Assembly: GCF_029210385.1 (NCBI RefSeq)
Contig: NZ_JARGDQ010000004.1
Span: 186,001-250,000 of the forward strand
Direction of reading: 5' to 3'
Source: Desulfurivibrio dismutans
GTDB lineage: Bacteria > Desulfobacterota > Desulfobulbia > Desulfobulbales > Desulfurivibrionaceae
DNA length: 64,000 bases
This document shows positions 1 through 64,000 of the stretch, in pieces. How positions within the stretch are numbered: position 1 is the stretch's first letter; each line of letters starts with the position of its first letter. The notes beneath the pieces were generated by a model. The model was not told the DNA's origin. It worked only from the letters and a program-made list of their open reading frames with translations, and did not search any database. The position numbers were made by a program, and so were the translations under genes.

Positions 1-1578
1 GTCGGTGGGCAGTTCCTGGTAGCGATCCCGCACCTCGATGTACGGAATGCTCAACCATTGGTCGGTGCCGAATTTATCCACCAGCACCGAGGCCTCGTTG
101 GGATGGCGGATGTCCAGGGCCACCCAGTCCGGCCGGCTGGCAAAGTCTTCCATCCAGGCGAGATAGTCGGCGTTGTCCACGCAGCGCAGGCGGCCCGCCG
201 CCAGGTTGTCGGCCACGTTGGCGGTGGCGTTCAAGGCGTCCAGGGCGGTGGCAAAGGGTGGAGCGTAGGCCATTTCCACCTGGCTGACATCATCGATGGT
301 GGCCCCCTGTTGCAGCAGGGCCGCCGCCGCATCGATGCGGGCCAGTACCGCGTCGCCCATGGGGCCGAAACCCTGCACCCCCAGCAGGCGACGGTCGCGG
401 CGATCAAATACCATCCTTAAAGGAATCACCGCCTGGGTGGGGAAAAAGTGGGCTCGATCGGACTGGGCGGTGGTCACCGCCGCGGCGTCAAAACCTTCGG
501 CCCGGGCGGTTTCCAGGGTCAGTCCGGTGGCGCCGAGGCAGCGCTCGAAAGCCTTGAGGATGAAGCTGCCCACCCAGCCCTGGTAGCGGGTGGGAATGCC
601 GGCCAGGTTGTCGGCCACAATCCGGCCTTCCTTGTTGGCCAGCGAGCCCATGGGGGCGATACCGGATTTGCCGGTGAGTCGGTTTTTTACCGCAATGCAG
701 TCGCCGGCGGCGTAAATATCCGGGTCCGAAGTCTGCAGGTGTTCGTTGACCACGATATTGCCCTGGGGGTCCACCAGCAGCCCGGCTTCCTGGGCCAGTT
801 CGCTGCGAGCCCGCACTCCCACCGCCATTACCACCAGATCCGCCTCCAGGGTCCGTTGCGGGGTTACCACCCTTTGCGCCCGCCCGGCTTCGCCTTCGAT
901 GGCGGTGGCCCCTTCGCCGGTGAAAACATCCACCCCCTTGTCCTTTAAATGCTGCTCCAGCATACCGGCAAACTCCCAGTCCACCAGGCGGGGCAGCAGT
1001 TGGGGCATGAACTCCAGTATGCTCGCCTTCAGCCCCCACAGGTCGACAAAGGCCTCGGCCATTTCAATGCCGATGGCGCCGCCACCGATCACCACCGCCT
1101 TGTCGACCTGGCCTTTGGCGATCAGCTCCTTGATGGTAATGGCCTGGTGCAGATCACTGATGGTGAAAACCCGCTCCAGGTCGGCACCGGGAATGGGCAG
1201 CACGTTGGGGCGGCTGCCGGTGGCCAGCACCAGTTGGTCGTAGGGAATTTCCTCCCGACTACCGTCACCAAGTTTTTCCACCAGTACCTTTTTACCCTGG
1301 CGATTGACACTCAGGGCCCGGGTTCGGGTGCTTACCGTTACCCCCTTGGCCTTGGCAAAAAAAGGCTCATCCCGGGTCAGGTGAAAGGAGGTGTTGCGCA
1401 ACTCCTTTTCATCGGAAACGTCACCGGAAACATAGTAGGGGATGCCGCAGCCGCCATAGGAGATCAGGCTGTCCTGGTCGATGATGCGGACCTCGGCGTC
1501 GGGGAGCAGCCGCTTAAGGCGGCAGGCGGTTTTGGGGCCGGCGGCTACCCCGCCGATAATCACGATTTTTCTGCTCAT
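1..1578 (-). CDS. CoA-disulfide/persulfide reductase-like flavoprotein with C-terminal rhodanese domain (3' end outside window)
   Basis: The minus-strand frame is open from the ATG at 1578 to the window edge, so the C-terminus is missing. The start has a GGAG ribosome site a few bases upstream. The N-terminus shows an FAD-binding GGVAAG turn at about residues 9-14 and the SYGGCGIPYY motif with a single redox Cys at about 44, the hallmark of CoA-disulfide reductases and NADH oxidases. A second nucleotide-binding motif (VVIGGGAIG) follows near residue 155. The last 60 or so visible residues (ALDIRHPNE and beyond) look like the start of a rhodanese domain. Rhodanese-fused members of this family reduce persulfides or polysulfides with NAD(P)H. 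That role is an inference from architecture and from the dsr genes next door, which are transcribed divergently. Confidence 0.85.
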   Translation of the reverse strand, partial: MSRKIVIIGGVAAGPKTACRLKRLLPDAEVRIIDQDSLISYGGCGIPYYVSGDVSDEKELRNTSFHLTRDEPFFAKAKGVTVSTRTRALSVNRQGKKVLVEKLGDGSREEIPYDQLVLATGSRPNVLPIPGADLERVFTISDLHQAITIKELIAKGQVDKAVVIGGGAIGIEMAEAFVDLWGLKASILEFMPQLLPRLVDWEFAGMLEQHLKDKGVDVFTGEGATAIEGEAGRAQRVVTPQRTLEADLVVMAVGVRARSELAQEAGLLVDPQGNIVVNEHLQTSDPDIYAAGDCIAVKNRLTGKSGIAPMGSLANKEGRIVADNLAGIPTRYQGWVGSFILKAFERCLGATGLTLETARAEGFDAAAVTTAQSDRAHFFPTQAVIPLRMVFDRRDRRLLGVQGFGPMGDAVLARIDAAAALLQQGATIDDVSQVEMAYAPPFATALDALNATANVADNLAAGRLRCVDNADYLAWMEDFASRPDWVALDIRHPNEASVLVDKFGTDQWLSIPYIEVRDRYQELPTD

Positions 1579-1703
1579 GGTGGCTCCTTCAAAAGTGGAT
1601 ATAAAATTAGTGAAATGGTTGGTGAAATAATAAAGAGCATATCCTGGAGAGAATGGTCTGTCAAAGCCAGATAAAAAGGGCGTCCACCGTAGCTTATTTT
1701 TTA

Positions 1704-1732
1704 TTGACAAAGCCGGGTCGGCTGGATATTGT
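1704..1732 (+). promoter_or_regulatory. Putative sigma-70 promoter of dsrABD
   Basis: A perfect TTGACA at 1704-1709 is followed after exactly 17 bases by TATTGT at 1727-1732. It lies about 180 bases upstream of the dsrA start, which leaves a long untranslated leader. The rest of the 335-base gap (1579-1913) shows no gene; a strong AAGGAGGAG ribosome site sits just before dsrA. Confidence 0.5.
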
Positions 1733-1913
1733 CCCAGGAATCTGAATATCCATTCAGGTTTCGGCTCGTTTTGCCAACCTCCGCGGCTTTAATCTGTTCA
1801 GCAGTTTGTTTGAACCGGATTTTCTACGCCGCTTTTCCGCACTCTAATTAAGGTGGTGGCGGGGGAGGTTAAGGGAATTTCGTTTAATACATTCAACCTA
1901 AGGAGGAGTAGAC

Positions 1914-3191
1914 ATGCCGAAGCACGAAACGCCATTAATGGACGAACTTGAGAAGGGTCCATGGCCAAGCTTTGTCAGCGACCTGAAGCGCCAGGCCGAG
2001 AAAAATCCCCAGTGCTGGGATATTGTCGGCCAGATGGAGTTGTCCTTTAAAGATCGTATGACCCACTGGAAACACGGCGGTATTGTCGGCGTATTCGGCT
2101 ACGGCGGTGGTATCGTCGGCCGTTATTCCGATGTTCCCCAGCAGTTTCCCGGGGTGGCCCACTTCCACACCGTTCGTCTTAATCAGCCTTCCAGTAAGTT
2201 CTATCGCACCGATATCCTGCGCAAGCTTTGCGATCTTTGGGAGAGACGCGGCTCGGGCATGACCAACTTCCACGGTTCCACCGGTGACCTGATACTGCTG
2301 GGCACCCGCACCGAAGAGCTGGAGCCCCTGTTCTACGAACTCACCCACGACCTGGAATGGGACCTCGGCGGTTCCGGCTCCAACCTTCGGACCCCGGCCT
2401 GTTGCATCGGCAAGGCCCGTTGTGAGTGGTCCTGTTACGACACCCAGGCCACCTGCTACGGCATGACCATGAAGTACCAGGACGAGATCCATCGCCCCGC
2501 CTTCCCTTACAAGTTCAAGTTTAAGTTTTCCGGCTGTGCCAACGATTGCGTGGCCGCCATCGCCCGTTCCGACCTGTCCGCAATCGGTACCTGGCGCGAC
2601 AACATCCGGATCAACCAGGATGAAGTGAAGAAATACATCACCGGCGATAACGTAGCCAACGGCGGCGGGATTCCCGGCAAGGGTGAGAAGTTCGATATTC
2701 AGAAAGAGGTTATCGACCTCTGCCCCACCGGCTGCATGTGGATGGAGGGCGACACCCTCAAGATCGACGACGCCGAGTGCACCCGCTGCATGCACTGCCT
2801 CAACGTCATGCCCAAGGCCCTGCGCCCGGGTGTTGATCAGGGCGCGTCCATCATGATGGGCGCCAAGGCCCCGATCCTCGACGGCGCTCAGCTGGGCACC
2901 CTGATCGTGCCCTTCATCAAGATGGACCCGGACAACGAGTTCGAGGAACTGGTCGACGTTATTGAAAAGTGCTGGGACTACTGGATGGAGCACGGCAAGA
3001 ACCGTGAGCGTCTGGGTGAGACCATCCAACGTGTAGGTCTGCCCACCTTCTTGCGGGTAATGGAGCTGGAGCCCATTCCTCAGCATGTTAAGGAGCCCCG
3101 TTCCAACCCCTACGTTTTCTGGCGCGAAGAAGAGGTTGAAGGCGGCTGGCAGCGTGACGTTAAAGAGTTCCGTGCAAAACACGCGCAATGA
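1914..3191 (+). CDS. dsrA: Dissimilatory sulfite reductase subunit alpha
   Basis: This is the alpha subunit of the cytoplasmic DsrAB siroheme enzyme, which reduces sulfite in sulfate respiration (or runs in reverse in sulfur oxidisers). At 425 residues it has the usual length. The siroheme-[4Fe-4S] ligands are visible as C164-x5-C170 and C208-x3-C212, with the same 44-residue spacing as in Desulfovibrio DsrA. An inserted ferredoxin domain carries C270, C289, C292 and C295. A strong AAGGAGGAG site precedes the ATG. dsrB follows after 70 bases and dsrD after that, the standard reductive-type dsrABD order. The presence of dsrD favours a reductive or disproportionating metabolism rather than sulfur oxidation. 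Confidence 0.98.
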   Translation: MPKHETPLMDELEKGPWPSFVSDLKRQAEKNPQCWDIVGQMELSFKDRMTHWKHGGIVGVFGYGGGIVGRYSDVPQQFPGVAHFHTVRLNQPSSKFYRTDILRKLCDLWERRGSGMTNFHGSTGDLILLGTRTEELEPLFYELTHDLEWDLGGSGSNLRTPACCIGKARCEWSCYDTQATCYGMTMKYQDEIHRPAFPYKFKFKFSGCANDCVAAIARSDLSAIGTWRDNIRINQDEVKKYITGDNVANGGGIPGKGEKFDIQKEVIDLCPTGCMWMEGDTLKIDDAECTRCMHCLNVMPKALRPGVDQGASIMMGAKAPILDGAQLGTLIVPFIKMDPDNEFEELVDVIEKCWDYWMEHGKNRERLGETIQRVGLPTFLRVMELEPIPQHVKEPRSNPYVFWREEEVEGGWQRDVKEFRAKHAQ

Positions 3192-3261
3192 TCCCGCTCC
3201 GGTGCAGGCCGGAACTGCTTTGCTCGTGAATTAATCTTACAAACTTTAAGGAGGTTTAGAT

Positions 3262-4392
3262 ATGGGTTACGATCCGCAAAATCCGATGAAAGACAGAATC
3301 ACTGATATTGGTCCCCCACACTACGAAAAAATGTTCCCCCAGGTCATCAAGGACAACTACGGCAAGTGGCTGTACCATGAGATCGTCAAGCCCGGCGTGC
3401 TCAAGCACGTGAGCGAGACCGGCGCCGAATGTTACACCGTGCGGGTGGGCAGCGCCCGCCTGCTGTCGCTGGAGTTCATCCGCGAGGTTTGCGACGTCGC
3501 CGACAAGCACTGCGACGGCGTTGTTCGCTGGACCACCCGGAACAACATCGAGTTCATGGTTGACGCCGAGAGCAAGGTTCAGCCCCTGCTGGACGACCTG
3601 GCCGGCCGTGGCAACAAGTTCCCGGTGGGCGGCACCGGCGCCTGTGTCTCCAACGTGGTGCACACCCAGGGCTGGCTCCACTGCCACACCCCGGCTACCG
3701 ACGCCTCCGGCGTGGTAAAGGCGGTGATGGACGAGCTGTTCGATCATTTCACCAACATGGACCTGCCGGCCAAGTGCAAGGTTGCTCTGGCCTGCTGCCT
3801 GAACATGTGCGGCGCCGTACACTGTTCCGACATCGCCATCCTGGGTGTGCATCGCAAACCGCCGATGGTCGACCATGACGCCATCACCGGTCTGTGCGAG
3901 CTTCCGCTGGCCGTCGCTTCTTGCCCCCTTGGTGCGATCAAACCGGCCACCGTCAAGGACTCCAGTGGCAAGGAGATCAAGTCGGTCAAGGTTAATGCCG
4001 ACCGCTGCATGTTCTGCGGTAACTGCTATACCATGTGTCCCGCCATGCCGCTGGCCGATCCGGAAGGTTCCGGGATCGCCATTCTGGTGGGTGGTAAGGT
4101 GTCCAACACCCGTTCCGGCCCCACCTTCTCCAAGCTGGTTATTCCGTTCCTGCCCAACACTCCGCCGCGCTGGCCGGAGACCGTTGCCGCCGTCAAGAAC
4201 ATTCTTGAGACCTGGGCCGCCAACGCTCGCAAGTACGAGCGGGTTGGCGAGTGGGCCGAGCGGATTGGCTGGGAGAAGTTCTTTGAGATTACCGAGATTC
4301 CTTTCACCGATAAGTCCATCGATGATTATCGGCTGGCTTACGACACCTGGCGGACCACTACCCAGTTCAAGTTCACCAGCCACATTAAATAA
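3262..4392 (+). CDS. dsrB: Dissimilatory sulfite reductase subunit beta
   Basis: This is the beta subunit of DsrAB, which holds the catalytically active siroheme and works with the DsrC sulfur carrier (not in this window). At 376 residues it is full length. C141 and the cluster CC-x3-C (C178, C179, C183) match the siroheme-[4Fe-4S] ligands. A ferredoxin insert holds C221 and the C249-x2-C252-x2-C255-x3-C259 series. An AAGGAGG ribosome site precedes the ATG. The gene lies between dsrA and dsrD in one transcription unit. Confidence 0.98.
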
Positions 4393-4416
4393 TTCCGGGA
4401 CCCAAGGAGAACGGAC

Positions 4417-4647
4417 ATGGCAATGAGTATCGAAGAACTCAAAGAGAAAATCATGGAAAAAGCCTTGAAGGGTCCCAAGACACAGTTGTACGTCAAGGAC
4501 TTTTATGCCTGTGACCCCGAGGCCAAGCCGCGGGCGGTCAAGAACGCCGCCAACGACCTGGTCAAAGAAGGCAAGATGGTCTTCTGGTCTTCCGGCAGCA
4601 CCACCATGTACGCTGCTAAAGAGCGCGCACAGAAAGAACAGGAATAG
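4417..4647 (+). CDS. dsrD: DsrD, activator of dissimilatory sulfite reductase
   Basis: This 76-residue protein matches the DsrD family in size, in position directly after dsrB, and in core sequence (LYVKDFYACDPEAKPR near residues 24-39, then KEGKMVFWSSGST). DsrD has a winged-helix fold and has been reported to act as an allosteric activator of DsrAB rather than as a DNA-binding protein. AAGGAG lies seven bases before the ATG at 4417; a second in-frame ATG at 4423 is the alternative start. A hairpin terminator follows about 50 bases after the stop, so the operon appears to end here. Confidence 0.95.
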   Translation: MAMSIEELKEKIMEKALKGPKTQLYVKDFYACDPEAKPRAVKNAANDLVKEGKMVFWSSGSTTMYAAKERAQKEQE

Positions 4648-4696
4648 CATTGCCGGTGCGCTTCGGCGCCCCCCGGTTCTGATCCTGAGTAATCAG

Positions 4697-4735
4697 CCGG
4701 GTCAGCTCTTGTGAGCTGGCCCGGTTTTGTGTTTT
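4697..4735 (+). terminator. Rho-independent terminator of dsrABD
   Basis: A 12-base stem (4697-4708 with 4713-4724, one G-U pair) closes a TTGT loop and is followed by TTTTGTGTTTT. It lies between dsrD and the separate prfC start. Confidence 0.85.
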
Positions 4736-4753
4736 ATGCCGTGGAGATAAAAT

Positions 4754-6349
4754 TTGAGTAATAAAGTAGCCCAAGAAACAGCCAGTCGCCGAACCTTCGG
4801 CATCATCAGTCACCCCGACGCCGGTAAAACCACCCTGACGGAAAAGCTTTTGCTCTTTGGCGGGGCTATCCAGTTGGCCGGCTCGGTCAAGGCCCGCAAG
4901 GCCTCTACCCACGCCCTCAGTGACTGGATGAGTATTGAGCAGGAGCGCGGTATATCCGTGACCTCATCGGTGATGCAGTTTTTCTACCGTGATTATACTG
5001 TTAATTTGCTTGATACCCCGGGGCATCAGGATTTTTCCGAGGATACCTATCGGGTACTGACGGCGGTGGACAGCGCGCTGATGGTCATCGACCATGCCAA
5101 AGGGGTCGAGCCCCAGACCGAAAAGCTGATGGAAGTCTGCCGGATGCGCAACACCCCGGTGGTCACTTTTATCAATAAGCTGGACCGGGAAGGCATGGAT
5201 CCTCTGGATATCCTGGCCCAGATTGAAGACAAGCTGCAGATCGAATGTGTGCCGCTATCCTGGCCGGTGGGTATGGGCAAGCAATTCAAGGGCGTATACG
5301 ATATATACCGCGGCCAGTTGCACCTTTTTACCCCCGGCCGGGACTCCCAGGCCGACGCCGACGGGGTGATGATCAAGGATGTCAATGATCCCCGCCTGGA
5401 TGAGCTGCTGGGCGGTTCGGCGGCGGATAAGCTGCGCGAGGATCTGGAGCTGCTGGCCGGTGCCGCCAACCCCTATGATCATCAGGAGTTCCTCAAGGCC
5501 AGCCAGACGCCGGTTTTTTTCGGTAGCGCCATCAACAACTTTGGGGTCAAGGAACTGCTGGATGCCTTTGTCGAACTGGCCCCGGCTCCCGGTTGTCGGT
5601 CGGCCGAACCTCGGCCCGTTTGCCCCGATGAGGAAAGCTTTGCCGGTTTTACCTTTAAGGTGCAGGCTAACATGAACCCCGCTCATCGTGACCGCATCGC
5701 TTTTTTTCGGATCTGTTCCGGCAAATTTCAGCGTGGCATGAAGGTCAGGCATCAGCGTCTGGGTAAGGAAGTGATGTTGAATAACGCCACCATTTTCATG
5801 GCCCAGGACCGGGCCAATGTCGAGGAGGCGTATCCGGGCGATATCATCGGCATCCATAACCATGGTACCATCAAAATCGGTGATACCTTTACCACCGCCA
5901 AGGACGAACTGCGTTTTACCGGCATTCCCAATTTCGCTCCGGAGCATTTCCGCCGGGTGCTGCTGAAAAATCCTCTCAAAGCCAAGCAGTTGTCCAAAGG
6001 TCTGCTGCAGTTGGCGGAAGAGGGGGCGGTACAGGTTTTTCGCCCATTGCAGGGCGGCGATTTTATCCTCGGCGCGGTGGGGGTGCTGCAGTTTGAAGTC
6101 ACGGTGGCCAGGTTGAAGGCCGAATACGGGGTGGAGGCGGACTACGAGCCGGTGGCTTATGGCGCCGCCCGTTGGGTCAGTGCCGATGACCGCAAGACCC
6201 TGGAAGAGTTCAGGGCCAAAAACTGGAACAATATGGCCCTGGATGCCGAAGAACACCTTACCTTTCTAAGTGAAAGCCCCTGGATGCTCTCCCGGACCAT
6301 GGAGATGTTTCCCCGGGTAACCTTCCATAAAACTCGGGAGCATTCCTGA
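4754..6349 (+). CDS. prfC: Peptide chain release factor 3
   Basis: RF3 is a translational GTPase that removes RF1/RF2 from the ribosome after peptide release. The 531 residues match the family length. The G1 motif HPDAGKTT is at 20-27, and the G3 motif [12 protein letters not shown] and G4 motif NKLDRE follow, with EF-Tu-like domains II and III behind. The start is a TTG at 4754 with GGAG seven bases upstream; the protein then begins SNKVAQE, a typical RF3 N-terminus. It is a separate unit from dsrABD because a terminator intervenes, and it converges on the DUF748 gene 27 bases downstream. Confidence 0.96.
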
Positions 6350-6376
6350 GCTTAAACGGCGCCCCGTATCCGCCTG

Positions 6377-8098
6377 CTACTGCGCGGCTGTCGGCCGGTA
6401 TCCCAGCCGCAGGTTGACGGCGGTGACGCAGGTTTGCTCGTCCACTGCCGGGGGAGCTAGAAGGGGAGCTTCACGAATCAGGCGCGCTTGGCCGTCTTCT
6501 TCCAAAGCCGCCTGCAGGCGCTGATGCACCGTATCCCGGCGCTGGACGGCTAGCTCACGCAATTCATCACGACCGACGGTGATGCTGCCGGGGCGCAGAT
6601 CACGGAACTCAGTCAGCGGTGAGGAGAGGTGAGGATCGTCTCCCGGCTCTTCACCGGTGAGCTGTCTGGTCAGGGCCGCCACCGCTTGCCGCCGCTGCTG
6701 CCTTACGGCCTGCTCCCGCTTTTCCTGTAAGGCCTGTCGATCACAGGTGAAATCACTGATGCCCTGCAGGTGCAAGGCGAGCAGGGGACGACGGTTTAAT
6801 GCGGCGGCCATTTGGTCAAGCTGGCGGCCACCTTCCCGGTTCAGGCTGCTGCTGCCGGCGGTAAAGGTGATTTGCCTGGTGAACGCCAGGTCCGGTAATT
6901 CCCGGGCCAGCAGAGCGAACGGTTCATCGGCGGCCGCCGCCTGCCACTGGTTTAATTTGGCGGTCAGTTGATGCAGGTAGCCGTTGTCCGGTTCCGCCGG
7001 GTTGAGGCTAACAGCCAGCTCAAGAGGCAGTTGCTGTTGCCGGTTGGTCAGCAGAGCCTGCAGCAGGGGCAGGGTATGATCATCATCGGTGGCGGGTGCC
7101 AGTTCCAGGGCACTGATTATCAACTGCTGGTTGATGATGATGGTGCCGTTATGAGTAACGAAACGGTTGCTGCCGTTAAGCAACCCTCCTTGGATGGTGC
7201 CGGCCAGCCGAGGTTCAAGATATGCCGCCAGAGAACTGAGCGGCAGATCGTGCAGGGTCAGTTCGGCCCGGCCCGAGTCACCGCCAGTGGCCGGCAGCAT
7301 TCCTTGCAGGGTCAGCTCGCTAGCCGCCGGCCCGTGGGCAGCGAGGGTAAAAGCTAAACCGCCGCCCCGGTTTAGCTCCAGCTTGCCGCTAAAGTCGCTC
7401 AATTCCAGGTTGAAAAGCGGTGTCTGGTGTCGATCGCTGAACTCCAGGCGACTGTTGTGAAAGGTCAACACTCGGGGAAACCAGCGGGAGCCGGCAAAAG
7501 CCATGGGGGCGGCAAAGTTGACAAGCTGCTCTTCATCCCGCACCAGGTGGACATAGCCTTGCTGGACGGTCATGGCGGCCCAGGGGCGGCCCCGGCGGAG
7601 CAGTAAGGTTAGGCTGCCATCAAGGGTGAGGGTGCGGAAAGAGAGCAGCGGATCCACCCGGTCGAAGGGGTCAGCTTTGCGGGGGCCGACGATGCCGTTA
7701 TGCAATACCAGGCGCCCGGCCAGCGGCCGCCACTCCCCACGGGCAATGGTTACCGGTCGATCCAGCTTTTTTTCCAGATAATGGGAGAACAGTTTGGGAG
7801 CCACCAGAGGAAAGACCACCAGCGCCGCCGCCAGGTAAAGAAAAGCCATAATGGCGCCCAGTAGCCCCGGCCAGAACAGATAGTTGGTAAAACGATGACG
7901 TTGGCGGCGGGATGATGCTCGTCGCCACCCCGGCGTTATTTTTTCTGGCCAGACGGGTTGCGGCTTCTGCCACGACGGTGAAGAGTCGGGTACGGTGGTT
8001 TCGTTGGCGGGGGGAGGCGGTTCGGCCAGATATGCTTCCCCGGCGATGGGAATCTCGCCGACGGGGTCGTTAATGGGATCTTCTTTTTTGCCGTGCAT
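6377..8098 (-). CDS. DUF748/AsmA-like envelope protein
   Basis: The 573-residue protein has a Pro-rich cytoplasmic N-terminus and one membrane segment at about residues 76-98 (LGAIMAFLYLAAALVVFPLV). A long periplasmic region of AsmA-like beta-rich repeats follows, opening with LFSHYLEKKLDRPVTIARGEW. The C-terminal third has the TFTAGSSSLNREGGRQLDQM and RRPLLALHLQG motifs seen in DUF748 proteins, which recall OmpA-type domains. DUF748 proteins belong to the wider AsmA/bridge-like group linked to outer-membrane lipid homeostasis. A role in lipid transfer here is an inference. It is transcribed alone, opposite to prfC and plsC. Confidence 0.75.
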   Translation of the reverse strand: MHGKKEDPINDPVGEIPIAGEAYLAEPPPPANETTVPDSSPSWQKPQPVWPEKITPGWRRASSRRQRHRFTNYLFWPGLLGAIMAFLYLAAALVVFPLVAPKLFSHYLEKKLDRPVTIARGEWRPLAGRLVLHNGIVGPRKADPFDRVDPLLSFRTLTLDGSLTLLLRRGRPWAAMTVQQGYVHLVRDEEQLVNFAAPMAFAGSRWFPRVLTFHNSRLEFSDRHQTPLFNLELSDFSGKLELNRGGGLAFTLAAHGPAASELTLQGMLPATGGDSGRAELTLHDLPLSSLAAYLEPRLAGTIQGGLLNGSNRFVTHNGTIIINQQLIISALELAPATDDDHTLPLLQALLTNRQQQLPLELAVSLNPAEPDNGYLHQLTAKLNQWQAAAADEPFALLARELPDLAFTRQITFTAGSSSLNREGGRQLDQMAAALNRRPLLALHLQGISDFTCDRQALQEKREQAVRQQRRQAVAALTRQLTGEEPGDDPHLSSPLTEFRDLRPGSITVGRDELRELAVQRRDTVHQRLQAALEEDGQARLIREAPLLAPPAVDEQTCVTAVNLRLGYRPTAAQ

Positions 8099-8206
8099 TT
8101 AGCTGGCCATGTTAAGTGACTGCCGTCTTGGCGGTAGGATAAGCGCGTATCGGCTGCGGCAAAGGCTAAACGGCAGGCCTTGAAGGTGGCGGCGGCCCGG
8201 GTGACG

Positions 8207-8215
8207 TGCTATAAT
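8207..8215 (+). promoter_or_regulatory. Extended -10 promoter for plsC
   Basis: TGCTATAAT at 8207-8215 is a perfect TATAAT with the extended-10 TG element. It lies about 75 bases before the plsC start in the divergent gap 8099-8288. No good -35 is visible at 17 bases, which is common for extended-10 promoters. Confidence 0.5.
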
Positions 8216-8288
8216 CAGCCGCGCGGCGTCGGCGATGCCGACAACTGTCAGTTGATGATGATACACGCTATATTAACCATCTCTCTTT

Positions 8289-9035
8289 GTGGTGGCAACC
8301 GTGAAACCAATTGTGGCGGTGTTTGTTTTTTTTCGCGGCCTGACGGCCCTGATATTAATCCCCCTGCTTACCGGGATGGTCAGCATTGCGGCCTTGGTGC
8401 TGGTGATTTCTCGCGGCGCCCGGGAGGCTGAGTTACAGTTCCTCCCCCGCTGGTTGGGGCGGGTCATCTGCCGGGCCAGCGGGGTGGAGGTCGAGGTGGC
8501 GGGGCTTGAGCGTTTGGATGCCGGCCGCACCTACATCTTTGCCGCCAATCATCAGAGTCAGTTTGATATTTTTGTCCTCCAGGGCTATCTGGCCTTTGAC
8601 TTTCGCTGGCTGGCCAAAAAGGAGCTGTTCCAGATTCCGCTGTTCGGCTGGGCCATGCGCCGGGCCGGATACATTGCGGTGGATCGCAGTAATGGGCGGC
8701 GGGCCATGGTCAGCCTGAACGAAGCGGCCAATGAGATTGCCGCCGGCACCTCGGTGGTTATTTTTCCGGAAGGCACCCGCAGCGCCGACGGCCGTATGCA
8801 GGCGTTTAAAGCCGGGGGCATGGTGCTGGCCATCAAGTCGCAGGTCGAGATCGTGCCCATGGCCATCATCGGCACCCACGAAATTCTGGCCAAAGGCCGG
8901 TTGCTGCCTAAGCCTGGGCGGGTGATGATCCGCCTGGGGGAACCGATCAGAGCGGCTGATTACACCATGAAACAGAAAAATGAGCTGGCGGAGTTGCTGG
9001 AAAATCGCGTTCGCGGACTTATGTCGGCGATGTGA
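8289..9035 (+). CDS. plsC: 1-acyl-sn-glycerol-3-phosphate acyltransferase
   Basis: This is a membrane acyltransferase that makes phosphatidic acid from lysophosphatidic acid. The 248 residues include an N-terminal hydrophobic stretch (about 8-41), the catalytic HX4D motif NHQSQFD (H88, D93) and the substrate-binding FPEGTRS motif at 159-165. The start is a GTG at 8289, with GTGs at 8292 and 8301 as alternatives, and no strong ribosome site decides between them. The last 17 bases overlap the 3' end of ldcA on the other strand. Confidence 0.92.
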   Translation: MVATVKPIVAVFVFFRGLTALILIPLLTGMVSIAALVLVISRGAREAELQFLPRWLGRVICRASGVEVEVAGLERLDAGRTYIFAANHQSQFDIFVLQGYLAFDFRWLAKKELFQIPLFGWAMRRAGYIAVDRSNGRRAMVSLNEAANEIAAGTSVVIFPEGTRSADGRMQAFKAGGMVLAIKSQVEIVPMAIIGTHEILAKGRLLPKPGRVMIRLGEPIRAADYTMKQKNELAELLENRVRGLMSAM

Positions 9036-9972
9036 AAGTCAACTCGCCGCGTTGGGAGTCCAGCTGTATTTCCGCTCCCAGGGGGAGGGTCAGGTTGCGT
9101 CGGCCGTGGCCGGCCGGGAAGTTGCCCCACAGCGGGGTCTGTTGCGGGGCGGTAAGCTCCAGCAGGAGTTGCCAGATGTCTTCGGGCGGGCCGCAGTCCT
9201 GGAATTCTCCCAGGATGATGGCGGCCACTCCCTGCAGGCGGCCGGCCAGGGCCAGTTGGGTGAGCAGGCGGTCGATGCGGTAGGGGGCTTCCCCCACATC
9301 TTCCAGCAGCAGCACAGCGCCGCGCAACTCCGGCTCCCAGGGAGTGGCCAGCAGGTGGTTGAGGCAGGCCAGGTTGCCGCCCAGCAGAGGGCCGCAGGCC
9401 TGGCCGGGGCGGATGACCTCCAGTCCTTTTGGGCGGATGGGGTGGCTGAAGTCGCCGCCGATGATCTGCAAAAAATGGCGCACCGAATCCCGGTCGCTCT
9501 GGGCCAGGGTGCTGAGCATGGGGCCGTGCAGGGGGCAGGTACCGGTTTTTTGCAGCATGGCCAACTGCAGTACGGTGAGGTCGGAAAAGCCGATGAGCAC
9601 CTTGCGCCGGCCGGCCAGTAGTTCCCAATCCAGCAGCGGCAGCAGCCGCAGGCAGCCGTAGCCTCCCCGCAGGGCCAGCAGGGCTTTGACCTCGGGGTCT
9701 TGCCATAGCTCGTGCAGCTCCTGCACCCGTTGCTGGTCATCGCCGGCCAGGTATCCCTGGCGGCGATCCAAAAGATCGCGTCGGCAGCGGATGGTGAAAC
9801 CGGCTTCTCGCAGCAGGCGCAGGCCGGCTTCGACGGCGTTGCGGTCCTGCACCGGCCCGGCCGGGGCGAAAATGCCGATGGTGTCACCCTGGCGCAGAGG
9901 CGGCGGCAGGCGGCAGGCGGCGCCGGATGCCGCCGCTTTGGCGGCTCCTTTGTGTTCAGCGGTTTCGCTCAT
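9019..9972 (-). CDS. ldcA: LD-carboxypeptidase (peptidase family S66)
   Basis: S66 peptidases trim the L,D-linked terminal D-Ala from muropeptides during cell-wall recycling; the related MccF cleaves microcin-type acyl adenylates. The 317 residues contain the RGGYGCLRLLPLLD segment, the nucleophile Ser130 in IGFSDLT, Glu224 in LLLEDVGE and His289 in FPAGHGRRN, which form the Ser-Glu-His triad expected for the family. The start overlaps the coaX stop by 17 bases, so the two are probably translated together. The 3' end overlaps plsC tail to tail. Confidence 0.88.
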   Translation of the reverse strand: MSETAEHKGAAKAAASGAACRLPPPLRQGDTIGIFAPAGPVQDRNAVEAGLRLLREAGFTIRCRRDLLDRRQGYLAGDDQQRVQELHELWQDPEVKALLALRGGYGCLRLLPLLDWELLAGRRKVLIGFSDLTVLQLAMLQKTGTCPLHGPMLSTLAQSDRDSVRHFLQIIGGDFSHPIRPKGLEVIRPGQACGPLLGGNLACLNHLLATPWEPELRGAVLLLEDVGEAPYRIDRLLTQLALAGRLQGVAAIILGEFQDCGPPEDIWQLLLELTAPQQTPLWGNFPAGHGRRNLTLPLGAEIQLDSQRGELTFTSPT

Positions 9973-10738
9973 AAATCAACCGCAATCCCTCAAGGGTTAA
10001 CAGGGGTACGACTTCCTCAATGCTCTCGGTGTGGGGGGCAATCAGTTCCGCCATGCCGCCGGTGGCGATGACCAGGGGGTTGGCCGGGGTCATTTGCGCC
10101 CGAATCCGCCGGACCAGGCCGTCGATCATGCCGGCGTAGCCGAACAGTACCCCGGAGCGGATGGCCTCCACCGTGCTGTTGCCGATGGCCGCCGCCGGGG
10201 CGACGGAAATGTCGACCCGGGGCAACTTGGCGGTGCGCCGGCCCATGGCTTCCAGGGCAATGGCCACCCCCGGGGTGATGGTGCCGCCCAGGTAGGCACC
10301 GTCGGCGGAGACACAGTCCAGGGTGATGGCGGTGCCGAAGTCGATGATGATCAGTGCCCCTTGGTGCTGCTGGTAGGCGGCGGCGGCGTTGACCAGCCGG
10401 TCGGCGCCCACTTCGGCGGGGTTGGGCAGGGCCACCCGGATCAGGCAGTCCAGTTCGTTGCTGACCACCAGTGGCGCCACCGGCAGATCCTGGCCCAAAA
10501 AACGCTGGGCAAAGCGGTTCCAGGTTGAGGTTACCGGTGGCACCACGCTGGCGATCACCATGTCACTGATATGCCCGAAGGTGATTTTTTCCATGGTGAA
10601 CAGGGTGTGCAGCCGGGCCGCCAGTTCATCCACGGTGACCGCCTGGCTGGTACCCAGGCGCCACTGACAGCGCAGCCGGGGGCCGTCAAAAAGCCCGATA
10701 ACCGTGTGTGAGTTGCCCACGTCGATGGCCAGGAGCAT
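9956..10738 (-). CDS. coaX: Type III pantothenate kinase
   Basis: CoaX phosphorylates pantothenate, the first step of coenzyme A synthesis, and unlike CoaA it is not inhibited by CoA. The 260-residue product starts MLLAIDVGNSHT with the phosphate-binding Asp6, followed by GADRLVNAAAA and IIIDFGTAITLD, typical of the ASKHA-fold type III enzymes. The ATG at 10738 has AAAGGA upstream; a longer reading from 10771 would add an unconserved Pro-rich leader. It heads the coaX-ldcA pair. Confidence 0.93.
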   Translation of the reverse strand: MLLAIDVGNSHTVIGLFDGPRLRCQWRLGTSQAVTVDELAARLHTLFTMEKITFGHISDMVIASVVPPVTSTWNRFAQRFLGQDLPVAPLVVSNELDCLIRVALPNPAEVGADRLVNAAAAYQQHQGALIIIDFGTAITLDCVSADGAYLGGTITPGVAIALEAMGRRTAKLPRVDISVAPAAAIGNSTVEAIRSGVLFGYAGMIDGLVRRIRAQMTPANPLVIATGGMAELIAPHTESIEEVVPLLTLEGLRLIYERNR

Positions 10739-11069
10739 GGTGTTTCCTTTTGGCGGGGGAGATGGTTGCACTTTCTTCCGCCCACCGGTTAGATTAGCAG
10801 GTTGGCGCGGCCGGGATTTTTACCTGCCCACCAGCAATGGCACCTTGTTGAACCGGGTGCCGCGGCACTTTACCAGAAAGATGAACGATTTGTCCAGCGG
10901 CGGCAGCGAGGGCCGGAACAGAAAAAACATGGGTGGCCGGATAATTCAACCCGGCCCGTAACCGACTGCCAGGCCCAATAATCTGCTGTTTTAACGGGCC
11001 GTAGGCCGCTGTCTTGGCTTTTTTTCGCATCGATAATTAAAAGTTGTAAAAACCCTTAGGAGATGAAAA
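10739..11069. other. Intergenic region between coaX and cutA without a recognisable gene
   Basis: These 331 bases separate divergent genes. They contain a 12-base perfect palindrome GTGCCGCGGCAC at 10857-10868 and a GGCCGG/CCGGCC hairpin at 10935-10956. An AGGAG ribosome site for cutA lies near 11059. No convincing -35/-10 pair or open frame was seen. Confidence 0.5.
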
Positions 11070-11387
11070 ATGGAATTTATGGAAGTAGTTACCACCGTGG
11101 CCACCAAGGAAGATGCCGAGCGGATCGCCCGTACCCTGCTGGAAGAGCACCTGGCCGCCTGTGTCCAGATCGTCGGTCCCATCACCAGCATGTACCGCTG
11201 GCAAGGTGAAATCGAGCGTGCCGACGAGTATCAGTGCCAAATCAAGTGCCGTGCCGACCAGTTCCATCGCGTTGAAGCAAGTATTGCTGAAATTCACCCC
11301 TACGAAGTGCCGGAGGTGGTGGCCCATCCCCTGCCGGCTTGCAGCAGTGGTTATGAAAAATGGCTGCGAGAAGAGTTGGGAGAATAA
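11070..11387 (+). CDS. cutA: CutA-family divalent cation tolerance protein
   Basis: The 105-residue protein matches CutA1, a very stable trimeric ferredoxin-like protein linked to copper tolerance in E. coli but of uncertain biochemical role. Family landmarks are VTTVATKEDAERIARTLLEE, LAACVQIVGPITSMYRWQG and the IHPYEVPEVVAHP segment near residue 77. AGGAG precedes the ATG. A small zinc-ribbon gene and a GATE membrane protein follow closely on the same strand and may be co-transcribed. Confidence 0.93.
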   Translation: MEFMEVVTTVATKEDAERIARTLLEEHLAACVQIVGPITSMYRWQGEIERADEYQCQIKCRADQFHRVEASIAEIHPYEVPEVVAHPLPACSSGYEKWLREELGE

Positions 11388-11392
11388 CGGCC

Positions 11393-11602
11393 GTGGCCGA
11401 ACAGGAAGCAAAACAACCTCGCCGCCGGCGCCGAAAAAATACCTTTGTCTGCCACTGCTGTCGCCGGACCTTGCCTTATTGCCTTAACTGTCCCTGCGGT
11501 TTTGAGATCTGCGAGGCCTGTTTTAAGGATAACCTGTGGGGGCTGAGTAATGGTCCCACCTGGATCTGTCCCGATTGTGGCCGGGTCCGGATGACCATGT
11601 AG
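11393..11602 (+). CDS. Small Cys-rich zinc-ribbon protein of unknown function
   Basis: The 69-residue protein starts with a basic tract (PRRRRRK), followed by ten cysteines. They include CHCC, CLNCPC, CEAC and a C-terminal CPDCGR, enough for two zinc ribbons or knuckles. I do not recognise a named family. The GTG at 11393 is chosen because GGGAG lies about ten bases upstream and the gene then begins five bases after cutA; an in-frame ATG at 11360 would overlap cutA. The basic N-terminus plus zinc ribbons would suit nucleic-acid binding, but that is speculation. Confidence 0.6.
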   Translation: MAEQEAKQPRRRRRKNTFVCHCCRRTLPYCLNCPCGFEICEACFKDNLWGLSNGPTWICPDCGRVRMTM

Positions 11603-11609
11603 GCGGGGC

Positions 11610-12563
11610 GTGATGCTGACAAGTGAGCTGTTCGCCGGTCTGGTGGTTCCCCTGGCGCGGATTTTTTTCTTTATCTCCCTGGGGCTGATCCTGGCCAGCC
11701 TGATCGAGGAACTGGGCTGGAGCCGGATGATGTCCCGCCTGGCCTTGCCGTTTGTCCGTTTTGGCCGCTTTTCGGAGACCTCCGGGGCCAGTTTCGCCCT
11801 GGCCTTTATCTCCGGGGTATCGGCCAACACCACCCTGGCCGAAGCCTACCGCGACGGTAAAATCGGGCGCCGGGAGGTGCTGCTGGCCAACCTGCTCAAC
11901 AGTCTGCCCCGGTTTTTTCTGCACCTGCCCACGGTTTTTTTTCTGATGGCGCCTTTTATCAAGGGAGCGGCCCTGTTGTACGTGGGGTTAACCTTTTGTG
12001 CCGCTCTGCTGCGCACGATGCTGATTGCCGGGGCCGGGCGGTTACTGCTGCCGGTGGCGGCGGCCAAGCCGGTCGCTCCGTCCTCCGGCGGTCGACCCTC
12101 GCTGCGGGAGGCCCTGCTCAAGGCCTGGAAGCGGTTGCGCCGCCGGTTGCTGCGCATCATGCTGATCACCGCCCCGATTTACGCCCTCTTTTTTCTGGCC
12201 AATCGCCTGGGCTACTTTGCCCTGTTCAGCGCCTGGGTGGAGGAGAATATCAGTCTGCTGGCTTTTTTGCCGCCGGAGGGGATCGGGGTTATCGTGCTGG
12301 TGGCGGCCACCGAACTGACTGCCGGCCTGGCGGCGGCTGGAGCTCTGCTGGATGGGCATACCATGGCCAACCGTGAGGTGGTTCTGGCCCTGCTCACCGG
12401 CACCGTGCTGGCCGCGCCCATTCAGGCTCTGCGTCACCAACTGCCTTATTACGCCGGGATTTTTCCGCCCCGGCTGGCCGCGGAACTGATTGTGGTGAGC
12501 CAGCTTTTCCGAGCCGGAAGCGTGATTCTGGTGGGAGCGCTGTATTTCTTTTTCAGCGCCTGA
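11610..12563 (+). CDS. Nucleoside-recognition (GATE) domain membrane protein
   Basis: This 317-residue polytopic membrane protein has two GATE-like halves: one around residues 5-150, with the GVSANTTLAEAYRDGKI loop, and one around 180-317. Proteins of this SpmA/FeoB-related class are thought to form transport gates; the substrate is unknown. The start is GTG 11610, immediately followed by ATG 11613. It lies seven bases after the zinc-ribbon gene and so probably shares its transcript with cutA. Confidence 0.75.
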   Translation: MMLTSELFAGLVVPLARIFFFISLGLILASLIEELGWSRMMSRLALPFVRFGRFSETSGASFALAFISGVSANTTLAEAYRDGKIGRREVLLANLLNSLPRFFLHLPTVFFLMAPFIKGAALLYVGLTFCAALLRTMLIAGAGRLLLPVAAAKPVAPSSGGRPSLREALLKAWKRLRRRLLRIMLITAPIYALFFLANRLGYFALFSAWVEENISLLAFLPPEGIGVIVLVAATELTAGLAAAGALLDGHTMANREVVLALLTGTVLAAPIQALRHQLPYYAGIFPPRLAAELIVVSQLFRAGSVILVGALYFFFSA

Positions 12564-12681
12564 TTTTGGCTGCAAACGGTAAAGGGGCAACGTTAAATTC
12601 GCATAGAGCCGGGACGGGGGCTGCAAAATCCGGTGCCAGGCCCAAAGACTTTGACGGTTTCCTGGCTCCTGGCGGCTGTTC

Positions 12682-12710
12682 TTGTCAAAACCGGCGACAG
12701 CAGGTAGACT
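12682..12710 (+). promoter_or_regulatory. Putative promoter of the small gene at 12771
   Basis: TTGTCA (12682-12687), a 17-base spacer and TAGACT (12705-12710) form a good sigma-70 match about 60 bases before the next start codon. Confidence 0.5.
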
Positions 12711-12770
12711 GAGCCGGTATTATGGATGAACCGAATCCCCCATAACCGAATAGTTGCCGGGAGGAAGATG

Positions 12771-12989
12771 ATGAAGACATGTGCGTTGCAGGACTTTATG
12801 GAAGAGCTGCGGCCTTGGCTGGATCAGGATCATATTCACCGGGCCGAGCTTGATGAGCAAGGTCGTTTCACCCTTTATTTCAATGACGGGATGAAAAACG
12901 TCTATACCATCAATGATTGCAACCGGGCCCAACTTGCCGAAGTGGTGCAGAGTCTGCGGCAGAAGGGGGTTGAGGTCAATGAGGGTTGA
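12771..12989 (+). CDS. Small conserved-looking protein of unknown function
   Basis: The 72-residue acidic protein (MKTCALQDFMEELRPWLDQD at its start) shows no transmembrane segment, metal motif or known domain to my eye. The ATG at 12771 is preferred because GGGAGG ends six bases upstream; ATG 12768 is too close. It has its own likely promoter and lies upstream of the thioredoxin-reductase-like gene, separated by a copy of the 90-base repeat. Confidence 0.6.
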   Translation: MKTCALQDFMEELRPWLDQDHIHRAELDEQGRFTLYFNDGMKNVYTINDCNRAQLAEVVQSLRQKGVEVNEG

Positions 12990-13003
12990 TATATTTGCTG
13001 CAC

Positions 13004-13100
13004 CCGCCAAACATGTCGGTTGGTAATGCGAAAACAAAAAACAAATAGTAACAAATCGCGCCCCGTCGGCGCCGCCGCTTGTTACGGCACCGGCAAAGTT
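13004..13100 (+). repeat. Dispersed ~90-bp repeat, copy A (most diverged)
   Basis: The first 35 bases (starting CCGCCAAAC and ending GCGAAAACAA) differ from copy C at 48031 at only four positions. The rest is looser, but it keeps the order ACAAA, GCGCCC, GTCGGCG, then a partner CACCGGC that can pair back. It fills most of the gap between the small gene and the thioredoxin-reductase-like gene. Confidence 0.65.
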
Positions 13101-13133
13101 GAATCGGGGATAAGCGACCAAAAGCGAGGAATC

Positions 13134-14054
13134 ATGAGCGAACGAATTATTGATGTACTGATCATCGGCAGCGGCCCCGCTGGTTTGCAGGCGGCGGTGC
13201 ACGCTGTGCGCAAGAAAGCCGAAGTGGTGGTGCTGGGCAAGGTGGAGCGCAGCAGCATTTACGGGGCCCATGTGGAAAATTACCTCTGCGTGCCCGGTGT
13301 TACCGAAGGCCGTGAGCTGATGGCCACGGCCCTGGAGCAGGTGCGGAAATTCGGTGCGGAAGTAATCACCGAGGATGTGCTGAATATCGAGCAGGAAGAT
13401 ACGCTGTACAAGGTTAAAATCGAAAGCGGTCGCCAGCTTGTCTCCCGGACCCTGATCTTTGCCACCGGCAACGCCCGTAAAAAACTCAAGGTTAAAGGAG
13501 AAAAGGAGTTGAGCGGCAAGGGGGTCAGCTACTGCGTGGACTGCGACGCCAACTTCTACCGCAACGCCAAGGTGGCGGTGGTGGGCAACGAATCGGCGGC
13601 GGTGGACGGGGCCATCACCTTGACCCGCTATGCCTCCGAGGTTCACCTGGTGGCCCGCCAGCTGGAGGCCTCGCCGGAATTGCGGGAGGAATTGGCCCAA
13701 AGTACGGTTACACTGCACGAAGGCCAGTGGGTCAAGGAGATTCAGGGCGACAATGCGGTGACCGGGGTGCTGCTGGAAAATGATGAAACCCTGACGGTGG
13801 AGGGACTGTTCATCGAACTTGGCGCCAAGGGGGCCATGGATCTGGCCGCCACCATGGGCGTGGCCATGGACCCGGAAACCTTTTCCTTTATCGCCACCAA
13901 TAAGCAGCAGGAAACCAACATGGCCGGCATTTATGCCGCCGGCGATATTGCCGGCCCTCCCTGGCAGATGGCTAAAGCGGTGGGCGAGGGCTGCGTGGCC
14001 GGCTGGGAGGCGGCCAATTTCGCGGCCAAGCAGAAACGCGCCGACACCGCTTAA
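13134..14054 (+). CDS. Thioredoxin-reductase-like flavoprotein lacking the NADPH signature
   Basis: The 306-residue protein has the TrxR fold: FAD motif IGSGPAGLQAA at 11-21, a redox pair C134-V-D-C137 and the C-terminal GDIAGPPWQ motif that contacts FAD. However, the second nucleotide site reads VVGNESAAVDGA (149-160) instead of GGGDSAVEEA, and the HRR motif that binds the NADPH 2'-phosphate is replaced by LVARQLEASPEL. This resembles TrxR homologues that do not use NADPH, such as ferredoxin-dependent or deeply rooted flavin thioredoxin reductases. The true electron donor is unknown. The ATG at 13134 has GAGGA just upstream; no thioredoxin gene is adjacent. Confidence 0.8.
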   Translation: MSERIIDVLIIGSGPAGLQAAVHAVRKKAEVVVLGKVERSSIYGAHVENYLCVPGVTEGRELMATALEQVRKFGAEVITEDVLNIEQEDTLYKVKIESGRQLVSRTLIFATGNARKKLKVKGEKELSGKGVSYCVDCDANFYRNAKVAVVGNESAAVDGAITLTRYASEVHLVARQLEASPELREELAQSTVTLHEGQWVKEIQGDNAVTGVLLENDETLTVEGLFIELGAKGAMDLAATMGVAMDPETFSFIATNKQQETNMAGIYAAGDIAGPPWQMAKAVGEGCVAGWEAANFAAKQKRADTA

Positions 14055-14085
14055 ACCGGGGCCACATTCGGTGTCCGCGTCAACC

Positions 14086-14571
14086 ATGGACCAACCGCCC
14101 GGGGAACAATTGTCGACGGCCGCCGATGTCGCCTTCATGCGCCAGGCGTTAAGTGCCGCCCGGGCGGCGGCGGAGCGTGGCGAGGTGCCGGTGGGGTCGT
14201 TGCTGGTTGACCGGCAGGGGGAACTCCTGGCCATCGATGGCAACCGGACCATTGGCGATCATGACCCCAGCGCCCATGCCGAAATTGTGGTGCTGCGCCA
14301 GGCGGCCGCCCGGCTTGGCAATCATCGTCTCACCGGCACCACCCTTTACGTGACCCTGGAGCCATGCCTGATGTGTGTCGGCGCCATGATTCAGGCCCGC
14401 ATCGCCCGCCTGGTTTTCGGCGCCCTGGACCCCAAGGCCGGGGCGGTGGTTTCGCTGTATCAGTTGGCCGCCGATCCCCGGCTCAATCACCGACTCCAGG
14501 TTACCTCGGGAGTATTGGCCGCGGAAGGCGGCGGGCTGCTTCGTGATTTTTTTCGGTCCCGTCGTACTTGA
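14086..14571 (+). CDS. tadA: tRNA-specific adenosine deaminase
   Basis: TadA deaminates A34 to inosine in tRNA-Arg(ACG). The 161-residue product has the zinc site H64-A-E66 (Glu66 catalytic) and PCLMC (C94, C97), spaced as in the cytidine-deaminase fold. The ATG at 14086 is chosen; an upstream in-frame GTG at 14071 and ATG 14137 are possible, as no strong ribosome site is present. It follows the flavoprotein gene by 31 bases. Confidence 0.9.
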   Translation: MDQPPGEQLSTAADVAFMRQALSAARAAAERGEVPVGSLLVDRQGELLAIDGNRTIGDHDPSAHAEIVVLRQAAARLGNHRLTGTTLYVTLEPCLMCVGAMIQARIARLVFGALDPKAGAVVSLYQLAADPRLNHRLQVTSGVLAAEGGGLLRDFFRSRRT

Positions 14572-14717
14572 GTTGCCGCCCCGGTTAACCGACAATAACT
14601 CGATAAAGCAAATCAAACCTTGTTGTCTTAACCGGCGTGCGGTAAATTGCCCGCTTTGCCGGAGGGCCCGCATCGGCTGCCACCAGGTTGCGCACGGGTC
14701 CCAAAAGCAGAACAGCA

Positions 14718-14808
<91 letters not shown>

Positions 14809-14816
14809 TAAATCCG

Positions 14817-14855
14817 AAAGCCCGTCCGGTCGCAGACCGGGCGGGCTTTTTGCGC
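14817..14855 (+). terminator. Terminator of the tRNA-Ser transcript
   Basis: A GC-rich stem (14820-14830 with 14836-14846, one G-U pair, CGCAG loop) is flanked by AAA upstream and a T-run downstream. Confidence 0.85.
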
Positions 14856-14897
14856 TTTTTGATGAGAGTTTCGTAACTATCCAGCTCATTCTGGCAC

Positions 14898-15002
14898 GTA
14901 ACTGTTCAGCAGTGCCCCAGGTTGCGGTAAGCAGGTCGGCGTAGCGATCAGGTGCTCAAGCCGACTTGATCGCCGCAAGATGGGGTGCTGCTGGACAGTT
15001 AC
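14898..15002. repeat. Long palindromic element M1 (structured hairpin family)
   Basis: The ends GTAACTGTTCAGCAGTGCCCC (one arm) and the matching arm ending GGACAGTTAC pair over about 20 bases. Inside, TTGCGG pairs with CCGCAA, and GGTCGGC with GCCGACT, so the whole 105 bases can fold into one extended hairpin. It shares CAGGTTGCGG and GATCGCCGCAAGATG with element M2 at 19303. It lies 13 bases beyond the stop of the HD-GYP gene, between converging transcripts. Confidence 0.8.
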
Positions 15003-15015
15003 AGAGTTTCAGGCG

Positions 15016-16443
15016 TTAGACGAAATCCGCCTCAACGGTGCGTCGCAGATAACCGGGCAGCAGGTGGTAGGCTTCCAGAGGGGAAATGGGCGGCCGCCGC
15101 CGGTCTACTTTGATGACCGACTCTTCGTCCGCGATCTTCTCCTGGTCCGGAACGATCACCTCGGCCTGACAGGAGAGAGTGGCGCCCCATGGGTCGGTGA
15201 CCGGCAGCAGGATGGGGCCGTTGCTGTCCAGCACGTAGGCCAACTGGCCGTTGGTCAGGGTTACCACGCTGCCGGCGGGATAAATCCCCACCGATTTGAC
15301 GAATGCGTGCAGAACATACTGCAGCAGGGGATTTCGGCCGGCGTAATGATGAAAGATGTCGGTCACCACTCCCACCGGGTTCATGGCCTCCTTGTAACAG
15401 CGCTTGGAGGTCATGGCGTCGTAAATATCCGCCAGTTTACAGACCTTGACGTAGGTTGGCACCTGGCGATAGTCATGGTCGGGGTAACAGTCGTTTTCAT
15501 TACGATACAGAGAAGCGTGGTGGTAGCGGCAGACATTGATGATATGGGGGTCGGTGATTTTGTTTTTATCCAGAATCAGCGACACCTTGTCGGTGACGTG
15601 TGACTTTACCTCGGCAAATTCGGACGGGGTCAGCTTGCCGGTTTTGTTGAGTATTCGTGGCGATACCATCACCTTGCCCAAATCGTGCATGAAATAGCCG
15701 ATGGCGATATTGCGCAATTCCGAGTTGGTAAAGTAAACGAAAGACTTCTCGTCATCGGGCCTGACCAGGGGAATCTCGCCGGCATGCAGATTCAGAAAGG
15801 TGTTGATGGCGGTGCCGAAAGTATCGTTGAAACGCTGCATGACCACCGTGCCGATGGTGCAGACGTTGATGGAGTGGTTGTAAAGGTAGTCGTCGTAGGA
15901 AAAAATTTCGCGGGCCAGGTAGGCAAAGGTGTTGTCGTTGGTGCTGACAAAATCCACCAGGTCGTTGACCGTGGCGGCAACGGGTTCCGGGTCGAACTCG
16001 CCGCCGCTGGCTCGAATGGTTTCCAGCACCTCTTTGATGCAACTCTTGGCTTTTTCGTACTTGCGGGCGGCTTCCCGCTTCATGCTCATGATCTGGTCGA
16101 TCCGCCGATCAACTTCCGAAGTGGCTGTCGACCGTCTCGGTTCCCCGGCGCCCTTTTCGGCGGTCACCGACGGCAGGGAGATCTTGCGCCCATTGCGGTC
16201 CCAAAGCCCGCCGGTCTGTTGTTCGGCCACCGGCACCATCAGGGCCCCCAGCTTTCGGGCCTTGATCAGAATCTGCGGGTCGTCCACCAGCACACTTTTT
16301 TCCAGCAGCAGCACCCCGTGCCGGTTGAACACGTCCACCCCGGTACGCACCTTGCCGCCACTGCGTACCAGTTCGATCAGGCGATCGATGGGCAGTTGCG
16401 GAGAATCGACGTTAAAAGAGACCGGCTGCAGTTCGGGGTTCAT
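15016..16443 (-). CDS. HD-GYP-type signalling protein with degenerate GYP motif
   Basis: The 475-residue protein has an N-terminal region with no recognised domain (about 1-140), then an HD-GYP-like domain. The HD pair is H253-D254 in YFMHDLGKV, preceded by NHSINVCTIG and followed by ADIYDAMTSKRCYKEAM near 338. The signature HHExxDGxGYP is altered to HHASLYRNENDCYP (308-321), so cyclic-di-GMP hydrolysis is possible but uncertain. The ATG at 16443 is chosen for its AGGAGGG ribosome site; an earlier in-frame ATG lacks one. The gene is monocistronic, and element M1 lies immediately after it. Confidence 0.85.
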   Translation of the reverse strand: MNPELQPVSFNVDSPQLPIDRLIELVRSGGKVRTGVDVFNRHGVLLLEKSVLVDDPQILIKARKLGALMVPVAEQQTGGLWDRNGRKISLPSVTAEKGAGEPRRSTATSEVDRRIDQIMSMKREAARKYEKAKSCIKEVLETIRASGGEFDPEPVAATVNDLVDFVSTNDNTFAYLAREIFSYDDYLYNHSINVCTIGTVVMQRFNDTFGTAINTFLNLHAGEIPLVRPDDEKSFVYFTNSELRNIAIGYFMHDLGKVMVSPRILNKTGKLTPSEFAEVKSHVTDKVSLILDKNKITDPHIINVCRYHHASLYRNENDCYPDHDYRQVPTYVKVCKLADIYDAMTSKRCYKEAMNPVGVVTDIFHHYAGRNPLLQYVLHAFVKSVGIYPAGSVVTLTNGQLAYVLDSNGPILLPVTDPWGATLSCQAEVIVPDQEKIADEESVIKVDRRRPPISPLEAYHLLPGYLRRTVEADFV

Positions 16444-16561
16444 TAAACCCTCCTGGGCGGGCGTTGTGGAAATCATCATCACACCTTATAGCTTGGCGCC
16501 GGGAGCAGCCTACGTAACCAGCCTGCTGGGAATCTGTTTATAATGATACTCCGGTTGCCAA

Positions 16562-17386
16562 TTAAACAGCAAGATTTTTTGTCGCTTTGATCAAGGCTTG
16601 GAAGAGGCGCTGCTGGACGTTTTTCTGGGGAAGATATTCCGGGTGCCACTGTACGCCGATGCACCAGCGGTCGGTGGCCTCGATGGCCTGAATGACCTTG
16701 TTGCTCTCCCGGCCGGCCACCCGCAACTGGTGGCCCAAAGTGGCAACCGCCTGGTTGTGCAGGGCGTTGACCTGCACCGTGGTGGCGGCAAAAATTTGCG
16801 CCAGTTGTGAATCTTCTCGCAAATGGACCTTTTTTACCGGCAGCAGGCTCCGTACTTTCGGGGTTTCGGTGTGGAAACCGCTGAGGTCACGGCTCAGGGT
16901 GCCGCCCCGCACCACGTTGAGCAGTTGCATGCCGCGGCAGATGCCCAGTATCGGCTTGTTTTCCGTCAGAGCCCGGCTGATCAGGGTTTTTTCCAGTAAG
17001 TCGCGATCATTGTCCAGGGTGCCGCCGTGGGATTGAAACATCAGCCGTAAAATCCACAGCAGGGGGTAGAAAAAGTAGCCGATCAGGCGTTGACGGAAGC
17101 GTTTTTCCACTGCTTTGATTTCTTGGGGTTCGGGCCCTTCTTCGCTGCGGTCATAGAGTTCCGGGTCCACATCGGCACCGCCGCCGACGATCAGAGCGTC
17201 GAAAGGCCGCCCGCTGTGCGGTTTGCCGGGGCGTACCCGGAAGGGGCGGCCGCCGGCCCGGCGCACCGCCCAGGCGGTGAAAAACCAGGCCGGCCAGCCA
17301 CCGCGATCCGGCCCGGTAACGGCCACCGTGGGGCGAGGGCGGGGGCGGGGCGAGGTCCTGGTCGTTGACGGTTCAGAACCAGCCAC
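16562..17386 (-). CDS. Class I glutamine amidotransferase-like hydrolase (PuuD/peptidase C26 type)
   Basis: The 274 residues carry the catalytic Cys150 in ILGICRGMQLLN and the His248/Glu250 pair in WHPEY, the triad of gamma-glutamyl hydrolases. Relatives cleave gamma-glutamyl amides such as gamma-Glu-GABA or supply ammonia to a partner. A hydrophobic insertion around residues 100-118 (LIGYFFYPLLWILRLMF) is unusual for a soluble amidotransferase and may anchor it to the membrane. The start overlaps the amidoligase stop by 14 bases, which suggests coupled translation and joint function. The substrate cannot be inferred. Confidence 0.85.
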   Translation of the reverse strand: MAGSEPSTTRTSPRPRPRPTVAVTGPDRGGWPAWFFTAWAVRRAGGRPFRVRPGKPHSGRPFDALIVGGGADVDPELYDRSEEGPEPQEIKAVEKRFRQRLIGYFFYPLLWILRLMFQSHGGTLDNDRDLLEKTLISRALTENKPILGICRGMQLLNVVRGGTLSRDLSGFHTETPKVRSLLPVKKVHLREDSQLAQIFAATTVQVNALHNQAVATLGHQLRVAGRESNKVIQAIEATDRWCIGVQWHPEYLPQKNVQQRLFQALIKATKNLAV

Positions 17387-18377
17387 TGATCCGTTCCGCC
17401 CACTCGTCGGTGAACTGCCCCAGGGCCTGGGCCGGGCGTTGCAGGTATTCGGTGGCGGCGTCTTGCAACTGTTGCGGGTTGGCTGCCAGGTATTCCACCT
17501 CGGCCCAGCCGTTGAAGGGTTGGGCCAGGCTCCAGGCGGGGTCGTCGATCTCGCAGTTGGGCAGCCGGTAATGCAGTGCCGGTCGGGGTTTGATCAGCTC
17601 ATGCTCCACCGGTGCCGCCCAGACCCGTTCGCGGTCGATTTCGGCAAACAGCGGCAGCATATCCAGGGGCCGGTTGCGGGTGGGGTTGTATTCCAGGTAA
17701 TCGTCGATCAATTGCGCCATGGCCGGCTGGTAAGCCGGCTGCAGGATTCGGCGGATGTAGCTGCCGGGGAATGGTCTGATATAGGGAGAAAGCTGGCGGG
17801 CTAAATCGATGTTGCCGGCCTTGACCAGGGCCTCATTCAGCAGGACAAAGGCTTTCAGAATGGCGGTAAGCCATTCCGCCGTCAGGCTGTGGACTTCGAT
17901 GTTGATCTGCAACCCGAAGGCATACAGCAGGGAAGATTGGGTCCCCCGGGCGCCCTGTTGCTGCAGGGCGGCCCGTACCCGGTCCAGGCGGGGCAGGGCG
18001 CTCAGGGGCAGGGGCGGAGCGACGATCTCGTGGGGCACCAGGATGCCGGCGGCCTCGGCCAGCCAGCGCTCCAAAGTTTCGCGGTCCTCGTCGTCCAGCT
18101 CAATGCCTAAAGTGCGCAGGTGTTCCCGGTAGCGGCGGTCCTGCAGGACCCGGGCGTCCAACTCGATGACGAAATCATCGAATTCCGGCACGCAAACCCG
18201 GCTGAGAAAGGGGTTTAAATATTCTACCCGGCCGCCGAACTCGGCATGCACCGCGTGGGCCATGGTGGCCAGGTCCACCCCGGCCATCTCGATTTCAATG
18301 CCCACCTGCCGGGGCCGGCCGCCGGGGCCGGTGGTCCAGGGCAGGGGGCGGAAGGTGGTGGGCATAGAGTTTTCCAT
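17373..18377 (-). CDS. Amidoligase-family enzyme (COOH-NH2 ligase superfamily)
   Basis: The 334-residue protein matches the amidoligase family related to glutamine synthetase and glutamate-cysteine ligase: the N-terminal RQVGIEIEMAG motif (about 24-33) and LQINIEVHS near 157 are the expected metal/ATP-binding strands. Such enzymes were predicted by comparative genomics to form amide bonds on peptides or small molecules, often alongside a glutamine amidotransferase-like gene, as here. ATG 18377 is used; ATG 18365 (MPTTFRP) is an alternative. A cupin gene lies 84 bases upstream. The reaction is unproven. Confidence 0.8.
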   Translation of the reverse strand: MENSMPTTFRPLPWTTGPGGRPRQVGIEIEMAGVDLATMAHAVHAEFGGRVEYLNPFLSRVCVPEFDDFVIELDARVLQDRRYREHLRTLGIELDDEDRETLERWLAEAAGILVPHEIVAPPLPLSALPRLDRVRAALQQQGARGTQSSLLYAFGLQINIEVHSLTAEWLTAILKAFVLLNEALVKAGNIDLARQLSPYIRPFPGSYIRRILQPAYQPAMAQLIDDYLEYNPTRNRPLDMLPLFAEIDRERVWAAPVEHELIKPRPALHYRLPNCEIDDPAWSLAQPFNGWAEVEYLAANPQQLQDAATEYLQRPAQALGQFTDEWAERISGWF

Positions 18378-18461
18378 GGAGTTTGTTGCAGCCTGCGGGA
18401 CTCCACCGCTGACGGGGCGGGGTCTGGTGAATGGTGGCAGGGCAGTATACCGGTTTGCGGT

Positions 18462-19010
18462 TTAGTCTTGAGGGCTTCCCTGGTCCCGGAAACCTTCCCG
18501 GATTACCTGGAACTTGCCGCTGGCCTCGTCAAGCTGGTAGATGTTGAAGTTGGTGCGCATATCCAGCCCCGGGTAATGGACGGCGAAGTTTAGCGAGGCC
18601 GAACCCTCCGGGCCGCTGACAATGCGGTGAAAGACGTAGCGGGGCCAGACCAGCATGGCCGGAGCTGGGTAGATTTCGCTGCCGTCGCCCGCCAGTATTT
18701 TGTCCGTGGTGACGGTGAAAGTCAGGCGACCATGATCGGGGTGGTAAATATCCACCTCCCGCCGGCCAAAGAGCACAATCAAATTGTCATCCTGGTGCGG
18801 GTGCATGTACCACGGCCGCGCCACCTCGCCCACCGGCCCCGGTGAGACGGCGCTGGCCTGGTGCAGCACCCGGTCCATGGCATCGATCCGGGGCAGCACC
18901 GCCATGGGCACGTTGTCGAACAAAACTCCGGGAGTGCGCCGCAGGGGCTTGAGGGGGATAATCCGGTAAAAACCCGGCACTTCCTGAAAAATCAAATCGT
19001 CGCTCATCAT
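18462..19010 (-). CDS. Cupin-fold protein, first gene of the amidoligase operon
   Basis: The 182-residue product has a single cupin-like beta-barrel: PWYMHPHQDDNLIVLFGRRE supplies the first motif (His, His) and VWPRYVFHRIVSGPEG the second. This suggests a metal-dependent or sensor cupin. Its substrate is unknown. The ATG at 19010 has AAGGGG six bases upstream; an upstream GTG at 19016 is less likely. It is transcribed toward the amidoligase and GATase genes and probably leads that operon. Confidence 0.7.
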   Translation of the reverse strand: MMSDDLIFQEVPGFYRIIPLKPLRRTPGVLFDNVPMAVLPRIDAMDRVLHQASAVSPGPVGEVARPWYMHPHQDDNLIVLFGRREVDIYHPDHGRLTFTVTTDKILAGDGSEIYPAPAMLVWPRYVFHRIVSGPEGSASLNFAVHYPGLDMRTNFNIYQLDEASGKFQVIREGFRDQGSPQD

Positions 19011-19057
19011 AAACACCCCTTAGGATCAAAGCAGCTTTCAGTCAACGTTGAAACAAC

Positions 19058-19086
19058 AGGGTACTAAACAAGCCACTACATGACAA
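19058..19086 (-). promoter_or_regulatory. Weak promoter candidate for the cupin-amidoligase operon
   Basis: On the minus strand TTGTCA (19086-19081) is followed after 17 bases by TACCCT (19063-19058), about 50 bases upstream of the cupin start. The -10 is poor. Confidence 0.3.
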
Positions 19087-19139
19087 GCAGTGTGAGCAGG
19101 AACGGTTGAAGTCGTTGGATCTGGCACCGGGGTGGGGGC

Positions 19140-19258
19140 CGTGAAACCCGGTAGCGGCTCATTCTCGGCCGGCATCCTGCCGGCCTCCGAGGTGCCGGCG
19201 GCCTCCTGCACGTCCATGTGCCCGACCGCCGGCAAACCCGCCGCTACCGGGCTTCACG
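19140..19258. repeat. 119-bp inverted-repeat element that can fold as a three-way junction
   Basis: Arms 19141-19158 and 19240-19257 are complementary over 18 bases with one G-T wobble; bases 19140 and 19258 extend the stem. Between them lie two perfect hairpins: GGCCGGCA/TGCCGGCC at 19167-19185 and TGCCGGCGG/CCGCCGGCA at 19193-19234, the latter with a small GCAC/GTGC hairpin in its loop. It lies in the 400-base gap between the nrdJ 3' end and the cupin operon start. No open frame explains it. Confidence 0.75.
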
Positions 19259-19302
19259 TCCCCCGTCCGCGTGCACGACGGCTTTCTCCCCCTGCCGGAG
19301 GC

Positions 19303-19414
19303 GTGAAAACGCAGGTCAGTGCCGCAGGTTGCGGCAAGCGGCCCGGCGCCGCGTACATCAGGTACGCAAGCTGGGACGATCGCCGCAAGATGCGGTACTG
19401 ACGTGCGTTTTCAC
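19303..19414. repeat. Long palindromic element M2, overlapping the nrdJ stop codon
   Basis: GTGAAAACGC...GTCAGTGCCGC pairs with the far arm GCGGTACTGAC...GCGTTTTCAC, and the inner TTGCGG/CCGCAA pair and the GCGTAC/GTACGC tip close the hairpin. It shares CAGGTTGCGG, AAGC, ATCAGGT and GATCGCCGCAAGATG with M1. Compared with M1 the stem sequence differs, but pairing is kept (CCCC/GGGG there, CCGC/GCGG here). The TGA stop of nrdJ (19411-19413) lies in the outer arm. Confidence 0.8.
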
Positions 19415-21678
19415 CCGCATTCAGAGTAGCCGCAGGCGTGACACACGCAGCAGCCGCCCTCATGTTCGATCACCCCGCCGCATTCCGGGCAGGCGCCGAA
19501 CAGGTGGTTGACCTCGTCTAAAGACTGGTCCCGGTGGCCGTTGGTCTTTTCCAGGTGCTGGCGGATGGCCTGGGCGATGGCGTCGGCGCAGGAAGTAACC
19601 TTGTTTTCGCCAAATCCCGCCGGTTTGTGGCAACTGATACCGATCAGCTGCTTGATTATCGGCTCCGGCGGCATGCCGCTGCGCCAGGCCAAAGAGACTA
19701 GGCGGCCGATGGCCTCGCACTGGCTGGCGGCACAGCCCCCGGCCTTGCCCACGGTGTTGAACAGCTCGAAAAGATGCTTGTCTTCGTCCTGGTTGATGGT
19801 GACATACATGGGGCCGCAGCCGGTGCTCATCTGATAGGTGCAGCCGGTGAGCATGGCCGGCCGATCCCGTTTGAAGGGTTTTTGTGGCAAGGCGGGCACG
19901 GCGGCGGCCGCCTTCTTGTCGGTCTTGCCGATGTTGAGTACCTGATTTTCCCGGCAGCCATCACGGTAGATGGTCATCCCTTTGCAGCCTAGCTCATAAG
20001 CCAGCAGGTAGGCCTGGCGCACCTCCTCCTCGTTGGCCTGGTGGGGGAAGTTGATGGTCTTGCTCACCGCGTTGTTGGTATGGCGTTGGAAGGAGGCCTG
20101 GATGGCGATGTGGTTCTCCGGGGTGATGTCGTGGGCGGTTTCAAATACCCGCCGGTACTTGGCGGGAACTTCCTCCAGCCCGGCCAGGGTGCCGTTGTGG
20201 GCGATTTGCTTGACAAGTTCGTGGGAATAAAACCCCTCCTCTTTGGCGATCTTTTCAAAGCGGGGGTTGACCTCGAATAACTCGTCGTTATCCATCACCC
20301 GCCGTAAGAAGGCCACAGCAAACAACGGTTCCACGCCGCTGGAACAGCCGGCCAGGATGCTGATGGTGCCGGTGGGGGCGATGGTGGTGCGGGTGGCGTT
20401 GCGCACCGGAGTCTTGGGGTCCTGGCGGCCGTAGATGCTGTCCGGGAAGTTGGGAAAGGCGCCGCGGCTCTTGCCCAGCTTGATGCTGGCCTTCAGCGCC
20501 CTTTCGTCGATGAACCGCATCACCGCCTCGGCCAGTTCCACCGCCTCCTGGGAGGAGTAGGGGGTTTCCAGTTGTACCAGCAGATCGGCAAAACCCATCA
20601 CCCCCAGGCCGATTTTGCGGTTTTGCTTGGTGACTTTTTCGATTTCCGGCAGCGGGTATTTGTTGATGTCCACCACGTTGTCCAGAAAGTGTACCGCAGT
20701 GTCCACGCAGTAACCCAAATGCTCGTAGTCCACCTGGCTGTCCTTGACCATGTTAGCCAGGTTGATGGAACCCAGGTTACAGGACTCGTAAGGCAGCAGC
20801 GGCTGCTCGCCGCAGGGATTGGTGGACTCGATCTCGCCGGCGGCGGGGGTGGGGTTTTCAGCGTTGATGCGGTCGATGAACACCACTCCCGGTTCGCCGG
20901 AGAGCCAGGCCTGCTTAACGATCTGGCGGAAGAGCTTGGGGGCGTTCTGGTAGCGGACGATCTCGCCGTTTCTGGGGTTGATCAGGGCATAATCGCCGTT
21001 TTCGGCCAGGGCCCGCATGAACTCGTCGGTGATGGCCACCGACAGGTTGAAGTTGTGCAGCACGTCCAGGTCCGATTTGACCTTGATGAAATCCATGATA
21101 TCAGGATGATCTACCCGCATGATGGCCATGTTGGCCCCCCGCCGGGTGCCGCCCTGCTTGATGGTCTCGGTGGCGCAGTCGAAAACCGACATGAAGGACA
21201 AGGGGCCGCTGGAAATCCCCTTGGTGGAGTGGACCACGTCGTTTTTGGGCCGGATGCGGGAGAAGGAAAAGCCGGTGCCGCCGCCGCTCTGGTGGATTAA
21301 GGCGGTCTGCTTGACCGCCTCGAAGATGCTGGGCATGGAATCTTCCACCGGCAGCACGAAACAGGCCGATAACTGGCCCAGTTTGCGGCCGGCGTTCATC
21401 AGAGTCGGCGAGTTGGGCATGAAGTCCAGCTCCGCCATCAGGCGGTAGAATTTCAGGGCCAACTCTTTGGTGTCGGCCCCGGGATCATAGATCTGATCGG
21501 CATCGGCGATGGTTTCGGCCACCCGCCACAGCATCCGCTGGGGAGATTCCAGCACCTTGCCATGCTCATCCTTTCTCAGGTAACGGCGTTTGAGTACCGT
21601 CATGGCATTGGCGGAGAATTTCGGCTTGATGAGACTGGCCGGCATCCTGGTGGTCTTGGCAGCGGCTTTTTGGAGCAT
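19411..21678 (-). CDS. nrdJ: Adenosylcobalamin-dependent ribonucleotide reductase (class II)
   Basis: The 755-residue enzyme reduces ribonucleotides with a B12-derived thiyl radical and needs no oxygen. Diagnostic segments are MPNSPTLMNAG, GQLSACFVLPVEDSM, STNPCGEQPLLPYESCNLGS and APTGTISILAGCSSG. A C-terminal tail carries a zinc ribbon, CPECGGV...CVCHACGYSEC, as in bacterial single-chain NrdJ. AGGAG sits eight bases before the ATG. No cobalamin riboswitch is evident in the short 104-base upstream gap. The stop codon lies in palindrome M2. Confidence 0.96.
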   Translation of the reverse strand: MLQKAAAKTTRMPASLIKPKFSANAMTVLKRRYLRKDEHGKVLESPQRMLWRVAETIADADQIYDPGADTKELALKFYRLMAELDFMPNSPTLMNAGRKLGQLSACFVLPVEDSMPSIFEAVKQTALIHQSGGGTGFSFSRIRPKNDVVHSTKGISSGPLSFMSVFDCATETIKQGGTRRGANMAIMRVDHPDIMDFIKVKSDLDVLHNFNLSVAITDEFMRALAENGDYALINPRNGEIVRYQNAPKLFRQIVKQAWLSGEPGVVFIDRINAENPTPAAGEIESTNPCGEQPLLPYESCNLGSINLANMVKDSQVDYEHLGYCVDTAVHFLDNVVDINKYPLPEIEKVTKQNRKIGLGVMGFADLLVQLETPYSSQEAVELAEAVMRFIDERALKASIKLGKSRGAFPNFPDSIYGRQDPKTPVRNATRTTIAPTGTISILAGCSSGVEPLFAVAFLRRVMDNDELFEVNPRFEKIAKEEGFYSHELVKQIAHNGTLAGLEEVPAKYRRVFETAHDITPENHIAIQASFQRHTNNAVSKTINFPHQANEEEVRQAYLLAYELGCKGMTIYRDGCRENQVLNIGKTDKKAAAAVPALPQKPFKRDRPAMLTGCTYQMSTGCGPMYVTINQDEDKHLFELFNTVGKAGGCAASQCEAIGRLVSLAWRSGMPPEPIIKQLIGISCHKPAGFGENKVTSCADAIAQAIRQHLEKTNGHRDQSLDEVNHLFGACPECGGVIEHEGGCCVCHACGYSECG

Positions 21679-21701
21679 GGGCGGTTCTCCTGACGGTCTG
21701 G

Positions 21702-21729
21702 TTGCGTAATATCAAGGTTTTGGTATACT
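21702..21729 (+). promoter_or_regulatory. Putative promoter of the GGCT-like gene
   Basis: TTGCGT (21702-21707), a 16-base spacer and TATACT (21724-21729) lie in the divergent gap between nrdJ and the GGCT-like gene. Confidence 0.4.
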
Positions 21730-21782
21730 GGTCGGATTCGACCACAAAATATGGGGTGGCAAGCGCTAGGGAAGCACAAGAT

Positions 21783-22220
21783 ATGGCAAATGTAAAGAGT
21801 AAAAAAGTGGGGCAAAAGGTTTTAATTGCCGCTGTTTTGTTACTCCTGACAGCCTCGTTATTTTTGATGGCCGGCGTACAGAGTGGCGGCTTTTTTCGGG
21901 TGGATTTGCCGGCCTCTTCCCCTTTGCACCTGGAAGCGGAATATCCGGTTTTTGTATACGGCACCCTGCGCAGTTCCCTGGTGCGGCATTTGGTTTTCGG
22001 CGGCGGTGGCGATCCGCGACCGGCGGTGTTGCCTGGCTTTCGTCGTCAGGGCCTGGCCCTGTTGGACGACGAGAGCGCCGAGGTGCCGGGGCTGTTACTG
22101 CAGATTAGCGCCGCTGAATTGGCTGCCATGGATCGTTATGAAAGGCTGGGGGTGCGTTACCAGCGGCTGCCGGTCACCCTGGCCGACGGCACCGAGGCCT
22201 GGGTTTATCGCCGCCTGTAA
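21783..22220 (+). CDS. Membrane-anchored or exported gamma-glutamylcyclotransferase-like protein
   Basis: The 145-residue product starts with a basic stretch and a hydrophobic segment (KVLIAAVLLLLTASLFLMAG, about 11-30) that acts as signal peptide or anchor. It is followed by a GGCT/AIG2-type domain: VFVYGTLRSSLVRHL is the substrate-loop motif and MDRYERLGVRYQRLPV the conserved second half. GGCT-fold enzymes release 5-oxoproline from gamma-glutamyl amines; most are cytoplasmic, so the signal-like N-terminus is unusual. It is divergent from nrdJ and lies 2.8 kb from the amidoligase/GATase operon. Confidence 0.75.
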   Translation: MANVKSKKVGQKVLIAAVLLLLTASLFLMAGVQSGGFFRVDLPASSPLHLEAEYPVFVYGTLRSSLVRHLVFGGGGDPRPAVLPGFRRQGLALLDDESAEVPGLLLQISAAELAAMDRYERLGVRYQRLPVTLADGTEAWVYRRL

Positions 22221-22300
22221 TGGCTCCGGGGCGGTTTTTCGTCATCGTTGATCTCGGGAAGTAACAGAATAACCTTGTCATAGCGGGTGATTTTTGCTAT

Positions 22301-22332
22301 TGCCTACCGGGTGCGTCGGCAGTCGGTAGGCA
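22301..22332. repeat. 9-bp inverted repeat, no T-run
   Basis: TGCCTACCG at 22301-22309 pairs with CGGTAGGCA at 22324-22332. Neither flank has a T-run, so it may be an operator or leader hairpin for the downstream CheX-like gene rather than a terminator. Confidence 0.4.
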
Positions 22333-22401
22333 TCAACCGCCGTTAAAATATTTGGAAGTAAACTCTCTTTGTAATTCTGTTTTCTTAAGGAAATGAAACC
22401 G

Positions 22402-22932
22402 ATGGGCAACCAAACCGTTGATCAGGTGGCACGCCTTTTTTGTCAGGCCACGAAAAAAACCCTGGACAAAAGCACCGGCAAAAACCTGAAATTTGCCAGT
22501 ACCCTGCAGGATATCCCCAAGGTCAGCCTCAAGCCCGCCGTCGGCTGTTTTGTGCAGTTCAACGGCGACTACAACGGCCTGGTGATTATGAACTTTACCG
22601 CCGGTGCGGCCATGGAGCTTTATCGCAGTTACATGCTTACCATGGGCATGCCGGAGAGCGAACTGGTCAGTGATTACACCTCGGCGGAGGTGGTGGACAC
22701 CATCGGCGAGATGACCAATCAGATTATGGGGCGGGCGTTGCGCATGGTGGAAAGCAACTACGAGCTTTCCTCCAGTATGGGCCAGCCCAAGGCCATCGCC
22801 TTAACCAGCGCCATCACCCTGACCCCGGATGCGGAATACCAGGTCAACCGCCGGATTTCCTTCAGCCTGGAAACTTATCGTTTCTATATGGAACTCTCCC
22901 TGGAACGCACCGAATTTATCCCCATTAAATAA
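22402..22932 (+). CDS. CheX-like (DUF3334-type) protein
   Basis: The 176-residue protein resembles the CheX/DUF3334 group. It has an alpha-beta fold with the helix motif VVDTIGEMTNQIMGRAL near residue 95, comparable with the E-x2-N motif of CheX phosphatases that dephosphorylate CheY. No chemotaxis gene is adjacent, so the partner is unknown. ATG 22402 gives a better distance (9 bases) to AAGGAA than ATG 22393, which almost abuts it. Confidence 0.65.
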   Translation: MGNQTVDQVARLFCQATKKTLDKSTGKNLKFASTLQDIPKVSLKPAVGCFVQFNGDYNGLVIMNFTAGAAMELYRSYMLTMGMPESELVSDYTSAEVVDTIGEMTNQIMGRALRMVESNYELSSSMGQPKAIALTSAITLTPDAEYQVNRRISFSLETYRFYMELSLERTEFIPIK

Positions 22933-23046
22933 TTTTGATAAACCACCCAAAAACCGCCATCTGTCAAAAGCTTGCCCCCGCGCGGCCGGTTGCAGTTGTC
23001 GGCCGCGGTTAACAGGTAGCAGCGTATTTTCAAGGAAACGGAAGCC

Positions 23047-24021
23047 ATGAGCACCTCGTGCCAGTCTAAAAATTGTAACACCCAGCAGCAGAGCGCCTGC
23101 CAGTCCAAGGCGGCGGTGGGCGCCCGGCAGAATCTGGATATCGACCAGGCCTTGGGCAAAATCAAACACAAGATCCTGGTGATGAGCGGCAAGGGCGGGG
23201 TCGGTAAATCCACCGTGGCGGTCAACCTGGCGGTGGGCCTGGCCCGCTCCGGCTTCAAGGTCGGCCTGATGGACGTCGACCTGCACGGCCCCGATGTCTG
23301 CCGTATGCTGGATTTGCAGGAACCCTTTGCCGGCACCCTGGAAGACGGCAAGATGCCCCCCTGGCGCACCTCCGACAATCTGCTGGTGATGTCCATGGAG
23401 AACATGCTGGAAGACCGCGACGACCCCATCATCTGGCGCGGCCCCCTCAAAAACCAGGCCATCCGCCGCTTCATCGCCGACGTGGCCTGGGGCGAGCTGG
23501 ATTACCTGGTGATCGACGCCCCGCCGGGCACCGGCGACGAACCCATGACCGTGGCCCAGATGATCAAGGACGCCCGGGCCCTGGTGGTCACCACCCCCCA
23601 GCGGGTGGCCCTGGCCGATGTCCGCAAATCCTTGAACTTCTGCAAACACCTCAAGCTTGATGTGCTGGGGCTGGTGGAAAACATGAGCGGCTACGTCTGC
23701 CCCCACTGCGGCCAGACCGCCGAACTGTTCAAGACCGGCGGCGGCGAAGAGCTGGCCAAATCCCGCGGCCTGCCCTTTATGGGCCGCATCCCCCTGGACC
23801 CCCGGGTGATGGCGGCCGGTGACGACGGCACCCCCTTCGTCGCCCTGGCGGTGGAAAGCCCGGCCATCACCGCCTTAAACGAGATGGTAGCAGCAGTGGC
23901 CAAGGCCCTGCCGGTGAGCAAAGCGGCCGTCGCCCCGCCACCCCTGGCCATGGCAACCCCGGCCGCCACCACCACTTGCGGCTGCCAGGGGGCATGCGAC
24001 CCCAACCGCTGTGACTGTTAA
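23047..24021 (+). CDS. Mrp/NBP35-family P-loop ATPase (Fe-S cluster carrier)
   Basis: The 324-residue protein has the deviant Walker A GKGGVGKST (48-56), DVDLHGPD, APPGTGDE and the CPHC pair near residue 220 that bridges an Fe-S cluster at the dimer interface. This is the ApbC/Mrp/NBP35 architecture for cluster delivery. Extra Cys-rich ends are notable: three Cys in the first 18 residues and a C-terminal CGCQGACDPNRCDC tail. An MBL hydrolase follows 18 bases downstream. It could serve the Fe-S enzymes of this region (DsrAB, CooS), but that is an inference. Confidence 0.9.
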   Translation: MSTSCQSKNCNTQQQSACQSKAAVGARQNLDIDQALGKIKHKILVMSGKGGVGKSTVAVNLAVGLARSGFKVGLMDVDLHGPDVCRMLDLQEPFAGTLEDGKMPPWRTSDNLLVMSMENMLEDRDDPIIWRGPLKNQAIRRFIADVAWGELDYLVIDAPPGTGDEPMTVAQMIKDARALVVTTPQRVALADVRKSLNFCKHLKLDVLGLVENMSGYVCPHCGQTAELFKTGGGEELAKSRGLPFMGRIPLDPRVMAAGDDGTPFVALAVESPAITALNEMVAAVAKALPVSKAAVAPPPLAMATPAATTTCGCQGACDPNRCDC

Positions 24022-24039
24022 GGTAAGGAGGTCCCATTT

Positions 24040-24681
24040 ATGAAAGTTACCCAATTAACCGTCGGCAGCATGGGCGTCTGCTGCTATATCCTGGCCTGCG
24101 AAGAGACCAGCCAGGCCCTGGCCATCGACCCCGGCGGCGACGAACAGCTCATCCTGGACCACTGCCGCCAAAACAACCTGCAGCTTAAAATGCTGGTCTG
24201 TACCCACGGCCACCCCGACCACGTGGCGGCCAACGCCGTCCTGAAAGAGGCCACCGGGGCGGAAATCGTCATGCACCAGGAAGATGCCGCCTTTTTCGGC
24301 CAGCCGGAGGTCGAACAGTACTTTTCCATGCTGGGGCTGCCCCCCTCGCCACCCCCCGACCGGCTGGTCAAGGACGGCGATACCATCGAACTGGGCAGCA
24401 TCAAACTGGTGGTCATCCACACCCCCGGCCACACCCCCGGCGGCATCTGCCTCTACTCGGCCCCGCACCTGTTCAGCGGTGACACCCTCTTTGTCGGCGC
24501 GGTGGGCCGTACCGACTTTCCCGGCGGCGATACCGCCACCCTGATCGACTCCATCCGCCAACGCCTGCTGGTGCTGCCCCCGGACACCGTGGTCTGGCCC
24601 GGCCACGGCTACGGCGGCTCAAAGTCCACCATCGCCGCCGAGGCGGCGGAAAACCCCTTTCTGCAGGAAAAATGGTATTGA
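24040..24681 (+). CDS. MBL-fold metallohydrolase (glyoxalase II-like)
   Basis: The 213-residue protein has the binuclear metal site THGHPDH (H56, H58, D60, H61), a further HTPGHTPGG, GDTLFVGAVGRTD and a terminal WPGHGYG. This is the YcbL-like glyoxalase II group of short single-domain hydrolases. The physiological substrate is uncertain: hydroxyacyl-thiols, or persulfide dioxygenase-type chemistry is conceivable. AAGGAGG lies upstream. It sits between the Mrp ATPase and selB, 36 bases before the latter. Confidence 0.88.
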   Translation: MKVTQLTVGSMGVCCYILACEETSQALAIDPGGDEQLILDHCRQNNLQLKMLVCTHGHPDHVAANAVLKEATGAEIVMHQEDAAFFGQPEVEQYFSMLGLPPSPPPDRLVKDGDTIELGSIKLVVIHTPGHTPGGICLYSAPHLFSGDTLFVGAVGRTDFPGGDTATLIDSIRQRLLVLPPDTVVWPGHGYGGSKSTIAAEAAENPFLQEKWY

Positions 24682-24717
24682 GCCCGGCAACCAAATGCCG
24701 CCACGGGGTGCCAGTCC

Positions 24718-26625
24718 ATGCGTGAAATAGTCCTCGGTACCGCCGGTCATGTCGACCACGGCAAGACCAGCCTGGTCAAGGCCATGACCGGCACCGACAC
24801 CGATCGCCTGAAAGAGGAGAAGGCCCGGGGGATCACCATCGAACTGGGCTTTGCCTTTCTCGACCTGCCCTGCGGCCATCGTTTGGGCATTGTCGATGTG
24901 CCGGGCCATGAGCGTTTCGTCCGCAACATGGTGGCCGGGGCCGCCGGCATCGACCTGGTGGCCCTGGTGGTGGCCGCCGACGAGGGCATCATGCCCCAGA
25001 CCCGGGAGCATTTTGAAATCTGCCGCCTGCTGGGGGTGGAGCGCGGCCTGATCGTCATCACCAAAAAAGACATGGTGGAGGAAGAGTGGTTGGAGCTGGT
25101 CCAGGACGAGGTGCGGGAATTCGTCCAGGGCAGTTTCCTGGCCGAAGCCCCCATGCTCACCGTCTCCTCCATCACCGGCGACGGCATTGCCGCCGTGAAG
25201 GAAACCCTGGATCAACTGGTGGCCGCCTCCGATTTCAGCGATGCCCACGGACCCTTCCGCCTGCCGGTGGACCGCGTCTTTACCATGAAGGGCTTCGGGG
25301 CGGTGGTCACCGGCACCTCCCAGGCCGGCCGCATTGCCTTGGGCGACGACGTGCTCTTTTACCCCCGCCGGGTGGCCGGCAAGATTCGCGGCATCCAGGT
25401 GCACGGCCAGGAGCAGAACGAGGTGGAGGCCGGCTATCGCACCGCCATCAACGTCCAGGGGATCGATAAGGAAGAGATCCGGCGCGGCGACGTGCTGGCC
25501 ACTCCCGGCTGCCTGGAACCGGCCTTTGTTTTCGACGCCGAGTTTCTCTATCTTTCCAGCAACGAAAAAAATCTCAAGCACCGCCGTCGGGTGCGGGTGC
25601 ATTTGGGCACCGCCGAGGTCATGGGCCGGATTTCATTGCTGGAGGACGAGGAACTGGCGCCGGGGGGCGAGGCGGCGGTGCAGTTGCTGCTGGAGGAACC
25701 GGTCAGCGTCTGGCCCGGCGACCATTACGTGGTGCGCGGCTATTCCCCGGTCTACACCATCGGCGGCGGGGTAATCCGCAACTGCGCGGCGGCCAAACGA
25801 CGCCGCTTCAAGGAGGCCAACCGGGAGATATTTGAGCTGTACCGCGCCGGCAGCCAGGAAGAGCTGGCCCTTTTTCACCTGCGGGAAAGCGGCCCCACCG
25901 GCCTGACCCTGCAGGAGTTGTCGGTACGGCTGGGGGTGTTCGGCAAGAAGACCCAGAAGCTGCTGGAGAAAAACATCTCGGCGCGGAAAATCATCATCAT
26001 CGAGCCGGACAAGCAGCGGATGGTGGCCGGTGACACCCTGGCCGCCCTGGGCGCCAAGGCGGAAAAGTTGCTGGCCGACTTCCATCGCGAAAACCCGCTG
26101 AAAAGCGGCCTATCGAGCGAAGAGCTGCGCCGCCGCTTGGCCCGCGATCTCTCCCCCCGGCTGTTCCAGATTTTGCTTACCGAAATGCTGAAACAACAGC
26201 AGGTGGCGCAGGAGGAATCGCTGATCCGCCTGGCCTCCCACCAGGTCTCTTTAGCCGGCGATGCCGAAACCCTGCGCCGGGAGCTGGGCCAATTTTACCG
26301 CCAGGCGGGGCTCAATGCCCCCACCGTCAAGGAGGCCCTGGAGGCCCACAACAAGTACCCCGCCAGCCTGGTCAAGGAACTGCTGGCGGTGATGGTCCGG
26401 GAAGGGGAGCTGATCAAGGTCAGCGAAGACCTCTACTACGAAGCCCGGGCCCTGGAGCAGCTCAAGGAAAAACTGCTCGCCTTCCTCAAAACGGAGGGCG
26501 AAATCGACGCCCCCCGCTTCAAAAACCTCACCGGCCTGACCCGCAAGTTCTCCATCCCCCTGCTGGAATACTTCGACCGCACCAAGGTCACCCTGCGCAT
26601 CGGCGACACCCGCAAACTGCGTTGA
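24718..26625 (+). CDS. selB: Selenocysteine-specific elongation factor
   Basis: SelB delivers selenocysteyl-tRNA to UGA codons marked by a SECIS element. The 635 residues begin with a GTPase domain ([12 protein letters not shown] at 7-18, [12 protein letters not shown], then TKKD in place of the usual NKxD), followed by EF-Tu-like domains and C-terminal winged helices from about residue 370. The genome should therefore encode selenoproteins, although none was seen in this window. It is separated from cooS, which converges on it, by hairpin element M3. Confidence 0.96.
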
Positions 26626-26677
26626 GGTAAGCGGTCACGGGGCAAAGCAACCTGCGGGCCCCGTGTGACCGCTTACC
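26626..26677. repeat. Palindromic element M3 between selB and cooS
   Basis: The 18-base arm GGTAAGCGGTCACGGGGC (26626-26643) pairs with 26658-26677, with two extra bases on the far side. Its 14-base loop holds GCAACCTGCGG, the reverse complement of the CCGCAGGTTGC at the equivalent position in M2. It begins at the base after the selB stop and ends just before the cooS stop, so it could terminate both transcripts, though no T-run is present. Confidence 0.75.
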
Positions 26678-26684
26678 CTTATTG

Positions 26685-28565
26685 TCAACCCGGTAGCCCC
26701 AAGCCCTGGCGCTTGCGGACAATCCGTGCCTCCAGGAGGTCGGCGGCCTTGCGCGGATCCGGTTCCACCACGAAGGTGGCGCCCACCAGGGCCTCCAGGC
26801 CGTTTAGGGCCAGGTCGGTCACCGTTTGCGAACCCAGGATGTTGGGCGGCAGCCCCAGGTGGGTGTAAATGCCGCTGGCCACGGCGTACATGCCGATGGC
26901 GGCGGCCTTTTCCGAATACCACTCCGGCGAGGAGGCGGCCACCGGCAAATCGGAAATATCCACCCCCAGGGCATCGGCGATCAAAGCGCAGAGGTGGATG
27001 ATGCGCGAGTTGTCCACGCAACTGCCGAAATGGACCACCGGGGGAATCCCCAGGGCGCCGCAGATCTCCTTTAACCCCGGCCCGGCTTGGTCGATGGCCT
27101 CCGGCAGCAGCAGCCCCGCCTTGCCGGCGGCGGTGGTCACGCAGCCGGTTACCAGCACCAGGATGTCCCGCTCGATCAGGGCTTTGGCCAGGCCGACGTT
27201 GCCCGAGTCCTGCTGGAACTTGGGGTTGTTGCAGCCGACAATCCCCACCACCCCGCGAATCTTGCCGGCCTTGATGGCCTCCAGCAGCGGGGTCAGGCTG
27301 CCGCCCAGGGCGCTGAGCACCGCCTCGTTGCTGAAACCGGTCATGATCTCCACCGGCTCGCCGGGGATCTCCACCCGTTGGGGGTCGCGCCTGCCAAAAC
27401 CGTCGATGGCCAACTGCACGATCTCCTTGGCCTGCTTAAGGGCGGTGGCCGGCTTGATGTCGAAATGCACCGCCCCGGTGAAGCGGGCCTTGTTGGCGGT
27501 GGTGATAAACTTGGTATGATAACAGCCGGCGGCCTGCAGCAGGCTGGGCATGATGCACTGGTAATCCACCACCACCGCCTCCACCGCGCCGGTGACCACG
27601 GCCAGCTCGGTCATCAGGTGGTTGCCGGCCATGGGAATACCCTGGCGGGCCAGGATCTCGTTGCCGGTGCAGCACAGGCCGGCGACGTTGATCCCGTCGG
27701 CCCCGGCCTTTTGCGCCAGGGCCAGCATCCCCGGGTCGTTGGCGGCGGCCACGATCATCTCGCTGACCACCGGGTTGTGGCCATGCACCAGGATGTTGAC
27801 CTGTTCCTTTTTGATCACCCCCAGGTTGACGGTGGACTTCTTGGGGCTGGGGGTGCCGAAGATCACGTCGGAAAGTTCGGTGCCGATCATCGAGCCGGCC
27901 CAGCCGTCGGCCAGGGCGGTACGGGCGGCATGGACCAGGGTGCTGGCGGCGTCGTTGTCGCAGCCCATGTGGGTGCGGTGCATCATCTCGGCGATCTCCC
28001 GGTCCACTCCCCGGGGGGTCATGCCCAAAGAGCGCCAGATGGCCCGGCGCTTCTCCGGCACCCGGCTTAAGAAGGCCACTTCCTTTTTGCGGCTGCCGAA
28101 ATCGGCATAGAGGATGTCCATCACCGCCCGGGCCACGGCCAGCAGCTCACCGCCTGCGGCATCGGCCACCCCCAGTTCGTCGGCGATGCGGCGCAGCTTG
28201 GCCTCGTCTTTGATTTGATAGTCCTTGGTTTCCCCCTCGACGATGGCCTCCAGCACCTCGATCAGGTCCCGACCATGATCGGAATGACCGGCGGAGCCGC
28301 CGGCGATAAAACGGCCGAAGTTGCGGGCCACCACCACATCGGCATCGGCGCCGCAAACCCCGCGGGGCATCTTGGCGGTGATCCGGCAGGGGCCCATCAC
28401 GCAGTTGCGGCAACTGGTGCCCAGTTCACAGAACTTGCAGTGGGGGGTCTGCTGTTCCAGTCGGTCCCAGGCGGTTTCCACCCCGTCCCGCTCGGCCTTG
28501 CGCAGCATGGCCCGGGCATCTTCCCACAGTGATTTTTCCTCGATGGATTTCTTCTTCTCCGCCAT
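26685..28565 (-). CDS. cooS: Anaerobic Ni-Fe-S carbon monoxide dehydrogenase, catalytic subunit
   Basis: CooS interconverts CO and CO2 at a Ni-4Fe-4S C-cluster. The 626 residues match the family length. The N-terminal cysteines read C43-x2-C46, C52-x2-C55-x4-C60 and C71. C52, C55, C60 and C71 align with the B-cluster ligands. The D-cluster motif is CX2C (C43, C46), with Ser51 where CX7C enzymes have Cys; this form is known from Desulfovibrio vulgaris, where the D-cluster is [2Fe-2S]. GGGAGGT precedes the ATG. No cooC, cooF or acetyl-CoA synthase gene is adjacent, so the electron partner is unknown. Confidence 0.96.
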   Translation of the reverse strand: MAEKKKSIEEKSLWEDARAMLRKAERDGVETAWDRLEQQTPHCKFCELGTSCRNCVMGPCRITAKMPRGVCGADADVVVARNFGRFIAGGSAGHSDHGRDLIEVLEAIVEGETKDYQIKDEAKLRRIADELGVADAAGGELLAVARAVMDILYADFGSRKKEVAFLSRVPEKRRAIWRSLGMTPRGVDREIAEMMHRTHMGCDNDAASTLVHAARTALADGWAGSMIGTELSDVIFGTPSPKKSTVNLGVIKKEQVNILVHGHNPVVSEMIVAAANDPGMLALAQKAGADGINVAGLCCTGNEILARQGIPMAGNHLMTELAVVTGAVEAVVVDYQCIMPSLLQAAGCYHTKFITTANKARFTGAVHFDIKPATALKQAKEIVQLAIDGFGRRDPQRVEIPGEPVEIMTGFSNEAVLSALGGSLTPLLEAIKAGKIRGVVGIVGCNNPKFQQDSGNVGLAKALIERDILVLVTGCVTTAAGKAGLLLPEAIDQAGPGLKEICGALGIPPVVHFGSCVDNSRIIHLCALIADALGVDISDLPVAASSPEWYSEKAAAIGMYAVASGIYTHLGLPPNILGSQTVTDLALNGLEALVGATFVVEPDPRKAADLLEARIVRKRQGLGLPG

Positions 28566-28690
28566 CTTTCGACCTCCCGGATAAGTTGATGATCACAATT
28601 CCGCCGACCGGCCACAAAAAGCCGGCAACTGCCACAGCGGCGACCAAATCACGTTAGCAAAGCGGCCCCGGGGCGTCAAGCGAGGGTATT

Positions 28691-28734
28691 GGCCACTTTT
28701 GCGTTGCAGCCACCAGATAAGTTGGGTAGCGTCA
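28691..28734 (+). repeat. 44-bp direct repeat flanking selO, left copy
   Basis: Identical to the right copy (30274) at 34 of 44 positions without gaps; the core TTGCAGCCA and TGGGTAGC are invariant. It lies about 60 bases before the selO start. Confidence 0.6.
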
Positions 28735-28797
28735 ATTAACAGTGACTTACGGAAAAAGAGTGCTTGCAAAAATTACGGAAAGGTTAGGAGGCAACCC

Positions 28798-30261
28798 ATA
28801 AACTTCCCATTTGACAACAGCTACGCTCGACTGCCCGAGGAGTTCTTCAGCCCGGCCAAACCCGCCGGGGTTGCGGCGCCACGGTTGTTGCTGTTCAACG
28901 AGGCCTTGGCCGACCAGCTTGGCATTGAGCGCGACGGGGCAACGGACGATGAGTTGGCGCAGGTTTTCAGCGGGCAGCGCCTGGTGGAGGGCTCCCAGCC
29001 CCTGGCCCAGGCTTATGCCGGCCATCAGTTTGGCCAGTTTGTGCCGCAATTGGGCGATGGCCGGGCCATTCTGCTGGGCGAGGTGGTCAACCGGCAAGGG
29101 CGGCGCTTCGATCTCCAATTAAAAGGTGCCGGCCGCACCCTGTTTTCCCGAGGCGGTGACGGCCTGGCCCCCATTGGCCCGGTGCTGCGCGAATTTCTGG
29201 TCAGTGAAGCCATGTATGCCCTGGGGGTGCCGACGACCCGGGCCCTGGCGGCGGTGGCCACCGGGGCGACCGTCGAGCGTGAACGGCCGTTGCCGGGGGC
29301 CATCCTGACCCGGGTGGCGGCCAGCCACTTGCGCATCGGTACCGTCCAGTTATTCGCCGCCCGGGGCAATCGCCAGGCCCTGAACACCCTGGTGGAATAC
29401 ACCCTGCAGCGGCATTATCCCGATCACCCCATCGACCCGACTCCGGCCATGACATTACTGCAGGCCGTCTGCGAACAACAGGCCAGGCTGGTGGCCCGGT
29501 GGATGGCGCTAGGCTTTATTCACGGGGTGATGAACACCGACAACATGACCCTCAGCGGCGAGACCATCGACTACGGCCCCTGCGCCTTTATGGACCAGTA
29601 CGACCCCCAAACCCGCTTCAGCTCCATTGATCACGGCGGGCGCTACGCCTACGGCAACCAGCCGATCATCGCCCAATGGAACCTGGCCCGCCTGGCCGAA
29701 GCCTTGTTACCGACGGAAACCAAGCCCAATGCCAGCCTGGAGCAGGCCAAGGCGATCATCGAACAATTCATGCCGCGCTACGAACAACTTTGGCTGGAGG
29801 CCTTCAACGCCAAGCTGGGGTTGGCCGAAGTCATCGAGGGAGATCGGCAGCGCCTTGAGCACTTACACACCCTGATGCAGGCCGGTACTGCGGACTTCAC
29901 CCAAACCTTCAGAGGCCTGGCCCGCTGGCTGCAAACCGAAGAACTCGCGGCCCTGCCCGCAGGCCTCCAGCAACAGCCTGAACTACCTGCCTGGTTGGCA
30001 GATTGGCAGCAACGTTTAACCCGGCAAGGCCGCACCAGCACAGCAGTGGCCCAGGCGATGAACAGGGTCAACCCTTACGTGATCCCGAGAAACCACAAGG
30101 TGGAGGCCGTCTTGACTGCGGCTGAACAGGGCAACCTGACCCCCTTTAAGCAAATGTTGGCAGCGGTGCGCCGACCTTACGAGGAAGGGCCGGAACAGGC
30201 GGAATTCAGCACCCCGGCCCCACTGACAGAGCGGGTTTATCAGACCTTCTGTGGTACCTGA
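28798..30261 (+). CDS. selO: SelO/YdiU-family protein adenylyltransferase, apparent AUA start
   Basis: SelO is a pseudokinase that transfers AMP to proteins and is linked to redox stress responses. The 487 residues contain GAGRTLFSRGGDG and the active-site segment HGVMNTDNMTLSGETIDYGP, and end FCGT. The N-terminal homology (NFPFDNSYARLPEEFF) begins at codon ATA 28798-28800, six bases after a perfect AGGAGG (28786-28791). No ATG, GTG or TTG lies in frame nearby; the next is a TTG at 28699 that would add 33 unconserved residues. Either AUA is used, or an ATG has mutated or been misread. Related 44-bp repeats flank the gene. Confidence 0.9.
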   Translation: MNFPFDNSYARLPEEFFSPAKPAGVAAPRLLLFNEALADQLGIERDGATDDELAQVFSGQRLVEGSQPLAQAYAGHQFGQFVPQLGDGRAILLGEVVNRQGRRFDLQLKGAGRTLFSRGGDGLAPIGPVLREFLVSEAMYALGVPTTRALAAVATGATVERERPLPGAILTRVAASHLRIGTVQLFAARGNRQALNTLVEYTLQRHYPDHPIDPTPAMTLLQAVCEQQARLVARWMALGFIHGVMNTDNMTLSGETIDYGPCAFMDQYDPQTRFSSIDHGGRYAYGNQPIIAQWNLARLAEALLPTETKPNASLEQAKAIIEQFMPRYEQLWLEAFNAKLGLAEVIEGDRQRLEHLHTLMQAGTADFTQTFRGLARWLQTEELAALPAGLQQQPELPAWLADWQQRLTRQGRTSTAVAQAMNRVNPYVIPRNHKVEAVLTAAEQGNLTPFKQMLAAVRRPYEEGPEQAEFSTPAPLTERVYQTFCGT

Positions 30262-30273
30262 CATCACGGCAGC

Positions 30274-30317
30274 GGCACTTTTTGGCTTGCAGCCAGCAAA
30301 CAAGCTGGGTAGCTTCA
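30274..30317 (+). repeat. 44-bp direct repeat flanking selO, right copy
   Basis: It starts 12 bases after the selO stop and can form a CCAGC/GCTGG hairpin. It matches the left copy at 34 of 44 positions. Confidence 0.6.
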
Positions 30318-30536
30318 GCGAAAAGGTACGCAACCAAACCCAAATGCCAACCTTGGGGAGAAGGCATGGCCCTTGATCATCGGGGGGATGGCGGCTCCGA
30401 TCAGTTCCGGCAACTCCAGCGACAGCTGATTGTGCAGTTGGCCGTCGCGGTGCACGTAGCGAATGTATTCCTGCAACTCGGGGGAAATGGCGACTGGTTG
30501 AGGCCACCAGCCGCCAGCCCGCCGGTTGTTCCCCGA
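30315..30536 (-). pseudogene. Possible gene remnant lacking a start codon
   Basis: A 74-codon open frame on the minus strand reads like real protein in its middle (ISPELQEYIRYVHRDGQL, then LPELIGAAIPPMIKGHAF), but it has no start codon after the stop at 30537. It loses its protein-like character near the right-hand 44-bp repeat. I could not assign a family. It may be the 3' remnant of a gene disrupted when the selO region was inserted. Confidence 0.25.
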
Positions 30537-30542
30537 TCACCG

Positions 30543-30695
30543 CTATTGTCCCAGATGGACGCCACCGATCAGTCCCAGGATTCCCAGGACAATCAGATAA
30601 ACGGCGATGATATAGTTAAGCAGCCGAGGAAAAATCAGGATAAGTACCCCGGAGATCAACGAGATCAAGGGGGCAAGGCTAAAGGTAATATTCAT
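30543..30695 (-). CDS. DUF3096-type small membrane protein
   Basis: The 50-residue protein consists of two hydrophobic helices: ISLISGVLILIFPRLLNYII and AVYLIVLGILGLIG. This matches the short DUF3096 family (P-x-LLNYI motif) of unknown function. The ATG at 30695 has AGGAG five bases upstream. It is short enough to be missed by standard gene callers. Confidence 0.75.
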   Translation of the reverse strand: MNITFSLAPLISLISGVLILIFPRLLNYIIAVYLIVLGILGLIGGVHLGQ

Positions 30696-30902
30696 TGCAG
30701 GCTCCTGTTTGAGTTTTGCGCAATCCCCGCCGGGATAACCTGTTCATGGTAGTGGAATGCCATGCCGGCCGTCAAAGTAATATTACTGGCCTTTCCTTTG
30801 GCTGGTATTTATGATTCTGTTATCACAACAGCAACAGAGACTGACCTTCGGAGCACATAGTCTGAAACAATGATGCGGATTCGCAAAAGGAGTTCGTTGC
30901 CC

Positions 30903-32366
30903 ATGCCCAAGGCTATCCGCATATTCTTGATTATCCTGGCCGGGCTGTTCCTGGCGGGATCTCTGCTTGTTGTACTTGCCTGGCTGGTTATTGATGCTGA
31001 TGACTTCAAGGATCAGCTGGAGCAAACCGCCTCCCGGGCTCTGGGGATGAAAGCCGAGGTCCAGGGCCCGTCCCGGGTTCTGCTGTGGCCTGTACCCGGA
31101 CTGCGGTTTGAGGATTTCAGCATCAGCAAAGGCGATTCAGAGTGGCTTAAAGTCTCGGCCTTGGAAGTCCGGGTCCGGATAATGCCCCTGGTCCGCGGCC
31201 GGCTGGAATTGGCCTCTCTTGGTCTGGTGGAACCGAATCTTCGTCTGGAGCGGCTTGAAGAAGAAAGATTCAACTTTATTCCCGACCATGAGCCTGAAAA
31301 ATCAGGACAGGCACAACCTTTGACCATCCAAAACTTTAAGGTTTCAGATCTCAACCTCTCCTTCACCGACCAGGTAGCCGACCAGCGGATAACCGCTGAA
31401 AATTGTGACTGGATCGGACACGACCTGAAATTGAATCCATCTCAGGCCGATGGACCTCAATTGAATCTGCCGGACTTCAACAGCAATCTGACCTGCAGCC
31501 AAATCACCTTGTCGAACCTGGTCGCACTCGGAGTAAAGGCCACAATATCTGCTCAAAGCCAGCAAATCATGATCAGCCAAGTGACCGGAGAGTTGCTCGG
31601 AGGGGAGTTTACAGGCTGGCTGAAAAGCGATTTTGCCGGACCCCGACCCCATCATTCCCTTGAACTTGAACTGGCCGATTTTCAGATCGAACAGTTCATT
31701 AAAACCTTCCGGGAGGAAAAAGGGGCTGAAGGTAGAGCCACATTTATCACCCAGCTGAATTCCTCCGGTCAATCATTCCCTGAAATCGTGGCCGGCCTCA
31801 ATGGCCAGGCAGAGCTTAACGGCACCGATATTATTCTGTACGGACTCAATATTGACCAACAGCTGACCAACTATGAATCCACTCAGCAGTTCAAGCTGGT
31901 GGATGTGGCTGCCTTTTTCGTGGCCGGTCCGCTCGGCGTCGGCATTACCAGGGGCTACGGCTTTGCCAGTCTTTTCGCTCATACCGGTGAGCAGACCCAT
32001 ATCCGGGAATTGGTTTCAAAATGGGACTTTGCAGATGGGGTGGCCAAGGCCCAAGATGTGGCCTTTGCAACCGCCCAAAACCGCATCGCCCTAAATGGTG
32101 GTCTTGATTATGCGAACTCACGGTTCCAGGACCTGAACGTGGCGGTGGTTGACGTTGATGGTTGTGCGGTGGTTGAACAAGCTATTCATGGCGACTTTCA
32201 GAACCCCAAGGTGGACACCCCCAACTTCCTGGTAGCCCTGACAGGACCGTTTGTGGACATCATAGAACGGGGGGTAGGGCTGTTCACAGATAAAGAATGT
32301 GATCCGTTTTATACCGGTTCAGTTTTTCCTGCGGCGATAGAGCCAGTCGTACAGGCCGGTGAGTGA
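30903..32366 (+). CDS. AsmA-family envelope protein
   Basis: The 487-residue product has an N-terminal membrane segment (AIRIFLIILAGLFLAGSLLVV, split here as residues 4-24) and then the AsmA pattern: DADDFKDQLEQTASRALGMKA, LLWPVPGLRFEDF and, near the C-terminus, LNGQAELNGTDIILYGLNID. AsmA-like proteins affect outer-membrane assembly and phospholipid traffic. ATG 30903 is chosen, with AGGAG ten bases upstream, rather than 30870. The gene looks richer in A+T than its neighbours, a possible sign of transfer. Its last 48 bases overlap the PepSY gene on the opposite strand. Confidence 0.8.
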   Translation: MPKAIRIFLIILAGLFLAGSLLVVLAWLVIDADDFKDQLEQTASRALGMKAEVQGPSRVLLWPVPGLRFEDFSISKGDSEWLKVSALEVRVRIMPLVRGRLELASLGLVEPNLRLERLEEERFNFIPDHEPEKSGQAQPLTIQNFKVSDLNLSFTDQVADQRITAENCDWIGHDLKLNPSQADGPQLNLPDFNSNLTCSQITLSNLVALGVKATISAQSQQIMISQVTGELLGGEFTGWLKSDFAGPRPHHSLELELADFQIEQFIKTFREEKGAEGRATFITQLNSSGQSFPEIVAGLNGQAELNGTDIILYGLNIDQQLTNYESTQQFKLVDVAAFFVAGPLGVGITRGYGFASLFAHTGEQTHIRELVSKWDFADGVAKAQDVAFATAQNRIALNGGLDYANSRFQDLNVAVVDVDGCAVVEQAIHGDFQNPKVDTPNFLVALTGPFVDIIERGVGLFTDKECDPFYTGSVFPAAIEPVVQAGE

Positions 32367-33989
32367 CAGCAGCAGCAGGCCGATGCCGCCAATGGGGACG
32401 ATCAGCATGTAGCCAATCCCCAGCCACTTTTCGAAGATGCGGCCGTTGTGCAATTCAAAAAGCCAGTGCCATAGCGACATCGGGGTGTGGCGGCCGACTT
32501 CCGCCGGCATCCGGGGTGGCTGGCGATAATCGCGGGGGTCGGTGGGCATCATGCCGTCGTGGTAATCCACCCGGAAGCGGGGCCACTGGCCGGTTCCGGC
32601 CTGGGGCGGGATTTTTTCCATTACCACGCCGCTGAGCAGGTCGTTGCTCATGTATGGGTTGCCCCCCTGCAGGCCGGGCCGGGGCAGCCGCTGGGTTTGG
32701 CCGCTGGCCTCTTCCCAGAGATACATGCCCATGAAGGAGCCCACCAGGATCAACCCCGGCTCCACTTCTTCCAAAACCGTTACCCCCATGCCGTGGATCG
32801 GCACCGGCACTCGCCGGGGCGCGAAAGGCCGGCTGAAATCGGCCGGGCCCTGGAAAAAACCGCCCTGGGTGGCCAGCAGCAACTGATCGCTGGCGCTCAG
32901 GTACAGGGCCTTCTGGATGTTGCCGCCAAAGTCGTCGCTGCGGGGGGATAGGGTCAGCAGGGGGTGGTCCTGGTTCAACGAATAAGGGGCCAGGGCGATG
33001 AGCAGCGGCGGCCGCAACAGGGCTCCGCTGACTCCCAGAATCACCAGGAAAATCATGGCATAGACGCCAACCTTTAAGTGCCAGGGCCAGCAGAAGGTGA
33101 AAAAACGACCCGGCCGGCGCCGCCATCTTTTCAGCCAGCGGTTGCGCCAGGGCACATACCATATCACCAGGGCGCTGAGGCCGAGAAAGAGCAGGGCCAG
33201 GGCCACCAGGTCCAGCGGCCATTTGCCCGCCGGGCCGATGATCTCACCGTTGTGCATATCGTGCAAAATCCTGAACCAGGGCACCCGCCGCGGCTGGTCG
33301 GCCGGGGCTGCCGTCAGGTCGGCGGATTCGAAGGTGTAGGTGGTACTTGCTTCGGCTTGGGCTGCTCCGGCGTGGGTTGCTTCAGGCCGGATGTCGTGGG
33401 CGGGCAGCGGGCTGCGATAGGCGCCCCGGCGGGTAAAGGCCACCACGTCCCGGCCGGTGGCGATGACATCCACCACCGCCTCGCCCCGAGCCCCCGGCAA
33501 CTCCACCAATCGCCATGGTTGTCGCGGTGGCTGGTGGTAAAGGCCGGAGCGGGTGGCGGCCAGCAATTCCACCATCGGCGGTATCGTCGGGTTGTCTTCA
33601 GGCTTGGCGGTGGTATCTTCGGCGTCGTGGTTAAGCGGCCGGGCCAGCAGCCCCAGGGTGTCGCGCCGGTATGGGGGCGCCGGGAAACCCTGCTCCAGCA
33701 TGGTAAAACTGCGGCCGCCGTCGGGGCTGTACGCCACGCCGGGCTTGCCGGCCAGGAACCACTCTTTCCCGATAATGGTGCCGGTGCGCAGGTACATGCG
33801 GTTCCAGTTGTGGGGCTGGTAGTTGTCCGGGGTGATGGCCCAGGGTACGGACAATGAGCTGATCGGACCGGGGTTGTTCAGCAGCAGGCCGCTTAAGCCC
33901 ATGGCCAGCAGGTAAAGCACCAGCAGGAGGCCTAAATATTTGTGCAGGGCTTTGGAACCACGGAAAATAACGCGAAAAATAAAAGACAA
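32319..33989 (-). CDS. PepSY-associated transmembrane protein
   Basis: The 556-residue protein has membrane helices near residues 14-36, 262-284, 307-330 and 522-545. The HKYLGLLLVLYLLAMGLSGLLLN start and the repeated W-x-ILHDMHNG / WLFELHNG motifs are typical of PepSY_TM proteins with conserved His residues, which include ferric or flavin reductase-like proteins. Large periplasmic loops recall beta-propeller blades (GVAYSPDGGRSF). The start is a TTG at 33989 behind GGGGAG. Its substrate is unknown. The end overlaps the AsmA-like gene tail to tail. Confidence 0.75.
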   Translation of the reverse strand: MSFIFRVIFRGSKALHKYLGLLLVLYLLAMGLSGLLLNNPGPISSLSVPWAITPDNYQPHNWNRMYLRTGTIIGKEWFLAGKPGVAYSPDGGRSFTMLEQGFPAPPYRRDTLGLLARPLNHDAEDTTAKPEDNPTIPPMVELLAATRSGLYHQPPRQPWRLVELPGARGEAVVDVIATGRDVVAFTRRGAYRSPLPAHDIRPEATHAGAAQAEASTTYTFESADLTAAPADQPRRVPWFRILHDMHNGEIIGPAGKWPLDLVALALLFLGLSALVIWYVPWRNRWLKRWRRRPGRFFTFCWPWHLKVGVYAMIFLVILGVSGALLRPPLLIALAPYSLNQDHPLLTLSPRSDDFGGNIQKALYLSASDQLLLATQGGFFQGPADFSRPFAPRRVPVPIHGMGVTVLEEVEPGLILVGSFMGMYLWEEASGQTQRLPRPGLQGGNPYMSNDLLSGVVMEKIPPQAGTGQWPRFRVDYHDGMMPTDPRDYRQPPRMPAEVGRHTPMSLWHWLFELHNGRIFEKWLGIGYMLIVPIGGIGLLLLSLTGLYDWLYRRRKN

Positions 33990-34196
33990 TTTACTCTCCC
34001 CTCGGAAAAATAGAAAAACAGGTGGATTGACGATGGCCGGTGATCGGGATTCCTTACCCCAGTATGAACCTCTGTCAATGACCTTGTTCCGGCTCGGCGG
34101 CAGTTTAACTATTTTTTAACCCTTGCGTTGTTACGGTATTTCCCACTTGCGGCTTGCTCGACTCTCCACTAAACTCCAAAAATTTCATGCCCCACC

Positions 34197-34231
34197 CCGC
34201 CAAAAGTAGTCCATGGACGGACTTTTGGCGG
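34197..34231. repeat. 35-bp palindrome centred on the hflX start codon
   Basis: Arms CCGCCAAAAGT (34197-34207) and ACTTTTGGCGG (34221-34231) are perfect complements, and the middle contains GTCCATGGAC, whose ATG is the hflX start at 34213. In RNA this would place the initiator codon in the tip of a hairpin; in DNA it could be an operator. No Shine-Dalgarno sequence is visible upstream. Confidence 0.7.
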
Positions 34232-36030
34232 ATTCATCAGTTATTGTAACCAAACCGTTTTCCGAGGAAGAAGATATCGCCACCATCAGCGGCAATACCG
34301 CCGGCCTGAAGCCGGTGCAGTTAAAGATGCTGGAACGCCTGGGACGGCGCCGGCTGGACCCCGACCATATCCTGACCCCGGAGCTGGCCCGCGCCTTGAG
34401 TGAGCTGTCCCGGGAGACCGGTCGGCAACTGGGGTTGATCATCGACCGCTCCGGGCAGGTGGAAATACTGCTGGTGGGGGATCATCGTTCCATCATGATT
34501 CCGGCCCTGCCCCAGAACCGGGCCACCGGCGCCCGGCTGCGGGGCCTGCGCTGCCTGCACACCCACCTGGGCGGCGAAAAGCTCACCCAGGACGACTTCA
34601 TGGACCTGCTCTTTCTGCGGCTGGACCTGATGAGCGTGCTGGAGGTCGATGCCGAGGGGCGGCCGGGCAAGCTGCACAGCGCCCATCTCAACCCCGGGGC
34701 CATGGCCGATCAGGAACCCGGTGCTGTCGGGGGGGCGGTTGTGGCTGATGCCGGTGCCGGCGGCCTTGATTCCGGGGTTGCGGGTTCCGCCGCCGGTACT
34801 CACGCGAAGGCGACGGTGCCGACGGCGGCCAACCCCTGGCTGGTGCTGCCGCCCCGGCAGGTTTCCCGGCAGCCGGATCAACTGCGGGAGCTGATCGCCT
34901 CCCTGGAGGCGGAGTTCAGCCGCCGCCGCCCGGTGCGCGAGGTGGACCGGGGGCGGGATCGGGCCATCCTGGTCAGCGTCAGCAGCGAACCCAAGTCCCG
35001 GGCCGCCGAGTCCATGGCCGAACTGAAAGAGCTGGCAAGCTCGGCCGGGGTGGTGGTGCTCGACGAGGTGATCCAGCGGCGGGACAAGATCAACCCCCGC
35101 CTGATCCTGGGCCGGGGCAAGCTGGGGGAGATCATGCTGCTGGCCCTGCAGACCGGCGCCAACCTGCTGATCTTCGACCAGGAGCTCAATCCCTCCCAGG
35201 TGCGTTCCATCACCGACCACAGCGAGTTGCGGGTGATTGACCGCACCCAGCTTATTCTGGATATCTTCGCCCGCCGGGCCCTGAGCCGGGAAGGGCGTTT
35301 GCAGATCGAAATGGCCCAGCTCAAGTACCTGCTGCCCCGGCTGGGCGCCCGTGATGACGCCCTGTCGCGGCTCACCGGCGGCATCGGCGGCCGGGGGCCG
35401 GGCGAGACCCGGCTGGAGATCGACCGCCGCCGCACCCGCGACCGGCTCACCAAGCTGGCCGCCAAGCTCAAGGCGGTGAGCCGGGAGCGCTATCAGCGCC
35501 GGGAGCGGCGGCGCAAAAAAGAGATTCCAGTGCTCTCTTTGGTGGGCTACACCAACGCCGGCAAGTCCACCCTGCTCAACGCCCTGACCGGCAGCGACAT
35601 CCTGGCTGAAGACCAGCTTTTCGCCACCCTGGACCCCACCAGCCGCCGCCTGCGTTTCCCGGAGGAGATGGAGGTGATTATCACCGACACGGTGGGTTTT
35701 ATCCGCCACCTGCCGGAAGAGTTGCTGCAGGCCTTCAAGGCCACCCTGGAGGAGCTGGGTGAGGCCGATGTGCTGATCCACGTGGTGGACATCAGCAACC
35801 CCCGTTTTGCCGACCATATCAAGGTGGTGGAGGAGCTGTTGCGGGAACTGGAGTTGGATCGGTTGCCCCGCCTCACCGTCTTCAACAAGGTGGATTTGCT
35901 GACCGACCCCTCCTGGGTGACCGAAGAGGCAGCCCGTTACGACGCGGTTGTGGTCAGCGCCCTGGACCGGGCCACTCTGCCGCCGCTGCTGGAAAAGGCG
36001 CGCCAGGCGGTGCTGAAAACCTGGTCGTAA
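34213..36030 (+). CDS. hflX: Ribosome-associated GTPase HflX with extended N-terminus
   Basis: HflX splits stalled or hibernating ribosomes. The 605 residues exceed the usual 400-450. Residues 1 to about 235 form an extra N-terminal region with a Gly/Ala-rich linker near 175-205. It is followed by the HflX core (ILVSVSSEP near 256), the GRGKLGEI and GGIGGRGPGETRLEIDRR motifs, and the GTPase domain with GYTNAGKST, DTVGF and NKVD. Extended forms are known in several anaerobes, and the extra domain's role is not settled. The ATG lies in a palindrome, and the TAA stop lies in hairpin M4. Confidence 0.93.
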   Translation: MDGLLADSSVIVTKPFSEEEDIATISGNTAGLKPVQLKMLERLGRRRLDPDHILTPELARALSELSRETGRQLGLIIDRSGQVEILLVGDHRSIMIPALPQNRATGARLRGLRCLHTHLGGEKLTQDDFMDLLFLRLDLMSVLEVDAEGRPGKLHSAHLNPGAMADQEPGAVGGAVVADAGAGGLDSGVAGSAAGTHAKATVPTAANPWLVLPPRQVSRQPDQLRELIASLEAEFSRRRPVREVDRGRDRAILVSVSSEPKSRAAESMAELKELASSAGVVVLDEVIQRRDKINPRLILGRGKLGEIMLLALQTGANLLIFDQELNPSQVRSITDHSELRVIDRTQLILDIFARRALSREGRLQIEMAQLKYLLPRLGARDDALSRLTGGIGGRGPGETRLEIDRRRTRDRLTKLAAKLKAVSRERYQRRERRRKKEIPVLSLVGYTNAGKSTLLNALTGSDILAEDQLFATLDPTSRRLRFPEEMEVIITDTVGFIRHLPEELLQAFKATLEELGEADVLIHVVDISNPRFADHIKVVEELLRELELDRLPRLTVFNKVDLLTDPSWVTEEAARYDAVVVSALDRATLPPLLEKARQAVLKTWS

Positions 36031-36074
36031 CGGTTCAGCCGTGCCGCAATCAGCGGTGCTGATGAACCGTTACG
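36026..36074. repeat. Palindromic element M4, containing the hflX stop codon
   Basis: CGTAACGGTTCA (36026-36037) pairs perfectly with TGAACCGTTACG (36063-36074), and an inner GTGCCGC/GCGGTGC stem with two wobbles continues the hairpin. The left arm differs from that of M1 by only a few bases (GTAAC-GTTCAGC-GTGCC-CA). M4 looks like M1 without the central insert. The TAA of hflX (36028-36030) lies inside the arm. Confidence 0.75.
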
Positions 36075-36080
36075 GATTAA

Positions 36081-36176
36081 TATTTATAGTTGTCGGCGTC
36101 GCAAAAAGCCGCGCCGCCGACTGGGCACGCTTCGTAACTCCTTGTTTTCGTGTTATCGACCAACACGTTTTGGCGG
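36081..36176 (-). repeat. Dispersed ~90-bp repeat, copy B (reverse orientation)
   Basis: Read on the minus strand from 36176 it runs CCGCCAAAACGTGTTGGTCG, then the GAAAACAAG, GTTACGAAGCGTGCCCAG and GGCGCGGC blocks shared with copy C at 48031. It ends in a perfect GTCGGCG/CGCCGAC hairpin. It lies directly beside element M4, between hflX and the DUF4390 gene. Confidence 0.75.
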
Positions 36177-36214
36177 TTTTTTGAGAGTTTCTCATAGTTG
36201 GAGGCATATTTTAA

Positions 36215-36775
36215 GTGCGTATTTTGTCGGGCCTTCTTTTGGTGCTGGCCGTTTTGTTTTGGTTGCCGACGCCGTCGACTGCCGATGAAGGGCGGATCGG
36301 TGAGGTGGTGGTTACCAACTCCAGCCGGGAGGTGCTGCTCTATTTCCAGCTCCGGGATTTTCTGACCCAGGAAATGGAAGAAGGGGTTCGCAGCGGTCTG
36401 CCCCTGACCATGACCTTCCTGGTTGAACTGCACCGGCAGCGCTGGGGCTGGCCAGACCGCAAACTGGCGGAACTGGAATTTACCCATGTGTTAAGCTATG
36501 ACAGCCTCAAGGATGAATATCGGGTGGTCCGGGAAGAGGAGAGCGGCCGGGTGAAAACCACCGGTTCACTGGCCGAGGCCCGGCGGGTGCTGGGACGGGT
36601 CAGCGGGCTGACGGTGCTGCCGCTGGCCGAGCTTGAAACCGGCCAGACCTATACCCTGCGAGTAAAAGCCCGGCTGGCGGAAAAGAGCCGACCGCCGCTG
36701 TTAAGCCGCCTGCTGCCTTTTCGGCGCCTGTGGAGCTTTGAAACCGATTGGCACAGTGTAGAATTCTATTACTGA
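36215..36775 (+). CDS. DUF4390 exported protein
   Basis: The 186-residue protein has a signal peptide (ILSGLLLVLAVLFWLPTPSTA, split here as residues 3-23), then a compact domain matching DUF4390, a family commonly found next to NtrY-type kinases in Desulfobacterota and beta-proteobacteria. Function is unknown; a periplasmic role with the kinase is an inference. The start is a GTG at 36215 with GGAGG ten bases upstream. Its TGA is followed after one base by the ntrY ATG, so the two genes are co-translated. Confidence 0.8.
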   Translation: MRILSGLLLVLAVLFWLPTPSTADEGRIGEVVVTNSSREVLLYFQLRDFLTQEMEEGVRSGLPLTMTFLVELHRQRWGWPDRKLAELEFTHVLSYDSLKDEYRVVREEESGRVKTTGSLAEARRVLGRVSGLTVLPLAELETGQTYTLRVKARLAEKSRPPLLSRLLPFRRLWSFETDWHSVEFYY

Positions 36776-36776
36776 G

Positions 36777-39023
36777 ATGACCGAGATTAACTACGAAGAT
36801 ATCCGCGAGGAGATTGTAGCCCAGGACCGTAAGCGCCGACGCCGGCGCCGCCGCTGGATTGTGCTGGCCCTGCTGGCCTTTTTCGGCCTGCTGACCTACT
36901 TTGAAACCCGGATCTTCGAATTCGGGGAGTTGGACCTGCCGGTCAGCGGCAATCTGTTGGTCTTTATCATGATCAACATCAATATCCTGCTGCTGGTGGC
37001 GGTGGTCTTTCTCGTGCTGCGCAGCCTGGTGGAACTTATTTTCGAACGCCGCCGCCGGGTGCTGGGTACCCGGTTACGCACCAAGATGGTTATCTCATTT
37101 GTTTCCCTCACCCTGATTCCCGCCGGCTTGCTGTTCTTTGTCGCCCTGCAGTTTATCTCCACCAGCATCGATTACTGGTTCAATATCAACGTGGAGCACT
37201 CACTGGAGGAATCCCTGGATCTGGCTCGGGATGTTTATCGGGATACCCGCACCGAAACGATACGGGAAGGGGAGGCAATTGCGGCACAGCTTCATTCCCG
37301 GCGCTATCCCTTCGGGCCGGATCGCATGGCTGAACAGTTTTTGCGCGATATCCTCAACAGCCACGGCTTGAGCGGCATTGAAATTATCGATGCCGAGCGC
37401 CGCACCCTGGCCGCCGCCTACCTGCCGGAATTGGCGACGGTCGGTCTGCCGGAGGTGCCCTCTGATCTGCTGCGCCAGGCCATGGCCGGCGAGAGCGGCT
37501 TGTCGGCGATTCAGGAGATCGGTGGCGGGGAGCTGGTCCGCAGCCTGACCCCCTTTGCCTGGCCCGGCCGGCAAGAGGAGCAGGCGGTCCTGGTGCTGTC
37601 CCGCCTGATTCCGGCGGAACGCCTGGAGCGGATGACCGCCATCTCTTCGGGCCTGGAAAGTTACCGGCAATTGATGCTTTTCCAGACTCCCATCAAGACC
37701 AGCCTGCTGGTAACCTTGCTCATCGTAACCCTGCTCATTGTCTTTTGCGCCATCTGGTTCGGTTTTTATGTGGCCTCCGGGCTCACCGGGCCGATCCGCA
37801 AGCTGGCCGAGGCCACCCGGCGGGTGGCCGACGGGGACCTGGAATTCGAGCTGGAAAAAACCTCCGGCGATGAAATGGGCACCCTGGTGGATTCCTTTAA
37901 TCGGATGACCCGGGACCTGCTCACCAGCCGCCGCCAGATCGAACAGAACGCCCAGGAGTTGGACCGGCGCCGCCGCTACACCGAAACCATTCTCCAGAAC
38001 GTGGCCGCCGGGGTCATTTCCCTGGACGATTCCGGCCGGGTGATTACCATCAACCGCTTCGCCGAAGAGCTGCTCAAGGTACGGCAGAAGGAGATCGTCG
38101 GTCGCCATTACCGGGCCATTCTGCACCGGCAACACCTCAAGGTGCTGGAGGGTTTTCTGCAGGAGCTGGCCCGTTCCGGCAAAAACTCCATCCAGCGGCC
38201 TCTGCGCCTGACTGTGGGGGAGGAGATTTTGTCGCTGCGCATCAACTTTACCCGCCTCTACGACGAAGAGGGGCGTCCTTTAGGGGTGGTGCTGGTGTTC
38301 GACAACCTGAGCGAACTGGAGAAGGCCCAGCGGATGGCGGCCTGGCGGGAGGTGGCCCGCAGCATCGCCCACGAGGTGAAAAACCCGCTCACCCCCATTC
38401 AGCTCTCCGCCCAGCGGTTGCGCAAAAAGTACCTGGAACGGCTGGCCGGTGATAATGAGGTTTTTGATCTGTGTACCCGCACCATCATCAGCCAGGTGGA
38501 GGAACTGCAGCGGCTGGTCAGTGAATTTTCCAACTTTGCCCGGATGCCGGCCATTGAGAAAAGCCCCAACGATCTGGTGGCCATGGTGGACGAAGTGCTG
38601 GTGCTTTATCGCGAGGGGCACAAAGAGATCAGCTTCAGCCGGGAAGGGGAGGAAGCGCTGCCGCTGCTGTTCGACCCCAAGCAAATTAAGCGGGTGCTGA
38701 TCAACCTGCTGGACAACGCGGTGGCGGAAGTGCCGGCGGGTGAAGGCGAGATCAAGGTGGTACTGGCACGGGACGGGGAACGCGGGGTGGCGGTGTTGGA
38801 GGTTCAGGACAATGGGTCGGGGGTGAAGGATGAAGACAAGCTGCGCCTTTTTGAACCCTATTTTTCCACCAAAAAGGCCGGCACCGGCCTGGGGCTGGCC
38901 ATTGCCAGCACCGTGGTCAGCGACCATGGCGGCGCCATCCGAGTGCGGGACAACCAGCCCCACGGGGCCTGCTTTGTGGTAGAACTGCCCTTGAGCGAGG
39001 ATGCGGAACCGGAAAATGTGTAA
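36777..39023 (+). CDS. ntrY: NtrY-type sensor histidine kinase
   Basis: The 748-residue kinase has three N-terminal membrane segments (about 26-44, 60-83 and 107-130), an extracytoplasmic domain, a fourth segment near 307-332, HAMP (about 333-388), PAS (about 405-510), HisKA with the phospho-acceptor His532 in SIAHEVKNPLTP, and HATPase with DNGSGVKD and GTGLGLAI. NtrY works with NtrX in nitrogen, redox or envelope regulation. The matching regulator is not adjacent: two c-di-GMP/HDOD genes intervene before the NtrX-like gene at 42100. Confidence 0.9.
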   Translation: MTEINYEDIREEIVAQDRKRRRRRRRWIVLALLAFFGLLTYFETRIFEFGELDLPVSGNLLVFIMININILLLVAVVFLVLRSLVELIFERRRRVLGTRLRTKMVISFVSLTLIPAGLLFFVALQFISTSIDYWFNINVEHSLEESLDLARDVYRDTRTETIREGEAIAAQLHSRRYPFGPDRMAEQFLRDILNSHGLSGIEIIDAERRTLAAAYLPELATVGLPEVPSDLLRQAMAGESGLSAIQEIGGGELVRSLTPFAWPGRQEEQAVLVLSRLIPAERLERMTAISSGLESYRQLMLFQTPIKTSLLVTLLIVTLLIVFCAIWFGFYVASGLTGPIRKLAEATRRVADGDLEFELEKTSGDEMGTLVDSFNRMTRDLLTSRRQIEQNAQELDRRRRYTETILQNVAAGVISLDDSGRVITINRFAEELLKVRQKEIVGRHYRAILHRQHLKVLEGFLQELARSGKNSIQRPLRLTVGEEILSLRINFTRLYDEEGRPLGVVLVFDNLSELEKAQRMAAWREVARSIAHEVKNPLTPIQLSAQRLRKKYLERLAGDNEVFDLCTRTIISQVEELQRLVSEFSNFARMPAIEKSPNDLVAMVDEVLVLYREGHKEISFSREGEEALPLLFDPKQIKRVLINLLDNAVAEVPAGEGEIKVVLARDGERGVAVLEVQDNGSGVKDEDKLRLFEPYFSTKKAGTGLGLAIASTVVSDHGGAIRVRDNQPHGACFVVELPLSEDAEPENV

Positions 39024-39060
39024 AAAACCTTTTATTTTTGAGCGAGGTCCCATATATTCA

Positions 39061-39088
39061 TTGCTAGATTGGATGTTCCAGCTATAAA
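39061..39088 (+). promoter_or_regulatory. Putative promoter of the GGDEF/EAL-HDOD pair
   Basis: TTGCTA (39061-39066), a 16-base spacer and TATAAA (39083-39088) suggest the pair has its own promoter rather than depending on the ntrY transcript. Confidence 0.45.
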
Positions 39089-39187
39089 GTTTGCTTCGAT
39101 GCCCGACAGGTCTTGATTTCAAAGCAGTCCAGTCCCCAGACGTCCGGCCGGTGGCGACAATTTTTTATTTTTAGGAAAATTGGGAAG

Positions 39188-41011
39188 ATGACTTTGGATC
39201 AGTTGTGTGCCATGGAAATTTGTGTGGTGGACGAAGACCCGATCAGGGCCGAAAGGCTGAGCTCTCTGCTGCGCGATAAGGGTGGCTTCCGGTCCGTCAG
39301 CTGGGTTGATTCCCAGGAGTCATTGAAACAGCGTCTTACTCCCGCCAGTCCGTTTGACCCCCCCACGCCCTTGCAGTTGGCCCTGTTAAGCGACTCCTTT
39401 GCCATGGGCGATGTGCTGTCGGTTTGCCGGATGCTGGATGAGAAAGGTACCACTTCGGTGCTGATGGCGGATGAAGGTGAAACTTGGCGCGGCGTTGAGG
39501 CCAGTCGGGTTTTTGATGCCGGGGCAGTGGATATATTGTTTCGGCCCTGGTCCGATTCCGAAGTGGTGCCGAGGATTTCCCTGGCACTGCGCGTACATCA
39601 GGAGAGGATGACCCGTCGTCAACGGGAAGTTCGCCTGGAAGAAGAACTGGCGGAACGCCGGGTGATGGAGGCGCGGCTGAAATACCGGGTGGGGCATGAT
39701 GAACTTACCGGGTTGGCCAATCGTGGTCGTCTTGAAGGGGTGCTGGAACTGGCCCTGATCAAGGCACAGAATTTTAACCGACCCGGCGCTCTGCTTTACC
39801 TTGATATCGACCAATTCAAGTTGGTTAACGATACCGAAGGGCATGAGTCTGGTGACAAGCTGCTCAGCGGGGTGGCCGGGATTTTGCGGCGCCGAGTGCA
39901 GCCACGCCATCTGGCCGTTCGCATCGGCAGCGACGAATTTGCCGTGCTGCTGGAGAACACCTCGTCCACGGTTGCCCTGCAGTTGGCTGAAGACCTGAGG
40001 GAGGCGTTGCACGATTATCGTTTCGAGGGTCGTCTGGGTTGCTACAACCTGGGGGCGAGTATCGGGGTGGCGCTGCTGTTGCCGAGCGAGAAACTGGAAG
40101 CCGGTGAGCTGCTATCGCGGGCCGATCAGGCCTGCCACGTGGCCAAGAAGCGAGGCCGCAACCGGGTTCACTGTTATGATGCGGCGGATCCGGAAGTGGT
40201 GGGGCTGAAGCGTGACGCGACCTGGGTTCCAATGCTGAGGGAAGCCTTGCGCAATGGCAGTTTTACCCTGGAGTTCCAACCCATCGTGCGGGCCCGGGAC
40301 GGCGCCTGCAGCCATTATGAAGCCTTGATCCGGCTGGTGGAGAACGGTGAGATGCATGCCCCGGGGGAATTTATTCCCTCGGCGGAACGGATGGGGCTGA
40401 TCCACCAGGTCGATCTCTGGGTGGTGGAGGCGGCGGTTGACCGGCTGGCGACCATACACCAGGTTGATGACCAGGAGCCGATCTGCATGAGCATCAATCT
40501 CTCGGCCTATGCTTTTCGTAACCCTGTCCTGATGCCTTTGCTGGAGCGAAAGCTGGAAATGACCGGGATCTCACCGCGGCGTTTGATGTTTGAAATTACC
40601 GAAACGGCGGCGGTAACTCAGTTGGAACAGACCCGGGAACTGGTGGAGCGCATGCGCACCCTTGGCTGCCGTTTTGCGCTTGATGATTTTGGATCAGGTT
40701 TTGCCACTTTTAACTACCTGAAGCATTTTCCGGTGGATGTGCTTAAGATTGACGGTACCTTCGTGGTTAATATGCTTAAAAACCCAACCGATGAGTTACT
40801 GGTACGGTCCATGGTGAATGTGGCCCACAGCCTGGATAAGAAAGTGATCGCCGAGTTCGTTGAGGATGAAGCGACGGCTGTGCGTCTGCGGGAGATAGGT
40901 GTTGATTATCTCCAGGGTTTTTACCTGGGTCGGCCGCAGTCGCAGATAAAGCCGATGCATTCTCCGGCATTCTCCGGCGTGGCCGCTGCCGCTGCCGGGA
41001 CAGGAAGTTGA
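39188..41011 (+). CDS. GGDEF-EAL protein with N-terminal receiver-like domain
   Basis: The 607-residue protein has a receiver-like domain (VVDEDPIRAERLSSLLRD at the start) whose phosphorylation site appears lost: LALLSDSF stands where LLD is expected. The GGDEF domain has GSDEF in RIGSDEFAVLLE, a variant still active in some cyclases. The EAL domain keeps YEALIRL, DDFGSGFATFNYL and the KIDG motif, so phosphodiesterase activity is plausible. Start ATG 39188 has AGGAAA nine bases upstream; an upstream TTG would add an unconserved leader. It lies between ntrY and ntrX with an HDOD gene. Confidence 0.85.
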   Translation: MTLDQLCAMEICVVDEDPIRAERLSSLLRDKGGFRSVSWVDSQESLKQRLTPASPFDPPTPLQLALLSDSFAMGDVLSVCRMLDEKGTTSVLMADEGETWRGVEASRVFDAGAVDILFRPWSDSEVVPRISLALRVHQERMTRRQREVRLEEELAERRVMEARLKYRVGHDELTGLANRGRLEGVLELALIKAQNFNRPGALLYLDIDQFKLVNDTEGHESGDKLLSGVAGILRRRVQPRHLAVRIGSDEFAVLLENTSSTVALQLAEDLREALHDYRFEGRLGCYNLGASIGVALLLPSEKLEAGELLSRADQACHVAKKRGRNRVHCYDAADPEVVGLKRDATWVPMLREALRNGSFTLEFQPIVRARDGACSHYEALIRLVENGEMHAPGEFIPSAERMGLIHQVDLWVVEAAVDRLATIHQVDDQEPICMSINLSAYAFRNPVLMPLLERKLEMTGISPRRLMFEITETAAVTQLEQTRELVERMRTLGCRFALDDFGSGFATFNYLKHFPVDVLKIDGTFVVNMLKNPTDELLVRSMVNVAHSLDKKVIAEFVEDEATAVRLREIGVDYLQGFYLGRPQSQIKPMHSPAFSGVAAAAAGTGS

Positions 41012-41018
41012 GGTTTTC

Positions 41019-41891
41019 ATGTCCTACTTACATGCTTCTGACAGCTCTTTCAATTTTGCCCCTCCGCCGCTTTCGCCGCGGGATTTGGTGCGTGGAGAAA
41101 TAACGCTGTCCTCTTTGCCCGCTTTGTACCATGAGCTGAACCGGGTGCTTGAAACTCCCGGCAACGACGCTCAGGATGCCGCGCAGGTAATCGAGCGGGA
41201 CCCGGCCCTTGCCGCCCGTTTGCTGGCTCTGACAAACAGCGCCTATTTCGGGCTGGTCCGCCGGGTGGATACCGTTGCCCATGCCATTACCCTGATAGGG
41301 CTGCAGGAGCTTCGCACCTTGGTTTTGACCATGGTGGTGGTTGAAAAATTTAAAGGGTTGCCTAACGATTTGGAGGACATGACCAGCTTCTGGCGCCAAA
41401 GCATGGTCTGTGCCCTGGTCGCGCGTGGGCTTTCGTTAAAAGCCGGTCGGGCATCAACAGCTGGACGGCTGTTCAGTGCCGGTCTGTTGCACCGGGTTGG
41501 AGACCTGTTGATTTTTCGCCGTTTACCGGAGTTGGCTCATCAGGCTTTTTTGCGTCGTCGCGATAATGGCTTCCCTCTCTGGGAGGCCGAGCAGCAGTTG
41601 CTGGGGCTTGATTATGGCGTGGTAGGTGCGGCGCTGGCCGAATTTTGGCGTTTTCCGCCGGAACTGGTCGAGTTGCTTGCTTTTCAGCAGCAGCCGGCAA
41701 AGGCCAAGATTTGTCAGCGGCATTGCGCCTTGCTTTGTCTGGCGGTCAATGCTGCCCATGGCAGGGATGTGCCGCTGGGGGACGCCAGTTGGAGATTGGC
41801 CGAGGTCAGCCCGCAAGTCTTGGCCGGAGTCCGGGTCGAGTCGGATCGGCAGGTGGCGGAGGTTGCCAGAGTATACGGCATCTCTTGTTAA
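41019..41891 (+). CDS. HDOD-domain protein
   Basis: The 290-residue protein is a single HDOD domain: SSLPALYHELNRVL, VIERDPALAARLLALTNSAY, AITLIGLQELRTLVL and the GRLFSAGLLHRVGDLLIFR helix. HDOD proteins resemble HD phosphohydrolases but usually lack the catalytic residues, and they act as adaptors in c-di-GMP and other signalling circuits. It follows the GGDEF/EAL gene by seven bases and almost certainly shares its transcript. The 208 bases after it, before ntrX, hold only a weak TTGACA-like match at 42063. Confidence 0.88.
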   Translation: MSYLHASDSSFNFAPPPLSPRDLVRGEITLSSLPALYHELNRVLETPGNDAQDAAQVIERDPALAARLLALTNSAYFGLVRRVDTVAHAITLIGLQELRTLVLTMVVVEKFKGLPNDLEDMTSFWRQSMVCALVARGLSLKAGRASTAGRLFSAGLLHRVGDLLIFRRLPELAHQAFLRRRDNGFPLWEAEQQLLGLDYGVVGAALAEFWRFPPELVELLAFQQQPAKAKICQRHCALLCLAVNAAHGRDVPLGDASWRLAEVSPQVLAGVRVESDRQVAEVARVYGISC

Positions 41892-42099
41892 TCCTCTCAT
41901 CGTTTGCTTTACTGTCCTTTTTCCTTCTGTTCTGCCTGTCATCATCCGCGGTGTTTTCGTAAAGTGACCAACTCAAAGAGCAGGGCCGACTCCGGCATGG
42001 CCAAGTGGCCAGGATTCTGTTGTCGTCGCGCCTGTTTTGGTAACCGTGGCCGTTCGGGCGGCTTGACAGATTATGGCTGGTGGCAGTAGAGGGTAAAGG

Positions 42100-43491
42100 A
42101 TGAAAACAGAACCGCAGCGTCGCATATTGGTGGTTGATGATGAGGCAGGGATTCGTGAGGCCCTGGCCGGGATCCTGGCCGACGAGGGATTTGTCTCGTT
42201 AACGGCCGAAAATGGCGAAAAAGGTTTGGCGGTGCTGGAAATTGAACCAGTGGATCTGGTGCTGCTGGATATCTGGATGCCGGGGGTTGACGGCATGGAG
42301 ATCCTGGCCCGACTGAGGGACTGGTATCCCCGACTGCCGGTGATCATGATTTCGGGGCACGGCACCATCGAAACCGCTGTACAGGCAACCCGCATGGGGG
42401 CCTATGACTTCATCGAAAAACCACTCTCCTATGACAAGGTGATTCTGGCCATCAACAACGCCCTGCGTCTTTCCCGGCTGGAAGACGAAAACTTTATTTT
42501 CCGGCAGCAGATTAAGCAGCATGTGCTTACCGGCGAATCGGAGCCTATCCGGCAACTTCGACGACATATCGAGCGGGTGGCGCCCACCGATGCCTGGGTG
42601 CTGATCCGTGGTGAGCATGGTACCGGCAAAGAGTTGGTGGCCCAGACCATTCACCGGCTTTCGCCGGCGGCCAGCCAGCCCATGGTGGAACTCAACTGCG
42701 CGGCGATTCCCGAAGAGCTGATCGAATCGGAACTGTTCGGGCATGAAAAAGGTTCCTTCACCGGCGCCGCCACCGCCAAACGGGGCAAATTCGATCTGGC
42801 CGACGGCGGCCTGCTTTTCCTGGATGAAATCGGCGATATGAGCCTGAACACTCAGGCTAAGATCCTGCGGATTCTGCAGGAGCAGAAATTTGAGCGGGTG
42901 GGGGGAGCGAAAACCATTGAGGTCGACGTCAGGGTGCTGGCGGCCACCAACAAAAATCTGGAAGAGGAGATCGAGAAGGGTAATTTCCGGGCCGATCTTT
43001 TTTATCGCCTGAATGTGGTGCCGATCTTTGTGCCGCCGCTGCGGCAGCGGCGTGAAGATATCGGGTTGCTGGTGGCCGACTTTACGGCGGAATTCAAGCA
43101 CAAAGGCCTGGGTGGCAAGGAGTTCACGCCCGAAGCAGTGGCGGTGATGCGTGAGTACGGCTGGCCGGGCAATGTGCGGGAGTTGCGCAATTTCGTGGAG
43201 CGGACCCTGATCATGAGCCCCGAGGATATAATCAAAGCCGGCATGGTGCGCCAGTTGCTGGGCTTGTCCGAATCGGTGGATGGGGCGGCGGCGGAGGCGG
43301 GAGTGCCGACCGATCTGGCGGCCTTTCTAAAGTTCAATTACAAAGACGCCAAACGCTCTTTTGAACGGGAATATTTAAGGATGTGCCTGGCTGCCAACAA
43401 TGGTAATATCTCCCAGACTGCGGAACAGATTGGTCTGGAGCGCAGTCATTTGCATAAGAAAGTTAAGATGTTGGAGCTTGAACCGGAATAA
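42100..43491 (+). CDS. NtrX/NtrC-type sigma-54 response regulator
   Basis: The 463-residue regulator has a receiver domain with phospho-acceptor Asp57 in [10 protein letters not shown], an AAA+ domain with GEHGTGKE (171-178), the sigma-54 contact loop as GSFTGA (218-223, usual GAFTGA), and a Fis-type HTH at the end ([19 protein letters not shown]). It is the probable partner of NtrY at 36777, although about 3 kb of other genes separates them. A ClpX-like gene follows 13 bases downstream. Confidence 0.92.
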
Positions 43492-43504
43492 GGATTGTTT
43501 TGTT

Positions 43505-45280
43505 ATGAGTGACGCCGAAGACGCCAACTTTCCCAGCCAGAAAGAACTGGAACGGGAGATCAGTGAATATCTGAGCAACAAGTATGGGAGAAAAGTACGT
43601 ATCGTCTCCGCCGGCCAATTTCCCATGGCTGGCCATGATGAGTCGGGGCACAGCGAGGAAGTGGAAAACCCGGCGCCGAATTTTAATTTCGATCTGGCGC
43701 CGGAAGAGTTGATTGCTCATCTGGACCAGTATGTGGTGGGCCAGGATGAGGCCAAGGCGATTTTAGCCACCAAGATCTGCACCCACTTCAATCGTATCAG
43801 TCGCAGCCTGGCCCGGCCCGGCGGTGAGGCCGGCGGCGGCCGCAACGTGGGGCGGATCAAGAACAACGTGCTGCTCATCGGCCCCACGGGAGTGGGCAAA
43901 ACCTACCTGATCAAACTGATTGCCCAGTATATCGGGGTGCCGTTTGTTAAAGGGGATGCCACCAAGTTCAGTGAAACCGGTTATGTGGGCGGTGATGTCG
44001 ATGATCTGATCCGCGATTTGGTGCGCGGGGCGGACGACGATCTGGAGCGGGCCCGTTTCGGGATTGTCTATCTCGACGAGGTGGACAAGATTGCCGGCGG
44101 TGGGGATCGCCGGGGGCTTGATGTTTCCCGCAGCGGAGTGCAGCGGGCTCTGCTCAAGCCCATGGAAGAAACCGAGGTGGAGATGAAGGTGCCCCACGAT
44201 CCCATCGCCATGATGGAAGCGGTGGAACATTACCGGCTCACCGGCAAGCGCCGGCGCCAGAGCATCAACACCCGTCATATTCTCTTTATCATGAGCGGCG
44301 CCTTCTCGGGCCTGGATGAAATCATCGGTCGGCGTCTTAAAAAGCGGTCCATCGGCTTTGAAAACATCGTCGCTGCCGCCGCCCCGGCCCAGGCCGGAAC
44401 CTTTATGGACCGGGCCCGTGCCGAAGACCTGGTGGAGTACGGTTTTGAAAGTGAATTCATCGGTCGGCTGCCGGTGCTGGCGGTACTTGGTGAGTTGAGC
44501 GAGGATGATCTGTACGAGATTCTAAGCAATCCCAACAGCGCCGTGGTGGTGGGCAAGAAGCAGGATTTCCGGGCCTACGGCATTGAGTTGCGTTTCGAAG
44601 ATGCCGCCCTGCGCCGGCTGGCTGCCATGGCGGTCAAAGAGAGCACTGGGGCCCGGGCCCTGGTCAGCGTCATGGAACGGGTGTTGCTGCATTTTGAAAA
44701 GAAGCTGCCCTCCACCGATATCCGGCACCTGGTGGTCACCCCGGAACTGGTGGCTGATCCCGCCGGCGTGCTGGCCAAACTGCTCAAGGACAGCCGGGTG
44801 CGTAAGCGTCACAGTAAAAAATGTGATGAACTGGCGGCCCTGGAACTGGAGCGGCTGATGGCCTTTATTCGTGACCGACTGGGGGATTACCTGGAAAGCC
44901 ACGATGTGCTGCCCACCCCGGAGCGGCTGCGGATGATGGCCATGGAAGTGGAAGAGGAAGACTTGGAGCCCGGCGAGGTCTGTGAGCGTTTTATCGACCT
45001 GGTGGGGATGGTCAATGAGCGGGCCCGGCAGGTTTCCCAGGATTGCGGTCTGGTACTGAGTTTCAGTGAAGAGGCGGTGGATCGCCTGCTGGCCCGCATG
45101 CCGCGCAGCGAAGAGACGGTGGGCGAGGCCTGCGACCATGTACTGCAGGCCATGGAATACGGCCTGCGGCTGCTCAGCCAGCGGCACCGCGCCCCGGAAC
45201 TGGTGATCCCCGCCACCGGGATCGACGCCCCGGACAGCTTTATCAACCAGGTGATAAACAAAACCTTTAAATTGGATTAG
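43505..45280 (+). CDS. ClpX-like AAA+ unfoldase without zinc-binding domain
   Basis: The 591 residues have the ClpX AAA+ core: GPTGVGKT (126-133), pore loop GYVG (159-162), Walker B IVYLDE (187-192), VQRALLKPMEET and FSGLDEIIGRRL. The IGF tripeptide used by ClpX to dock ClpP is present at 283-285. The N-terminal zinc domain of true ClpX is absent, and a C-terminal extension of about 150 residues rich in acidic helices is added. No clpP is nearby. The ATG at 43505 is used; it follows the NtrX-like gene closely, so regulated proteolysis tied to that circuit is possible but unproven. Confidence 0.85.
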   Translation: MSDAEDANFPSQKELEREISEYLSNKYGRKVRIVSAGQFPMAGHDESGHSEEVENPAPNFNFDLAPEELIAHLDQYVVGQDEAKAILATKICTHFNRISRSLARPGGEAGGGRNVGRIKNNVLLIGPTGVGKTYLIKLIAQYIGVPFVKGDATKFSETGYVGGDVDDLIRDLVRGADDDLERARFGIVYLDEVDKIAGGGDRRGLDVSRSGVQRALLKPMEETEVEMKVPHDPIAMMEAVEHYRLTGKRRRQSINTRHILFIMSGAFSGLDEIIGRRLKKRSIGFENIVAAAAPAQAGTFMDRARAEDLVEYGFESEFIGRLPVLAVLGELSEDDLYEILSNPNSAVVVGKKQDFRAYGIELRFEDAALRRLAAMAVKESTGARALVSVMERVLLHFEKKLPSTDIRHLVVTPELVADPAGVLAKLLKDSRVRKRHSKKCDELAALELERLMAFIRDRLGDYLESHDVLPTPERLRMMAMEVEEEDLEPGEVCERFIDLVGMVNERARQVSQDCGLVLSFSEEAVDRLLARMPRSEETVGEACDHVLQAMEYGLRLLSQRHRAPELVIPATGIDAPDSFINQVINKTFKLD

Positions 45281-45345
45281 CCGGTCAGGTACCACCTAAG
45301 GACAAGGTTTTTGTCAATTTATCAACAATGTGAGGAGCAGGACTG

Positions 45346-46317
45346 ATGATTCATCCCGACTATCGCCCCCGGCGCCTGCGGCGCAACGAAAATCTGCGCT
45401 CCCTGGTGCGGGAAACCGTGTTGACCCCGGCTCAGTTGATCTATCCCCTCTTTGTCATGCCCGGCAAGAACAAGCGCGAGGAGATTTCCTCCATGCCCGG
45501 GGTTTTCCGGCTGTCGGTGGATCAGTTGGCCAAGGAGGCCAAGGATTGCCGCAAGCTGGGGGTCAACCATGTCATTCTCTTCGGGCTGCCGGAGGAAAAA
45601 GACCGGGTGGGCTCCGGGGCCCATGCCGCCGACGGCATCATCCAGCGGGCCATCAAGGAGCTTAAGAACAAGGCGCCGGAGCTTACCGTCTCCACCGACG
45701 TCTGCCTCTGTGAATACACCAGCCACGGCCACTGCGGCATTATCCACGGGGGTATGGTGGATAACGACGCCACCCTGGAGGTGCTGGCCCGCACCGCCCT
45801 GTCCCACGCCAAGGCCGGGGCGGATATCGTCGCCCCGTCGGACATGATGGACGGCCGGGTGGGTGAGATCCGGGCGGCCCTGGATGAAAACAACTTCGAC
45901 CAGGTGGCCATCATGTCTTACGCCGTCAAGTACGCCTCGGCCTTCTACGGTCCTTTCCGGGATGCCGCCGACTGCGCTCCCCAGGAGGGTGACCGTCGAG
46001 GCTACCAGATGGACCCCGCCAATGCCAGGGAGGCGCTGCGGGAGGCTACCCTGGACGTGGAAGAGGGCGCCGATATCCTGATGGTCAAGCCGGCCATGGC
46101 CTATCTCGATATCATCCGGATGCTGCGCGACGAGTTCGACCATCCCATCGCCGCCTACCAGGTCAGCGGCGAATACGCCATGCTCAAGGCCGCCGCCATG
46201 AACGGCTGGCTGGACGAAGAACGGGTAATGGCGGAAAGCCTGCTGTCCATCCGCCGGGCCGGAGCCGACGTGATTCTGACCTATTTCGCCAAGGACATGG
46301 CCCGTTTGCTGCAGTGA
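45346..46317 (+). CDS. hemB: Porphobilinogen synthase (delta-aminolevulinic acid dehydratase)
   Basis: HemB condenses two aminolevulinate molecules to porphobilinogen, feeding heme, siroheme and cobalamin synthesis, all needed by enzymes in this window. The 323 residues include the zinc-type site C120, C122, C130 in [13 protein letters not shown] and the Schiff-base lysines K195 ([14 protein letters not shown]) and K248 ([10 protein letters not shown]). GAGGAG lies upstream of the ATG. It converges on ttcA. Confidence 0.97.
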
Positions 46318-46422
46318 AAAATGGACCCCAATTTTCCCCGCCGGACCTTTGCCGGAGAGCCCATGTTGCCGGAGGAGGGATGAGCACGAACAGGTTGAGG
46401 CGGTAGCCCGGCGAGCTGCCGG

Positions 46423-47352
46423 TTACAGCAAGTAGTCGGGGCGCACGTTGCCCAGGGCGGCGAAGATGTTGGCGGTGATCCGGGGATCGTCGGCGGTCAG
46501 TTGCTGGACCATGGTGCGAACCGTGTGGCGCTTGCTGAGGTCGGTCAGCGGGCAGGGGTTGGGTACCGCCTCGACGGCGAACAGTTCCCCCAGGTGGCGG
46601 ATCATCTCCTTGCTCAGCAGGGCCAGGGGGCGGATCAGGTGCAGCCGGCCGGAGAAAAGCCGCTGTTTTGGTACCATGGTGCTGATATTGCCGCCATAAA
46701 GCAGGTTGAGGAAGAAGGTTTCAACGATGTCTTCCTGGTGATGCCCCAGGGCCAGCTTGTTGCAGTTGTGTTCCTGGGCCAGGGCAAAGAGGCGATTGCG
46801 GCGCCGTGAGGAACAGTGGTAACAGCCGTTTTTGCCATCTTCGGCTGCCAAGGCCTCCGGACCGTAGGTGGTTTCTTCAATCAGATAGGGCAGGCCCAGC
46901 TTGGCCAGTTGCACCTTGACCGCTTCACCGGTGCCGGTCAGCGGTGTTGCCGGGACCGCCCCGGCGGCTGTTGCCGCTTTTGTTCCCGGGGCGGCGAGGT
47001 TGGTGCTCTTGGTGCTCTTGGTGCTCGTTGCTCCTTCGTGGTCGCCGCTCAGGCCGGGCAATTGGCGGGGGAAGTAGCCGGCAAAGCCCATGTCCAGGTG
47101 TACCGGGTACACTTCGTAGTTGATGGGGGCCTTGCGCCGCCAGATATCCAGCAGGCGGCAGAGCACCAGGCTGTCGATGCCGCCGGAAACGGCGATCATC
47201 ACCCGATCGCCGTCGGCCAGCATCTCGTAACGGTGCATGGCCTTGCCCACCAGGCGGTTGATGTCCGCCGGCAAGCGTGGTGGTGCCGGGGCGTTGCCTT
47301 TGCCGGGGGGAGGCTCGGGCGGGGGCGTGGGTTTGGTGACAGGGGCGTTCAT
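46423..47352 (-). CDS. ttcA: TtcA-like tRNA 2-thiocytidine synthetase
   Basis: TtcA thiolates C32 of certain tRNAs using a [4Fe-4S] cluster. The 309 residues show the PP-loop SGGIDS (56-61), the CYHC pair (C177, C180) and Cys267 in NPCPLT, which together ligate the cluster. A non-conserved low-complexity insert occupies about residues 102-144; it includes the STKSTKST stretch encoded by three exact 9-base repeats at 47000-47026. hisB starts upstream on the same strand and ends 19 bases before this ATG. Confidence 0.88.
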   Translation of the reverse strand: MNAPVTKPTPPPEPPPGKGNAPAPPRLPADINRLVGKAMHRYEMLADGDRVMIAVSGGIDSLVLCRLLDIWRRKAPINYEVYPVHLDMGFAGYFPRQLPGLSGDHEGATSTKSTKSTNLAAPGTKAATAAGAVPATPLTGTGEAVKVQLAKLGLPYLIEETTYGPEALAAEDGKNGCYHCSSRRRNRLFALAQEHNCNKLALGHHQEDIVETFFLNLLYGGNISTMVPKQRLFSGRLHLIRPLALLSKEMIRHLGELFAVEAVPNPCPLTDLSKRHTVRTMVQQLTADDPRITANIFAALGNVRPDYLL

Positions 47353-47371
47353 GGGCAGGGTCGTTTACCGT

Positions 47372-47968
47372 TTATAAAAGTCCTTTGGAAGACAGGGGGC
47401 CGCTGAGCCGGGGGTCGAGCCGGGTCGCCTGGCTCAAGGCCCGGCCCAGGGCCTTGAAGATCGCCTCGATAATATGGTGCGTGTTGTCGCCGTGGGCCAG
47501 TTCCACGTGCAGGGTAAGGCCGCCGTGCAGGCTGAAGGCCCGGAGGAATTCCTTGGCCAGCGGGGTATCGAAGCTGCCCACTTTCGGGTCCGGCACTTCC
47601 ACTCCGTAGTGCAGATAGGGCCGGTTGGAGCAGTCCAGGGTTACCCGGGCCAGGGTCTCGTCCATGGGCACCGCCGCCGTTCCGTAACGGGCAATGCCTT
47701 CTTTGTCGCCCAGGGCCTGCTGCAGGGCCTGGCCCAGGGCGATGCCCAAATCCTCGACCGTGTGGTGATCGTCCACCTGGGTGTCGCCGCTGGCGGCAAT
47801 CTCCAGGTCGAAAAAACCATGGACCGCCAGCAGGGTCAGCATGTGGTCCATGAAGCCGACCCCGGTGCTGATGCTGGTTTGCCCTCGGCCGTCCAGAACC
47901 AGGGTCAGGTTGATGTCGGTCTCTCCGGTGCGGCGCTGGATGGTGCCTCGGCGTGCATTTTCGCTCAT
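47372..47968 (-). CDS. hisB: Imidazoleglycerol-phosphate dehydratase
   Basis: HisB performs the sixth step of histidine synthesis. The 198-residue monofunctional form has the metal-binding repeats [38 protein letters not shown] and [12 protein letters not shown]. The ATG at 47968 is followed by [11 protein letters not shown], a normal family start. No other his genes are present; the only companion is ttcA downstream. Confidence 0.96.
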
Positions 47969-48030
47969 TATGGTGGTTCCTTTTGTGCATGATTATGGTG
48001 TGGCTTGAATACTGATAAGCTTGCAAAAGC

Positions 48031-48120
48031 CCGCCAAACGTGTTGGTCGGTAACGCGAAAACAAGCGGTTACAAAGCGTGCCCAGGTGGTGGCGCGGCCT
48101 TATGCGAGCCGACAATATTT
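48031..48120 (+). repeat. Dispersed ~90-bp repeat, copy C
   Basis: It contains CCGCCAAACGTGTTGGTCGG, then GTAACGCGAAAACAAG, GGTTACAAAGCGTGCCCAGG and a GC-rich 3' part ending AGCCGACAATATTT. GTAAC and GTTAC can pair around the GAAAACAAG loop. It lies between the divergent hisB and tRNA-Gly, just upstream of the tRNA promoter. Confidence 0.75.
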
Positions 48121-48170
48121 GCTCAATCTACCAGCAACTTGGGCGGTAAGGCAAGAGTTAGTGTTTTTTG

Positions 48171-48199
48171 TTGACAAGCCGCCGGGTCGCTGTTATAAA
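48171..48199 (+). promoter_or_regulatory. Strong sigma-70 promoter of tRNA-Gly
   Basis: TTGACA (48171-48176), an exact 17-base spacer and TATAAA (48194-48199) lie 37 bases upstream of the mature tRNA. It may also drive rplM-rpsI, since no terminator is obvious between them. Confidence 0.85.
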
Positions 48200-48235
48200 C
48201 CCCCTTTTGAACACGGCGCCCGCGGCGCCTGCTGA

Positions 48236-48310
<75 letters not shown>

Positions 48311-48427
48311 TTGTGCGACCAGCAAAGGTTCGAAAAGGTTTCGGGCCTTTTTCTCTTTTGGTCGGCGGTTCTTTTTTGGCGGATCCGCCGGTCCTGGAAT
48401 TTTGTCAGTTTTACAAGGGAATTAAAC

Positions 48428-48856
48428 ATGAAAACCCATCTGGCTCCGGTCAAAGATATCGACCGCAAATGGTACGTGGTGGACGCCGAGGATCTGATCC
48501 TGGGACGTATGGCCTCGGAGATTGCCACCCGCCTGCGCGGCAAGCACAAGCCGATCTACTCCACCTTTATGGATACCGGCGATTTTGTTGTGGTGCTCAA
48601 TGCCGACAAGGTTAAGCTTACTGGCAATAAGTGGTCCGGCAAGGTATACTACCGGCATACCGGTTATATTGGCGGCATCAAGGCGGAAACCGCCGAAAAG
48701 CTGCGGGACCGTAAGCCTGAAGAGCTGGTGTACCGGGCGGTGAAAGGGATGCTGCCGAAGAATCCTCTGGGGCGTAAACAGCTTAAGAAGCTGAAGGTTT
48801 ATGCCGGTAGCGAGCATCCGCACCAGGCCCAGCAGCCGGAACCCCTGAAATTTTAA
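48428..48856 (+). CDS. rplM: 50S ribosomal protein L13
   Basis: The 142-residue protein matches L13 throughout ([58 protein letters not shown]). It binds 23S rRNA early in 50S assembly. It is followed after 30 bases by rpsI, the universal pairing. Confidence 0.98.
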
Positions 48857-48886
48857 TTCAGATCAGACGAGAGTTTGGAGAAATCA

Positions 48887-49282
48887 ATGGCAGATAACGG
48901 TATTTACGCCACCGGCAAACGCAAGACCGCCGTGGCTCGAGTTTGGTTGAAGCCGGGCAGCGGCAAGGTCATGGTCAACAAGCAGGCGCTGGAAGAATAT
49001 TTCGATGGTGGACCCTTTTCCCGGGCAGTGGTTGAAAAACCCCTGGTGCTGACCGAGACCAAGGCCAAGTTCGATGTGATGGCCACCCTTAAGGGCGGCG
49101 GCAAGAACGCTCAGGCCGAAGCTCTGCGCCACGGAATTTCCCGGGCCCTGACCGAAGCCGACCCCGAGTTGCGGACGGCCCTCAAGCGGGCCGGGCTGTT
49201 GACCAGGGATCCCCGGTGCAAGGAGCGGAAAAAGTACGGCCAACGCGGTGCGCGGGCCAGCTTTCAGTTCTCCAAGCGTTAA
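48887..49282 (+). CDS. rpsI: 30S ribosomal protein S9
   Basis: The 131-residue S9 has the [19 protein letters not shown] start and the conserved C-terminal tail [12 protein letters not shown], whose last residues reach the P-site tRNA. TTGGAG lies upstream of the ATG. A strong terminator follows. Confidence 0.98.
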
Positions 49283-49339
49283 CCGGAGAGCAGCGCCTTT
49301 TGGGGCGACTGCATATCGATTGCCTATGCGAAACTATCA

Positions 49340-49374
49340 GGGAAGGCGCTCATATGAGCCCCTTCCCTTTTTTT
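49340..49374 (+). terminator. Terminator of rplM-rpsI
   Basis: GGGAAGG and GCTCAT (49340 on) pair with ATGAGC and CCTTCCC, with one mismatched C opposite C, followed by seven T residues. Confidence 0.88.
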
Positions 49375-49432
49375 ATGTGCAACGGCCGGCGCCGGGGTTG
49401 GTGGCGCCTTGTCGGAGCGGGGAGAAAAGTAA

Positions 49433-50470
<1,038 letters not shown>

Positions 50471-50514
50471 TTGTTAATATACGGGCAAGGGATGGTCACC
50501 TTGATGGTTAACAG

Positions 50515-51279
50515 ATGGGCAATATCCGGCTGACCATAGCCTATGACGGCAGCGCTTATGCCGGCTGGCAACGTCAGCCCAACCGGCCCACCGTTCAGGC
50601 CCTTATCGAAGATGCGCTGACGCAGCGCCTGTTGGGGGAGCCGGTGGTTCTGCACGGCGCTGGGCGCACCGATGCCGGGGTTCATGCCGAAGGGATGGTG
50701 GCCAGCTTTGTCAGTCCGCGTGAGTTGCCCCTGGAAGCCTACCGGCGCGGGTTGAACAGCATGTTGCCGCCGGATATTCGCATCCTGGCGGCGGACAAGG
50801 TGGCCCATGATTTTCACGCCCGTTTCAGCGCCAAAGGCAAGGTTTATTGTTACCGCTTTTCCACCGCCGCCATCATGTCGCCCTGCCGGCGCTTATATAG
50901 GGCGCATCTGCCGGGGCCCTTTGATGCTGACCTGGTGCGGGAGGTGATACCGCAACTGCTGGGGGAGCACGATTTTTCCGCCTTCGAGGCCGCCGGTTCG
51001 CGGGATCGTAGTCGGGAAGGCGGTCGGGGCGGCGTGCGAAGCCTGGAGATGTTGCGTTTAGAGCAGGAAGACCGGTGGGGTCGGGAGTTTTTTTTCGAGC
51101 TGGCCGGGGACGGCTTTTTGCGCCATATGGTGCGCAACATCGTTGGCACCCTGGTGGCCCTCGGCCGGGGCCGACGGCGTATTGCCGCGCCCGCCGCCCT
51201 GCTGGCTGGCGGCGATCGCTCCCAAGCCGGTCCCACCGCGCCAGCCTGCGGCCTGACGCTGGTGCGGGTGCTTTATTGA
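50515..51279 (+). CDS. truA: tRNA pseudouridine(38-40) synthase
   Basis: TruA modifies uridines 38-40 of many tRNAs. The 254 residues include YDGSAYAGWQRQPN, catalytic Asp53 in GAGRTDAGVHA, and FLRHMVRNIVGTL near the C-terminus. The catalytic and binding motifs are intact. Confidence 0.97.
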   Translation: MGNIRLTIAYDGSAYAGWQRQPNRPTVQALIEDALTQRLLGEPVVLHGAGRTDAGVHAEGMVASFVSPRELPLEAYRRGLNSMLPPDIRILAADKVAHDFHARFSAKGKVYCYRFSTAAIMSPCRRLYRAHLPGPFDADLVREVIPQLLGEHDFSAFEAAGSRDRSREGGRGGVRSLEMLRLEQEDRWGREFFFELAGDGFLRHMVRNIVGTLVALGRGRRRIAAPAALLAGGDRSQAGPTAPACGLTLVRVLY

Positions 51280-51364
51280 TGCTTTTCCGTCCAACCAAAA
51301 GGCTTGGTTAACGGCTTGGGCGGCCTACTTGCGGTATTATCAAAAAATAACGGAGGTTGTGAAC

Positions 51365-52576
51365 GTGGATGTTCCCATCATCGAACTGGCGGCTCGGGTA
51401 AAAGAGATCAAGGCCTCACCCACCCTGGCGGTGGATGCCAAAGCCAAGGCATTGAAGGCCGAAGGGGCCGATGTGTTGAACTTCAGCGTGGGCGAGCCGG
51501 ATTTCGACACCCCGCCGCATGTCTGCGAGGCCGGCAAGGCCGCCATCGATGAAGGTTTTACCCGCTATACCCCGGTGCCCGGGATTTTGCCCCTGCGGGA
51601 GGCGGTCTGTCACCGCCTGGCCACCGATCATGGCTGGAGCTACCAGCCGGATCAGATCCAGGTAAGTTGCGGCGGCAAGCACGGGCTCTACAACATGGCC
51701 CAGGCCCTGTTCGGTCCCGGTGACGAGGTGCTGGTGCCGGCGCCCTACTGGGTCAGTTATCCGCCGATTATTCAACTGGCTGGGGCCACCCCGGTTATCG
51801 TGCCCCTGGATGAGGGCAGCGATTTCGACCTGGACCCGGCGGTGCTGCAGCGGTACGCCAGCCCCCGTACCCGGGGAATTATTCTGAACAGTCCGTCCAA
51901 CCCCACCGGTTCAGTGCTCTCCGCCGGGGCCCTGGAGGCCGTCGGTAAAATGGCCCTGGAGCGGGGCTGGGTGGTGGTCAGTGATGATATCTACGATACC
52001 ATTGTCTACGGCGACGACCAACTGCCCCATATCCTGGAGGTTGATCCCCGCCTCAGTGAGCAGACCCTGATTTTAAACGGCGTCTCCAAATCCTTTGCCA
52101 TGACCGGCTGGCGGATCGGTTATACCGCCGGTCCCAAGCATATCATCGCGGCGATGAACAAGATTCAGAGCCAATCCACCTCCAACCCCTCGTCAGTGGC
52201 CCAGAGAGCCGCCCTGGCCGCCCTGACCGGCCCCCAGGACTTTCCCCGGCAGATGCGGGACGCCTTTGTTCCCCGGCTCAATTTCATCATGGAAGCCCTG
52301 ACCGCCATTAACGGGGTCAGTTGCGTGCGGCCCCGGGGTTCTTTTTATGTCTTTCCCAACTTGTCGGCCTATTTCGGGCGCAAAACCAAAGATGGTCGGC
52401 TGATCGGCGATTCGGTGGCCCTGGCCGACTATCTGCTGGAAGAGGCGTTGTTGGCAACGGTGCCGGGGGCGGCTTTCGGGGCCGACCAGTTTATTCGCTT
52501 TTCCTTTGCCACTTCAATGGAGACACTGGAAGAGGGGATGAAGCGCTTGGCGGACGCCCTGGCAGGGTTGCAATAG
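51365..52576 (+). CDS. Class I pyridoxal-phosphate aminotransferase (aspartate aminotransferase type)
   Basis: The 403-residue enzyme resembles the AspC subgroup I-gamma: VGEPDFDTPPHV, NSPSNPTGSVL, and the PLP lysine K242 in NGVSKSFAMTGWRIGY. It probably transaminates aspartate, possibly prephenate. GTG 51365 is chosen because CGGAGG lies eight bases upstream; the GTG at 51359 is only two bases from it. Confidence 0.9.
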   Translation: MDVPIIELAARVKEIKASPTLAVDAKAKALKAEGADVLNFSVGEPDFDTPPHVCEAGKAAIDEGFTRYTPVPGILPLREAVCHRLATDHGWSYQPDQIQVSCGGKHGLYNMAQALFGPGDEVLVPAPYWVSYPPIIQLAGATPVIVPLDEGSDFDLDPAVLQRYASPRTRGIILNSPSNPTGSVLSAGALEAVGKMALERGWVVVSDDIYDTIVYGDDQLPHILEVDPRLSEQTLILNGVSKSFAMTGWRIGYTAGPKHIIAAMNKIQSQSTSNPSSVAQRAALAALTGPQDFPRQMRDAFVPRLNFIMEALTAINGVSCVRPRGSFYVFPNLSAYFGRKTKDGRLIGDSVALADYLLEEALLATVPGAAFGADQFIRFSFATSMETLEEGMKRLADALAGLQ

Positions 52577-52617
52577 CAGCCCTGCCACAGGGGACGGGGG
52601 ATGTTTGCAAAGGGATG

Positions 52618-52821
52618 TTAAAAGCCGGGAGAACCGGCTTGGCTGCCAGGACTGGGCTCGCTCAGAGCCCAGGTCCAGCCGTCCAGGGGACGCTCCTTGG
52701 ATAGGGCCTTGCGGCCGTTCTTGGTGTAGCAGACGTAAACCCAATCCGAACCGTTGGTAAACACCCTGATCAGACCCAGGGTGGGGTGTTCGTACCATCC
52801 TTCCTGAAACGTCCCTTCCAT
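52618..52821 (-). CDS. Small protein of unknown function
   Basis: The 67-residue protein is rich in aromatic residues (EGWYEHPTLGLIRVFTNGSD, then WVYVCYTKNGRKALSKERPL). I do not recognise a family; no membrane segment or metal motif is apparent. The ATG at 52821 has AGGGA a few bases upstream. It converges on the aminotransferase gene and lies downstream of the DtxR gene on the same strand. Confidence 0.6.
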   Translation of the reverse strand: MEGTFQEGWYEHPTLGLIRVFTNGSDWVYVCYTKNGRKALSKERPLDGWTWALSEPSPGSQAGSPGF

Positions 52822-52924
52822 CGCTTCCCTCTTTCTTGCTGTTCCCGGCTGTCCCGCCCGCAAAGCGGTGCCGGTTTTTTTTAGCCCGTTTATCTATTGT
52901 TCGATTGTAACTTGGCGGGTGCTG

Positions 52925-53419
52925 CTACTGGTTGCCGGTGGTGCTCTGGCATTCCCGGCATTTTTCGGGAGCCTCGCCGGTCTGGCAGTAACGCTTGAAA
53001 TTTGTGATCCAGTCTTCACCGCCCTGCGGGCACCCATCAATGTAGTTCATCAGCAGGCTGAGCCGCTCAATGATCGGCCGCGGGGCGGTGTGTTCAATCT
53101 GGCAGGCGCCCTCTTCGGCCAGTTCTTCTTCCACCGCTAGCACCCGCAGGAAAAAATCCTTCAGTGCCTGGTGGCGCCGGATTACATCCCGGGCCACTTT
53201 GGTTCCCGCTGGGGTCAGGGTGATGACCTCGTATGGGGCGTAGTTGATCAACCCTTTCTGGGACAGCGACCGGAAGGCCTCGGTTACCGAAGAGCGGCTG
53301 ACTTTGAGTCGGGCGGCGATTTCCTTGGCCCTGGCCACCTGCTTTTCTTCCACGATGTGGTGAATGGTTTCCAGATAGTCTTCCAGGCTGGCGCTGAGTC
53401 GTTTTCCACTCTTAGGCAT
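52925..53419 (-). CDS. DtxR/MntR-family metal-dependent regulator
   Basis: The 164-residue protein has the winged helix EDYLETIHHIV...AKEIAARLKVSRSSVTEAFRSL (split here) and the dimerisation/metal domain with His83, C106-x2-E109-H110, the ligands seen in iron- and manganese-responsive members. A C-terminal segment adds four Cys (CPQGGED...CQTGEAPEKCREC). A DtxR-type box overlaps its own promoter, which suggests autoregulation. No transporter gene is adjacent, so the metal (Fe or Mn) cannot be fixed from context. Confidence 0.9.
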   Translation of the reverse strand: MPKSGKRLSASLEDYLETIHHIVEEKQVARAKEIAARLKVSRSSVTEAFRSLSQKGLINYAPYEVITLTPAGTKVARDVIRRHQALKDFFLRVLAVEEELAEEGACQIEHTAPRPIIERLSLLMNYIDGCPQGGEDWITNFKRYCQTGEAPEKCRECQSTTGNQ

Positions 53420-53444
53420 GCGGTTGATTCCTTAATTAAAAATT

Positions 53445-53463
53445 TTCGGTTAAGCCAAATTAA
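53445..53463 (-). promoter_or_regulatory. DtxR-type operator
   Basis: The 19-base site TTCGGTTAAGCCAAATTAA matches the classical TTAGGTTAG-centred DtxR/IdeR box at about 14 positions. It overlaps the -10 of the regulator gene and ends 26 bases before its start codon. Confidence 0.5.
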
Positions 53464-53486
53464 TTCAGGAACCAACTTATTGTCAA
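53458..53486 (-). promoter_or_regulatory. Promoter of the DtxR-family gene
   Basis: On the minus strand a perfect TTGACA (53486-53481) is followed after 17 bases by TTAATT (53463-53458). The -10 falls inside the putative DtxR box. Confidence 0.5.
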
Positions 53487-53544
53487 GCTTTTCAAGCCTG
53501 GCGCCGGCAAACCGTCATTATTATTGGTTTTTGCATCGGGCTTA

Positions 53545-53577
53545 GCCCCCCCGTCCAAGCGCGACTTTGACGGGGGC
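53545..53577 (-). terminator. Hairpin downstream of the AAA+ ATPase gene
   Basis: On the minus strand GCCCCCGTC (53577-53569) pairs with GACGGGGG within 53555-53545, beginning six bases after the ATPase stop. There is no clear T-run, so termination is only probable. Confidence 0.45.
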
Positions 53578-53583
53578 CGAACT

Positions 53584-55866
53584 TTACCAGATTTCTCGCA
53601 GGCCCTGCTGCTTGCGGGCCAGGTCCACCAGTCGTTCCAGTTCTACCTGCCAGGACGCGTGGACCCGGGCGGCCGATGGTGCGATCAGCTCCGGCAGGCC
53701 GTAAACCAGCCGGTCGGAAGCCCCGGAGGCCTCGATCACCGCCTCGATGGAACGGGCCCCGAACTTATACTCGGCCAGCAGTAACCGCAGCAGCAGCCCC
53801 GAGGTTTTGCGGGCCGCCTTCTTCCAGTGGGTATCCATCTGGTGGGCGATAATAAAGGCCCGCTTGATTAAAATACGCCGCAGTTTGGCCAGTTCCTGGG
53901 GGCCGGCCTGGTTGCAGAGCAGATCCCGGGGGATTTGGATGTCGTCGATGTCCAGTACTACCCGCAAACGGCTGAGAAAATCGGGAATTTTCAGGGTGCG
54001 CACCAGTTGTTGGGTGGCCGGCTCGGTGTCTTCCAGCAGGGCCGCCATCCCTTCGTAACTGGCCTTGACCCCGCCGGCAAAGACGAAGATCGAGCGGCCG
54101 ATGTTGTAGGGAACCCCGTGTACGTAGGTGATCCCGTCCTGCATGGAGGGCAGGAAGTAGCGCAGGTAACCGAACTCATGTTGATCGTAGCGGCAGTCAA
54201 ACTCGTCCCAGAAGACGATGGGCACCTTGCCCTTGGCCACCGAGGCCCGGATGGCGTCGATGGCGCTGTTGATCTCCTCGGGGCCGTCGAACTGGGTGAG
54301 GTTGAACTCGAAAAAATCAAAGGGGCTGATGTCGAACCGCCGCCCGATGACCTTGGCCACCTCTTTAACGGCAAATGACTTACCCGAGCCCGGCGGTCCG
54401 AAAACCCCCACACACAGTGGCCGCTGCACCTGCTCCCGGGAAACGTAGGAATCCATCACGTTCTGCAGGGTCACCACCGGCTCGATTTCCGCCGCGTCGG
54501 TGGTGCGTAGGTTACCCACGCTGAACATCCGCAGCTCGGCAAAGCCGTTTTTCCAGCTCACCTCGTTTTTCAGATAGTGCAGCACTTCGGCGATTACCCC
54601 GATGCAGTCGTTGGCCATGCTGCCCATCTGTTCCTTGACATAGGAGCTGACCGGCCAGGGGAAAAAATCCCGCACCGCTTCTTTTTTGGCTTCGTGCCAC
54701 TGTTGCCCGGAAACCACGTCCAGTTCCTGCTCAAATTCCGGCGTCAGTGGCGCCAGGTCGATGAAACAGGGGTCGTTTTTGTTTTCGATGAAGGAGCAGG
54801 CGGTGCCGTTGGGATAGGTGGAAGAAAAATCTAGCTCTGGAAAGCGCAGACCGCCGTCGAAGGCGTAACCGCTCTGGTGCAGCAGTTGCCAGTTGTTGAG
54901 CAACCGGGTGGAGTAGTCAAAAAAGGCGTTGCGGCAGAAATAGGGGCCGCCGGCCTGCAGCCAGTCACTGGCCAGCAGGCTGGTGGCTAACGTGTCGTAA
55001 CAGGGGGCGGAGCCTTTGTGCCGCGGCGAGCTTTTCTCCGGCAGGCAGCCGCTGCGATGGCGGAAATGGCCCCCATCCGGACCCAGGTACATGATGCCGT
55101 GGGGGAACATTTCCACGATGATGTGGCACATGAAGCGGCCGTTTTTCCACAGTCCCACCTCGGAGGTCTTAAGCGCCCGCAGGGTCATGGCCACGATGGT
55201 TTCCCAGATCACCGAGCTGTCCATCTCCATGCGGGTGGTTTCCAGGTCGGAAAGCCGGCAGAACAGGCAGAATTTGTCGCCGAACTGCCGAGCCCAGCTT
55301 TGCCAGTGGGCCACTCCGATGCCCATGGCGATAACCCAGGCTCCGGGGTTGAGTTCCTTGAACTCGTCGCTGGCCGCCGGTGGTCGGCCGCTGTCGTCAA
55401 TGATCATGATTCCCTGGTTGCCGACCATTTGCTCCCGGTTGCCGGGAGTGATCTCCAGATTGCGGGTGCTGGCCCGGCGTCCTTCCGGGGGTAAAAATTG
55501 CTGGAACATGAACCAGCCGTCGGCGGGGTCGGTTTCCCGGTCGGCTCGGCGATTGCGGAAAATCTGAAAGATTTCCTTGGGTTCGCCGTAGGTATGGGTG
55601 TCGATGCGGGGATTAAGCCCGGCGCGGCCCAGGTAGGTGGTCAGCCAGGTGCCGGTCTGTTCCAGGCGACCTTCCTCGATGCTGACCTCGCCGGCCAGCA
55701 GCTCGATCTGGTCACCGGGATTGTAGCCATAGGCCGGCAGGCTGCCCTCCCGCAGCAGGCTGACTTCCTTGACCGGCAGGTTGGTAATCCGCACCTTGGA
55801 TCCCAGCAGCAGCAGCTTGTGGTCGGGTATTGGTGGCTGTTTTTTGTTCGTGTCCGTTGGCGCCAT
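53584..55866 (-). CDS. Large AAA+ ATPase with PfkB-like N-terminal region
   Basis: The 760-residue protein has a single AAA+ domain at about 483-680 with Walker A GPPGSGKS (490-497) and Walker B IVFWDE (550-555). The first 270 residues resemble a degenerate PfkB-like fold of the kind fused to AAA+ or RyR domains in bacterial signalling or conflict proteins: GIMIIDDSGRPP (152-163) and CLFCRLSDLETTRMEMDSSV, where relatives have a DDLR and an SWERT-like helix. Residues 270-480 match nothing I know. It is monocistronic. A stress or defence role is conceivable, but there is no partner gene to support it. Confidence 0.7.
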   Translation of the reverse strand: MAPTDTNKKQPPIPDHKLLLLGSKVRITNLPVKEVSLLREGSLPAYGYNPGDQIELLAGEVSIEEGRLEQTGTWLTTYLGRAGLNPRIDTHTYGEPKEIFQIFRNRRADRETDPADGWFMFQQFLPPEGRRASTRNLEITPGNREQMVGNQGIMIIDDSGRPPAASDEFKELNPGAWVIAMGIGVAHWQSWARQFGDKFCLFCRLSDLETTRMEMDSSVIWETIVAMTLRALKTSEVGLWKNGRFMCHIIVEMFPHGIMYLGPDGGHFRHRSGCLPEKSSPRHKGSAPCYDTLATSLLASDWLQAGGPYFCRNAFFDYSTRLLNNWQLLHQSGYAFDGGLRFPELDFSSTYPNGTACSFIENKNDPCFIDLAPLTPEFEQELDVVSGQQWHEAKKEAVRDFFPWPVSSYVKEQMGSMANDCIGVIAEVLHYLKNEVSWKNGFAELRMFSVGNLRTTDAAEIEPVVTLQNVMDSYVSREQVQRPLCVGVFGPPGSGKSFAVKEVAKVIGRRFDISPFDFFEFNLTQFDGPEEINSAIDAIRASVAKGKVPIVFWDEFDCRYDQHEFGYLRYFLPSMQDGITYVHGVPYNIGRSIFVFAGGVKASYEGMAALLEDTEPATQQLVRTLKIPDFLSRLRVVLDIDDIQIPRDLLCNQAGPQELAKLRRILIKRAFIIAHQMDTHWKKAARKTSGLLLRLLLAEYKFGARSIEAVIEASGASDRLVYGLPELIAPSAARVHASWQVELERLVDLARKQQGLREIW

Positions 55867-55964
55867 GGTTTCACCTCTTCTTTTGCCCTTTGTAATGAAA
55901 AACCCAAAAGGCTATTTTCTCAAATCTTTTTTGTTAAACGCTGGAAAATAACGTTTTTTTATTA

Positions 55965-56432
55965 TCAGCCGGCAATACCGGGGAACAGGTAAAGCAGCAG
56001 GTGGATGCAGCCCAGGGCGTAAAGGCCGGCCAACAGGTCGTCCATGACAATGCCCAGGCCGCCGTGGCAGCGCTGGTCGATTAAACGGATGGGGAAGGGC
56101 TTGAGGATGTCGAAAAAACGGAAAAACACAAAGGCCAGCAGCCAGGCCAGGGGGGTGGCCGGCACGGCGATGAGGGCGATCAGCATGCCGGCCACCTCGT
56201 CAATCACCACCATGCCTGGGTCGGGGCGGTCGATAATCTTCTCCGCCATGCCGGAGATGAGTACCGCCAGCCCGATAATCGCCGCCAGGCTTAAGGCGTA
56301 AAGTTCCAGCGGCAGGTCCATGATGGCCCAATGGACGGGAAAGGCCGCCAGGGTGCCCCAGGTGCCGGGGGCCTTGGGCAGTCGGCCCAGGCCAAAGCCG
56401 GTGGCCAGTAGCATGATCAGCTTATCCATCAT
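55965..56432 (-). CDS. pgpA: Phosphatidylglycerophosphatase A
   Basis: PgpA removes phosphate from phosphatidylglycerophosphate to give phosphatidylglycerol. The 155-residue membrane protein has LPKAPGTWGTLAAFP, the VVIDEVAGMLIAL motif, FRFFDILKPFPIRLID and a GIVMDDLLAG motif with the catalytic acidic residues. Its ATG lies inside the end of larC (11-base overlap, ATGATGGATAA), so translation is coupled; it ends the operon that begins at galU. Confidence 0.93.
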   Translation of the reverse strand: MMDKLIMLLATGFGLGRLPKAPGTWGTLAAFPVHWAIMDLPLELYALSLAAIIGLAVLISGMAEKIIDRPDPGMVVIDEVAGMLIALIAVPATPLAWLLAFVFFRFFDILKPFPIRLIDQRCHGGLGIVMDDLLAGLYALGCIHLLLYLFPGIAG

Positions 56433-57666
56433 AATCCTCTTGGGCAGAATCCTCCCGGGCAGAACCCTTGCGAATAGAATCCTCCCGGGGTTGGCACTGC
56501 TCCGGCGGCATGGCCGCTACCAGGGTATGGATTTGCAGCAGTGGCACCTGGTACTGCAAGGCCGCCTGCCGGCAGGACTCGTATTCGGGGTATATCACTA
56601 CCCCCCGGGGGGTGGTGACTTTTTTGACGGCAATTTCCCCCCAGGGGGTGGTAACCGTACCCATTTCCCGGGGCAGGGTCAGGCGCTGTTCCCAGCGGAA
56701 ACGAAGGCCGATGGCGGTGGTTTCGCTGAGCAGGCATTCTTTCAGCTGCCGGGCTTGGGCCGGGTCGGCCAGCACCCGCAGCAGATAACCGGGGCGGCCT
56801 TTTTTCATCAACAACGGGGTCAGGGAGACGTCCAGGGAGCCCAAGGTTAGCAGCCGTTCACAAAGATGGGGAAAACTCTCCGCCGACCAGTCGTCGAGCT
56901 GGGTTTCGATTACTTCGATGCTCTGGGCCTCCGCTGGTTGCTCCGCCGTGCCGACCAGCAGCCGCAACAGGTTGGGTTTACCGTCGGGGCGCTGCTTGCT
57001 GCCGGCGCCATAGCCAAGGTGGCGAATGGTCATGGGCGGCGGCGGCCCGCATGCCGTGGCCAGGGCCTTGACCAGGGCCGCCCCGGTGGGGGTCACCAGC
57101 TCCATCTCCAGATCCAGACCGTAAGTTGGCAGATCCCGCAGCAGTTCCATGGTGGCGGGGGCCGGCAGAGGCAGGGGACCGTGGCTGGTGTGCACCCAGC
57201 CCCGGGTAAGGGGCAGCGGGGAACAGAGCAGGCGGTCGATCTTGAAATAGGCCAGGCCAATGGCCGCCCCGACGATATCAACCAGGGAGTCCACCGCGCC
57301 GACCTCGTGGAAATGCACCTCTTCCACGGCAACGCCATGCACCCGGGCCTCGGCTTCGGCCAGGTGCTGAAAGATCGGGATGGCCTTTTCTTTGACCTCC
57401 TGGTCCAGTTCCGCCGCCGTGAGCAGCTCCCGGATCTCCCGCCAGGTGCGCGGAGGCTGTTGGCCGGTCAACTTGACCTGGAAGTTTAAAGCGCTGATGC
57501 CGCCCTGGCTGGTCCGCTGCCCTTCCAGTTCGTAACCTTTAAGAGGCAGCCCGGCCAGTTGCCGGCGAAGATGCTCCAACGGCAACCCGGCATCCAGCAG
57601 GGCGGCCAGCAGCATATCCCCGGCCAGGCCGGAAAAGCAATCCAGATATGCGATGTTGCCCGTCAT
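56422..57666 (-). CDS. larC: Nickel-pincer cofactor biosynthesis protein LarC
   Basis: LarC is the cyclometallase that inserts nickel into the pyridinium-thioamide pincer cofactor of lactate racemase-type enzymes. The 414 residues include the start TGNIAYLDCFSGLAGDMLLA, EEVHFHEVGAVDSLVDIVG, and ELVTPTGAALVKAL near residue 200. Unlike Lactobacillus larC1/larC2 it is one continuous frame. The last 20 or so residues are low-complexity (PREDS/IRKGS/AREDS/AQEDY pentads) encoded by 15-base tandem repeats at about 56435-56492. Its ATG overlaps the fmt stop by four bases. larB and larE are not in this window. Confidence 0.92.
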   Translation of the reverse strand: MTGNIAYLDCFSGLAGDMLLAALLDAGLPLEHLRRQLAGLPLKGYELEGQRTSQGGISALNFQVKLTGQQPPRTWREIRELLTAAELDQEVKEKAIPIFQHLAEAEARVHGVAVEEVHFHEVGAVDSLVDIVGAAIGLAYFKIDRLLCSPLPLTRGWVHTSHGPLPLPAPATMELLRDLPTYGLDLEMELVTPTGAALVKALATACGPPPPMTIRHLGYGAGSKQRPDGKPNLLRLLVGTAEQPAEAQSIEVIETQLDDWSAESFPHLCERLLTLGSLDVSLTPLLMKKGRPGYLLRVLADPAQARQLKECLLSETTAIGLRFRWEQRLTLPREMGTVTTPWGEIAVKKVTTPRGVVIYPEYESCRQAALQYQVPLLQIHTLVAAMPPEQCQPREDSIRKGSAREDSAQEDYDG

Positions 57667-58619
57667 GTGCCGAAACGTTGGCCGGACTTTAAGGGGTGGC
57701 CGCGGTGAAAGTCGCTTATCTTCAGCCGCTTGCCACCTTCTCGCTGGATTTCCTCCACCAGCAGGCAACCCTTGCCGGTGGCGATCCCCAGCCGGTCATA
57801 TTCCGGCTGCAGCATGGTGATGGTGCCAGGTTCCGCCCCGGCGGGTTCGGTGGCCGTGGTCGGCAGGAAAAGCCGGATGCCCTGGCCTTCCAGGGTGGTC
57901 CGGGCCAGCGGCCAGGGGTCCAGGCCGCGAATCAGGCAGGAGATTTGGTTGGCCGACAGGCTCCAGTCGATATTACTCATGGTCTTGCACAGCGGCGGGG
58001 CCGTGGTGGCCAGGCGATCATCCTGTTTAACGGGTGGCAGTTGTCCGGCCTGGAGCAGCTCCAACGCCTCCACCAGGGCTCGGCCGCCCACCTGCGACAT
58101 TTTGGCCGCCAGGCTGCCGCTGGTGTCATCCGGGGCGATGGCCAGACGGCGCTGCAGAAGAATGTCGCCGGTATCCATGCCCTCGTCCATCTGCATGATG
58201 GTTACCCCGGTTTCACTCTCGCCGTTTAAGATCGCCCACTGGATGGGGGCCGCCCCGCGGTAGGCCGGCAACAGGGAGCCGTGGATATTGATGGTGCCCA
58301 GCGGCGGCAGGTTTAACAGCGGGCCGGGCAGGATCCGGCCGTAGGCGGCCACAACCAGTAGGTCCGGCTGGTAACTCTTTATTTCCTCAAGGAATTCTTT
58401 GGTTTTTATGTTGCTGGGCTGCAGCACCGGGATCCCCCTGCCGACGGCCAGTTCCTTGCTCGGCGGCGGGCTGAGTTTTTTACCCCGACCCTTGGGGCGG
58501 TCGGGCTGACAGACCACCGCCACCACCTCTTCGCCATGGTCCAGCAGGGCCTGCAGGGGGGCGACGGCAAACTCCGGGGTGCCCATGTAGATGATGCGGT
58601 AAGGCCGGCTCCGGCTCAT
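57663..58619 (-). CDS. fmt: Methionyl-tRNA formyltransferase
   Basis: Fmt formylates initiator Met-tRNA. The 318 residues contain YMGTPEFAVAPLQALL, the catalytic INIHGSLLPAYRGAAPIQWA and MDEGMDTGDILLQ. It overlaps def by four bases (ATGA) upstream and larC by four bases downstream, so the three are translated in series. Pairing with def is near universal. Confidence 0.97.
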   Translation of the reverse strand: MSRSRPYRIIYMGTPEFAVAPLQALLDHGEEVVAVVCQPDRPKGRGKKLSPPPSKELAVGRGIPVLQPSNIKTKEFLEEIKSYQPDLLVVAAYGRILPGPLLNLPPLGTINIHGSLLPAYRGAAPIQWAILNGESETGVTIMQMDEGMDTGDILLQRRLAIAPDDTSGSLAAKMSQVGGRALVEALELLQAGQLPPVKQDDRLATTAPPLCKTMSNIDWSLSANQISCLIRGLDPWPLARTTLEGQGIRLFLPTTATEPAGAEPGTITMLQPEYDRLGIATGKGCLLVEEIQREGGKRLKISDFHRGHPLKSGQRFGT

Positions 58620-59197
58620 GATTCTTCCGCCTGGATAATTTTTTTCAGTTTTTTGCGGTATAAGGAGCGTTTAAGGGGGCTGATGCGGTCGATAAAGAGG
58701 GTGCCGTCGAGATGGTCCAGTTCATGCTGGATCACCCGGGCAAAAAAATCCTCGGCGGCAAAATCAAGCGGTTGGCCGTCCAGATCCTGGGCCTTGACCC
58801 GGACCCTGGCAAAACGTTTGACGTTGGTGGCGTATTCAAGGACGCTGAGACAGCCTTCCTCGTCAACCTGTTGCCCTTCGGCCTCGACAATCTCGGGGTT
58901 GATCAGCACCAGCGAGGGCGCCAGCGTTTCCTCGGAGGCAGCCGAAGCACCGGCGTCGCTCTGCTCCTCGGCCAAAGCAGCTCGCTGTTCATCGGACAGG
59001 GTTACCCGGCCGGCGATCACCACCACCCGCAGGGGCACCCCGATTTGCGGTGCCGCCAGTCCCACGCCCGGCGCCGCATGCATGGTTTCGATCATGTCGG
59101 CGGCCAGTTGGCGCAGTTCATCGTTGAATTCGGTCACCGGCCGGGCCTTGCTCTTCAGCGAAGCCACCGGAAATGTGACAATGGGTTGGATAGCCAT
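58616..59197 (-). CDS. def: Peptide deformylase
   Basis: Def removes the formyl group from nascent proteins. The 193 residues have the three family motifs: GVGLAAPQIG (44-53), EGCLS with metal ligand Cys116, and QHELDHLDG with His158, Glu159 and His162. An Ala/Ser/Glu-rich insertion of about 30 residues (63-95) between motifs 1 and 2 is longer than in E. coli Def and lies on the loop before the next strand. It starts six bases after priA. Confidence 0.96.
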   Translation of the reverse strand: MAIQPIVTFPVASLKSKARPVTEFNDELRQLAADMIETMHAAPGVGLAAPQIGVPLRVVVIAGRVTLSDEQRAALAEEQSDAGASAASEETLAPSLVLINPEIVEAEGQQVDEEGCLSVLEYATNVKRFARVRVKAQDLDGQPLDFAAEDFFARVIQHELDHLDGTLFIDRISPLKRSLYRKKLKKIIQAEES

Positions 59198-59203
59198 GGG
59201 GTT

Positions 59204-61747
59204 CTATAGCATATTTTCGGGATCAACGTCCAGACTCAATTTGACCGTGGAAGAGCCGGCCAGGCGGGTATATTCGCCCAGCAGCGCCTGGCAGAGCCGG
59301 TGCAGGGGGGCCACCCCCTGGCCTTTGAGCAGCAGCTGCCAGCGGAAGCGGTCTTTGAGGCGGGACAGCGGCGCCGGAGCCGGCCCCAGCACCCGGGTGG
59401 CGGGATCGGCGGCCTGCCGGGCGAACTCCCCCAGTTTCTGGGCCAGTTCTTGTACCTTCTCTTCCTTTTCGCCGTCGAAACGGAGGTTGATCAGCCGCCC
59501 CCAGGGGGGAAAGCCCAAGCGCCGACGCAGGGCGATCTCCTGCTCAAAAAGTCCCTGGTAATCGTGGGCCTGGGCCAGGGCGATGCTGTAGTGCTCACTC
59601 TGCAGGGTCTGGACCAGCACCCGGCCCGGTTGCTCCCCCCGGCCGGCCCGGCCGGTGACCTGGGTGAGCAGTTGAAAGGTGCGCTCCGCCGCCTTGTAGT
59701 CGGGAATTCCCAGCCCGGCGTCGGCCCAGACGATGCCCACCAGGGTGACTTGGGGGAAATGGTGCCCCTTGGTGATCATCTGGGTGCCGATGAGGATATC
59801 CACCTCCTGGTCCCGCACCGCCTTGAGCACCTTGAAAAATTCCTTGCGGTCACGGCTGGTGTCCTGGTCCAGGCGGGCCAGGCGGGCGGCGGGGAAGTGG
59901 CGGCGCAGTTCTTCCTCCAGGCGTTCGGTGCCAAAACCTGCCGGTACCAGGGTGCCGGAGCGGCAATGGGGACACAGGCTGGCCCGGGGCTGGCGGTAGC
60001 CGCAGTGGTGGCAGAGCAAGGCATCGGCCTTTTTGTGGTAGGTCAGGCTGACCTGGCAGTGGCGGCACTGCACCGGCCGGCCGCAATCCTTGCAGAGCAC
60101 CAGGTTGGCAAAGCCCCGGCGGTTGAGGAAGACCAGCGACTGGTGGCCGGCAACCAGATTCTCCTTCAGCGCCCGCACCAGTTGGGGGGAAAAGAGCGGC
60201 GGCAGGCCGGAGACGGTTTTGACCTCTTTGAGATCGACGATCTCCACCGTCGGCAGCGGCCGGTCCTCCACCCGGCGGGTCATCTCCAGCAGTTCAAATT
60301 TACCCTGTCGAGCGGCGTGGTAGCTGCTCACCGCCGGAGTGGCCGAACCCAGGATGACCGTTGCCTGCTGCTGCAGGCCGCGCAACAGGGCCAGGTCGCG
60401 GGCGTTGTAGCGCAGGCCTTCCTCCTGCTTGTAGGCCGGGTCGTGCTCTTCATCGACGATGATCAGGCCGGGGGCGGGCAGGGGGGCGAAGATGGCCGAA
60501 CGGGCGCCGATGGCGATTTTGGCCTCGCCGCCCAGCAGCAGGCTCCACTGGTCGAAGCGCTGGCCGCCGGACAGCCCGCTGTGCAGCAGGGCCACGGCGT
60601 TGCCGAAGCGGGAGCAGAAATGGCCCTCCAGTTGGGTGGCCAGGGCGATTTCCGGCACCAGTACCAGTACCTGGCGGCCCTGCGCCAGGGTGGCCTCGGC
60701 GGCCCGCAGGTAGATTTCGGTCTTGCCGCTGCCGGTAATGCCGTGCAGCAGAAAGGGGGCGTACTCCCGGCGGTCGATGGCCGGCGTCAGCCGAGCCATA
60801 ACGGTACTCTGTTCGGCGGTGAGCTGTTCGGGCCGGGGAAAAAAGGGTGGTGCATCCCCGAAGGGATCGCGGTACAGGCGCTGTTCAAAGGTGCTGATCA
60901 GGTTGCGGGTCAGCAGCTCCTTCAAGGCTCGGCCGGCGCCGGGGTAACGCTTGAGCAGCTCCCGCCGGGGGACGCCGCTGGGGGTGTTGTGGCCATTGGA
61001 GGCGCTGGGGTCGCCGGGGTCGCCGGGGACAGCGGGCTCGCCGGAGGCACCCGGGCCGCCGGAATTGCCACCGGCCAGTTCCCGGAGCAGCTCCAGGGTT
61101 TTTTGTTCCGAGGGTTTGAGCGGGACGGATTGCTGATTTTGCGGGATAATGATGGTTTCTGTTTTGGCCCGTACACTTTCCCGGCGCAGCCGGTTGTCGA
61201 TCTCGATCAGACCCTCTTCCTGCCAGCGTTTGAGTTCCGGTGGCCGTCGGCGGATCACCGTGGCACTTTTGGCGGCGCTCAACTCGCCCCTGGTCAGCAG
61301 TTCGGGCAGCCAGTCGGGGGGCGGAGAGGGGGCGCGGCGCTTGCTTCCGGGAGATTGGGCAAGAGAGGGCAGTTCTTCGGCGCCCCGGTCGGTGAGCTTG
61401 ATGATCCGGGTGCTTCGGCGGCTGAGACCGGCGGGCAGGGCGTGCTGGATCACTTCCCCGATGGGATGGTGGTAGTAGTCGGCGATCCAGCGGAAAAAAG
61501 GCACCATGGCGGCGGGGAACAGCGGTTCGTCGTCCAGCACCGCCAGGGCGGCTCGCAGGGCGTTGAAGGCCGGCGGTTCGGTGTGGCAGGCCAGCAGGTA
61601 ACCGGTAACCTGCCTCCGTCCCAGCGGGACCAGCAGGCGATGGCCGGGGGCCAGGCGCTTTACTCCCGGCGGTGGGGCGTAACTGAGGGGCTGATGAATG
61701 GGGGCCGCCACCGCCACTTCAAAATATAGGGGAGTATCGTCGCTCAT
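59204..61747 (-). CDS. priA: Primosomal replication-restart helicase PriA
   Basis: PriA reloads the replisome at stalled forks. The 847 residues (about 730 in E. coli) show the N-terminal DNA-binding domain, Walker A GITGSGKT (336-343), the DEEH box in IIVDEEHDPAY, and the zinc-binding CxxC series (CKDCG, CRHC, CHHCG, CPHC). The extra length includes a Gly/Pro/Ser-rich, collagen-like insert at about 226-258 between the DNA-binding and helicase parts. It lies 12 bases after galU in the same operon. Confidence 0.96.
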   Translation of the reverse strand: MSDDTPLYFEVAVAAPIHQPLSYAPPPGVKRLAPGHRLLVPLGRRQVTGYLLACHTEPPAFNALRAALAVLDDEPLFPAAMVPFFRWIADYYHHPIGEVIQHALPAGLSRRSTRIIKLTDRGAEELPSLAQSPGSKRRAPSPPPDWLPELLTRGELSAAKSATVIRRRPPELKRWQEEGLIEIDNRLRRESVRAKTETIIIPQNQQSVPLKPSEQKTLELLRELAGGNSGGPGASGEPAVPGDPGDPSASNGHNTPSGVPRRELLKRYPGAGRALKELLTRNLISTFEQRLYRDPFGDAPPFFPRPEQLTAEQSTVMARLTPAIDRREYAPFLLHGITGSGKTEIYLRAAEATLAQGRQVLVLVPEIALATQLEGHFCSRFGNAVALLHSGLSGGQRFDQWSLLLGGEAKIAIGARSAIFAPLPAPGLIIVDEEHDPAYKQEEGLRYNARDLALLRGLQQQATVILGSATPAVSSYHAARQGKFELLEMTRRVEDRPLPTVEIVDLKEVKTVSGLPPLFSPQLVRALKENLVAGHQSLVFLNRRGFANLVLCKDCGRPVQCRHCQVSLTYHKKADALLCHHCGYRQPRASLCPHCRSGTLVPAGFGTERLEEELRRHFPAARLARLDQDTSRDRKEFFKVLKAVRDQEVDILIGTQMITKGHHFPQVTLVGIVWADAGLGIPDYKAAERTFQLLTQVTGRAGRGEQPGRVLVQTLQSEHYSIALAQAHDYQGLFEQEIALRRRLGFPPWGRLINLRFDGEKEEKVQELAQKLGEFARQAADPATRVLGPAPAPLSRLKDRFRWQLLLKGQGVAPLHRLCQALLGEYTRLAGSSTVKLSLDVDPENML

Positions 61748-61759
61748 GAAAGGTGATGC

Positions 61760-62632
61760 TTAAAGGGAGGTGCAGATCTCCTTGAGGTGTTTGCGGAACC
61801 CTGGTCCCAGGGATGGGTGGCAGCGGGCAAAGGCGACGATGGCCTTCAGGTAGCCCAGCTTGTCGCCGGCATCGTAGCGGGTGCCTTCAAACTCGTAGGC
61901 GTACAGGGGGCGCTTGTTGGCCAGGGCCATCAGGGCGTCGGTGAGCTGGATCTCACCGCCGTGGCCGGGGGTGGTTTGTTGCAGCAGGGAAAAAATGTCC
62001 GGCTGCAGCAGATAGCGGCCGATGATGGCCAGGTCCGAGTCGGTGGTGCCGGGGGGCGGTTTTTCCACCATCCGCCGCACCCGGTGCACCCGCTCCTGTA
62101 CCGGTTCGCCTTCAACAATACCGTACTGGCCGGTCTCCTCCGGGGACACCTTCTGGATGGCGACGATGGACTCCTGCACCTCCTCGTAGAGGTTGAGCAT
62201 CTGCCTGCAGCAGGGCAGGTTCTCGGAGAGCACCAGGTCGTCTCCCAGCAGCACCAGGAAGGGCTCGTCACCCACCACGTTGCGGGCGCTCCAGATGGCA
62301 TGCCCCAGCCCCAGGGGCTTTTTCTGGCGCACGGCGATGATGTCGATGAGGTTGGAGATATGGCGCACCTCTTCGTACAGTTCGGGCTTGTTTTTCTCCC
62401 GCAGCAGGGTGTCCAGCTCGAAGTTGTAGTCGAAGTGGTTTTCGATGGCCGACTTGCCCTCGCTGGTGACAAAGATAATCACCTCGATGCCGGAGTTGAC
62501 CACCTCTTCCACGATGTACTGGATGGTGGGTCGGTCGACGATGGTCAGCATCTCCTTGGGGATGGCCTTGCTGGCCGGCAGAAAACGGGTACCCAGGCCG
62601 GCGACGGGAATTACGGCTTTGCGAACTTTCAT
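61760..62632 (-). CDS. galU: UTP-glucose-1-phosphate uridylyltransferase
   Basis: GalU makes UDP-glucose for polysaccharide and envelope synthesis. The 290 residues begin KVRKAVIPVAGLGTRFLPAS, carry the nucleotide-binding GLGTRFLP motif, then KAIPKEML, LVLLGDDLV and GRYLLQPDIFSLL. ATG 62632 is chosen, with AGGAG nine bases upstream, over an upstream candidate at 62656. It is first in the galU-priA-def-fmt-larC-pgpA operon. A TATAAT-like sequence at 62686-62691 in the divergent gap could serve it or tilS. Confidence 0.96.
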   Translation of the reverse strand: MKVRKAVIPVAGLGTRFLPASKAIPKEMLTIVDRPTIQYIVEEVVNSGIEVIIFVTSEGKSAIENHFDYNFELDTLLREKNKPELYEEVRHISNLIDIIAVRQKKPLGLGHAIWSARNVVGDEPFLVLLGDDLVLSENLPCCRQMLNLYEEVQESIVAIQKVSPEETGQYGIVEGEPVQERVHRVRRMVEKPPPGTTDSDLAIIGRYLLQPDIFSLLQQTTPGHGGEIQLTDALMALANKRPLYAYEFEGTRYDAGDKLGYLKAIVAFARCHPSLGPGFRKHLKEICTSL

Positions 62633-62771
62633 TTTGATTCTCCTGGTTGACAACAAGGTTTGCCTGGCATCGGCGAAACATTAACTATAATATGTTGCAC
62701 ATTGTCCATCTTAGCAACCGTTTTGAAGCGCCCACGGTGGACGGCAGATTAACTTGAACGGCTTGAAAAGC

Positions 62772-63947
62772 ATGCACCCGTTGGAGAAAAAAGTCAAAAA
62801 AAGTATTGTCGACCATGGCCTGTTGGTGGCTGGTGATTTGGTGGTGGCGGGGACCTCCGGCGGGCCGGATTCCATGGCCCTGCTTCATGCCCTCAAGGCT
62901 TTGGGGGCAACCATGAACTTCGGCCTGCTGGCGGTCTATGTCGATCATGGCCTGCGGCCGGCAGAAAGCCGGGGGGAAGAGCAACTGGTGGCGGCGGCGG
63001 CGGCCGAACTGAATATTCCCTGGCGCAGCGGCCGGGTGGCGGTGGCCGATCATGCCCGGCAGCATGGCCTTTCCTTGGAACATGCGGCCCGGGAGTTGCG
63101 TTATCGTTTTTTCGCGCAAGTGGCGGAAGAAACCGGGGCGGCCCGGATCGCCGTGGCTCATACCGCCGATGACCAGGCGGAAGAGCTGCTGCTGCGCCTG
63201 CTGCGCGGCACCACTCGGGGCGGTTTGAGCGGCATGGCGCCGCTGGCCCGCGAGTGCATTATCCGACCGTTGCTGGCGGTGAGCAAGGCCGAGGTGCTGG
63301 ACTATCTTGCTCAGCGTGGCCTGGCCTTTGCCGAGGACAGCTCCAACCACGACCGGCGCTTTGTTCGCAACCGGGTGCGGCTGGATCTGGTGCCCTGGCT
63401 GGAGCAGCGGTTTAACCCCCGGTTGCGGGAAACTCTCTGTCATACCGCCACCGTGTTGCAGGACGAGGAGGAACTGCTGGCCGTCATGGCCGACCAGGCC
63501 TACCGGCAAGCCGTGACCGCTGGACAGGCGCTGGTTGCCAGACAAAATGCGGCCGCAGGTCAGGCGATGGCGGCGTCGACCACGGAGCAGTCTGTGTTTG
63601 GCGACCCATTGTGTCAAGTTAAAGCCGGGTTAGGCAGCGACGGGCTGGGCAAGGCCGGGACGAGCCAAGCCGCACCGGCGACCCTGGCTCTCTCCCTGGC
63701 AGTGTTTGCCGCCCAACCCCGGGCCCTGCAGCGCCGCCTGCTGGAAAAGTCCCTGCTGGTCATGGGCCTTAAACCCGCCGGTCGCCAGATTGAGCAACTG
63801 CTGCACGGCGCCGGCCGGGGTGGCCAAGGGGTGATCGGCCACCTGGCCGCCGGCATCACGGTTTACAAAAAGGCCAAGATTCTGGCTTTTTGCCGCGAGA
63901 TACCGGGTCAGCGCCGTCGCCCCCCGCCCAGCGCCCCAAAACCTTAA
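62772..63947 (+). CDS. tilS: tRNA(Ile)-lysidine synthase
   Basis: TilS adds lysine to C34 of tRNA-Ile(CAU) so that it reads AUA. The 391 residues have the PP-loop SGGPDS (29-34), VDHGLRPAES, and HTADDQAEELLLRLLRGT; the C-terminal half includes an Ala/Gln/Gly-rich linker near 250-300 before a short C-terminal domain. ATG 62772 is chosen over an upstream TTG at 62754. It is divergent from galU. The remaining 53 bases of the window show no feature. Confidence 0.93.
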   Translation: MHPLEKKVKKSIVDHGLLVAGDLVVAGTSGGPDSMALLHALKALGATMNFGLLAVYVDHGLRPAESRGEEQLVAAAAAELNIPWRSGRVAVADHARQHGLSLEHAARELRYRFFAQVAEETGAARIAVAHTADDQAEELLLRLLRGTTRGGLSGMAPLARECIIRPLLAVSKAEVLDYLAQRGLAFAEDSSNHDRRFVRNRVRLDLVPWLEQRFNPRLRETLCHTATVLQDEEELLAVMADQAYRQAVTAGQALVARQNAAAGQAMAASTTEQSVFGDPLCQVKAGLGSDGLGKAGTSQAAPATLALSLAVFAAQPRALQRRLLEKSLLVMGLKPAGRQIEQLLHGAGRGGQGVIGHLAAGITVYKKAKILAFCREIPGQRRRPPPSAPKP

Positions 63948-64000
63948 TAGCCTAAAAAATCTTTACGCCCAGCCCGATCCGTGGTAATGAAGCGTGCAAC

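Follow-up and report, generated by a model that had tools for sequence, protein, structure and literature searches.

A mobile MITE-like repeat with a three-way-junction RNA fold downstream of nrdJ in Desulfurivibrio dismutans, and its possible link to CsrA

Introduction

Four kinds of small repeat or small RNA come close to the element treated here. Prokaryotic MITEs and Rickettsia palindromic elements are compared as described in the review PMC10969869. Like MITEs, the element is short, multi-copy and intergenic, with inverted ends, a stable fold and direct repeats at some copies; unlike them, it has a structured core that occurs on two sets of ends and in many groups, with arms that covary. 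With the Rickettsia palindromic elements it shares a length of about 150 bp, a palindromic build and the presence of some copies in frame in unrelated genes, while most copies in its own genome lie outside genes and its hosts are more varied.

The other two comparisons concern regulatory RNAs and extragenic repeats. According to PMC7652899, a CsrA site is a GGA in a hairpin loop; RsmE structures have it as ANGGAN, the repeats of CsrB as CAGGA(U/A/C)G, and very stable stems are said to be able to weaken CsrA binding. For the TwoAYGGAY RNA, CsrA binding was predicted from two such loops (PMC4333381). CsrB, RsmY, RsmZ and the candidate TwoAYGGAY RNA, as these two sources describe them, resemble the element in that their hairpins come in pairs and have loops of the ANGGAN or CAGGA(U/A/C)G form. 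They differ from it in being dedicated genes, whereas the element is dispersed and mobile and forms a three-way junction with a long outer stem that matches no Rfam model. REP sequences and GTAG-tagged repeats with RAYTs are likewise palindromic and extragenic; REPs, however, measure 20-40 bp (PMC3733652), and no tie of the element to a RAYT was found.

Setting and fold of the window copy

The copy from which the analysis started lies in a stretch of 64,000 nucleotides of the Desulfurivibrio dismutans genome, here called the window. It stands between nrdJ, a 755-aa ribonucleotide reductase ORF (Pfam PF02867, PF00317, PF12637), and a 184-aa ORF that an earlier note, made from the letters of this DNA, had named a cupin and that is without a Pfam match at 0.001; an amidoligase ORF (PF12224) comes after it. 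All three ORFs are on the minus strand, and the RNA strand of the element, also the minus strand, has the same direction. The gap between nrdJ and the cupin ORF had been put at 400 bp and measures 394 bp (nrdJ ORF end 19411, cupin ORF start 19016). A second, unrelated-looking palindromic repeat, M2, occupies window positions 19303-19414. It gives at least 49 rows in the own genome, a lower bound from the 40 candidates scored out of 197, and dozens of rows in G001-G003, and M2-like sequence adjoins some other copies of the element as well.

Folding of both strands confirms the three-way junction that had been predicted for the 119-nt stretch 19140-19258. The plus strand folds at -77.5 kcal/mol (shuffles -46.4, sd 3.7) and the minus strand at -87.3 kcal/mol (shuffles -52.9, sd 4.1); z is -8.4 in both cases, and on either strand none of 200 shuffles folds as well. 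Other details of the prediction had to be amended. The outer stem of 18 bp consists on the plus strand of 6 + 12 pairs flanking an A-C mismatch; on the minus strand it is unbroken, with 19 pairs, because that mismatch is a G-U there. The two internal hairpins, thought to be perfect, have a UCC bulge in one and an inner loop in the other on the plus strand. Nor is the stretch free of open frames: an ORF of 89 aa that begins with GTG (19132-19401, plus strand) crosses it, and other copies of the element are read in frame inside genes. The minus-strand fold is more regular than the plus-strand fold, with its 19 outer pairs, a six-base P2 loop and the P3 tip CAGGAUG. The outer arms extend as a 35-nt inverted repeat, 19124-19158 / 19240-19274, that is 83% complementary. 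The parts of this copy are collected in Table 1.

Table 1. Features of the window copy, in window coordinates
Feature	Position	Strand	Basis or remark
Mobile element, likely full extent ~197 bp	19097..19294	- (RNA 5'-3')	At both extremes the bases are like the inverted ends CAGGGCAACGTCAAAGTC of copies in G002
Structured RNA core	19127..19270	-	Covariance model R1, 146.3 bits, a score that is not independent since this copy is one of the 22 used to build R1
Outer stem P1, 5' arm	19240..19258	-	19 pairs with 19140-19158
Outer stem P1, 3' arm	19140..19158	-	Fold and covariation
Hairpin P2	19193..19234	-	Fold
P2 apical hexaloop AUGGAC	19212..19217	-	Matches the ANGGAN form of RsmE sites (PMC7652899)
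Hairpin P3	19163..19192	-	Fold
P3 apical CAGGAUG	19173..19179	-	Matches the CsrB form CAGGA(U/A/C)G (PMC7652899)
Decayed terminal inverted repeat CAGGAACGGTTGAAGTC	19097..19113	+	Likeness to kept ends elsewhere
Decayed opposite terminal inverted repeat, CAGGGGGAGAAAGCCGTC on the minus strand	19277..19294	-	Likeness to kept ends elsewhere

Copy number and host range

A blast search with the 119-nt stretch returns 38 rows from the own genome (G000, 2.84 Mb in 33 contigs). R1, a covariance model built from 22 own-genome copies, returns 37 rows there, seven of them opposite-strand shadows, so that 30 distinct places remain; as in MITEs, the copies are numerous and scattered and carry no gene. Type A copies are mostly 80-89% like the window copy and have arms in common with it, while in type B copies the outer stem is quite different in sequence, yet complementary. 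Across 257 genomes of the order, searched with R1 under stricter filters, the element is found in 13, the own genome included, and among good assemblies of the order 7 of 148 carry it. Its distribution in the order is patchy, and the hosts that have it often have it in multiple copies.

Scanning genome contigs with the core motif yielded at least 115 stretches, and the phyla among the listed titles are Nitrospirota, Desulfobacterota, Latescibacterota, Gemmatimonadota, Omnitrophota, Parcubacteria and others. R1, a model from a single genome, recovers 66 of 95 motif loci at E up to 0.05 (77 rows from 100 loci, five of these loci coming from outside the motif scan and two of the rows being shadows); the 29 that it missed are absent from alignment A2, on which the comparison between groups is based. 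A wider model, R2, gives 2 to 136 rows per genome, possible shadows included, in 16 genomes picked for holding a motif match. Seven pattern loci that resemble chance coding matches were dropped by eye (L164, L200, L223, L224, L233, L258, L263), whereas L229 and L230 are doubtful, yet retained in the counts; L235 and L161, a Latescibacterota record, belong to one genome. The one motif match on a viral contig also looks like a chance coding match. No Rfam family, ribozymes included, matches the window at the gathering score, or the element and 11 + 7 further loci at relaxed E-values, and searches of the open-licence PMC literature turned up no account of the family.

Mobility

Six sites of the own genome were compared with G002, where two are filled (L096, L102) and four are without the element (L097, L099, L101 and the window site). 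The L101 site is empty in G002 because one continuous match spans the joined flanks, and L097 and L099 look empty there by the size of the gap, 92 and 63 bp. The L102 site, which lies between a stop codon and the next gene, is empty in G001 and G003. At the window site of G003, 41 bp separate the two matched flanks and the model finds no element; in G002 the gap between nrdJ and the cupin ORF holds a 307-aa ORF in place of the element, and the model finds none there either. This ORF (L306 609-1532, minus strand) reads like a glycosyltransferase by eye. On a contig of G001 the neighbouring palindrome M2 is visible and the element is absent. Absence from close relatives, which together with absence of a transcript had been named as an outcome that would count against the earlier proposal, is what is seen at this one place; for the family it does not hold, since the family is widespread.

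In G051 the element is 195 bp long and bounded by GTAACTATCCAG. Both ends are present in six of nine copies fetched from this genome, and four of these six have 7-8 of 8 bases duplicated. The ends in the genus of the window are CAGGGCAACGTCAAAGTC, and a 9-bp duplication is kept in 2 of 34 type A copies, both at the identical offset; the remaining copies among these 34 have no clear target duplication. Terminal inverted repeats are present in G051 and in the better-kept copies of G002, and decayed at the window copy, whose ends were assigned by eye and where no target duplication is left, and at many others. One core is thus carried by two different sets of ends, GTAACTATCCAG in G051 and CAGGGCAACGTCAAAGTC in the genus of the window. 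Target duplications of 8 or 9 bp together with inverted ends indicate that the copies which have them moved as DNA. Dispersed copies, empty sites in relatives, inverted ends and some target duplications all support the mobile element that the earlier note had considered.

The ends seem to resemble those of the IS66 and ISAs1 families. No transposase or autonomous partner tied to the element was found. There is no recurrent neighbour gene either: when 825 ORFs from the pattern loci were clustered, kinases (15 loci) and ABC proteins (13) aside, each cluster spanned at most five loci, and the ORFs between close copies of the element look like housekeeping genes by eye. Ends of the GTAACTATCCAG type are also seen on further small repeats, with 87 pattern sites in G051 and 33 in G013, and some of the repeats with these ends are without the core (L264, L270 and other loci of G013 and G051). 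A separate observation concerns two Y1_Tnp stretches, L318 of G002 and L316 of G000, which are flanked by inverted repeats GGGGTCAAGTCTTGACATGACAG; four copies of these repeats lie within one 4-kb stretch of G002.

Covariation and the acting strand

The alignment of 22 own-genome copies has compensatory changes on both sides in 31 of 49 predicted pairs. In A2, which was fitted to the model and whose rows are related, 44 of 49 pairs have changed on both sides, 89.8% of the cells pair, and covariation scores 0.734, compared with 0.164 (sd 0.006) after shuffling and 0.09-0.11 with slid partners. Conservation of the core in A2 is not independent, because the loci were chosen by the core motif; the letters of that motif cover neither the outer stem nor the inner hairpins. 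The bases of the junction are fixed (GCGG, RUUY, CCUCGGAG, CGAGAAUGAGC), and the sequence of the arms varies freely but stays paired. Some Nitrospirota-type copies (L152, L153, L204, L244, L245) have in P2 an extra CCCCCC/GGGGGG-rich palindrome, which looks like the insertion of another repeat at the tip.

Covariation across groups, in 44 of 49 pairs, supports the structured RNA that had been suggested for this place; the polarity of G-U pairs does so in the diverse set and not in the own lineage. Read on the strand that is minus in the window, the outer stems of 44 diverse copies, which are those left from 121 pattern matches after a filter on the arms, hold 72 G-U against 25 A-C, with p 2e-6 if independent, a value that is too good because copies within a clade share history. 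The 42 own and related copies have 27 G-U and 35 A-C, which is no G-U excess. The minus strand folds better in 36 of the 44 diverse copies and in 33 of the 42 own and related ones. That the acting molecule is an RNA of the minus strand of the window is supported by these data, with the polarity in the own lineage speaking against it.

Position relative to genes

Neighbouring genes, which rest on rough gene calls, run along the RNA at 11 of 25 own copies and against it at four; five copies lie between convergent genes, one between divergent genes and four have no called neighbour, and seven of the 25 are flagged inside some long ORF. Among 88 diverse copies, 37 have neighbours running against the RNA, 19 along it, 18 are convergent, eight divergent and six have one neighbour; 12 of these 88 copies were marked as lying within an ORF. 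Diverse copies in tandem genes thus have an antisense excess (37 versus 19, p 0.02), which is unexpected of an RNA that acts inside mRNA and argues against a simple sense role there.

At least four of the 26 own copies examined, from the 30 places, lie in frame and in sense inside genes, all four in one frame. The host genes encode peptidase M1, transglutaminase, BcrAD/DUF2229 and AMP-binding domains. The P3 insert, however, measures 13-25 nt, with frames mixed across lineages. A conserved peptide, SEAGRMPAENE, was rejected as a general basis of the motif because these lengths break the frame in other lineages, and for the same reason the element, unlike the Rickettsia palindromic elements, is without a conserved peptide. 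Downstream of the window copy, 5 bp beyond the element, is a weak terminator-like site of 6 pairs at 19092-19074 on the minus strand. One such site against 0.7 in shuffles is no more than chance would give, and a search for promoter-like sites near the element of the window was negative.

GGA loops and CsrA

As in CsrA-binding RNAs, two GGA loops, AUGGAC and CAGGAUG, are present in the window copy. In the aligned own copies GGA occurs in P2 in 22 of 22 and in P3 in at least 20 of 22, and the GG of P3 is invariant while the stems vary. The own genome, G000, has one CsrA match (E 6e-23). Among 19 hosts with CsrA that were reached via motif loci, own lineage excluded and with G286, the same genome as G051, among the 19, GGA is the commonest apical triplet of P2 in 15 and of P3 in 17; where CsrA was not found, it is the commonest in 4 of 34 hosts for P2 and in 6 of 36 for P3.

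Two sets of hosts were compared by loop class. In a prospective set, in which the loop classes were fixed before the look-up of CsrA and from which G286 was dropped, CsrA is found in 8 of 12 GGA hosts versus 2 of 26 other hosts (p 3.5e-4); for this look-up 9 of 59 loci, two of them GGA, had been left out as presumed duplicates (L228, L237, L239, L245, L247, L249, L254, L259, L262). An earlier set has CsrA in 13 of 18 GGA hosts and in none of five others (p 0.0075), with G001 and G003 included (GGA loops, CsrA not found, 77-79% complete) and with G269, which has mixed loops, counted as GGA, this genome being omitted from the tree contrasts. The non-GGA class of G280 comes from two copies, and a third locus with the same record prefix, L204, reads GGA. 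CsrA was looked for and not found in the GGA hosts G001, G003, G259, G262, G268, G284, G285, G300 and G309; such missing CsrA may be an artefact, because many genomes are incomplete. Conversely, G287 and G302 have CsrA and non-GGA loops. G302 (L221) has five CsrA matches, one with an internal stop, and its copy of the element is without GGA loops.

A quick rpoB tree with 54 rows shows that the contrast between GGA and CsrA comes mostly from one split within Nitrospirota: in a clade of eight, all have GGA and seven have CsrA, and in a group of 21, 20 are without GGA and none has CsrA. Of the four independent contrasts on well-supported rpoB branches, an average of 1.1 agree with the link, 0.2 go against it and 2.7 show no difference, which is not significant. 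Shared ancestry explains the link between GGA and CsrA equally, because there are just four independent contrasts and no significance. The CsrA reading of the GGA loops is a good lead and not a result, and is not separable from shared ancestry.

Weighing the explanations

On balance, it seems probable that the element is a non-autonomous, MITE-like mobile element whose three-way-junction RNA clamps CsrA. That it moves and that its core is structured is observed; from the loops we infer the role of CsrA. A transposase of another element would act on it in trans. In hosts with CsrA each of the two hairpins would offer a GGA loop, so that one CsrA dimer could clamp both, and an inserted copy would bring its host mRNA under the control of CsrA or enlarge a pool that titrates CsrA. 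At the window site the RNA strand is codirectional with nrdJ, and read-through from nrdJ would therefore make it part of the transcript, as a 3' UTR and as the leader of the operon. A plain MITE, that is, selfish DNA moved in trans with a fold that has no RNA role, is a serious competitor, though a rather unlikely one. Its junction would be kept as folded single-stranded DNA for transposase or replication, and template switching would keep the arms complementary. Such DNA would account for the empty sites in relatives, the inverted ends and the target duplications at some copies, and it agrees with the own lineage being without G-U excess and with the predominance of antisense copies near genes among the diverse copies. 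It does not fit the G-U excess of the diverse set (72:25), the better folding of the minus strand (36/44 and 33/42 copies) or the unpaired junction and loop bases that are fixed while the stems drift, and a core that is read by one transposase leaves two end sets with the same core unexplained. A structured RNA that acts at its junction, for example as a ribozyme or as a dock for another protein, with lineage-specific loops and an incidental CsrA, is less likely still. Every group seen retains the junction, and so does the large clade of Nitrospirota that has few GGA loops and in which CsrA was not found; its constancy is partly a matter of choice, because the motif scan selected for the junction, and no Rfam family matches, ribozymes included.

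Two further explanations have little probability. The earlier note had also considered an attenuator, and an attenuator or leader that serves the cupin-amidoligase operon and is retained here for regulation would suit an element that lies between nrdJ and the operon, codirectional with both, and that has a weak terminator-like site downstream on the minus strand. We hold it to be very improbable: the element is absent from the gap between nrdJ and the cupin ORF in G003 and G002, the same element occurs at 29 other places, the terminator-like site is no better than chance and a promoter-like site was not found. Slighter again are the chances of a repeat of the REP/REPIN type moved by a RAYT, a Y1 tyrosine transposase. 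The element is palindromic, extragenic and situated between tandem or convergent genes, as is described for REPs in PMC3733652, and Y1_Tnp genes are present in the own genome. They are, however, present in 24 of 26 genomes, whether or not the element is there; five fetched Y1_Tnp stretches contain no copy of it, and a repeat scan of four of these stretches shows that they carry their own long inverted repeats. Target duplications would not be expected of Y1 enzymes. In these genomes and stretches no association between the element and Y1 tyrosine transposases was found, and a RAYT was rejected as the mover.

Implications

In one sense the element is ordinary, a MITE-like repeat beside another repeat. 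What is unusual is that one RNA-like core is kept across distant groups and on different transposon ends. Small mobile sequences of bacteria have mostly been studied per genus and by sequence; a family that is held together by structure is lost between groups in a sequence search, and this one is without an Rfam match in the copies tried, although the genomes that carry it can hold many copies.

The clamp that we favour for the window copy can be extended, tentatively and with less than even confidence, to mobile RNA clamps in many phyla. A junction module would ride on different transposon ends, with paired CsrA sites where the host has CsrA and loss of these sites where it has not, and it would add genes to the Csr network or act as a dispersed CsrA sponge. 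If the loops do bind CsrA, they would give jumping DNA a direct route to rewire a global RNA-binding regulator.
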